Below, one piece after another: positions 1 through 34,812 of a stretch of DNA of 34,812 bases (within the stretch, counting starts at the first letter, position 1; every line of letters begins with the position of its first letter). This stretch comes from Candidatus Heimdallarchaeota archaeon LC_3 (GTDB lineage: Archaea > Asgardarchaeota > Heimdallarchaeia > Hodarchaeales > LC-3): NCBI GenBank assembly GCA_001940645.1, contig MDVS01000087.1, forward strand, positions 1-34,812. Reading direction: 5' to 3'. Below the pieces are notes generated by a model that saw only the letters and a program-made list of their open reading frames with translations, was not told the origin of the DNA and did not search any database. Position numbers and translations under genes: made by a program.

Positions 1-345
1 AACTTGTTTTTGGATATTCTGATAATTACAGTTATAAATGTCATATATTTAGGATCTTTTTTCTTTTTTATATCAGTAGCAACAAATAAGCCAGTTATTT
101 GGGGATTACTAATCGGATTCTCTGATCAAATATTGTTGGGAACTCTATTTCCAGATTTACTAGGAGCTTACTCATTATCTTATCATATAAAAGCAATTGG
201 CTACGATTTAATAGGAAATATTGGTGATTTTTCTTCTTTTAATCCTTTTATGAGAGTTCAGGATAGTTATTTTGTTGTATTTGCATTAATAATTGTTTTT
301 GTTGGAGGAACTCTTTATTTAGTTCGAAAAAAGGAACTTAAATAA
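1..345 (+). CDS. C-terminal part of a multi-pass membrane protein, probable ABC-2 type permease (5' truncated)
   Basis: The frame is open from the first base of the window, so the gene starts outside it. About 114 residues are visible. They hold two or three hydrophobic segments: one at the very start (roughly residues 1-25), one after 'NKPVIWGLL', and a last one near the end ('FALIIVFVGGTLYL') followed by a short basic tail 'VRKKELK'. Ending on a membrane helix plus a tail of the K/R-K-E-L type, with a soluble loop before it, is typical of ABC-2 permeases that partner an ATPase. The partner gene would lie to the left. The family call is an inference from this pattern only; other polytopic proteins could look the same. 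Confidence 0.5.
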   Translation, partial: NLFLDILIITVINVIYLGSFFFFISVATNKPVIWGLLIGFSDQILLGTLFPDLLGAYSLSYHIKAIGYDLIGNIGDFSSFNPFMRVQDSYFVVFALIIVFVGGTLYLVRKKELK

Positions 346-353
346 AATTCAAA

Positions 354-441
354 TTAAAGATATTCTTCTTTTAAGATAAAAAATTCACTCGCTATTTGTT
401 TAAAACCAATATTAATATATAAAACTTTCATTTCTTCAGAA
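354..441 (-). pseudogene. Possible remnant of a GNAT acetyltransferase C-terminus
   Basis: On the minus strand the residues 'NSEEMKVLYINIGFKQIA', ending 'ILKEEYL' and a stop, resemble the last alpha-helix and beta-strands of a GNAT enzyme (pattern N..A..LY...GFK). Upstream of the Asn the same frame only runs antisense into the plus-strand acetyltransferase that begins at 444, so no N-terminal GNAT domain is present. I read it as the stump of a gene cut off when the present neighbour arrived. It is very short, and chance similarity is possible. Confidence 0.3.
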
Positions 442-443
442 TT

Positions 444-1052
444 ATGAAAATTGACAAAGTTGGAGAATATAGCTGGAAAGGAATCTCTAAGGATGCAAAA
501 TCTTTTGAGATTCGCTTGCGTGAATCCAAAGATGATAATCAATTTCAGAATTTTATTTCGGCCTTACCATTAGATGCAGCTTATCCTAAAAAAATTATCC
601 TGTCAGAATCAGATACTAGACCTGGAGAGTTTAGATTTAGTAAAAACCATTTTATTGTTGAATTTGATAATAAGATTATTGGTGCGTTATCCTTTCATCC
701 TGGTAGTGAACATGATTATCATTTTAGGCATGGAATTCGTGTTCATATCAATATTTTACCTTTATTTGTTCATATGGGGTTTGGAAATGCTTTATTAAAC
801 GTTTTTGAGCAGTATGCAAGAGAAGAGATGTTTTATAGAATTTCTACAGGAACTATAGCAACGAATATTGCTGCTATCAAATTATTTCTGAAAAATGGAT
901 TTCAAATAGAAGGAAGAACAAAACGTGCACTAAAATTACGTTTTAAAAACCAAAACGAAGAATTAAAAGGAAAAAATGAAATATTTGTCGATGCAATCCT
1001 CTTAGGAAAATGGATTGGACCAGATATTAAAGATTATGAACATCAATTTTAG
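444..1052 (+). CDS. GNAT-family N-acetyltransferase
   Basis: A 202-residue protein with the GNAT layout. The central strand 'IIGALSFHPG' is followed by 'INILPLFVHMGFGNALLNVFEQYA', where the acetyl-CoA pyrophosphate-binding loop of motif A sits as 'HMGFGNALL' (a variant of Q/RxxGxG/A). The C-terminal 'TNIAAIKLFLKNGFQIEGRTKRAL' fits motif B (N..A...Y/F...GF...G). The acyl acceptor cannot be told from sequence. A 'GR.KRA' end after the GF motif is common in RimJ/L-like protein acetyltransferases, but the match is weak. The gene overlaps the convergent RidA gene by 4 nt. The ATG at 444 has no clear Shine-Dalgarno sequence. Confidence 0.75.
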   Translation: MKIDKVGEYSWKGISKDAKSFEIRLRESKDDNQFQNFISALPLDAAYPKKIILSESDTRPGEFRFSKNHFIVEFDNKIIGALSFHPGSEHDYHFRHGIRVHINILPLFVHMGFGNALLNVFEQYAREEMFYRISTGTIATNIAAIKLFLKNGFQIEGRTKRALKLRFKNQNEELKGKNEIFVDAILLGKWIGPDIKDYEHQF

Positions 1053-1438
1053 CTTATAGTAGCGATCATATCTATTTCAATTTTGGCTCCTTTTGGTAAT
1101 GCTAAAGCAACAGTAGCTCTTGCTGGATAAATTTTTTCATTCAGAAGAAACGATCCATAGATTTTATTAACGGTTAGAAAATCATTCATGTCTGCTAAAA
1201 ATATTGTTGTTTTTATAACATTGTCAAAAGAAATATTTTGAGATTTTAAAATCGCCTCTAAATTCCTCATCACTAATTCAGTTTGGGATTCAATATCAGA
1301 ATCTGGATCAAACTCGCCATTTTTTGGATTAATAGCAATTTGACCAGATATAAATAAAAATCCGTTACTTATTACAGCCTGAGAATACGGGCCTATCGCT
1401 TTTGGAGCTAATTCAGTAAAAATTATTTTTTTGTCCAT
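1049..1438 (-). CDS. ridA: RidA/YjgF/YER057c-family enamine/imine deaminase
   Basis: At 129 aa this is exactly the family size. Hallmarks are 'AIGPYSQAV' near the N-terminus, 'FISGQIAINP', 'Q...V..NLEAIL' and the C-terminal signature 'YPARATVALALPKGAKIEIDMIA', in which the conserved Arg contacts the substrate carboxylate. RidA proteins form trimers and hydrolyse reactive 2-aminoacrylate and related enamines made by PLP enzymes, in the cytoplasm. An 'aaggt' ribosome-binding sequence lies about 6 nt before the ATG. It is convergent with the GNAT gene and lies 46 nt after the last ABC-ATPase gene of the operon to its right, so it could be the final cistron of that minus-strand unit, though it has its own ribosome-binding site. 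Confidence 0.93.
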   Translation of the reverse strand: MDKKIIFTELAPKAIGPYSQAVISNGFLFISGQIAINPKNGEFDPDSDIESQTELVMRNLEAILKSQNISFDNVIKTTIFLADMNDFLTVNKIYGSFLLNEKIYPARATVALALPKGAKIEIDMIATIS

Positions 1439-1483
1439 TTTCTTTACCTTATCATACTTTTGTTGATGTTTTAATAATCAAAT

Positions 1484-2215
1484 TCATTCTTCATTCTTTA
1501 TCAAATCATCAGGAGTGATTTCAAGTGAAATAACTTCATGAGAGTCTATTAAATTGCCGTCTTCTAACCAACATATTGAATTTGCACGATCTACAATTTT
1601 GAGATCATGAGTAGCATTTATAATTGTTATTCCTAGTTCTAAATTAAGTTTTTTCAACAAATCGATAATTTGATAACCAGATTTTAGATCTAAATTGGCT
1701 GTGGGTTCATCAGACAATAGTAAAACCGGTTCTTTAATTAATTCACGGGCTATTATTAATCTTTGTTGCTGGCCTCCCGAAAGTTGTGAAGGCTTATGGT
1801 ATAATCTATCCTCAAGACCAACGGATCTCATAGCTTCTTTTCCTTTTTCCAGTCTTTTTTGCCTTGGTGAACCCTGAAATACTAGAGGCAAAGTAACATT
1901 TTTTAAAGCACTTAGAGAAGGGATCAGAAAAAAATGTTGAAATATATATCCTATCTTAAAAGCCCGCAAAAAATCATAATTCACTTTTTTATTTATAGGG
2001 AATATGATTTGATTTTCAAAAACAATTTCACCTGATGAAGGAATATCCAAAGATCCACATAAATTAAGAAGTGTGCTTTTCCCAGAACCAGATGCTCCTA
2101 GGATTGCAATAAATTCTCCCTTTTTAATTTCAAGTGAGATCCCTTTTAATGCATGAATTTTCTCTTCCCCAACGGAATACGTTTTGCCAACTTTATGTAA
2201 TTCCATTAATGACAT
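1484..2215 (-). CDS. ABC transporter ATP-binding protein, LolD/MacB type
   Basis: A complete 243-residue nucleotide-binding domain. Walker A 'GASGSGKST' lies at residues 40-48, the signature 'LSGGQQQR' near 145, Walker B plus D-loop 'LLLSDEPTANLD' just after, and the H-loop 'ATHD' near 205. The 'GEEKIHALKGISLEIKKGEF' start and the Q-loop region 'IGYIFQHFFLIPSLSALKNV' are typical of the LolCDE/MacB exporter group, whose ATPases drive FtsX-type permeases. It is the last gene of the unit, 17 nt downstream of a second ATPase of the same type, so the two may form a heterodimer on one permease. The C-terminal tail 'ISLEITPDDLIKNEE' goes beyond the usual domain end. Confidence 0.93.
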   Translation of the reverse strand: MSLMELHKVGKTYSVGEEKIHALKGISLEIKKGEFIAILGASGSGKSTLLNLCGSLDIPSSGEIVFENQIIFPINKKVNYDFLRAFKIGYIFQHFFLIPSLSALKNVTLPLVFQGSPRQKRLEKGKEAMRSVGLEDRLYHKPSQLSGGQQQRLIIARELIKEPVLLLSDEPTANLDLKSGYQIIDLLKKLNLELGITIINATHDLKIVDRANSICWLEDGNLIDSHEVISLEITPDDLIKNEE

Positions 2216-2232
2216 CGAATGACTCCTGTACC

Positions 2233-2946
2233 TTAAGATATCTTTATTTCATCAATATTTATATATTCTTTAGGATTTTCTAATTCTCCGTCGTTTAAGT
2301 ACTGAATTTTGTCTGCCATTTCTGCAACTCTTCTGTCGTGAGTAACAACAATTAAAAATGCTGAATTTTTAATGGTTTCATTTCTTAATAGATCTATAAT
2401 AATCTTTCCTGTTTTACTGTCGAGGTTACCGGTTGGTTCATCGGCAATAATTACTTTAGGTTTATTTACTAATGCACGTGCTATTGCTACCCTTTGTTGT
2501 TGTCCACCTGAAAGTTTATTAACACTGAGATATAACTTATCTTGAATGCCTATATCTTTAACTACCTCTACAACTAATTTCTTCCTCGTTTCTCTCGGAG
2601 TGCCTTTAATGATTAACGGAAATTCAATGTTTTCAAAAACGTTAAATATTTTTAAATTATAAAAATCCTGAAAAACAAATCCGATATAATTATTTCTTAA
2701 TCTTGCAAGATCTTTAGATTTTAAGGAAGAAATTTCAAAATTATCCCAAAAAATGTTTCCAATACTAGGTTGCTCTATTCCTCCACTAATTTTGAATAAA
2801 GTTGATTTACCAGATCCTGATGGTCCCATTAGAGCCCAAAACCCTTTATTTGGAAAACTCATTGTTACATTTTTCAATGCTTTTACAATATTGTTTCCGA
2901 GATAATAATTTTTTGATATATTTATGAGATCTATGGAAGATTCCAT
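2233..2946 (-). CDS. ABC transporter ATP-binding protein, LolD/MacB type (second copy)
   Basis: 237 aa with Walker A 'GPSGSGKST' at residues 41-49, Q-loop '[11 protein letters not shown]', signature 'LSGGQQQR', Walker B/D-loop '[12 protein letters not shown]' and H-loop 'VTHD'. Every catalytic motif is intact, so it should hydrolyse ATP. It follows the FtsX-like permease gene by 23 nt and precedes the other ATPase by 17 nt, all on the minus strand. The two ATPases are clearly different in sequence, so this is not a recent duplication. The transported substrate cannot be told. Confidence 0.93.
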
Positions 2947-2969
2947 TGTTGTAACCTTTTTTTACATTT

Positions 2970-3644
2970 TTAGATTTGAAAGGATAAGGTTTCTACTATT
3001 TTGTATCTACTTCCTTTGAATAATGCTGGTATACTGCTAAGAAGGGTAATAATTAGTGAGAGGAAAATTAATGTTAATAAAATAATTGGATAAATATCAA
3101 AGAAATTTCTTGAAAATATATCTAAAACATTGTTAATTGTTGTATCTGGTAATGAAAGTAAGAATATAGCAAAAAAACCTAATATTGATCCTACAAATCC
3201 ACCAATTATGCTTATAATAAACAATTCAAAAGCAAAAAGGTAAATAATTTGAAATGATGAGCAGCCTGATGTTCTCAACGTTCCAATTTCAAATAATCTC
3301 TCAAAAATTGATAACATTACTGAATTTCCAACACTAATAAACCCTATGAGTAAAGAAATTAACGATAACCAATATTGATACTCTTTTAATAAGATTATGT
3401 CAGTTTCTTCTGGGGAAAATTCTTGAATTTTGAATAAAAGTAAGATATTTGCTAATAAAGTAATGCTCAATGCAATTCCAAATATTAAAATAAAAGATCT
3501 CATTTTTCTATTCAGCAAATTATGGATAGAAATATTGCTTATAGATAACAAAGAATAAGATGTCGTTTTTTTTGTTATTTTATTGCTACGATTCAATATA
3601 AACTTTTCCACTAACTCATTAGAAATTTTGATATTTTTATCCAA
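2970..3644 (-). CDS. Minimal FtsX-like ABC permease
   Basis: 224 aa. A basic amphipathic N-terminus ('NLLNRKMRSF') leads into a first membrane helix 'FILIFGIALSITLLANILLLF'. A short loop of about 25 residues follows, then three more membrane segments. Between helices 2 and 3 sits 'SIFERLFEIGTLRTSGCSSFQI', the cytoplasmic coupling element of FtsX/MacB/LolC permeases (usually ERxxEIGxLRAxGxS). The large extracytoplasmic domain that normally separates helices 1 and 2 is missing, so this is a minimal version. Two ATPases follow at once. The start overlaps the upstream gene by 34 nt, so the true N-terminus may be later or the two genes may be read jointly. Confidence 0.75.
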   Translation of the reverse strand: MDKNIKISNELVEKFILNRSNKITKKTTSYSLLSISNISIHNLLNRKMRSFILIFGIALSITLLANILLLFKIQEFSPEETDIILLKEYQYWLSLISLLIGFISVGNSVMLSIFERLFEIGTLRTSGCSSFQIIYLFAFELFIISIIGGFVGSILGFFAIFLLSLPDTTINNVLDIFSRNFFDIYPIILLTLIFLSLIITLLSSIPALFKGSRYKIVETLSFQI

Positions 3645-3955
3645 TCAACTCTATTCTGGACTATTTCTACTAAATGTTTTTTTAAAATTGAATATTTAGG
3701 ATCATTGGATGAATTTATGTTAAAAGAAACGAAAGTTGGATAAAATTTAGCTTTTAAAAATGAAACCGAATTATCAACATTGCGTCTAAATTTGATATAT
3801 CCTAATTCTCTTATTGAACAAGATTCATTTTGGCAAAAAATATCTATTTCTTCAGTGATTCCTTTTAAAATAACTAATTTATAGTTCATTGAAGAATCTA
3901 TCTCTTTAGTGCATATACAACTTATTTTGCTTGATTTTGATAATGACATTTTCAT
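3611..3955 (-). CDS. Small Cys-containing protein of unknown function in the ABC operon
   Basis: 114 aa, not recognised. It has four cysteines in two pairs, 'CICTKE' near residue 14 and 'CQNESCSIRELGYIKF' near residue 41, a spacing that could hold zinc or form disulfides. The rest is predicted alpha/beta: 'LKAKFYPTFVSFNI', then a basic helix 'YSILKKHLVEIVQNRVDWIKI'. There is no signal peptide or membrane segment. Its ATG overlaps the stop of the aminotransferase gene by 4 nt, and its end overlaps the permease start by 34 nt, so it is tightly coupled to both. It might be an accessory or regulator of the transporter, or the N-terminal part of a permease split by a frameshift. Confidence 0.55.
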   Translation of the reverse strand: MKMSLSKSSKISCICTKEIDSSMNYKLVILKGITEEIDIFCQNESCSIRELGYIKFRRNVDNSVSFLKAKFYPTFVSFNINSSNDPKYSILKKHLVEIVQNRVDWIKISKFLMS

Positions 3956-5106
3956 TTTTCACTTAATATGTCCTTTAGTGATTTTATTACATGATTCAAT
4001 TGTTTTTCGGTTAACCCTGGGTGACAAGGAATTTCAAAATGACTTTTTGCAATGTTTTCAGTCACTGGTAGAGAAATTTCACTATAGTTTGGATATTTTA
4101 TTCCTGCTATCGCCCAACGCCAATTTTTTATGTTTTTGTATGCTGGTTGAGTATATGTAGGGGAATTATATATTGTTCTTGAATTAATTCCTTTTTCTTT
4201 TAATTTCTTTATTACTTCCGAGGGATTTGTCTTATTATCTTTTAAATAGGGCGCGCATATATAATTTCCATGTGTAAAATTATCAGGATATACTTGAAAT
4301 TGAAGTTCAAGATCTCTAAACTCACTAGTATATTTATTGAAGTTGAATGATCGCTTTTCTAAAAATGAAGGAAGTTTTTTTAGTTGTTCTATTGCAATTG
4401 CTGCAGCAAAGTCCGACCCTCTAAAATTATAACCAACCCTAAAATGAGCATAACCTCCAAAGCTGTCTGCTGATCTTCCATGGTTTTTAATTGAACGACA
4501 TTTTTCAGCTATTGCATCACTATCAGTAACAACCATACCCCCTTCACCTGATATCATATTTTTTGTTGCATAAAAAGAGAAACACCCGACATCCCCAAAA
4601 CTTCCAACATGTTTACCATTAATTTTACCACCATGAGCTTGAGCACTGTCTTCTATTATCAGTAAATCATGTTTTTCAGCGATTTCTTTTATTTCAATCA
4701 TATCGGAAGGTAAGCCAAAAATATGAACCGGCATAATAGCTTTAGTATTTGGGGAAATGCTCTCTTCAATTTTTTTTGGATCAATATTAAATGATAAAGG
4801 ATCGATATCAACAAATTTAGGTATAGCACCAATAAATAAAATTGAATTACTTGATGCAATAAATGTAAATGCTGTTGTCAAAATTTCAGAACCAGGTTTA
4901 ATTTCTAAGGCTTCTAATGCTAAATGAAGAGCCATAGTTCCGTTTGAGGTGAAAATTGCATGTTTTACACCAACATATTCAGAAAATTTTTCTTCAAGAG
5001 TTCGACTTTTCTCTCCTTCAGCTAAATGTCCTGATTTCAAGACCTCCATAACTGCATTATATTCATTATCATTTAATTGTGGCTGAACGACATTTATCGG
5101 ATCCAT
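3952..5106 (-). CDS. DegT/DnrJ/EryC1/StrS-family PLP aminotransferase
   Basis: 384 aa, full family length. The PLP lysine is K182 in 'CFSFYATKNMISGEGGMV'; the Asp that pairs with the pyridine nitrogen is D153 in 'IIEDSAQAHG'. 'TSNGTMALHLALEAL' and 'TTAFTFIASSNSILFIGA' are also classic. These enzymes transfer an amino group from Glu/Gln to a keto-sugar nucleotide, typically for amino sugars of glycans or surface polymers. It is the first gene of an operon with the Cys protein and the ABC exporter, which suggests that the sugar product is linked to something exported. No sugar dehydratase is nearby, so the substrate is not known. Confidence 0.92.
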   Translation of the reverse strand: MDPINVVQPQLNDNEYNAVMEVLKSGHLAEGEKSRTLEEKFSEYVGVKHAIFTSNGTMALHLALEALEIKPGSEILTTAFTFIASSNSILFIGAIPKFVDIDPLSFNIDPKKIEESISPNTKAIMPVHIFGLPSDMIEIKEIAEKHDLLIIEDSAQAHGGKINGKHVGSFGDVGCFSFYATKNMISGEGGMVVTDSDAIAEKCRSIKNHGRSADSFGGYAHFRVGYNFRGSDFAAAIAIEQLKKLPSFLEKRSFNFNKYTSEFRDLELQFQVYPDNFTHGNYICAPYLKDNKTNPSEVIKKLKEKGINSRTIYNSPTYTQPAYKNIKNWRWAIAGIKYPNYSEISLPVTENIAKSHFEIPCHPGLTEKQLNHVIKSLKDILSEK

Positions 5107-5268
5107 TACTAAATCACATATTTTGATATATCATTACCTAGATAAAAATACGATTAAACATCTCGATACAAGAGATACAAATAGAAAAAATTGTATAAGG
5201 AAAGAGAAGTTTAAGGAGATATAAATTTTTTTAAGAAAAGGACCAATATTTAATAATACCCCGCCGTT

Positions 5269-7470
5269 TCAATAATACTCAGCCGTAGGGGCTTCAATTT
5301 TTAGTTGAGTTTGCTTTAATTTCTGTTTTTGTTGAGTAACTTTGTCTAAAGCATTCTTAAAATGATCATATGTTAAAGAAGATTCTTCTAACATAGCATT
5401 TTCTTCTTCTTCAGAAAGATTCTTTTCAATGCCATCTGGATACTTGTTTAGAAATTCTCTAATCGCAGATATAGTTGCTTCAGAAACAATTGCCTCTATG
5501 TCAGCACCTGAAAAACCTTCAGTTAATTTTGCTAGTTCGCTAATATTTGTATCATCAGCTATGTCCTTTCCTTTTAAATGCACAGAAAATATCTCTGCTC
5601 TCTCACTTTCTTCGGGTAATGGTATCTCGATAATTTTATCGAACCTTCCAGGTCTTAATAGGGCTGGATCTATTAAATCTGCCCTATTTGTTGCAGCAAT
5701 TATCATTACACCATGCAATTCTTCTAAACCATCGAGTTCTGTAAGTAATTGGGAAATTACCCTTTCGGTTACGTGTGAATCAGACATTGCACCCCGTGTT
5801 GGTGTAATAGTTTCTATTTCATCAAAGAAAACGATACAAGGAGCAGCTTGCCTGGCTTTTCTAAATATTTCTCTCACTGCTTTTTCTGATTCACCAACCC
5901 ATTTGCTTAAAAACTCAGGTCCTTTTACACTAATAAAATTTGCTTGGCTTTCATTAGCAACAGCCTTAGCAATGAGAGTTTTACCAGAACCAGGAGCACC
6001 GAACAATAAAACTCCTTTAGGCTGTTTAGCTTTCATTTTTCGAAATAATTTTCCATATTTAATAGGCCATTCAACAATTTCACGCAATTGCTCCTTTATG
6101 GATTTCAATCCGCCTATATCATCCCAAGTTATGTTAGGGATTTCAACGAATACTTCTCTTAGAGCAGATGGTGCCACTTCTGCTAAGGCTTTTGAAAAGT
6201 CATTCTGATCAATCACAATTTTTTCTAAAGTTGTCGCTGGAATACTTTCCTGTTCTAGATCTATTTCAGGTAGAATCCTTCTTAAAGCATTCATAGCAGC
6301 TTCTTTGGCTAATGCTTGTAAGTCTGCTCCAACAAAACCATGTGTAATCGATGCAATCTCTTCAAGGATCACATCATCGTCTAAAGGCATTCCTCTTGAA
6401 TGAACAGTAATAATTTCCAATCGTGCTTCCCGATTTGGAATTCCAATTTCGATCTCTCTATCAAATCTCCCTCCTCTTCTCAAAGCAGGATCAAGGGCAT
6501 TTGGTCTGTTTGTTGCTCCAATAATAACAACTTGGCCTCTTCCTTCTAATCCATCCATGAGAGCTAAAAGTTGAGCAACTACACGTCTTTCTACTTCACC
6601 AGTTACTTCTTCTCTTTTAGGAGCAATTGAATCGATTTCATCAATAAAAATAATACTTGGTGCATTCTTTTCTGCATCTCGGAAAATTTCACGCAGTTTT
6701 TTCTCAGATTCCCCATAGAATTTGCTCATTATTTCAGGACCACTTAATGAAATAAAATTGCTATCAGTTTCGTTAGCAACTGCTTTTGCAAGTAGTGTTT
6801 TTCCAGTTCCAGGAGGACCGTGTAACAACACACCTTTCGGTGCTTCAATACCTAGGCGCTCAAACAATTCAGGATGTTTCATCGGAAGTTCAATCATTTC
6901 CCGAACTTTTCTAATTTCCTCGTGAAGTCCTCCTATGTCCTCATACGTAATTTTTGGTAAACGAGAATCTGTTGTGACTTTGTCACTAATCTCAATTGTG
7001 GTGGTATCTCTAACTAAAATTGCTTCTGCTTTTGGAATGTGTCCTGTAACCATTAAAACAATTTTTCTTCCCATAATAGGGATTTCAATATAATCACCAG
7101 CAGTTAGAACCCTGTTTTCTAGAATTCTCCTCAAATATGCTTCTCCACCTTGGATACGAAGTGGATCTGTTGGTGAAAATGATATTTTTGTAGCATCTTT
7201 TGCTTCAATTCTTTTTATCTTAACTTTGTCATCAATTGAAACTTCTGCATTTCTTCTAGTTGCGCCATCAATTCTGATAATACCTTTTCCTTTGTCATCT
7301 GGATATCCATGCCAAGACTTTGCAGCAGTCTTCTTATCAGGGGAGCTTATCTCAACAATATCCCCAGTAGAAATACCTAAAGATTTTGCGACTTCTGGAT
7401 CTAATCTGCAGATTCCGCGACCTACATCTTGTTGTCGGGCCTCAGCAATCTTCACTTCAGTTTCTTCCAT
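5269..7470 (-). CDS. Cdc48/VCP-like double AAA+ ATPase
   Basis: 733 aa. The N-domain (about 1-170) has a double-psi beta-barrel start ('[24 protein letters not shown]') and a 4-fold barrel with 'RDTTTIEI'. The D1 AAA module has Walker A 'GPPGTGKT' at 218-225 and Walker B 'IIFIDEID' at 273-280; D2 has Walker A 'GAPGSGKT' at 491-498 and Walker B 'IVFFDEIE' near 546. Arginine-finger regions 'RGGRFD' and 'RPGRFD' are present. It should form a hexamer that unfolds proteins, feeding the proteasome or taking apart complexes. The C-terminus ends 'AEYY', with the penultimate Tyr of the HbYX proteasome-docking motif but Glu in the hydrophobic position. A strong 'aaggaga' ribosome-binding site lies just before the ATG. 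It is likely transcribed alone. Confidence 0.97.
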
Positions 7471-8189
7471 ATAAATCTCCTTCTTAACAATTTATTAATT
7501 TTCTAGGCGACATTAAAAAGGTCTTAATTTCTGTTTTTCTATTAATTTCAAACTTGAATAATGAATCTAAAATTGATTTTCTTTGTTAGGCAACTTTGTT
7601 CTAAAGAATTATTATTTTTCAAATCCTAATTTAAAATATAATTTCTCTTATTTTAATATTTAGTTAATAACTAAAGTACTAAATAACAAGGTATAATTTT
7701 AAACTTAGACCACAGAAAAATGAAAGTAAGTTATTAGATAAAATGACTGACTTTCTTAAAAATAAAAAAAATAATTGAAATTTTATAATTTAAGTTCCTT
7801 ACTAGTCATCGAATTACATTTAAATAAGAAAATAATTAATAAATGTTGTGTCATTCGAATTTTTTTTGCAAATTTATAGATAATATCCAAATTTTCTCTC
7901 AATAGTTATTTAATATCGAAAAATATCAAATTTATTAAACATGGTCTATTTATAATTGCTTACTACAATACTGTTGAAGTCATTTATAATTAATACTGTG
8001 ATGTGATAAAATAATTAATTTAATTTATTAATTCAAATTCATTAAGTACAGTTAATTTTAAGAACAATTTTGTTCTTAAAATTAACTTAATGATATTAAA
8101 TTTCTTTAATATGTTCTAAAACTGTAAAATAATATCAAATTTCTATAATCTCGTTTTTTTCTAAAAAAATTTTGTCTAGAGGAAATCTC
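7471..8189. other. 0.7-kb AT-rich divergent intergenic region
   Basis: This spacer lies between the divergent Cdc48 and DHH genes and should hold both promoters. I see no credible coding frame; the longest small frames, such as one starting at 7561, are about 20 codons. It contains the perfect inverted repeat at 8051-8086 and several copies of an 'atatcaaattt'-like word (near 7923, 8093 as 'atattaaattt', and 8133). Such copies could be regulator sites or chance in very AT-rich DNA. Confidence 0.6.
8051..8086. repeat. Perfect 17-bp inverted repeat with 2-nt spacer
   Basis: The left arm gttaattttaagaacaa (8051-8067) is followed by 'tt' and its exact reverse complement (8070-8086). Outer flanks continue the symmetry: 'cattaa' at 8040-8045 and 'ttaatg' at 8087-8092, with a 5-nt bulge on the left. 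It lies about 105 nt upstream of the DHH gene start. It is not followed by a T-run, so a terminator is less likely than a protein-binding site or a hairpin in a 5' leader. Confidence 0.85.
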
Positions 8190-10364
8190 ATGAAGGAAAG
8201 ATGCAAATACTGCGAAGGTTCTGGTAAAAAAATCGGTTTAGATGTATGTCCTACTTGTAATGGATATGGAGTCAAAACTTTTCAACTTGATGCCAAAACG
8301 CAGGTGTATAAGGGTAAAGTCAAAGGGCCAGGTCAAAGTTGTAAAACTTGTGAAGGTACTGGAAAAATCAGAGTTACAACTGACTGTGATTGTGACGATG
8401 GTTGGCGTTATTTATGTGAATTATGCAAAAATAATACAGATTCAAATAATTTATTGTGTAGAAAATGTTTCCAAGACCCAGTTATTTATGAACTTAGATA
8501 TCCCTTTGATAAGTCAGTTCTTGAAAGAAGAGCTGTTCTTGGTAATGTGGCAAATATTCAGGGTTCTACCGCTATAATATCAGTAGCTGATATTCAAGGT
8601 AGATTGAAACTTGCACAAGTTCCAAAAGGAACATTTGTTAAATCTGGAGATAAAATTCCTGTAAGTTTATCTTCTACAAGCTCGAATGGAAGAATTCAAA
8701 ACGATTTTGTTTATGTTAGAGCAAGTAATTACAAAATACAGACAATTCGTTCAAAAAATATACCATTAAGTCCATCGTTTGAAAAAATAATTAAAAACGA
8801 AGTAAATGAGGGTTTTATTATACGTGCGAATGCTGAAATTATCAGTATAAAGCAAACTTCAGGACCGACTCTTTTTCGATTAGTAGACGAATTTGGAAAC
8901 AATGTTGTTGGTGTAGGTTTTATTGAAGCTGGACAGAGAGCTTTTCCTCATATTCACGAAGGGGTAATAGTTGAGGTAGCTGGTCACTATAATATTCATC
9001 AAGGACAAACGCAAATAGACCTAAGAGAAATATTAGCATTATCTGATGAAATGAGTGAACAATTTAAGATTAAAGTTGGTAAACGTCTTCAAGAAAAAAC
9101 CAAAGCACCAGATATTCCGTTTTCAATTAAGTCTGAGATCTTTGATACTCTTAGACCTCAATTTCAAGCTGTTGCTGAAAGAATCAGACAATCTGTTTTT
9201 ACTGGACAAAATATAATAATAAAATATTACCATCCAAGCGTTGACGCAACATGTGCAAGTATTGTATTAGAATTGGCAATATTAGATTTATTAAGATCAA
9301 AATCAAGTCTATCTAAAACAAGTTTAAGGAAATATCCAGAAAGAATGAACTACTACGAGTTTGGAGATGCTTCACGAGATATTGTTTCATTTTTAGAAGA
9401 ACAATCCAGAGCTGGGGGTTCAACTGAACTGCCTCTATTAATATTAATTGACCTTGGATCATCTGAAGAGAATAACTTAACATTTGATTTGCTTTCAACT
9501 TATGATGTGGAAACTGTAATATTAGATAATCACCTAATAGGAGAGACTATGAAAGATAAGAAATATTTCATCAATCCTTTACTTGCCTCCAATTCTGATG
9601 AATACAATATTTCAGTAGGGATGTTAGCCTTCGAATTAGGTCGTATAATTTCTTCCAATCCAGAATCATATACTAAAGGTTTACAACATATACCAGTTAT
9701 TTCTGGTCTCGCAGAAAAAGTTTCCCAGATAAATTCTCCTGATTCTGAAATAGGCCAGTATTTATCCTTTGTCAAAGATTCTTACACCCTTGAAAAACTA
9801 GAAGAAATGATGTTAGCAATTGATTATCAAACTTTCTTTTTAAGAACCTATACAGATGGTGGGATATTACTAGCGGAATTATTAGGTTTAGGTGTTTCAC
9901 CAACAGTAGTAGATCATTTAGTTCCTAGATTAGCAAAAGAAGCAAAATTTGCTTCTGAATCCGCAATCAAACCTACTCTAGTTCATGCTGACACATCCAA
10001 TCTTAATACTGCAGAAGGCGGATCTGAAATCATGGTTACAAAAATTGATTTCGATCTCACTCCAAGAACAGGTTATCCTAATCCATCTAAAACTACTGAG
10101 ATAATTCATGAACAATATGTTATAGAAAACCAAGGTAAAATAGTAATAACACTCGGAATAGGACATGATTATGTTCTGATCCACTCAAGTGGTGTTAAAT
10201 TTAATCTTGATTCAATAATTGAGAATATTAAGGTAAAAATTCCATCCGCAGGTGTAATTCAGGGTAGCGGACATGGTAGAATCGGATTTGTTAGGTTCTT
10301 CGCACCTTTCAAGAAGGATGTTTTGGAGCATATGCTCTCCGAGTTTGCTGTTTTATCTAATTGA
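8190..10364 (+). CDS. Archaeal RecJ-like DHH-family protein with DnaJ-type zinc finger and OB fold
   Basis: 724 aa from the ATG at 8190, which has 'gagg' 7 nt upstream; a TTG 18 nt earlier is possible but worse. Residues 4-94 carry CxxCxGxG-type repeats as in the DnaJ zinc finger ('CKYCEGSG', 'CPTCNGYG', 'CKTCEGTG', 'CDCDDG'), then further Cys pairs. An S1/TRAM-like segment (about 105-175) and an OB fold (about 205-285) follow, then a DHH/DHHA1-like core from about 335. This matches the archaeal group of RecJ-like proteins with a DnaJ zinc finger. The catalytic core looks altered: the HxDADG motif reads 'HPSVDA' (348-353) and DHH reads 'DNH' (446-448), while DHHA1 'GSGHG' is kept. It may bind nucleic acid, like Cdc45, more than cut it. 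Confidence 0.85.
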   Translation: MKERCKYCEGSGKKIGLDVCPTCNGYGVKTFQLDAKTQVYKGKVKGPGQSCKTCEGTGKIRVTTDCDCDDGWRYLCELCKNNTDSNNLLCRKCFQDPVIYELRYPFDKSVLERRAVLGNVANIQGSTAIISVADIQGRLKLAQVPKGTFVKSGDKIPVSLSSTSSNGRIQNDFVYVRASNYKIQTIRSKNIPLSPSFEKIIKNEVNEGFIIRANAEIISIKQTSGPTLFRLVDEFGNNVVGVGFIEAGQRAFPHIHEGVIVEVAGHYNIHQGQTQIDLREILALSDEMSEQFKIKVGKRLQEKTKAPDIPFSIKSEIFDTLRPQFQAVAERIRQSVFTGQNIIIKYYHPSVDATCASIVLELAILDLLRSKSSLSKTSLRKYPERMNYYEFGDASRDIVSFLEEQSRAGGSTELPLLILIDLGSSEENNLTFDLLSTYDVETVILDNHLIGETMKDKKYFINPLLASNSDEYNISVGMLAFELGRIISSNPESYTKGLQHIPVISGLAEKVSQINSPDSEIGQYLSFVKDSYTLEKLEEMMLAIDYQTFFLRTYTDGGILLAELLGLGVSPTVVDHLVPRLAKEAKFASESAIKPTLVHADTSNLNTAEGGSEIMVTKIDFDLTPRTGYPNPSKTTEIIHEQYVIENQGKIVITLGIGHDYVLIHSSGVKFNLDSIIENIKVKIPSAGVIQGSGHGRIGFVRFFAPFKKDVLEHMLSEFAVLSN

Positions 10365-10662
10365 AACAATTAAAATATTTTCATTAATTTTCTCATTTAA
10401 TAACCAATAGAATAATTGTACCCCTAAAGAGATGTTATTTGTATGGTTTTGAAATTAAAATATCTTTAATTTTTAGTGATATTTTTTGGAGAATATATTG
10501 AATTATAATTAGTTAAAGTTTCTAATACAAAATATTATTAATAAAAAAAAAAATTAATCCTTATACAAGAGTATTACATTAAATTTTAGATTTCATTGAA
10601 TTAATGAACTTAATGTTACTTGATTTAATTCTAGTAGTTGCCGCGCAAAGAATGAAATTAAA
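10365..10662. other. AT-rich spacer, no gene seen
   Basis: About 300 nt between two plus-strand genes. I find no coding frame of note, no tRNA-like cloverleaf and no clear terminator hairpin. It probably holds the promoter of the longin-like gene. Confidence 0.5.
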
Positions 10663-11646
10663 ATGTTAAATAAAAAAACTTCTAACAATAAAATCAGTTC
10701 AGAAAAAAAGTTTTCTGAATCAATATTTAGAGAAGAAGAATTAAGGAGTATAATTAAAGATCTGAGCAATCTGAAATTTCAAAAAAAGGCAATTATTTCC
10801 CTTGGAGAGATCATTGAGGATATTGGATATTCTATTGTTAAAATAGCATTAAGTTTAAATCCTGAAAATGAGCTTACAAGTGATTTGGTAGTTAGAGCTG
10901 CTAAAAGACATGCTTCCCTTTCAGTACCCATGATACATTATCTGTGGATAATAAATTCTAATGGGGCTGCTCTTTTTTCAAAAAGTTATTCAGGTTTACA
11001 GTTTCCTGATACTATATTTGCGGGTTTGTTACTAGGAATAGTTAATATGATCCAAGAAGTTTCTGGAAGGGATTTAGAGCGATTAGTCATAGGAGACTTA
11101 TCAATATACATCCAAGAAGTGCCACCAATAGCTTGTGCTGTTATAAGTGATGATTCAAAGGGAATTCCATCCTTAGTAAAAGAATTAGGCAAAGAATTCT
11201 TAAGAATTTATGGTCATCGAATTTCAGAGCCAGCTGTTGATGTTAATGTATTCACCACATTTGAAAAACACGCAAGAACTATTATTCGTAATTGGGGAAT
11301 TGTCAAACTACCTACTGATGCAGCAGGGGACGCTGTCGCGAAATTATTAGATCCAGAAATGATTAGACATGGTGTAATATCAGCTGCTCAAAGAAAAGAT
11401 CTGAAAAATGCTATGAAAGAGTTAAAAGAGATACCGATATTTCACGAAGATGAAAACAATACCTCTTTTGAAAAATTAATAGACAGTAGCTTTTCACAGG
11501 AGAGAATGCGTCCAAATTTTGTTGATAGTGATAAATCAGGCAAAGATTTGATAAAAGAGATTTTTTCAGCCGTCAATAAACTAAAAGCTTCCTCTGAACA
11601 TGATGAAGAGACCGATGACGAATTTTCCAATGAAGACTCAAACTAA
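10663..11646 (+). CDS. Longin/roadblock-like fold protein, Asgard type
   Basis: 327 aa. An N-terminal helical part (residues 20-85) is followed by a profilin-like domain at about 90-187: a hairpin 'IHYLWIINSNGAALFSKSYSG', a long helix 'FAGLLLGIVNMIQEVSG', strands 'LERLVIGDLSIYIQEV' and 'PIACAVISDD', and a final helix 'VKELGKEFLRIYG'. This order and the words 'I..SNG..LFS..Y' and 'FAG.L..I..M..E' recall the longin/roadblock proteins that are abundant in Asgard genomes and act with small GTPases in eukaryotes. The C-terminal 140 residues are helical, ending in a very acidic tail ('DEETDDEFSNEDSN'). There is no membrane segment. Its partner is unknown; no small GTPase is in the window. Confidence 0.6.
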   Translation: MLNKKTSNNKISSEKKFSESIFREEELRSIIKDLSNLKFQKKAIISLGEIIEDIGYSIVKIALSLNPENELTSDLVVRAAKRHASLSVPMIHYLWIINSNGAALFSKSYSGLQFPDTIFAGLLLGIVNMIQEVSGRDLERLVIGDLSIYIQEVPPIACAVISDDSKGIPSLVKELGKEFLRIYGHRISEPAVDVNVFTTFEKHARTIIRNWGIVKLPTDAAGDAVAKLLDPEMIRHGVISAAQRKDLKNAMKELKEIPIFHEDENNTSFEKLIDSSFSQERMRPNFVDSDKSGKDLIKEIFSAVNKLKASSEHDEETDDEFSNEDSN

Positions 11647-11702
11647 TCAATATTATCGAGTGAATTTTTTTTTAAAAAAATAATTCCGGGTAAAAAGATA
11701 TT

Positions 11703-12734
11703 ATGACATATTATAATATAGATTTTTCGTTACTAGACAAAACTATAAAGAATTTTCGAATAAAACCTCAAAAAATATTACTACAGTTTCCAGACGGATT
11801 ATTAGGTTCTCCTCTTCAAAGTGTTGTCAATTTTCTTATTGAAAGAGATATTGAACCTGTTTTATCAGCTGATCCGTCTTATGGTGCATGTGATTTGCCT
11901 TTAAATCAAGCAAAAATGATGGGTATTGATCATATATTCCATTTTGGACATTCAACATTTGCATTTCCACCTCCTTCAGAATTTAAAGGAAAAATAAGTT
12001 ATTTTCCAGTGAAAGTTAATATTGAATTTTCCTGGAATAAAATACTGGAAGAGATCATAATATTGGGTTGGAAAACAGTAGGGTTATTAACCACAATTCA
12101 ACATGTTGATAAATATAAATTTGAAAACGAAACTATAAATAACAGCAATATTACTTTTGTTCAACATAAAGAAGGACAAATATTAGGATGCAATCAGGAT
12201 AGAGCCACTAAAATTGCTTCTTCTGTAGATGGATTTTTAGTTATAGCAGGAGGAGATTTTCATGCCTCACCTATTGTTGTTGCGACCAATCGGCCAACTT
12301 TAAGGTATGATCCATTTAATGAAACATTTAAATTATTCGACGAGCAATTTAGAAATAAATATTTATCTAAGAGGTATGCTTTGATTGAAAAAGCAAAAAA
12401 AGCAACAAATTGGGGTGTAATTCTCTCTGCAAAATCAGGTCAATTCCCTAAAGATAAGGGTAGTAGAATTCTTAACATGCTTAAAAGAAAAGGATTAACA
12501 GCTATTCCTTTTATCATGCATAATGTGAATCTTCCCCATTTATCAAACTTTGAAACGATAGATGCATGGATAATAACTCTGTGTCCCCGCTTAGCAACTG
12601 ATGATTATATAAGAATTAAAAAACCAATTTTAACTTCAAGAGAATTAGCGGTTGTCTTGGGTGATTTAAGTTGGGATCAATTTATCACTCCTAAAACAGG
12701 AGAGCATTTACTAACAATAGAAGAATTTGAATAA
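11703..12734 (+). CDS. dph2: Diphthamide biosynthesis enzyme Dph2
   Basis: 343 aa. Archaeal Dph2 is a homodimeric, non-classical radical-SAM enzyme that binds a [4Fe-4S] cluster with three cysteines, one per domain, and transfers the 3-amino-3-carboxypropyl group of SAM to a His of elongation factor 2. All three are here: C63 in 'PSYGACD', C163 in 'ILGCNQ' and C294 in 'TLCPRLATDD'. 'LLQFPDGLL' at the start and 'ADPSYGACD' are family signatures. It follows the longin-like gene by 56 nt on the same strand. Its end faces the DENN-like gene with only 7 nt between them. Confidence 0.95.
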   Translation: MTYYNIDFSLLDKTIKNFRIKPQKILLQFPDGLLGSPLQSVVNFLIERDIEPVLSADPSYGACDLPLNQAKMMGIDHIFHFGHSTFAFPPPSEFKGKISYFPVKVNIEFSWNKILEEIIILGWKTVGLLTTIQHVDKYKFENETINNSNITFVQHKEGQILGCNQDRATKIASSVDGFLVIAGGDFHASPIVVATNRPTLRYDPFNETFKLFDEQFRNKYLSKRYALIEKAKKATNWGVILSAKSGQFPKDKGSRILNMLKRKGLTAIPFIMHNVNLPHLSNFETIDAWIITLCPRLATDDYIRIKKPILTSRELAVVLGDLSWDQFITPKTGEHLLTIEEFE

Positions 12735-12741
12735 TAACTAG

Positions 12742-13761
12742 CTATAGTTGATTGAAAATACTCTGAAAACTTGGAAACTGAATTTTTGCCATTGATAATA
12801 TGAAACTTTTGTTTTCTTCATCAAGATTAGACAAATCTTCTATTATTTTATCAATATTAACAGGAACTTTTGAGGAATATTCTACAATTTGATCAATCAT
12901 TTTTTTATAGATATTAAATTTCGAAATAATATATCGTTCTGCTGATGAAGAATCTTTAGGACGAATAACCTTTTCAATTATTGTTTGTAAACTTTTATTT
13001 GGAATTCCACCCTCCACTTTACCTTTTTCTATATTAATAACGGTAACACCAATATTCAAAAAAAAGTCAGTAAATTTAACATCTTGACAACCTACTAAAT
13101 CGAAACCTGTGGGATCTATTGGTGTGGTAGTTTCCATAAGTTTAATCATTGTTTTCCAAGGTAAAAATAATTCCAAGGTACCCATCATTTGTTCTATTAA
13201 TACCCTATGTCCAATTATTAAAACTGGTTGTTCCAATAATAAGGCTGTTATTGCTTGATCTAAATCTTTCTTAATAGTCTTTAATAGCCAGCTAATATTA
13301 CTTTTTTGCATTTTTGTTCTAACAGCTTGTTTTAACAAATCTGAACGATAATCAGAAGGTTCTTTAAAAAGTTTTTGAAGCAATAAAGTATTTGATCCAG
13401 ATAAAGTTGGTTTTCCATCATAGACATAGTTTGATAATCGATATGCAAACAAGTGAGCCCTTCTTTTTAATACAGGGATTTGTTTGTACAAATTCATTTG
13501 TTGGTCTTGGTCGACTACATAAGTGATAGAAGCAATCACAGGCACTTGTCTACCATAAACTTTAAACAGAAAAATAAATCCTATTTTTCCTAAATCAGGA
13601 AAAGGAAGAACAGCATCTTGAATATTAAAATCAGTTTTTGACATACTAACTGAAAGCTGAGCTTTAACAGCAATTTTTTTTGCAAAACTTTCTTCTGAGG
13701 TAGTAAATGCTACTAATGGTCCTTGATTAGGGTCAATTATTGAAAATGTCAAATCTGCCAT
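12742..13761 (-). CDS. Candidate longin-DENN-like protein
   Basis: 339 aa from the ATG at 13761; a TTG seven codons earlier is possible. The N-terminal third (residues 3-110) has a longin-like plan: 'LTFSIIDPNQGPLVAFTT' with the Gly-Pro turn seen in the Nprl2, FLCN and AVL9 type of longin, helix 'FAKKIAVKAQL', strands 'VLPFPDLGKIGFIFLFKVYG' and 'PVIASITYVV', and helix 'RRAHLFAYRLS'. The second part (about 178-255) has 'PVLIIGHRVLIEQMMGTLELFLPW', then 'FDLVGCQDVKFTDFF' and 'GVTVINIEKGKVEGG', which follow the DENN core order (strand, helix ending in a Pro-containing turn, 'F.vG...', then a strand with an acidic residue and G-K-V). DENN proteins regulate Rab or Rag GTPases. The match is by eye only. 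Confidence 0.5.
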   Translation of the reverse strand: MADLTFSIIDPNQGPLVAFTTSEESFAKKIAVKAQLSVSMSKTDFNIQDAVLPFPDLGKIGFIFLFKVYGRQVPVIASITYVVDQDQQMNLYKQIPVLKRRAHLFAYRLSNYVYDGKPTLSGSNTLLLQKLFKEPSDYRSDLLKQAVRTKMQKSNISWLLKTIKKDLDQAITALLLEQPVLIIGHRVLIEQMMGTLELFLPWKTMIKLMETTTPIDPTGFDLVGCQDVKFTDFFLNIGVTVINIEKGKVEGGIPNKSLQTIIEKVIRPKDSSSAERYIISKFNIYKKMIDQIVEYSSKVPVNIDKIIEDLSNLDEENKSFILSMAKIQFPSFQSIFNQL

Positions 13762-13963
13762 ATTTACACTATAACCATTCAAAATTTAATGATTTTAAAG
13801 AAGGGTAAAAATTTTTTTGCTAGAATTTGAGATTCATAACAATTAGATTTGTTATTTTCTTTGAAATTACTCCTTAATATATTTTATTGCATTTATATTA
13901 AAAATTTCACTAAATTTATAGTGATTAATTTTCCTAAAATACTGTTAATTAAGTGCAGGTTTG

Positions 13964-14453
13964 CAGAATGTGTTCATTTGTTCCGTTTGTATTCAAATGA
14001 ATACTTCTTTTCATCCAACTGAATAAATAATGAAACAAACAGGATGTAATCCATGAAAACTACCTAGTTTTCAAACATCCAATACATTATCAGCAGGTAA
14101 CCATAAAAAGTGGTCAAAGGCGTTTGGGGCTACTTAGACGGATAATTTTTTCTTATTGTTCACGTTCCGCAGAAACGTCTTCAGTACCCACCTCTATACT
14201 GATTTTGGAAGAAATGTAGACTCCATTGCTTCGAAAAACTTACCTTTCGGTTTATCTATTTTTTTATTTCCCGAGTTGAGTGGTAGGAAGTTGAGAACTT
14301 CTAATGCTTCTGGTATTAGGCGTACGAATTATGAAAATCATTTACAGAAGCACATGTATTGAAGTATTCTTCTTCTTTAAAGAAGCTTGAGACACCAGTA
14401 TAGAAATATATTATTACAATTTGACCAATTTGACCGATTCAAATGAACAGAAT
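13964..14453. repeat. Possible short terminal inverted repeats with flanking direct repeat (MITE-like)
   Basis: TGTTCATTTG at 13971-13980 is repeated as its exact reverse complement CAAATGAACA at 14440-14449. Just outside or overlapping them, CAGAAT occurs at 13964-13969 and again at 14448-14453, as a target duplication might. The match beyond the 10-bp core is weak, and the right-hand copies overlap by two bases, so this is only suggestive. Confidence 0.25.
14042..14080. repeat. Hairpin-forming inverted repeat
   Basis: The inner stem tgaaaact/agttttca (14054-14061 and 14066-14073) has loop 'acct'; the outer stem ggatgt/acatcc (14042-14047 and 14075-14080) is separated from it by six bases on the left and one on the right. 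It sits in the structured island upstream of the PurM/HypE-like gene and could be part of a small RNA. Confidence 0.6.
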
Positions 14454-14575
14454 TGGACGATATGGACTTATAAACTCAATGATATTCATATATTTCAAAT
14501 AAGTAGTTTATTTATTTCAACTAATGTCAATAAAATTTAGATTTTACTATTTTTTAATTTTACAGGGATTTTTTT

Positions 14576-15634
14576 ATGTTAAAAGAAGGAAAATTGCCTA
14601 TTCCAGAATTAACTGAGTTAATATCATTTCAGGGTGCGAAAATATCAGGGACAATTATATTACCAGGGATCGGATTAGATGCTTCTGCAATAAATCCAGA
14701 AATTGCTAATACTTATTGTAAAAAATTTTATGATTCAGAAGATGAATGCTTTTTAATTATTAAATCTGATCCTATAACTTTTTCAACAAGTAATCCCGGT
14801 AAATTTAGCATAATCATTAATGCTAATGATATTTCTTGTTTAGGAGGCGTTCCTTATGGATGTACTATTACTTTATTAATACCTCCTGGTAATTCATTTG
14901 ATATCGTTAAAAAAATACAATGTGAAATTCATGATACATGCAAAAATATCGGTATAAGTATATTGGGAGGACATACAGAAATTACATCTTCAGTAAACCA
15001 AATTATTATATCTTTATCTATGATTGGATTTGTTCCTCATAATTTTTTACCGTCAAGAGTAATTTCAGAGGGAAATGTGCTGATTCTATGTGGTTTTATA
15101 GGTAATGAAGGAACAGTAATATTATCACAAGAAATTAACAATAAATTTGATAAAATTATCTTTGAATTGAAAGAAATAAATAGACTCGAAGAATTGTTAT
15201 ATGTCGGGGATACTGCTTTAAAACTTAATAAAGTTTTAAAACCTCTTTTAATACATGATCCTACCGAAGGTGGTGTATTAGGAGCAATTTATGAATTATT
15301 TCGAGGTTTAGAGAATGAAATTGGAGTTAACATTTTTAAAAATTCCTTAGATAGGCATATCCATCCGTTTACTAGAAAAATTTCAGATTTATTAGATATT
15401 GATCCTTTAAGATTAATATCAAGTGGAGCTTTATTACTTATAATATCATCAGATCAAATGGACAATTTTAAAACAATTATTAAAGATTTCTTTATACCTA
15501 TTTCTGTGATAGGAGAGGTCAAAGATAAAAAGATAATGTTTGATGATAATACCCCTATTAAGCCTCCTGAATCGGATGAACTAATACAAGGCTTTAAGAA
15601 TTTGGAAAAAATTATTGAAAAAAATAATTTATAA
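14576..15634 (+). CDS. PurM/HypE-superfamily (AIR synthase-related) ATP-binding protein
   Basis: 352 aa. The N-terminal domain has 'LPGIGLDASAI', 'LIIKSDPITFST' and 'IIINANDISCLGGVPYG', which match the dimer/ATP-binding half of PurM, HypE, SelD and ThiL proteins (D.v.ai..a.P). 'ISILGGHTEIT' is the typical GGHTE motif. The C-terminal half holds 'LLIHDPTEGGVLGAIYEL' (DPTRGG in HypE) and 'SSGALLLII'. The end, 'EKIIEKNNL', lacks the PRIC-type cysteine tail that carries the carbamoyl/cyano group in true HypE, so a hydrogenase role is not supported. A 'aggga' site lies 7 nt before the ATG. The gene is followed 31 nt later by the EutA-like gene, probably as one transcript. Confidence 0.8.
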   Translation: MLKEGKLPIPELTELISFQGAKISGTIILPGIGLDASAINPEIANTYCKKFYDSEDECFLIIKSDPITFSTSNPGKFSIIINANDISCLGGVPYGCTITLLIPPGNSFDIVKKIQCEIHDTCKNIGISILGGHTEITSSVNQIIISLSMIGFVPHNFLPSRVISEGNVLILCGFIGNEGTVILSQEINNKFDKIIFELKEINRLEELLYVGDTALKLNKVLKPLLIHDPTEGGVLGAIYELFRGLENEIGVNIFKNSLDRHIHPFTRKISDLLDIDPLRLISSGALLLIISSDQMDNFKTIIKDFFIPISVIGEVKDKKIMFDDNTPIKPPESDELIQGFKNLEKIIEKNNL

Positions 15635-15665
15635 TACTTAATAATAAAACTGGTTTTTGATTACT

Positions 15666-17117
15666 ATGACAGGGAAAATGACCAGCAAAGATATAGTATC
15701 TGTTGGTATCGATATTGGAACATCAACCACACACATGGTTTTCTCAAAACTAACATTGAAAGAAGATCCTCTATCAAGAACACGGAAATTTATAATTTCA
15801 AAAAGAGAAATTTTGTACAGATCACCAATACACTTTACTCCATTAAAGGATTTTCAAACTATAGATGTTAAAAAATTAGAATTAATACTTAATAATGAAT
15901 ACAGAAATTCGGGTATTAATATTGACAATGTTGATACGGGAGCAGTGATTATCACTGGAGAAACTGCTAGAAAAGAAAATGCTGATGCAATCCTTAACTT
16001 AATGTCAGAAAATGCAGGAAAATTTGTAGCTGCAGCAGCAGGACCAAATTTTGAGTCAGTTTTATCATGTCATGGAGCAGGTATAACAGATTATTCTTTG
16101 ATTAATAATAAAACTATTTTACACACAGATATAGGTGGAGGAACTTCAAATATAGCATTAGCTAAAGAAGGAACAATTTTAACAACTGCATGTATTAATA
16201 TTGGAGGGAGATTAATAACTTTTGATAGTAATGGAATAATAAGTAAGATCGAAAATGCAGCTAATATTACAGCTAATAATTTAGGAATTTCATTAGAATT
16301 AGGTCAAAAATTTGAAAAAAATGTAATTAATAAAATTTGTGACAAATTAGCTGATTGTTTATTAGAAATATTATTTAGCACTTCTCCATATACTCAGCTA
16401 ACTCAAGATTTATTAATGACTAACCCATTATTTGGGAATTCAACTTATTTATCTTCTTTAGAGGAAATTTCATTTTCTGGAGGAGTTGCTGAGTTCATTT
16501 ATAATATAAGCAAAAATGATAATTACCAAGATATAGGGAAAGATTTGGCTAAATCCATAATTAACAAATTATCATCTCATGATATAAAGTTGCATTCTCC
16601 TAATGAAAAAATTCGTGCAACTGTAATTGGAGCTGGACAATATTCAATGGAGGTATCAGGTTCAACAACTTTTATCAGTCCTACATCACAATTTCCATTA
16701 AAAAATCTCCCTGTAATCTCTCCTTACATAGATCGATCACGTTTTTCACAAGAGCATATTGTTGATGCAATAAATGATGCTTACAATAGAATGGATACGA
16801 TAGAAGGATCTTTTATTGTTGCATTATCTTTTAAAAATCCTGTTGGCATTGTTTACAATAAAATCAGAGATTTTGTTCAAGGGATTGAAAGAGCCCTACC
16901 TCAAACACTGGAAAAAAAATTGCCAATAATTCTTTTGTTTGATAGTGATATTGGAAAAAGTATTGGTAATATTCTTAAGAGAGAAACTAGAATTGAATCT
17001 GATATAATATCAATTGATGAAATTGAGGTAAGAGAAGGCGACTTTCTTGACATAGGAGAACCGATTATCGCAAACCAAGTTGTCCCAGTAATAGTAAAAT
17101 CTTTAGTTTTTATTTGA
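15666..17117 (+). CDS. Stand-alone EutA-like ATPase (ethanolamine ammonia-lyase reactivating factor family)
   Basis: 483 aa from the ATG at 15666; a TTG at 15657 or an ATG at 15678 are alternatives. It has the ASKHA (actin/Hsp70) ATP site: phosphate-1 loop 'VGIDIGTSTTHMVFSKL', phosphate-2 'HTDIGGGTSNIALAKEG' and the adenosine loop 'SFSGGVAEFIY'. 'VIITGETARKENAD' and 'AAAGPNFESVLSCHGAG' are characteristic of EutA, which frees damaged cobalamin from ethanolamine ammonia-lyase using ATP. No eutB, eutC or other ethanolamine gene is in the window. It sits 31 nt after a PurM/HypE-like protein, so the pair may service a different radical or cobalamin enzyme. A hairpin plus T-run about 200 nt downstream may end the unit. 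Confidence 0.85.
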   Translation: MTGKMTSKDIVSVGIDIGTSTTHMVFSKLTLKEDPLSRTRKFIISKREILYRSPIHFTPLKDFQTIDVKKLELILNNEYRNSGINIDNVDTGAVIITGETARKENADAILNLMSENAGKFVAAAAGPNFESVLSCHGAGITDYSLINNKTILHTDIGGGTSNIALAKEGTILTTACINIGGRLITFDSNGIISKIENAANITANNLGISLELGQKFEKNVINKICDKLADCLLEILFSTSPYTQLTQDLLMTNPLFGNSTYLSSLEEISFSGGVAEFIYNISKNDNYQDIGKDLAKSIINKLSSHDIKLHSPNEKIRATVIGAGQYSMEVSGSTTFISPTSQFPLKNLPVISPYIDRSRFSQEHIVDAINDAYNRMDTIEGSFIVALSFKNPVGIVYNKIRDFVQGIERALPQTLEKKLPIILLFDSDIGKSIGNILKRETRIESDIISIDEIEVREGDFLDIGEPIIANQVVPVIVKSLVFI

Positions 17118-17316
17118 AATTAATTTCATTTTTCAATAACAAAACTGTTTATTAAAATCAGGTATAGTGAACAATTTTTCCTTGAAATGAATAAGAAACT
17201 TAAAATTTTTATTTCCAATTCAAGAATATTGATTAATCTCTCACCTACAGGAAAGAATTTTCTTGGAATTTTAGATAAAAAACAATTAACACAAGACTTT
17301 TAATAAATATCACAAT

Positions 17317-17346
17317 AAAAGCTCTTACATTAAAGAGTTTTTTTTT
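17317..17346 (+). terminator. Possible intrinsic-type terminator
   Basis: The sequence aaaagctctt, a 6-nt loop and aagagttttt can pair as a 10-bp stem with one G-T wobble and ends in nine T residues. It lies 200 nt after the EutA-like gene and 35 nt before the nucleotidyltransferase gene. Archaeal termination mainly needs the T-run, so the hairpin may be incidental. Confidence 0.35.
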
Positions 17347-17381
17347 CAATTTTCCCGACTTAATTATCCGGAAAAACGACT

Positions 17382-18161
17382 ATGATGTCAGAACCTGAGG
17401 ATCCAAAACAACTTTATATCTCATTACTCGATGAGATACAAGCAGTTGTCCAAGATCATCTTAACTTGAATACATTGTCTTTAATTTTATACGGGAGTTA
17501 TCTTCATGAGAGAAAAAATTTAAAAAGTTCAAAATTTCTTCCATTAGAATCAGATTTAGATTTAATGCTCATACTAGATACAAGAAACGAAAATTCAGCA
17601 GAATTTTTACGAAAAACAACTGAAGTCCTAAATCCTTTAATTTTTGAGCCATCGTATGCTTCCATATTAGATTTAAATATTATGGAGGTCTCTGATTTTC
17701 CCATTCCACTTGGAGCTTCATATAATACTCTTTTATTAGATGCTGCTAGTCAAGGAGCATTATTATTTGGAAAATATAATGTTCTTGAGAAATTTACTTA
17801 TTCACAAGAAGATATCAAGACCGCAAGTATGTACCACATTTACAATACCTGGGAAAATTTGAAAACCAACTTTCTTCACAGGGATATGGTGAGAGGATCT
17901 GAACTTTTTTGGATGGGAGTCGATAATGTATTAGAAGGCGCTCATACTTACTGTGCATGGCATGGAAAAAGAAATTTAGTACGAATGGAGGTTGTTGACG
18001 AAATCACAGAGATATTAAAAGAGCCTTATATTGATACTGTTAAAAAAGCACACCAATTCCGATATGAAGACAATTACGATTTACAATATCCATTCAAATA
18101 TGTACAAGAATGTTTGATTCTCTTAAGACACATGTATTATGATATGAAAAACGGATTTTGA
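17382..18161 (+). CDS. Nucleotidyltransferase-fold protein (MNT-like) with helical C-terminus
   Basis: 259 aa. The Pol-beta-type active site is complete: 'LILYGSYLHE' with G38-S39, 'ESDLDLMLIL' with D58 and D60, and a third carboxylate D97 in 'ILDLNIMEV'. About 18 extra residues ('RKNLKSSKFLPLE') lie between the GS and DxD motifs. The C-terminal 120 residues are helical and aromatic-rich ('YHIYNTWENLKTNFLHRDMVRGSELFWMGV'), resembling a HEPN-type or helical partner domain. Such proteins transfer an AMP or other nucleotide to protein, RNA or an antibiotic. It stands alone between the EutA and HMG-CoA reductase genes, so it is not an obvious toxin-antitoxin pair. Confidence 0.75.
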   Translation: MMSEPEDPKQLYISLLDEIQAVVQDHLNLNTLSLILYGSYLHERKNLKSSKFLPLESDLDLMLILDTRNENSAEFLRKTTEVLNPLIFEPSYASILDLNIMEVSDFPIPLGASYNTLLLDAASQGALLFGKYNVLEKFTYSQEDIKTASMYHIYNTWENLKTNFLHRDMVRGSELFWMGVDNVLEGAHTYCAWHGKRNLVRMEVVDEITEILKEPYIDTVKKAHQFRYEDNYDLQYPFKYVQECLILLRHMYYDMKNGF

Positions 18162-18278
18162 TTTTTAATATTAAATAGTAGAAAATCTATAAGTATTGAT
18201 TAAATTTCTCTTATACAGTCTATACGTATTTTGAAATTTATTTTTATATTGAACTCTAAAATCAAGGTTGAAATAAAT

Positions 18279-19622
18279 ATGCCCGAACCAGAAACCAAAC
18301 CTCAAAAACCAGTAAGTAAATCTTCAAGGATTTCAGGTTTTTTTAAGCTTTCAAATGAAGAAAGAATGCAGAAAGTTAAAGAATTTGCCGATTTAGAAGA
18401 TTCAGATATTGAATTATTAAAAGAATCTTTGAATATCTTAGATAAAGAAAAAACATATTTTATTGAAAATGTTATAGGTGCAATGCATCTTCCAATAGGT
18501 ATTGCAACTAGCTTTAAGGTGAATGGAAAGGAATATTTAGTTCCTATGGCGCTTGAAGAAGCTTCTGTTGTAGGAGCCGCTTCTAAATCAGCAAGAGATT
18601 CCTTACGGCATGGAGGGTTTTTTGCTTCAAACACCGGTCCTATAATGATTGGACAGATGCAATGTGTTAACGTATCAGATCCTTTTGGAGCTAAAATGAG
18701 AATATTAGAAAATAAAGACCAAATTATAAAAGTAGCAAATGAACAGGATCCAATTTTGGTTAGTTTTGGTGGTGGATGTAATGATGTTCAGGTAAGAGTT
18801 ATTGATTCTCTTACAGGACCGATGGTTATAACTGAATTAATCGTTAATTGTGGTGATGCTATGGGAGCAAATGCAGTTAACACGATGGCAGAGGCTTGTG
18901 CACCTTTAATAGAAAAATATACAGGTGGTAGGGTATTCTTAAGAATAATTACTAATCTTGCTGATAAAAGAATTGTTCGCGTTCGGGCAGTATTTGATAA
19001 AAGGAACTTGAAAACAGATACAATGTCTGGTGATGAAGTAGTCGATGGGATATTGGAAGCATATGCATTTGCTGAAGCAGATCCTCATCGAGCTGCAACG
19101 CATAATAAAGGCATTATGAATGCCATTAGTGCAATAACTCTAGCTACTGCTAACGATTGGAGAGCAATAGAAGCAGGCGCTCATTCATATGCAGCTCGGA
19201 CTGGGGTATATACAAGTCTAACCACTTATGAAAAGACTTCTTATGGAGATATAGTTGCCACAATTGAACTTCCACTAGCGCTGGGGTTAGTCGGAGGAGC
19301 AACAAGAATCCATCCAATAGCAAAGATAGTTGTTAAGATATTAGGTGTAAAAACAGCAGTAGAATTGGCTGAGGTTGTTGCAGCTGTTGGGCTAGCTCAA
19401 AATTTTGGGGCAATGCGTGCGTTAGCAACTACTGGTATTCAATCTGGTCATATGAAATTGCATGCGAGGAACATGGCTGTTGATGTTATTCGACAAGATA
19501 ATGGTGATCTATCTTTAACAAATAAAATTGTTGACCAAATAACTTCAGAAAAGGGAAGAGTTACCATGGATCGTGTAAAAGCAGTTTATGAGAAATTGAA
19601 GAATAAAAATGAGGATTCGTAA
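18279..19622 (+). CDS. hmgA: 3-hydroxy-3-methylglutaryl-CoA reductase, class II
   Basis: 447 aa from the ATG at 18279; in-frame TTG codons upstream (18231) add a non-conserved stretch. It reduces HMG-CoA to mevalonate for archaeal isoprenoid lipids. Class II signatures are clear: 'ENVIGAMHLPIGIAT', 'LVPMALEEASVVGAAS' (catalytic Glu around 93), 'DAMGANAVNTMAE' (193-205), K277 in 'THNKGIMNAI', D293 in 'NDWRAIEAGAH' and the catalytic His H395 in 'LHARNMA'. The N-terminal 'SSRISGFFKLSNEERM' is also the class II start. There is no membrane domain. Most archaea use the class I enzyme; class II occurs in Archaeoglobus, Thermoplasmatales and some Asgard genomes, so cofactor preference may differ. Confidence 0.96.
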   Translation: MPEPETKPQKPVSKSSRISGFFKLSNEERMQKVKEFADLEDSDIELLKESLNILDKEKTYFIENVIGAMHLPIGIATSFKVNGKEYLVPMALEEASVVGAASKSARDSLRHGGFFASNTGPIMIGQMQCVNVSDPFGAKMRILENKDQIIKVANEQDPILVSFGGGCNDVQVRVIDSLTGPMVITELIVNCGDAMGANAVNTMAEACAPLIEKYTGGRVFLRIITNLADKRIVRVRAVFDKRNLKTDTMSGDEVVDGILEAYAFAEADPHRAATHNKGIMNAISAITLATANDWRAIEAGAHSYAARTGVYTSLTTYEKTSYGDIVATIELPLALGLVGGATRIHPIAKIVVKILGVKTAVELAEVVAAVGLAQNFGAMRALATTGIQSGHMKLHARNMAVDVIRQDNGDLSLTNKIVDQITSEKGRVTMDRVKAVYEKLKNKNEDS

Positions 19623-19623
19623 A

Positions 19624-19649
19624 TAAAACTAAAAAGAAAATTAGTTTTA
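19624..19649. terminator. Inverted repeat between convergent genes
   Basis: taaaactaa (19624-19632) and its exact complement ttagtttta (19641-19649) flank an 8-nt A-rich loop in the 24-nt gap between the convergent HMG-CoA reductase and signal peptidase genes. It could fold in either transcript and help termination in both directions. The right arm overlaps the stop codon of the peptidase gene. Confidence 0.45.
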
Positions 19650-21200
19650 GTCATATTTATTTTCAATATTATCGTTTTCAAATGAAATATTTTCATTAGA
19701 CACCTTTAACTGCAAATCATCACTATCTTTTTTTTGAGAATCAACAAAAAGAGATATTCTTTGATTCATTTCATTTTGTAGCTTTCTCTGAAGTAATTTA
19801 ATTGTAGGAACAAAAATAATTATTGGTATTAAGCTATACAAAATTTCTGGAATTAATATTAAAGATTCGGATTGTTTATAGCTATATTTTAATAAGAATC
19901 CCTGATTAGAGATAATTAAATTTTCTCGAACATCAAAATTAATTAGTTCTTGAGTACCGGTAAATTCATAAACAGATTCCCAAGCAATTTGAGAATTGTA
20001 CATAATGGAATTAGTTTTTCGATAAAAATCCCTAACAAATGTACCTGAATGTGGATTATTTGCAGAATTAGGTACACTAGTAATGAAAAAAGTATGATGT
20101 CCTTTTAATGACCGAGAGGGATTGATGTTTCCTATGACATCAATAATTTCAAAAGTACTGTTTTTTACCTTGATATCGTAATTAAAATCTAAAACAACTT
20201 CAAAATCTTTAGAACTTCCAAACAAATCATCTTCAATATTAGAACCTTTCGACCTACTTATTTCTACAAAATTCAAATCAAGATAAGTATCATTTGAAGA
20301 ATCTAAAATAAACATAGATATAGAACTAATATTAGTATAAGATTTTGATCCTGCTTTTAAAATAATGGTTTCATTCCATTTTATGAATTTCGTACTATTT
20401 AAATTTGATTCCAAATTATCCTCTAAGACAATTATTTCAGCAGTATAATTCGCCTGGACCGAGGAAAAAATTAAAATGTTAGCAAAAAGAAGAATTGGAA
20501 TAAAGACGAAATTAAATAAACTACTAGAAGGGATCTTTTTATCAATAGTAGTAACTGTAATATTATTACTAATGGAACTTAAAATATGTCTGAATTTTTT
20601 ATTAGCTCTATGAACCATTAGAATAATAGCTGTTCCTCCCATAATGATCGTTATTAACAAATAAAGAATTAAAAATAGCTTTAATGGCGAGAAAAATGGA
20701 ATTAAGAATATCCATCCAATAGCAGGAACTTTGAAAATTACTTTGCCTAGAACAACATCACTTGCTTTATAATAAGAAACTAAAAGCTCAATAGAAAATT
20801 CCTCAACAAAATCATTTGAATCTTGAATAAAAGAGATATTTCTATTTATAATTGTTGTTCCCAATTGTTTAGAAATATCGGGTTGATCATTAAAATCACC
20901 TTTCATAGCTATATAAAATTCATTTTCTTCATTAATCCATACATCAAAAACTCTATGGATAATTGTAATTTCGTGTTTAGGATTTCTATAAACTAAAATA
21001 TCATCAATTTGAATAGATTCTGGTTTTATTGATTTATCGATGAGTATTACATCACCAGTAAGCTGAGAAGGTGAATTACTATCAGAAAGAACAACAGTGA
21101 ATGAATATTGAGAAAAAAATTGAATATAGCTAAAAACAGATAGAAAAATTATGACAAACAGAATTATGATGAATTTAGCTAGTTTTATAGTGATTGCATC
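19647..21200 (-). CDS. ER/archaeal-type signal peptidase I with long membrane-anchored extension; start codon unclear
   Basis: The frame is open from the stop at 21201-21203, giving up to 517 residues. A first membrane helix (about 9-28) precedes box B 'VVLSDSNSPSQLTGDVILID' (catalytic Ser at 41; usual motif SGSMxP), 'IDDILVYRNP', 'IIHRVFDVW' (catalytic His at 82) and 'MKGDFNDQPD' (Asp at 102/105). This is the Ser-His-Asp S26B type that removes secretory signal peptides. 'GKVIFKVPAIGWIFLIP' is also typical. About 340 more residues follow: membrane segments, an extracytoplasmic beta-rich domain (~230-460) and a last helix before an acidic cytoplasmic tail. No ATG/GTG/TTG exists in frame until the Met of 'MKGD', which lies after Ser and His. 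An out-of-frame ATG at 21199 would fit if one base were restored. Confidence 0.8.
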   Translation of the reverse strand, partial: DAITIKLAKFIIILFVIIFLSVFSYIQFFSQYSFTVVLSDSNSPSQLTGDVILIDKSIKPESIQIDDILVYRNPKHEITIIHRVFDVWINEENEFYIAMKGDFNDQPDISKQLGTTIINRNISFIQDSNDFVEEFSIELLVSYYKASDVVLGKVIFKVPAIGWIFLIPFFSPLKLFLILYLLITIIMGGTAIILMVHRANKKFRHILSSISNNITVTTIDKKIPSSSLFNFVFIPILLFANILIFSSVQANYTAEIIVLEDNLESNLNSTKFIKWNETIILKAGSKSYTNISSISMFILDSSNDTYLDLNFVEISRSKGSNIEDDLFGSSKDFEVVLDFNYDIKVKNSTFEIIDVIGNINPSRSLKGHHTFFITSVPNSANNPHSGTFVRDFYRKTNSIMYNSQIAWESVYEFTGTQELINFDVRENLIISNQGFLLKYSYKQSESLILIPEILYSLIPIIIFVPTIKLLQRKLQNEMNQRISLFVDSQKKDSDDLQLKVSNENISFENDNIENKYD

Positions 21201-21276
21201 CTAGGTAAATTTAAATAAATGTTCTAGGAGGAGTTAGGAGGAATTTAGAAAAAATATTATTTTAGATATAAAAGTT

Positions 21277-21423
21277 TTAAAAGCGTAAATAGCTTTCTGG
21301 TGATCCCAAAGCTCCTGCAAACATTAAACCTATAAGAAACACAACAATACTTCCGACAAGCAAAGCTAATACAGAAGTTGGAATGTTAAATAAATTCAAG
21401 TTATTATCAGCGTCTTTTAGCAT
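21277..21423 (-). CDS. 48-aa single-span membrane protein upstream of the signal peptidase
   Basis: A small gene with a good ribosome-binding site ('agaggt', 8 nt before the ATG). The protein starts 'MLKDADNNLNLFNIPT', then has one hydrophobic helix 'SVLALLVGSIVVFLIGLMFAGAL' and a short tail 'GSPESYLRF'. The acidic N-terminus and single helix give no family match that I recognise. It ends about 75 nt before the signal peptidase frame on the same strand, so the two may be cotranscribed, and it could be a small partner of the peptidase. That role is only inferred from position. Confidence 0.6.
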   Translation of the reverse strand: MLKDADNNLNLFNIPTSVLALLVGSIVVFLIGLMFAGALGSPESYLRF

Positions 21424-21762
21424 AAATTCTTACCTCTTTTGTAAAATAAATTCTAATTATATTATAAGTAAAAGAGATATTTATAATTTTCGTTATTTGC
21501 ATAAACTGCAATTATAAAATTTTTCTAGCGTTATTAACGAATTTTTGTCAGATATTAGAAATAAAGTATGAAAATATTAAATTTAAAGAAATAAATTTGA
21601 TTTTATAGCTAGACTAAACAATTATATCATTTCTTAAAATTATTTGTAAATTAAATGATCATCTTCAAGATATAGATAAGGACTAAATTCACTAGTCTCT
21701 GGTGATTAACACCGACAAAAAACATATAAACTCAATAATTAGATTGATATTTGGGTCAGCTT
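21424..21762. other. Divergent promoter region
   Basis: About 340 nt between the small membrane-protein gene (minus) and the ribbon-helix-helix gene (plus). I see no further gene. It contains the candidate promoter listed at 21711-21730 and otherwise AT-rich DNA. Confidence 0.5.
21711..21730 (+). promoter_or_regulatory. Candidate BRE/TATA promoter of the ribbon-helix-helix gene
   Basis: The sequence 'accgacaaaaaacatataaa' has an A-rich BRE-like part and a TATA-like 'catataaa' ending 33 nt before the ATG at 21763. Transcription starting about 25 nt after the TATA box would give a very short leader. A similar 'ccgacaaaatata' word occurs twice near 26405-26456. Confidence 0.4.
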
Positions 21763-22170
21763 ATGTCTGAGTTAGATACAATTGAAGAATCAATGAAGGT
21801 ATTAGCGATAAAAGTTTATCAAAGACATACACATGCTCTCGATAGACTTACTTCAGTGGGTCTATATTCATCTAAATCGGAGATTCTCCGTGGTGCAGCG
21901 TGGGAATTATTAAATAAGATTCTACAACCTCAACAGAAAGGATTAACATTAAAAAAAGTAACAGTACCTGACTCAATTGAAAAACAGTTCACCAGTCCTA
22001 CTAAGAGTATGAGTAGTAAAGTCCCTCTTAAATTACTAACGATGATTGATTATATTGTTAACCAAAGATTATATAAAAATAGATCTGATTTTTTTAGAGT
22101 AGCATTATCAGGTTTTCTAGCGTCTGATGGGGAAATATTTTCACATTTCATGTTGGCTAACAAAAACTAA
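21763..22170 (+). CDS. Tandem ribbon-helix-helix DNA-binding protein
   Basis: 135 aa from the ATG at 21763; a TTG at 21751 is in frame but would lie at or before the predicted transcription start. Two copies of the RHH pattern are visible: a strand 'VLAIKVYQRH', helix 'HALDRLTSVGLYS' and helix 'SKSEILRGAAWELL' (residues 13-50), then 'KVPLKLLTMIDYIVNQRLYKNRSDFFRVALSGFL' (86-119), where '.Y.NRSDFFR.AL' is the typical second-helix signature. Proteins with two RHH units can bind DNA as pseudo-dimers. It likely represses nearby genes, perhaps the divergent membrane-protein/signal peptidase pair or itself. It ends 1 nt from the convergent HEAT-repeat gene. Confidence 0.75.
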   Translation: MSELDTIEESMKVLAIKVYQRHTHALDRLTSVGLYSSKSEILRGAAWELLNKILQPQQKGLTLKKVTVPDSIEKQFTSPTKSMSSKVPLKLLTMIDYIVNQRLYKNRSDFFRVALSGFLASDGEIFSHFMLANKN

Positions 22171-22171
22171 T

Positions 22172-23344
22172 TTATACGACCGAATTTAATTTAAGTTTTC
22201 TTTCCGTAACTGCTATTTCAAGTTCTTTCAAGGCTTTTGATCCTAATTCATACCATTGCATGGCTTGTTTTAACTGATTGAATAATTCATCCTTCACCCA
22301 TTGATAATTTTGGACCTTTTTAAAATCAATTTTTTCTAATAATGATCGTTTATTTGGTATAGAATCTAAAATTACATCTAATTTGTCAACAGTTTTAATT
22401 AAATTAAGTTTTTTAAAAGTATCAGCAACAAAAGCATTAATAGTATCTATTTCACTTCCCATTCGTCGCATTACACGAGAGTATTGCCCTATTAGCTTTT
22501 CTTTTTCTTTTTCCGCAATCATTAAAAGAGAGGGCATTTCAATATGGTATGTTAACGCTTTAATTAAATCTATTTGTGTGTTAATATCGTCTGTCGAATT
22601 TCTAACTGCTAATTCTATATCTTGAGAAGAGAAATTCCTTAGTGCATTTATCACTTCATTTCTGCCTTCTGGTGTAGAAGATTGATTTTTTAATGATCTA
22701 ATTAATGGAACAATAGAATTAGGGTTCTGAATTTTTCCTAAACTTGATGCAACAGCCTTGAAAATGGATTCAATGTTCGAATTCAAATATGGAATCAAAT
22801 ATTCTATATTAAAATTTGAATCATTTTCTCCCAGACTCCCTAGTGATTTTAATATCGCTGACTGAATATAATTATCTTTAGAAGTTTGTTTTATCAATTC
22901 AGGTATGGCTTTTCTATCTTTCAAATGACCTAATGCAATAATTATGAATTCTTTAAATTCGGTGTTTTTGCTATTTAAGTGTTTAAGTAAAGGTTCTATG
23001 CTTATTGGGTTTGCATGAAATCCAAGGCTTTCAGCAACTTTACCAGCAAAATCAATATCTGAATCATCAAGGTAAGAAATAAGTTTCTGGGTTTGATCAT
23101 CGTTTAGTTTTACTCCTGATAGTGATTCCAATGCTCCAAATCTTACACTATACCACTCCCTATTTTCTAAAGCTTCTAAAAGTATTGGAATGGCTAAATC
23201 AGGTTGCTCTATTGCTAAATCAGTTAAATTTTGTGCTCCAGTTGATCTTACTAGAATGTTGGGTGATTTTAACGATTCCAACATTACTCTTACTTTTTCC
23301 ACGCCTACTAATTCTTCTTCGATATTTGAAGTGATTTTTGACAT
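22172..23344 (-). CDS. HEAT-repeat protein (PBS-lyase type repeats)
   Basis: 390 aa. Residues 15-235 form about seven helical repeats of 30-33 residues with the pattern 'D......LI..L......R..A...LG', for example 'LVRSTGAQNLTDLAIEQPDLAIPILLEAL', 'VRFGALESLSGV', 'AGKVAESLGFHANPISIEPLLKHL' and 'KAVASSLGKIQNPNSIVPLIRSL'. The last 150 residues are different: charged helices with coiled-coil character ('KEKLIGQYSRVMRRMGSEIDT'). Such repeats are protein-binding scaffolds; the partner is unknown. A 'aaaaggg' ribosome-binding site precedes the ATG, as for the longin-like gene at 24619. No membrane segment or catalytic motif is seen. Confidence 0.8.
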   Translation of the reverse strand: MSKITSNIEEELVGVEKVRVMLESLKSPNILVRSTGAQNLTDLAIEQPDLAIPILLEALENREWYSVRFGALESLSGVKLNDDQTQKLISYLDDSDIDFAGKVAESLGFHANPISIEPLLKHLNSKNTEFKEFIIIALGHLKDRKAIPELIKQTSKDNYIQSAILKSLGSLGENDSNFNIEYLIPYLNSNIESIFKAVASSLGKIQNPNSIVPLIRSLKNQSSTPEGRNEVINALRNFSSQDIELAVRNSTDDINTQIDLIKALTYHIEMPSLLMIAEKEKEKLIGQYSRVMRRMGSEIDTINAFVADTFKKLNLIKTVDKLDVILDSIPNKRSLLEKIDFKKVQNYQWVKDELFNQLKQAMQWYELGSKALKELEIAVTERKLKLNSVV

Positions 23345-23535
23345 TAAAAACCCTTTTGATACTTAATTATGAATGTTTATTGATTTTAATACCACTATTT
23401 TAAATAAATTATTTAATACTTTCAAATAAGACCTATTTTATAAAATTATTGAAAAAATCCTTAAAATGTTTTCTAAGATTTTTTTATCTAATTAATTTAG
23501 TTCAATTTAATATTTTGGTTAATGTGAAAATAACA

Positions 23536-24459
23536 ATGGAATATTTAAGCCTTAAAAATTCTTTTATTTCCTTTTTTAAGGAATCTGGTCTAAAAAATTT
23601 TATATTCATTCTCATTATTGGAATAGGAGGGCAATTAACTGTTTTAACATTTGGAATTTTTCTGAAATTTAATTCAGCAGAGCAGTTATCCATAGAATAT
23701 TTATTCATATTTTCCTTTGCAATTTTACTTATCACAGCCAGTATAAGACATGGGTACCCTATAATTATCTTGTTTGCAATCGAATTTTTAATAATAACAC
23801 ATGAAGAAACTAATTCACTGTATAATTTGCATACATACATGTACACAGGGTTTACTTTTAATATTGGGTATCAAAACGCAATTCCTATAACAGATTCTTT
23901 TACTTTACCCGCAGGTGGTTACCCAATCGGGATTTGTTTTGCATGGATTTTGCTAATTTATGGATGTTATAATTTTACAAATTTTCTTATAGATGGGACA
24001 AAAACTTATTCGGAACTTCCTTTAAGACAAATACCATTGAGGATATTCCTTGATAGTATGTTTCTTTGGCAATTTTCTTTACTAGTTGAGGGAGTTGGAA
24101 TAGATCTTGGATACTGGATTTATGGACCAAAGGACCAACCAAAATTCTTCGGAGCTCCTATGGACACCCTATATTATTATTTGATTACAGCTTTTCTGTT
24201 TAATAGTATCCTTAGAATAGGAGAACAAATATATTATCGAAAAAAACGGCAACAAATTAATCTAGGCTGGTTCAACGGATTTTCTTCAGTAATATTCTTA
24301 TATTTTTGGTTTTTTTTACTAGTTAACGTAATTATTCAGTTTGAGCATTATCATTGGGCTTTTTTTATTGGAACACCATCTTTATTTCTTTTTTCTGCTA
24401 TTTTTCTTCTTCGATTTATAATTCCGAAGTATAAGGAAATGAATGTTATCACAGGATAA
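23536..24459 (+). CDS. CruF/DUF422-like polytopic membrane protein
   Basis: 307 aa from the ATG at 23536; in-frame GTG (23524) and TTG (23449) starts would add up to 29 residues. Seven or eight membrane helices are evident. The middle, 'AGGYPIGICFAWILLIYGCYNFTNFL', followed by 'LRIFLDSMFLWQFSLLVEGVGIDLGYWIYG' and 'KFFGAPMDTLYYYLITAFLF', follows the order in carotenoid hydratases of the CruF/DUF422 family (P..V.LAW..M.Y ... D...DP....GYW.W.....YFGVP..NF..W). Those enzymes add water to C50 or monocyclic carotenoids in the membrane. The match is partial and no other carotenoid gene is present, so it may act on another polyisoprenoid. Confidence 0.45.
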   Translation: MEYLSLKNSFISFFKESGLKNFIFILIIGIGGQLTVLTFGIFLKFNSAEQLSIEYLFIFSFAILLITASIRHGYPIIILFAIEFLIITHEETNSLYNLHTYMYTGFTFNIGYQNAIPITDSFTLPAGGYPIGICFAWILLIYGCYNFTNFLIDGTKTYSELPLRQIPLRIFLDSMFLWQFSLLVEGVGIDLGYWIYGPKDQPKFFGAPMDTLYYYLITAFLFNSILRIGEQIYYRKKRQQINLGWFNGFSSVIFLYFWFFLLVNVIIQFEHYHWAFFIGTPSLFLFSAIFLLRFIIPKYKEMNVITG

Positions 24460-24618
24460 TGAAATTGCTTCTTTAAATTAAAAAAATATATTTCAAAATT
24501 TTTAAGATATTTTAGAATTGATAATTCTTAAATAAGTAGAAGAATAATTCAAATTAGTTTTTAAAAAATTTACAAAAATCTTAATTCAAAATTAATTTAT
24601 TGTTGAAAAGGGTTTCAA

Positions 24619-25947
24619 ATGACGAATTACCAAGATTATTTTCCTCTTATTCTTCTTTTATCTTGGGATGAGAAAACTGGACCCGTTTTTCTTGACTCTT
24701 ATCCTCTTTTAAAACAAGATGAAGGGATTAAACTCGGTATACAAATATTCATGATAGCATCTTCCATATTTGGAACTGATGATTATTCTAAAGAAGTTGT
24801 AGATGTTCCTATTGCAAATTTAGGTTTTAGGGCTAGAATCTGGACTAATTATAAAGATGATGGCAATGTAAGAGGAGGTAAACTTCCTTTTATGCTAGCT
24901 GTGACATATTCTAATCCTAAATATAAAACTATTTTATCAAATGGTGATGATATATTTAGTGAGGTTTTAAATCATTATTGTTCGGAATCGGAATCTAAAA
25001 TTAATTTATTTGTTTTAAGAGAGTACATGTTAGAAAATGAATTGCTGCATTTTTCAACTTTGGAAGAATTTTATCAAATCATATCTTCATTAGCGACTTC
25101 CTCATATTTTGGATTAGCAGCGGGAACAATAATTAGTGCTCCTATTGTTGATACAGTAAATTTAGATGAGTATTTTTCTATACTTCCATCAACTATACCA
25201 CAAGGAGTCGTTTCTCAAGTTTTAATAAAGGAATTACAAGAATATTGGTATGTTTACTGGATTGGTCCGTTTACTTTTATGTTTCAACCACCAATTCATG
25301 ATATGAGTATTTTTCAAATGTTTATTAAAGGATTACATGGTTCTGTTGAAAAACTATGGAATTTAATAAGAAAAGATCCAAATTCAAAAGTAGACATGGT
25401 AAATATACTTACGAAAGTAACTTTAAATCCTGAACTTATATTTCAGTTATATCAACAGTCTCTTTTGACAGCAAGTCATAAATTATCCGGCAAGGAATTA
25501 ACCACTATTGACAGATTTCAGAACTCAGATGTATTTTTTTATATTCAATCTCAAGCTCAAAGATTGACCAAAAATAATTTTCAAGCAAAAAAAGTGCCAG
25601 AATTGCTTGACTCATACAAAAAATTAATTTTAACTCCTTATTTTGAGGGATTTTTGATAGTTTTTGGATTTTTTCTTGGAAAGGAATTATTTTCTGCCGA
25701 AAGAGAAGATAATATGCAAAAATTTAAATTTAAACTAGAAGAAGTGATAAGAAAAATCTATACTAATAATTCAAAATGGAAAATACATACTAATAAGAGG
25801 ACCAAATTTGAAATAAAGGAATGTCCATTTTGTAAATTTAGTAAAAAATGTAATTTTGTTAGGGGGATTCTCTTGTCTGTGTTTGGAAAGGATATATTAG
25901 AAATCGAATATAAAAATGAATCAATAAAATTCCTATATTTAAGATAA
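24619..25947 (+). CDS. Longin-like protein with Cys-rich, V4R-like C-terminus
   Basis: 442 aa, cytoplasmic. It opens with 'YFPLILLLSWDEKTGPVFLDSYP', a strand, a Gly-Pro turn and a second strand as in longin domains, then helix 'LGIQIFMIASSIFG' and strands 'DVPIANLGFRARIWTNYKDD' and 'GGKLPFMLAVTY' (to about residue 95). A long helical middle (200-400) follows. The end, 'EIKECPFCKFSKKCNFVRGILLSVFG', has three cysteines in a CPFC...C pattern plus a small helix, like the Cys-rich final part of V4R/Bet3-fold domains. Both folds occur in Asgard trafficking-like proteins. The gene has a clear 'aaaaggg' ribosome-binding site. Both domain calls are from pattern only, the second weaker than the first. 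Confidence 0.5.
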   Translation: MTNYQDYFPLILLLSWDEKTGPVFLDSYPLLKQDEGIKLGIQIFMIASSIFGTDDYSKEVVDVPIANLGFRARIWTNYKDDGNVRGGKLPFMLAVTYSNPKYKTILSNGDDIFSEVLNHYCSESESKINLFVLREYMLENELLHFSTLEEFYQIISSLATSSYFGLAAGTIISAPIVDTVNLDEYFSILPSTIPQGVVSQVLIKELQEYWYVYWIGPFTFMFQPPIHDMSIFQMFIKGLHGSVEKLWNLIRKDPNSKVDMVNILTKVTLNPELIFQLYQQSLLTASHKLSGKELTTIDRFQNSDVFFYIQSQAQRLTKNNFQAKKVPELLDSYKKLILTPYFEGFLIVFGFFLGKELFSAEREDNMQKFKFKLEEVIRKIYTNNSKWKIHTNKRTKFEIKECPFCKFSKKCNFVRGILLSVFGKDILEIEYKNESIKFLYLR

Positions 25948-25948
25948 A

Positions 25949-26350
25949 TTATCTTCCGGTTAATAATATTGACACGAGCTCTCCTCTAGATAAAAGAAAC
26001 AAATTTGCTTTTTCAGCCATATTTTTAGCTGGAACAGAAAAGTCATTACTTACCAAAATCAATTTATTAACTGTCATCTTTAAATCCTTTGAAATACGGT
26101 CATATTTATTGATAACATCAGTACCAAGGCTCTTACCATAATCAAGAATGACAATTCCAGAAGAAAATTTTTCCTGAGATCCAATTTTTCCTGAAATATA
26201 AAATGACAGTTTGTGATCTTGACCTGATATCCCAATTAACTCTTTATCTTTTTCTATTAAAAAATTCTTTTTTTCTAAAAATTCAAGAGCTAGTTGTTGC
26301 AATTTTGCATCTATAAACTTTTCTTTATATGTTTTAATTTCTTGACTCAT
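25949..26350 (-). CDS. Restriction-endonuclease-fold protein, Mrr-like, possibly inactive
   Basis: 133 aa. A helical N-terminus ('KLQQLALEFLEKKNFLIEKD') precedes strands 'LIGISGQ' and 'KLSFYISG', the core strand 'GIVILDYGKSLGTDVINKYDRIS', then 'NKLILVSNDFSVPAKNMAEKANLFLLSRGELVSIL'. The last part is the usual end of Mrr/PD-(D/E)xK domains (iivt..F...A...A...gI.Ll...eL..Ll). The catalytic (D/E)xK reads 'DYGK', one residue too long, so cutting is uncertain. A ribosome-binding site 'aagga' precedes the ATG. It converges on the longin-like gene with 1 nt between them. It could be a non-catalytic structural member of the fold. Confidence 0.5.
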   Translation of the reverse strand: MSQEIKTYKEKFIDAKLQQLALEFLEKKNFLIEKDKELIGISGQDHKLSFYISGKIGSQEKFSSGIVILDYGKSLGTDVINKYDRISKDLKMTVNKLILVSNDFSVPAKNMAEKANLFLLSRGELVSILLTGR

Positions 26351-26684
26351 TTTTTAATCCTTCTAACAAAAATAATGATTTAATTTGGAATTAACTTTTT
26401 TTTACCGACAAAATATAAAAATGTTTTGAATGAAGATATTCATCCGACAAAATATACAAACTTTCTTATTACCAGTGTAAGACATACATATTACTCTGTT
26501 ATAACATTTAAGTCGGTGGCAAATTTTTTCAAAATTTCCTTTTGACCAAAATAAAATCATTCCTGTGAATCTTTCTTCTCTTTTCCTAACTTTTTGTCAA
26601 TTCCCTTGAAAATAAGCTGAAAATGACTTTCTATATAATCTAGATATAAAAATTAATAAAATCAAATTTATTAAAATTATTGCG
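26351..26684. other. Divergent spacer before the JAMM gene
   Basis: About 330 nt with no gene seen. It holds the direct repeat listed at 26405-26456 and a 'gtcggt' word near 26513 that is the inverted form of the repeat's 'accgac'. It should hold the promoters of both flanking genes. Confidence 0.5.
26405..26456. repeat. Two exact 13-bp direct repeats (ccgacaaaatata)
   Basis: Copies at 26405-26417 and 26444-26456, with starts 39 bp apart. Each combines an A-rich BRE-like part with a TATA-like part, so they could be promoters, or operator sites spaced about four helical turns apart. A related word lies in the promoter region at 21711-21730. Confidence 0.6.
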
Positions 26685-27140
26685 ATGCAGGTATTAATTT
26701 CTAAAAATTGTTTTCAAGATCTAATGCAATTTACATTTTCTCCAAGAGAAATTTTAGTGAATTTAGAAGGAAATTTTGATAGAAATATTTTTTATTTAAC
26801 TAAACTCGAAACTCTCTTGATCGGAGAGAATGAATTTATCCCAAGACAACTAATTAACGAGACTATATTAAAAACCTTAAAGGTTTCATCAATTATCGGA
26901 TTTTATCATACTCACCCAAATACAGAATCAAAAGGTGACTCTAAATTAAGTGGTTCGGATATTAATTTATTCAATGAAATTTATTCTTATTGGAATACCA
27001 CAATAAAAAAAGACTTTCCTTTGCTATTAGGTGTTGGATCAACAACTTCCAATAATATAGGTGTTCTTTACGACATCAAGTTCTATATATTAAATAAAAT
27101 AGGACACCCTCAAGAATTGATATCTCACATCGTGTCATAA
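26685..27140 (+). CDS. JAMM/MPN-domain metallo-isopeptidase-like protein
   Basis: 151 aa, essentially one MPN domain. The zinc motif is complete: H75-T-H77-P in 'IIGFYHTHPNTESK', then S89-G-S-D92 in 'KLSGSDINLFNEI', which parallels 'HSHPG...LSGVD' of Rpn11 but with four more residues in the loop. The catalytic Glu is probably E22 in 'PREILVNLEG' or E28. Family members cleave isopeptide or Cys-linked bonds of ubiquitin or ubiquitin-like proteins (Rpn11, archaeal JAMM1/HvJAMM1 on SAMPs); bacterial relatives act on small sulfur carriers. No ubiquitin-like gene is in the window. The ATG at 26685 is preceded by a short AT-rich leader. Confidence 0.85.
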   Translation: MQVLISKNCFQDLMQFTFSPREILVNLEGNFDRNIFYLTKLETLLIGENEFIPRQLINETILKTLKVSSIIGFYHTHPNTESKGDSKLSGSDINLFNEIYSYWNTTIKKDFPLLLGVGSTTSNNIGVLYDIKFYILNKIGHPQELISHIVS

Positions 27141-27151
27141 TATCAAATATA

Positions 27152-27547
27152 TTATAGTTTTATTTGGTTATTAGATAAATATATTTTTCGTAGTTTATCA
27201 AAGACCCAGGGTTTTGTCCTATGTTCTTCATAGGGTAAATTATGTTTTTCAATATACGGTTTAAGTAAAACTATTAAACCAATATAGCCTTCTAACATAG
27301 AATCCGTTTGAGCTATTTCAGCTAATTCTGCAACAAATTTAAATCCTATAATGTTTATATTGTCCATGAGAAGCTTTGCAGCCTTGATACGTGTCATAGG
27401 GTTCGGATCATCAAATAATACTTTTTCCAAGAATGGTTTAATTTCATTAAAGTTCTTATTCTTAACTATTTGATTAAATTTATATTCTCTTTCAATGTCA
27501 CTAGGGATTTTAACATAATTATTCCAATCTTCAAGGTAATTAGGCAT
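27152..27547 (-). CDS. Small helical-repeat (HEAT-like) protein of unknown function
   Basis: 131 aa from the ATG at 27547; a TTG three codons earlier is possible. The middle 'EIKPFLEKVLFDDPNPMTRIKAAKLLMDN' is one HEAT-like helical repeat with the conserved D-P...R..AA..L words, followed by 'FKFVAELAEIAQTDSMLEGYIGLIVLLKPYI', a possible second. The C-terminus 'HRTKPWVFDKLRKIYLSN' is basic and aromatic. There is no membrane segment or catalytic motif. It follows the zinc-finger gene by 18 nt on the same strand, and its end lies 11 nt from the convergent JAMM gene. It is probably a small adaptor. Confidence 0.6.
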   Translation of the reverse strand: MPNYLEDWNNYVKIPSDIEREYKFNQIVKNKNFNEIKPFLEKVLFDDPNPMTRIKAAKLLMDNINIIGFKFVAELAEIAQTDSMLEGYIGLIVLLKPYIEKHNLPYEEHRTKPWVFDKLRKIYLSNNQIKL

Positions 27548-27565
27548 GAAAATCAACTGGAAAAA

Positions 27566-27778
27566 TTATTTTTGTTTCATTTTGGCAATCTCAGCATTAG
27601 CTAGTGTATCATATCGTTGAAAAATTTGCTCAATTGAGTATTTTCTTCTGCAATCTCTACATATTGTACATTTGAAAATTAGTCTATCGTCATTATCTGT
27701 GACCCGAAAATTTGCATTCCATGTCTTTCGTGATCCACAAAAAAGGCAGTAATCAGTATTATCTAAAAGACTCGTCAT
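27566..27778 (-). CDS. Small two-CxxC zinc-binding protein
   Basis: 70 aa. 'YCLFCGSRK' and 'FKCTICRDCRRKYS' give a CxxC...CxxC zinc knuckle with about 25 residues between, plus an extra Cys three residues after the second pair. A helical, basic tail follows ('EQIFQRYDTLANAEIAKMKQK'). The pattern is like small zinc ribbons of archaea that bind nucleic acid or protein. Nothing more specific can be said. It is the first of a two-gene minus-strand unit with the HEAT-like protein. Confidence 0.6.
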   Translation of the reverse strand: MTSLLDNTDYCLFCGSRKTWNANFRVTDNDDRLIFKCTICRDCRRKYSIEQIFQRYDTLANAEIAKMKQK

Positions 27779-27908
27779 TTTTTACTCAATTTTAGTAAGA
27801 GAAAATCATTTAAAAATTGATTGCTATAATAGGAATTAGGTCAAAAGTAACTTCTAAAACTTGTTTATTCAATTATATTGAATAAATTTCTATTTTGGAG
27901 TAAGTTCA

Positions 27909-28748
27909 TTGAACAAAACAGAAATTATTAATAAATTAATAATATATAACACTGGTATTCTTAATAGTTCAAAATTCTTAAATTTAAACGTATATTCCGA
28001 AGCAAGCTTACCAGTGTTCTCTTATTTAATTCAACACGAGAATAAATGGATTCTTTTTGATACGGGATTATCTTCCTTGCTTGCCGATAATCCTGAAAAG
28101 TATTTAGGAAGAATTTTAGATATGGTAGTTCCTTTCAGGACAAAAAAAACATGGGTACTATCTTCTCAAATCCAAATAAATCCAGAAGACATAGATATTA
28201 TAATTTTAAGTCATCGTCACCTAGATCACACAGGAGAAGTTTCAAAATTCAAGAATGCAAAAATTTATATTCATAAAGATGAGATGAAGAACAAAAATAC
28301 TCTATTAGGAAGTTTAAAAGGAGTTAAGAATATAGATATTCCAACGGATACAAAATTAACATTCCCTGCATTTGAATATATTAAAAATCGCTGGGGAATG
28401 AAACAACTAGTTGATTTACTTGGTGATAATTCAATATATCTATGTCATACACCTGGTCATGTTATGGGACATATTTCAGTAGTTTTAAATGCAGGGATTC
28501 CAATTTTGTTAGCTGGAGATGCTTTGTATGCTCCTCCATCGCAATATCAATCGAAAAAGATTAAAAAATCTTGGGATATGCTATCAGCTATTTATTTTTT
28601 TAAAAAACATGGGTTGATTTTTACATCTCATGATAAAATAGAAAATTATCCCTCCTCAAAATATAATTGGATTGAATTAAAGGATCCTACAAATATTGCA
28701 TTATCTTCGAGAAATGCTTTTTTAAATGAGAACGATTCAGTTATATGA
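27909..28748 (+). CDS. Metallo-beta-lactamase-fold hydrolase, AHL-lactonase-like
   Basis: 279 aa from a TTG at 27909, with 'ggag' 8 nt upstream; the next in-frame ATG is far inside the domain. It has the complete metal-binding set: 'SHRHLDHTGE' (H102, H104, D106, H107), 'HTPGHVMGH' (H184), 'LLAGDALY' (D204) and a C-terminal His in 'SHDKIEN'. 'ILFDTGLSSLL' after the first strands is typical of N-acyl homoserine lactonases and related lactonases of this fold, though archaeal members often have other ester or lactone substrates. It lies 29 nt before the tldD-like gene and probably shares its transcript, which may suggest work in the same maturation or degradation pathway. Confidence 0.85.
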   Translation: MNKTEIINKLIIYNTGILNSSKFLNLNVYSEASLPVFSYLIQHENKWILFDTGLSSLLADNPEKYLGRILDMVVPFRTKKTWVLSSQIQINPEDIDIIILSHRHLDHTGEVSKFKNAKIYIHKDEMKNKNTLLGSLKGVKNIDIPTDTKLTFPAFEYIKNRWGMKQLVDLLGDNSIYLCHTPGHVMGHISVVLNAGIPILLAGDALYAPPSQYQSKKIKKSWDMLSAIYFFKKHGLIFTSHDKIENYPSSKYNWIELKDPTNIALSSRNAFLNENDSVI

Positions 28749-28777
28749 TAATGATATCGAACAGGAGTCTAATTTGA

Positions 28778-30199
28778 ATGCTTGAAATTCAGCAAGTTTA
28801 TGATATTTTTGAAACTGTTTTAAAAAAAACAGAAAATAAATTGAGATCAAATGACTATCTAGAACTTCGGTATCATAATAAAACTACTATGAGCTTATTA
28901 ATGAAGAATAATATATTAGAAGAATCGTATTTTGATGAATATTGCGGAGTAGGAATTAGAGTATTATGTTCTGGAGCTTGGGGCTTCATTCCTACATCGA
29001 TAATTGAAAAAACTCATATACTAAATACAATTTATAAAGCGAAAAAAATTGCTGATTATTTATCTACAAAATTAAAGGAAAAAGTATATTTAGCACCAAT
29101 AAAGCCTATTAGAGGAAGATTTTCAGCACCTATAAAAATAGATCCACATTCTATCCCATTAGAAGAAAAAATCGAAATCCTTTCTGAATGTAACAAAATT
29201 ATGAAGGATAATGATGCTGAGATCAAGTCTTGTACATCATTTTACAATGAACCCCACGATTTGAAAGTTATTCAAACATCAGAGGGGACTTGTGTCGAAA
29301 TTAAAGAGTCAAAACCGGATTTTTTTACATCAGTTTATGCTAAAAGCTCAACTGGAGAGATGATAAATCACACTGAGTCCATAGGGACATTAGGAGGTTT
29401 TGAATTCATCAAAGAAATGAATGATCCTTATAAAATGGCTGAAAAAACAAATAAAATAGCAAGAGAAATATTAAATGCTCCACGAGCACCATCTGGATCC
29501 CAAATAGTTATTATGGATCCTACAATGGTTGGCATAATAACTCACGAAGCTATTGGACACTTAGCAGAGGCTGATTATGTATTATCTGGCTCAGCCTTAA
29601 AGGATAAAATGGGAAAAATAATCACAAATGAATTGATTTCAATAGTTGATTCAGGAAAAGAATTAGGGTCAGGATGGCTTCCAATAGATGATGAGGGAGT
29701 TGAAACGAAAGAAGTTACTATTATTAATGAGGGAATGTTAGAAAATTACTTACATACTCGAAGTACTGCAGCCCATTTTAAAACTGAACCCTCAGGAAAT
29801 GCTAGAGCGTGGGAATATGATGATCCACCTTTGACTAGAATGAGAAATACCTATGTGAAAACCAGTCACAAAGTAAATTGGAAAAGGAATGAAATTATTG
29901 AAGATACAAGGAACGGTGTCCTTCTTGCAGGAGATGGTGAAGGATCAGCTGATTCTACTTCGGAATTTATGTTTACAGCTTTAAACCCATATTTAATTAA
30001 AAATGGGGAAATTAGTACCATTTTAAAACCTTGTACGATTTCTGGGGTAGCATTTGATGTTTTAAAATTGGTTGATGCTATCGCAAATGATAATTGGATG
30101 CTGAAAATGGGAAATGGGTCTTGTGGTAAAATTCAACCTATAAAAGTTGATGGAGGAGGGCCAACTATTAGAATTTCAAATATCTTAATAAGTACATAA
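28778..30199 (+). CDS. tldD: TldD-like metalloprotease subunit
   Basis: 473 aa. The metal-binding HExxxH is at 256-261 ('THEAIGHLAEADYVL'); a Cys near residue 431 ('LKPCTISGVAF') is in the place where TldD has its third ligand. 'GVGIRVLCSGAWGF' and 'NARAWEYDDPPLTRMRNTYV' are also family signatures. TldD and TldE form a heterodimer with a closed chamber that degrades unfolded peptides and matures modified peptides such as microcin B17. Here tldE follows 17 nt later, so the complex can form. 'ggag' lies 11 nt before the ATG. The lactonase-like gene precedes it in the same probable operon. Confidence 0.93.
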   Translation: MLEIQQVYDIFETVLKKTENKLRSNDYLELRYHNKTTMSLLMKNNILEESYFDEYCGVGIRVLCSGAWGFIPTSIIEKTHILNTIYKAKKIADYLSTKLKEKVYLAPIKPIRGRFSAPIKIDPHSIPLEEKIEILSECNKIMKDNDAEIKSCTSFYNEPHDLKVIQTSEGTCVEIKESKPDFFTSVYAKSSTGEMINHTESIGTLGGFEFIKEMNDPYKMAEKTNKIAREILNAPRAPSGSQIVIMDPTMVGIITHEAIGHLAEADYVLSGSALKDKMGKIITNELISIVDSGKELGSGWLPIDDEGVETKEVTIINEGMLENYLHTRSTAAHFKTEPSGNARAWEYDDPPLTRMRNTYVKTSHKVNWKRNEIIEDTRNGVLLAGDGEGSADSTSEFMFTALNPYLIKNGEISTILKPCTISGVAFDVLKLVDAIANDNWMLKMGNGSCGKIQPIKVDGGGPTIRISNILIST

Positions 30200-30216
30200 A
30201 AATTTGGTATGTATTG

Positions 30217-31575
30217 ATGAAAAATGATGAAATTATTTCAAAGATGGACAAATGGATTAACTATATTCAAAAATATGATGTAGAAGCTGAATTGTATGCT
30301 ATAAATTCTAATGTTGTAGAAACAACCTTTGAATCAAATTTTATTAAATCGACTTCTTTAACTGAAAATAGTGGTTTAGGAATACGTATTATTACTCCAG
30401 ATAAAAGAGTTTCCTTTAGCTGTACTAATAGACTTACTAATGATGATCATATATATAAAATTTTTAAAAAAACTGTTAAAATGGCGAAATCAAGTGCAGT
30501 TATTTCTTATGCATCATTAGCAAATCCTTCTGCAAAGAAAAAGCAAATTTCAATACAAGAAAATGTTCCCGATCCAATAGAAAATTTAAATTTTTCAAAA
30601 GAATTATTTGACTACATCAGAAATAACGATACAAGGATTAATATTGATTTAGGTAATTCCATTAAGGGACAAGCCTTAGAAATCATTGCATCAACTAATG
30701 ATTTATTTTTAATTGATTATACAGAAAGAACAGCTTGGGTTGTTTATGCTTTTGCACGGGAAGGAAGCACAGTTACTTCAGGAGATATATGTTATGATGC
30801 TGTAAAAGGAAATAACTATTCAAGGGATTTTTCGGATATTGATCTAATGAAAAAGAATTTAATGAATCAATTACGTGCAAAAAAGATAAATATTGATAAT
30901 GATAAAAAACCGATAACAATTTTTTCACCCGAGACATTGTTAGAAGTTATTATTTCACCTTTACTTGATGCATTTGATGGGTCAAAAATCATTAGAAAAG
31001 AGTCACCTTTTACAGACGAGCTTGGTTCTGAATTATTTCACAAAGACATCAGCCTAACTGATGATGGAACAATTGAAAATTGTTTGGGAACAGTATCCTT
31101 TGACCGTGAAGGTAATTCACCTTTAAAAACTTCCATGATTGATAAAGGAGTATTTTTAGGGATTTTACATAATCAATTTTCAGCAAATAAGTCCGGCCAA
31201 GAACCAACTGGACATGCTAGTGGGTCTTACAGATCACAACCAAATATTACTTCTCACAATTTAAATTTGAGTATAAGAAATTCTACAGAATATATTAATA
31301 TGATTGAATCCATCGATTACGGAGTGTTGATTAATGGAATAGCTAGTTATCCAGATTTTGTATCAGGAGAAATTCAAGGATCAATTAAAAATAGTTATTT
31401 AATTACTAAAGGTAAACTTACTCCATTAAAAGAATTGAATATCGCTGGGAATATATATAACAATTTGAAAAATAATTTGGTATTTAGTTCTAAAGAAGTT
31501 AAGGTAATAAAATTATTATATTCTGAATTTTCAATTCCATGGGTTGGGTTTGAGGGTTTTAGCTTAATTAATTGA
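30217..31575 (+). CDS. tldE: TldE/PmbA-like subunit
   Basis: 452 aa from the ATG at 30217; a TTG one codon earlier is also in frame. It shares the two-domain TldD/PmbA fold but lacks HExxxH, as expected for the non-catalytic TldE partner. Words such as 'GLGIRIITPDKRVSFSCTN', 'TIFSPETLLEVI', 'GQEPTGHASGSYRSQPNITSHNLNL' and 'YGVLINGIASYPDFVSGEIQGSI' match the family, the last being the usual GxxNxxTG/SGDFSxxxxG end. Its stop overlaps the convergent HAD-like gene by 8 nt. Its N-terminal half is rich in Asn and Lys, like the rest of this AT-rich genome. Confidence 0.9.
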   Translation: MKNDEIISKMDKWINYIQKYDVEAELYAINSNVVETTFESNFIKSTSLTENSGLGIRIITPDKRVSFSCTNRLTNDDHIYKIFKKTVKMAKSSAVISYASLANPSAKKKQISIQENVPDPIENLNFSKELFDYIRNNDTRINIDLGNSIKGQALEIIASTNDLFLIDYTERTAWVVYAFAREGSTVTSGDICYDAVKGNNYSRDFSDIDLMKKNLMNQLRAKKINIDNDKKPITIFSPETLLEVIISPLLDAFDGSKIIRKESPFTDELGSELFHKDISLTDDGTIENCLGTVSFDREGNSPLKTSMIDKGVFLGILHNQFSANKSGQEPTGHASGSYRSQPNITSHNLNLSIRNSTEYINMIESIDYGVLINGIASYPDFVSGEIQGSIKNSYLITKGKLTPLKELNIAGNIYNNLKNNLVFSSKEVKVIKLLYSEFSIPWVGFEGFSLIN

Positions 31576-32326
31576 GAGTAAAAATAAAATCCCAAACTCC
31601 TTCTAAAGAATTAAAAGTTTTCAAAGCTTTTTTGAATGTATTATCTGTAATTTTATTACCTCTATTTATCAATATAGGTAACATTTTTTCTTTTGAAGAG
31701 CCAATTATTTCATCATCGCTATTACCAATCATAATCAAAGTATGATTTGATTTTAAATTATCCTTAATGATGTTTTTTAGTCTTAAAAAATATTTAGGGT
31801 GTGATTTCATACATTTAATAGTATCCCATCCGTAAATTGTTATTTTATTCAGAAATTCTTCGTTTAATACACTGATTACACCCTTAATATGAGAATAATG
31901 GCTATTTGAAGTAATAACAAGATTATATTGTGATTGTAACTTTTCCAACCAATATTTTAAAAAATCTTCAGCATCTGGAAAAAAAACATTTCTTATCTTA
32001 CCGGATTTTTCTTCTATGTATCTCGATTCGATTTGTAGTATTTTTGATTTGTTTTCCTCATTATTAACAGGATTTCGCATTAAATTATCCCATTTAGTGT
32101 CAGTATTTTTCATTTCTTTTAAAAATTGCTTATCTATTAAATTTTTTGATTTGATTGTGTTAATAGATTTCAGAAAATATTTAAGACCCATTTTGTGATA
32201 TTCAACAGCTTTTTGTTTGTCAATATTGAACTCAGCATATAATTTTGTCAAAAAGATTTCATAATTTTCTTTAACTCTCTTTGAGTCCACTAGTACTCCA
32301 TGTAAATCTAATATTATTGTTCTCAT
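31568..32326 (-). CDS. HAD-like hydrolase with His in place of the second catalytic Asp
   Basis: 252 aa. It opens with 'MRTIILDLHGVLVDS', the HAD motif I (DxDx[T/V]), but the second Asp, which normally acts as acid/base, is His9. D7 is kept. Motif II fits 'LVITSNSHYSH', motif III Lys 'KCMKSHPKYF', and motif IV 'MIGNSDDEIIGS'. A large helical cap lies between motifs I and II (about 15-115). The fold is clear, but the activity is not: His at this place argues against ordinary phosphatase chemistry, unless another residue takes over. It overlaps the tldE end by 8 nt and stands alone on its strand. Confidence 0.75.
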   Translation of the reverse strand: MRTIILDLHGVLVDSKRVKENYEIFLTKLYAEFNIDKQKAVEYHKMGLKYFLKSINTIKSKNLIDKQFLKEMKNTDTKWDNLMRNPVNNEENKSKILQIESRYIEEKSGKIRNVFFPDAEDFLKYWLEKLQSQYNLVITSNSHYSHIKGVISVLNEEFLNKITIYGWDTIKCMKSHPKYFLRLKNIIKDNLKSNHTLIMIGNSDDEIIGSSKEKMLPILINRGNKITDNTFKKALKTFNSLEGVWDFIFTLN

Positions 32327-32371
32327 TTAATTTAGCAACAGCTTAAAGATTATAAATAAAATTAACTAATA

Positions 32372-32869
32372 TTAAAATACTTTAACCATACGTAGTGTAT
32401 TAAATGATTCTAGATGGCTATCGGGATGAATTTCAAACTCTAGTTTTTTGTAAAATGATATAGCTATTTTGTTATTATTTTGGACCCCTAATTCAATTCT
32501 GTTAGTTATTGGAGAAAAAAACTGAAAATAGTCACTTATTTTATTTATTAAATTGGATCCAATACCACGATTTTGAAATTTTGGGTCAATTACAAAGGCA
32601 TCTATCCACAAGTGGTCACTATAAGGAGTAATCCACCAAAAACCAATATTTTTAACACTAGTTTTTTGTTGAAACATTTCTACTTTACCATTGTCAATAT
32701 TTTCGCTAAAAATTACCCCTCTCATATCAATCTCCCATGTTTCCCAATCAAAATTGGTACTATAGGCATATTCTAAGTAATTATTCATTTGATTGTAAGC
32801 TAGATTTACAATCCAAGATACATCACCTAGAGATGACTTTATTATCAATATTGGAGGAGAATTACTCAT
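32372..32869 (-). CDS. GNAT-family N-acetyltransferase
   Basis: 165 aa, a single compact GNAT domain. Motif A is 'LWIDAFVIDPKFQNRGIGSNLINKISDYF' with the acetyl-CoA loop 'QNRGIGSNL'; motif B is 'IELGVQNNNKIAISFYKKLEFEI' (N..A..FY.K..F). An N-terminal strand 'ILIIKSSLGDVSWIVNLAYNQM' is the usual start. The substrate is unknown. It is divergent from the GT4 gene with 59 nt between the two starts, so the promoters must overlap. It is not close in sequence to the GNAT at 444. Confidence 0.87.
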   Translation of the reverse strand: MSNSPPILIIKSSLGDVSWIVNLAYNQMNNYLEYAYSTNFDWETWEIDMRGVIFSENIDNGKVEMFQQKTSVKNIGFWWITPYSDHLWIDAFVIDPKFQNRGIGSNLINKISDYFQFFSPITNRIELGVQNNNKIAISFYKKLEFEIHPDSHLESFNTLRMVKVF

Positions 32870-32928
32870 ATTAATGTCTACAAATAAGTAATAAAAAAGA
32901 ACTAAAAGAATGTTGATATGATTGATTA

Positions 32929-33993
32929 ATGAACAAAAGGATTAAAGTAAACTTTATTATCGATTTTAGCAATGCTTTAAAGGGGAGTGGTATTTATTCA
33001 TCTGCTACAAGATTAGCTCAGGGTTTAAAAGAATTAGGTTTCGATATATCTATAAATAGTAATCGTTCAGCAGATATTGTTCATTTTCATACTGCATTAC
33101 CTCAAAGTTGTATAAAAGCTTACATGTATAGATCTTTTAAGAGTAAAACAATTAAAAAATTACCTAAAATAGTCATTCACGGTCATACAACAATTGAAGA
33201 TTTTGTAAATTCATTTATATTTAGTAATCAGATAAAACCATTTTTAAAGCATTATTTACCATTCTATTATAATTTAGCAGACAAATTAATTGCAGTATCA
33301 GACCATAACAAAAATTTATTAGTTAACTATGGTATAAATCAAGAAAAAATTGAGGTTATTTCAAATGGTATTAAAACAGACTCTGCTAAAATTAATAATA
33401 AATTACGTATTTTAGCAAGGAAAGAACTTGGTTTATCTGAAAAAGATACATTAGTGATCGGATTAGGTGTAAGCATATATAGAAAAGGCATTGATATATT
33501 TGTTAAAATTGCTGAGAAATTACCAAATGTTCAATTTATTTGGATTGGTAAACGAATTCCTACTTCTTTTCTTGCTCATTCTTCATACCTAAAAAAATGC
33601 TTTAAACTAGCAAATAACCTTCCTAATATAAAGTTTGCTGGATATGTTTCTCGGAAAACACTGATTTCAGTTTTAAATTCTTCTGATATTTTTTTATTCC
33701 CAACAAGAGAAGAAAATCAAGGAATTGCTTTTTTAGAAGCTATTTTATATGGAAAGCCTGCAATCATTAGCAATCATCCCGTATTTTCTGAGTATGAAGA
33801 CAAAACACACGTCTTAAAAGCTAATAACCTGGAAGACTATGTTAATCACATTAATTATCTAATCAATAATAAAGATATCAGAATGAAATTAGTTAAAAAT
33901 GCTAGATCATATTTAGACAATCACGAAATCAAGTTAAGCATAAATCGTGTTTCAGATGTTTATTCTGAGTTAATTTCAGACAGTAAAAACTAA
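32929..33993 (+). CDS. Glycosyltransferase family 4 (GT-B fold)
   Basis: 354 aa. The N-terminal Rossmann half has 'NALKGSGIYSSATRLAQGLKELG' (GxGIxxA donor/acceptor loop), 'ADIVHFHTALP' and 'IVIHGHTTIEDFV'; the C-terminal half has 'VSDHNKNLLVNYGINQEKIEVISNGI', 'LGVSIYRKGIDIFVKIAEKLP' and the EX7E motif 'EENQGIAFLEAILYGKP'. The 'FPTREENQGIAFLEA' wording is close to retaining diacylglycerol glucosyltransferases and to archaeal glycolipid or N-glycan enzymes. It should act at the inner membrane face on a lipid-linked acceptor, but no membrane helix is seen. It precedes the TRAP-beta-like gene by 195 nt on the same strand. Confidence 0.9.
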   Translation: MNKRIKVNFIIDFSNALKGSGIYSSATRLAQGLKELGFDISINSNRSADIVHFHTALPQSCIKAYMYRSFKSKTIKKLPKIVIHGHTTIEDFVNSFIFSNQIKPFLKHYLPFYYNLADKLIAVSDHNKNLLVNYGINQEKIEVISNGIKTDSAKINNKLRILARKELGLSEKDTLVIGLGVSIYRKGIDIFVKIAEKLPNVQFIWIGKRIPTSFLAHSSYLKKCFKLANNLPNIKFAGYVSRKTLISVLNSSDIFLFPTREENQGIAFLEAILYGKPAIISNHPVFSEYEDKTHVLKANNLEDYVNHINYLINNKDIRMKLVKNARSYLDNHEIKLSINRVSDVYSELISDSKN

Positions 33994-34188
33994 TACAATC
34001 TTGGAACTATTCTGGGTTCTAAGTCTGATTGATAAAAGAAAAGATTAAAATTAAATACCAATAGAATCAATACATCTAGAAGTTTTATTAGTTTTTTTTA
34101 TCATGTTAAAATAACTAGAAGGTTTCAATTAAGATCAAATAAATGAATATTATCTTCAGTTAACCTCCGAAAATCGGTGTAACAATTT

Positions 34189-34812
34189 ATGACTAAAAAA
34201 CCTAAACTAAAAAGTATGTTCATGATAAGTTTAGTAGTTCTATTGATAATTTTTGTTCAATTAAACATAACATCGACATTTGCTGAAACGTCGAACGTTA
34301 ATTCAGTTGAACAAATTGGATCTGGCTCTCCCCCATTAATAGTGGAAAAAGAAGTGATTAATAATATAATAGAGCCTGGACAATCAATCACCGTAAAAAT
34401 TACACTTAAAAATCTTAATAATAATCCAGTATATGACGTTACATTATCTGAAACCTTATTGCAATATGCTTTTGAGTATCGAGGACTAAATTCTCAAAAA
34501 ATAACATTTAATTCTATTGGAGGCAAGGAAACTAGGACAATTTATTATATCATCGATGTATTGATTCCTCAGGAAGGAAATCTCACTCTAGACGCTAGCA
34601 TCGTATCTTATTTTTTTGAACAGGAGGGAGATACGAGAATAGAATATTCATCTTATTCTCAAGAAATAAAATTAAGATTTGTTCAGGATATAATTGAAGA
34701 AAATGAAAATCAAAAAAATTTTGATTACGTTTTTCTTGCAGTTCTTTTAATAATGTATTCAGCAGTTATTCTAGTACAATCAATTTTTACCAGGTTGATT
34801 AAAAGAAACTAG
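34189..34812 (+). CDS. Secreted-side beta-sandwich membrane protein, TRAP-beta (SSR2)-like
   Basis: 207 aa, complete; its stop is the last codon of the window. It has a signal peptide (about 6-32, cleavage possible after 'TFA'), an extracytoplasmic domain (48-165), one C-terminal membrane helix (180-200) and a basic tail 'RLIKRN'. The domain begins 'IIEPGQSITVKITLKNLNNNPVYDVTLSE', as in DUF11/CARDB-like folds, and continues 'ETRTIYYIIDVLIPQEGNLTLDASIVSYFFEQEG'. This is the plan and word order of eukaryotic TRAP-beta ('[23 protein letters not shown]'), a subunit of the ER translocon-associated complex. By eye the domain is nearer to TRAP-beta than to generic S-layer repeats, but a generic adhesin-like domain is not excluded. 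Confidence 0.6.
   Translation: MTKKPKLKSMFMISLVVLLIIFVQLNITSTFAETSNVNSVEQIGSGSPPLIVEKEVINNIIEPGQSITVKITLKNLNNNPVYDVTLSETLLQYAFEYRGLNSQKITFNSIGGKETRTIYYIIDVLIPQEGNLTLDASIVSYFFEQEGDTRIEYSSYSQEIKLRFVQDIIEENENQKNFDYVFLAVLLIMYSAVILVQSIFTRLIKRN

What the first reader, a model, noticed from the sequence alone, without database searches (positions are those of the whole stretch)
12742..13761. Longin-DENN-like protein, possible GTPase regulator ancestor
Seen: an N-terminal longin-like unit with a Gly-Pro turn and a second unit reading 'VLIIGHRVLIEQMMGTLELFLPW ... FDLVGCQDVKFTDFF ... GVTVINIEKGKVEGG'. Known: in AVL9, FLCN, SMCR8, C9orf72 and Nprl-type proteins a longin (uDENN) precedes a Rossmann-like DENN core with 'F.vG' and an acidic strand ending in G-x-V. 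Inferred: this is a primitive member of the longin-DENN fold, which would bear on the origin of Rab/Rag GEF/GAP systems.
Basis: partly seen in the sequence, partly recalled or inferred. Interest (0 to 1): 0.75.

Follow-up and report, generated by a model that had tools for sequence, protein, structure and literature searches.

The report
Archaeal longin-DENN GTPase-regulator-like protein
An archaeal gene encodes a protein predicted to fold like human folliculin and C9orf72, GTPase-regulating proteins of a kind so far described in eukaryotes, which would place the birth of this machinery before or outside the eukaryotic cell.

The parts
12742..13761 (-). longin-DENN protein gene, 339 aa, ATG start at 13761 (an upstream in-frame TTG at 13782 would add 7 aa)
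   Evidence: close homologues start at the ATG
13417..13761 (-). N-terminal longin (u-DENN) domain, residues 1-115
13717..13734 (-). D10-P-x-x-G14-P15 turn; aligning the G-P pairs puts D10 on C9orf72 D34 (the structural alignments start one residue apart and give D34 or W33), the mutated ARF-contact pair
   Evidence: D 36/36, G 37/37, P 35/37; C9orf72 letters; alignment starts; W33G/D34K tested in the paper
13594..13617 (-). DAVLPFPD strand, residues 49-56, the strongest conserved block of the family
13300..13416 (-). inter-domain segment with helices, residues 116-154
12964..13299 (-). DENN alpha/beta domain, residues 155-266, five strands (180-183, 207-211, 222-225, 240-243, 248-250)
13090..13101 (-). 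D221-x-x-G224 strand-turn of the DENN core
   Evidence: D 37/38, G 37/38
12748..12951 (-). C-terminal all-helical d-DENN-like region, residues 271-338 (four helices)
   Evidence: the structural alignment to 3v42_B runs to residue 331
11703..12734 (+). Diphthamide synthesis (Dph2-like) gene, tail-to-tail, 7 bp away; context marker, not part of the system
   Evidence: PF01866 3.2e-63; spacing

Best explanation
This is an archaeal member of the tripartite longin-DENN-dDENN superfamily, in the FLCN/C9orf72/SMCR8 neighbourhood, encoded by an Asgard archaeon, most likely of the Heimdallarchaeia/Hodarchaeales. Shown: the fold of all three parts (predicted, high confidence), family-wide conservation, and membership of a protein family whose organism-labelled members are Asgard. 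Inferred: it works as a small-GTPase regulator. Two longin domains would pair side by side; the paired first helices and the D10-P-x-x-G-P turn would cup the switch regions of an Arf/Rab/Rag-like GTPase, as C9orf72-SMCR8 cups ARF1, with the DENN part as dimer scaffold and second contact. Because no arginine finger is conserved across the family, I think exchange (GEF) or GTPase-holding platform activity is likelier than arginine-finger GAP activity. In the window's own group the protein probably acts as a homodimer or with an unlinked partner; in a related subgroup two 47-51% identical paralogues apparently lie on the same contigs and probably form a heterodimer like FLCN-FNIP2.
Against: The window protein itself has no longin/DENN Pfam hit, and every score shown for a member is below the curated cut-off of 27 bits (best shown 20.2; no bits were shown for the best C9orf72-like hit). 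A profile of the family does not find FLCN, C9orf72 or DENN chains in PDB sequences at E up to 10. hhalign against single human sequences lay within the range of 60 shuffles in five of six comparisons, FLCN against A4 exceeding the best shuffle by only 0.2; reversed NPRL2 scored higher than NPRL2 itself. Whole-chain TM-scores are low (0.28-0.37 of the query for the top ten) and rmsd is large, so the two halves are placed differently. No small GTPase was seen in the window. The model of the second member has uncertain domain placement (pTM 0.56). Function is entirely inferred.
Confidence: 0.8

Rival explanations
1. Transfer: the gene came into Heimdallarchaeia from an early or proto-eukaryote, so it tells nothing about the archaeal root of the DENN module.
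For: No confirmed relative in the 84,980-species genome collection with the family's most conserved peptide patterns, so the distribution looks narrow at that sensitivity. A published view (PMC12395588; start of abstract and one passage) proposes extensive gene transfer between proto-eukaryotes and Heimdallarchaeia.
Against: The archaeal family is itself deep, with long inner branches between its groups (with a long-branch warning), and sequence similarity to any eukaryotic family is barely detectable.
Confidence: 0.2
2. Arginine-finger GAP: it works like FLCN, SMCR8 or NPRL2, inserting a longin arginine into a GTPase active site.
For: The closest structural relatives FLCN and C9orf72-SMCR8 are GAP complexes. 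The window protein does have an Arg (R71) in the beta4-beta5 loop where FLCN R164 sits; P0030, P0036 and P0037 also have one somewhere in that loop. K59 is nearly invariant (38 of 39) and by sequence register could lie at NPRL2 R78.
Against: Only 4 of 39 members have any Arg in that loop, and at position 71 it is 1 of 39. In the longin half the only column with Arg in a majority is 93, which is Arg or Lys (20 R, 18 K).
Confidence: 0.12
3. Platform without catalysis: the longin-DENN unit only recruits or tethers other proteins or membranes, as longins do in SNAREs and adaptors.
For: Longin matches include Ykt6, Sec22b, sedlin and adaptor subunits. No catalytic residue is evident.
Against: The passages read of PMC3521125 describe the longin-DENN-dDENN architecture as a GTPase regulator.
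Confidence: 0.2
4. Convergence: a longin fused independently to an unrelated alpha/beta domain that happens to resemble DENN.
For: Sequence signal is below curated thresholds and pairwise comparisons fail.
Against: Both halves match the two halves of the same eukaryotic proteins, in the same order, by structure and by two Pfam profiles.
Confidence: 0.05

Closest known systems
Folliculin (FLCN), RagC GAP subunit, with FNIP2
   Same: Longin, DENN and helical C-terminus in the same order; best Foldseek hit of both models (3.8e-7 and 4.8e-11); Folliculin_C is the second-best Pfam hit of the family
   Different: No conserved arginine in the R164 loop, no long acidic insert between the domains (seen), 339 instead of 579 residues, different relative placement of the halves
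C9orf72 (with SMCR8)
   Same: Whole-chain structural match (4.0e-7; 2.5e-9 for P0009), weak Pfam C9orf72-like hits in 21 of 34 members, same G-P turn preceded by Asp; C9orf72 also leaves the arginine finger to its partner
   Different: 339 instead of 481 residues; no SMCR8- or WDR41-like partner identified; the window protein itself has no such Pfam hit
DENND1A/1B and DENND10 (classical DENN proteins; DENND1 are Rab35 GEFs)
   Different: No uDENN/cDENN family among the Pfam hits shown; the best longin match is of the FLCN/Lst4 and Asgard type
Asgard longin and roadblock-longin proteins (e.g. Lokiarchaeal 8yqg)
   Different: PMC10933270, on Asgard GTPases, roadblock and longin proteins, does not contain the word DENN
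NPRL2/NPRL3 (GATOR1)
   Different: According to PMC3521125 the DENN region of Npr2/Npr3 is highly abbreviated or absent

Membership tests
DENN module (longin-DENN-dDENN) | N-terminal longin (u-DENN) domain | tested here: met
DENN module (longin-DENN-dDENN) | central alpha/beta DENN domain with a five-stranded sheet | tested here: met
DENN module (longin-DENN-dDENN) | all-helical C-terminal d-DENN with two helical hairpins | tested here: met
   helices 271-296, 303-311, 315-328, 330-338; the alignment to 3v42_B runs to residue 331. The hairpin arrangement itself was not inspected in coordinates
DENN module (longin-DENN-dDENN) | match to a curated sequence profile above its cut-off | tested here: not met
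   best score shown 20.2 bits against cut-off 27 (Folliculin_C); the window protein has no such hit. PMC3521125 speaks of extreme sequence divergence within the superfamily
DENN module (longin-DENN-dDENN) | binds and regulates a small GTPase | not testable with these tools
   needs biochemistry
FLCN/SMCR8-type arginine-finger GAP subunit | conserved catalytic arginine in the longin domain | tested here: not met
   any Arg in the beta4-beta5 loop (where FLCN R164 lies) in 4 of 39 members, the window protein among them; equivalence is by sequence and secondary structure, not coordinates
C9orf72 family | C9orf72 Pfam profile PF15019 | tested here: inconclusive
   21 of 34 members match weakly, best 1.3e-4; the window protein does not
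C9orf72 family | heterodimer with SMCR8 through longin and DENN pairs | not testable with these tools
   no complex prediction offered; A/B paralogue pairs are suggestive only

The most novel reading that the evidence does not exclude
The complete longin-DENN-dDENN module was assembled in Heimdallarchaeia before eukaryotes and already existed there as paired paralogues that form FLCN-FNIP/C9orf72-SMCR8-like heterodimers acting on archaeal Arf/Rab/Rag-like GTPases, overturning the published view that the fusion happened in the eukaryotic stem lineage.
Probability: 0.45. Interest if true: 0.9.

Novelty: new variant of a known kind. Interest (0 to 1): 0.78.

Why it matters
DENN modules activate Rab GTPases, and their FLCN/C9orf72 branch acts on Rag and Arf GTPases. 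The survey of their origin read here in passages (PMC3521125) places the longin-DENN fusion in the eukaryotic stem. As much as 2% of Asgard genes encode small GTPases (PMC10307638 passage), but the passages read here name only roadblock, longin and TRAPPC3-like candidates as regulators. A three-part DENN protein in or near the proposed sister group of eukaryotes gives a compact 339-residue protein with which the ancestral GTPase-regulator reaction can be tested in vitro.

Tried and rejected
Sequence-only proof of eukaryotic homology failed. The family profile against PDB sequences gave ten matches at E 0.11-7.8, none a longin-DENN chain. hhalign against single human FLCN, C9orf72 and NPRL2 was within the range of 60 shuffles each in five of six comparisons; FLCN against A4 exceeded the best shuffle by 0.2; reversed NPRL2 scored above NPRL2. 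The window ORF alone found only noise in Pfam (SesA, PRANC, PSF3_N) and in PDB sequences.

Genome distribution: two scans of genome contigs and one of viral contigs found 16, 36 and 22 pattern matches but no confirmed relative. By eye P0036, P0037 and P0040 carry neither pattern, so such members would be missed; absence is at that sensitivity only. Viral structure library: nothing at E <= 0.001. No tRNA and no Rfam family in the window. The promoter-like scan was at chance level (12 found, 12.2 expected) and found one terminator-like site (0.7 expected).

Considered and rejected: contamination from a eukaryote (prokaryote-type gene neighbours; the organism-labelled homologues are all Asgard MAGs), a chance ORF (conserved relatives), and a second longin-DENN protein at 24619-25947 (no profile match).

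Coverage of subsets: A3 held 32 of 34 and A4 31 of 40 proteins; the tree used 38 of 40 (P0038, P0039 too short), B not being one side of a branch there; residue counts used all 40 with gaps set aside. Pfam was run on 30 of the 39 other window ORFs of 80 aa or more.

Literature: ten searches, several with more hits than were listed. 'Asgard' with 'DENN' as whole words: 5 papers, 4 listed, all four German texts using the word 'denn'. Passages only were seen of PMC10933270, PMC3521125, PMC10187114, PMC8213707, PMC10307638, PMC12993045, PMC12395588 and PMC12872458. The word DENN occurs in none of the five papers on Asgard among them (PMC10933270, PMC10307638, PMC12993045, PMC12395588, PMC12872458). 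bioRxiv is not held, so a preprint could have reported this; a structure-based Asgard survey preprint is recalled, not seen. Four members carry a precomputed Pfam label PF27109 that the Pfam scan here did not report for the ones I could check (P0009, P0014, P0015; P0037), so part of the family may already be catalogued.

Full report
WHAT IS THERE. It is a real gene: one search gave six relatives of 86, 64, 63, 41, 38 and 27% identity over 91-98% of the query, a profile search gave 33 and a second round 39 in all. Seven of these bear an organism name and all seven are Asgard (labels Hodarchaeales three times, Thorarchaeota, Odinarchaeota, Heimdallarchaeota, Promethearchaeota); the rest bear none. 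The gene lies tail-to-tail with a Dph2-like diphthamide gene, 7 bp apart, and on its 5' side 814 bp hold no ORF of 80 aa or more. Eme et al. [quoted passage not shown] I did not place the genome by a tree, and no whole genome is held.

SEQUENCE. The window protein has no meaningful Pfam hit. Of 34 members, 21 match C9orf72-like (best 1.3e-4) and 6 match Folliculin_C (best 4.8e-4); these have the two lowest best E-values among the 25 families shown of 37, the next being near 4e-3 to 5e-3. Where stretches were listed, the first lies on the longin half and the second on the DENN half. Two of three further divergent relatives also hit Folliculin_C. No score shown reaches the curated cut-off. The family profile does not find these proteins among PDB sequences, and profile-to-single-sequence comparison does not beat shuffles convincingly. 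Homology therefore rests on predicted structure, two weak independent profiles, and matching domain order.

DEFINITION TEST. Zhang et al. 2012 (PMC3521125, passages) define the module as longin, a three-layer alpha/beta DENN with a five-stranded sheet, and an all-helical d-DENN, and state that the fusion appears to have arisen in the eukaryotic stem lineage. All three parts are predicted here.

MECHANISM (inferred). In the C9orf72-SMCR8-ARF1 structure the switch regions of the GTPase contact the paired longin helices, SMCR8 Arg147 enters the active site, and C9orf72 W33/D34 are at the ARF1 interface (PMC8213707, passages). In the archaeal family the turn D10-P-x-x-G14-P15, aligned by its G-P, lies in the register of C9orf72 D34 and G38-P39 (letters verified); D10 is present in 36 of 36 and G14 in 37 of 37 members with a residue there. 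K29, K33 and Q35 on the first longin helix are invariant (39 of 39). FLCN R164 lies in the loop between strands four and five (letters verified); in the archaeal family that loop has any Arg in 4 of 39 members, the window protein (R71) among them, while its 86% relative P0002 has none. I conclude that the family more likely resembles the non-finger, GTPase-holding side (C9orf72) or an exchange factor than an arginine-finger GAP, without excluding the latter for this one protein. The numbering of W33, D34, Arg147 and Arg78 of NPRL2 is from the paper; that R164 is the FLCN finger is recalled.

PAIRS. Two subgroups (A: P0007-P0016; B: P0017-P0034) share identical longest-contig lengths in four cases: 34456, 12910, 14301 and 5864 bases. 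Within pairs identity is 47-51%. Groups A and W (the window's own group, P0001-P0006) are each one side of a branch in all of 200 bootstrap trees; B is not (which also warns of long branches meeting). This suggests co-located paralogues, as in FLCN-FNIP and C9orf72-SMCR8. The contigs could not be fetched, so co-location is inferred from lengths. The window's own group shows no such pair in these tables.

NOVELTY. Asgard longin, roadblock and TRAPPC3-like proteins are known (PMC10933270, passages). Searches joining Asgard or archaea with DENN, C9orf72, folliculin or NPRL2 listed no report of an archaeal DENN module (in only part of the hits was listed). bioRxiv preprints and most subscription journals are not held. 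A Pfam label PF27109 on four members shows that part of the family may be catalogued under a name I could not read.

VERDICT. What remains open is function, partner and direction of descent.

Noticed in passing
24619-25947 (+): 442-aa protein whose start (LLLSWDEKTGPVFLDSYP) resembles a longin first hairpin with a similar D-x-x-x-G-P turn; no Pfam family at E <= 0.01 and no profile match to the longin-DENN family. Possibly another longin platform protein.
   Followed up: partly
10663-11646 (+): 327-aa protein with a stretch (IHYLWIINSNGAALFSKSY) that looks roadblock/longin-like by eye; no Pfam or PDB sequence match.
   Followed up: partly
26685-27140 (+): Small JAMM/JAB-like protein with an H-x-H-P motif followed by S-x-S-D-like residues; only weak JAB hits (0.14 and 0.22).
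   Followed up: partly
34189-34812 (+): Protein with a TRAP-beta (translocon-associated protein) match at 9.4e-9, above the curated cut-off, near the window's edge.
   Followed up: no
15657-17117 (+) and 14576-15634 (+): EutA-like protein (2.3e-142) beside an AIR-synthase-like protein, with an HMG-CoA reductase gene at 18231-19622.
   Followed up: no
8172-10364 (+): 730-aa protein joining a DnaJ-type zinc-binding region and a DHH-type phosphoesterase domain, both weak Pfam matches.
   Followed up: no
P0009, P0014, P0015, P0037: Four family members carry a precomputed Pfam label PF27109.1 that the Pfam copy searched here did not report.
   Followed up: partly
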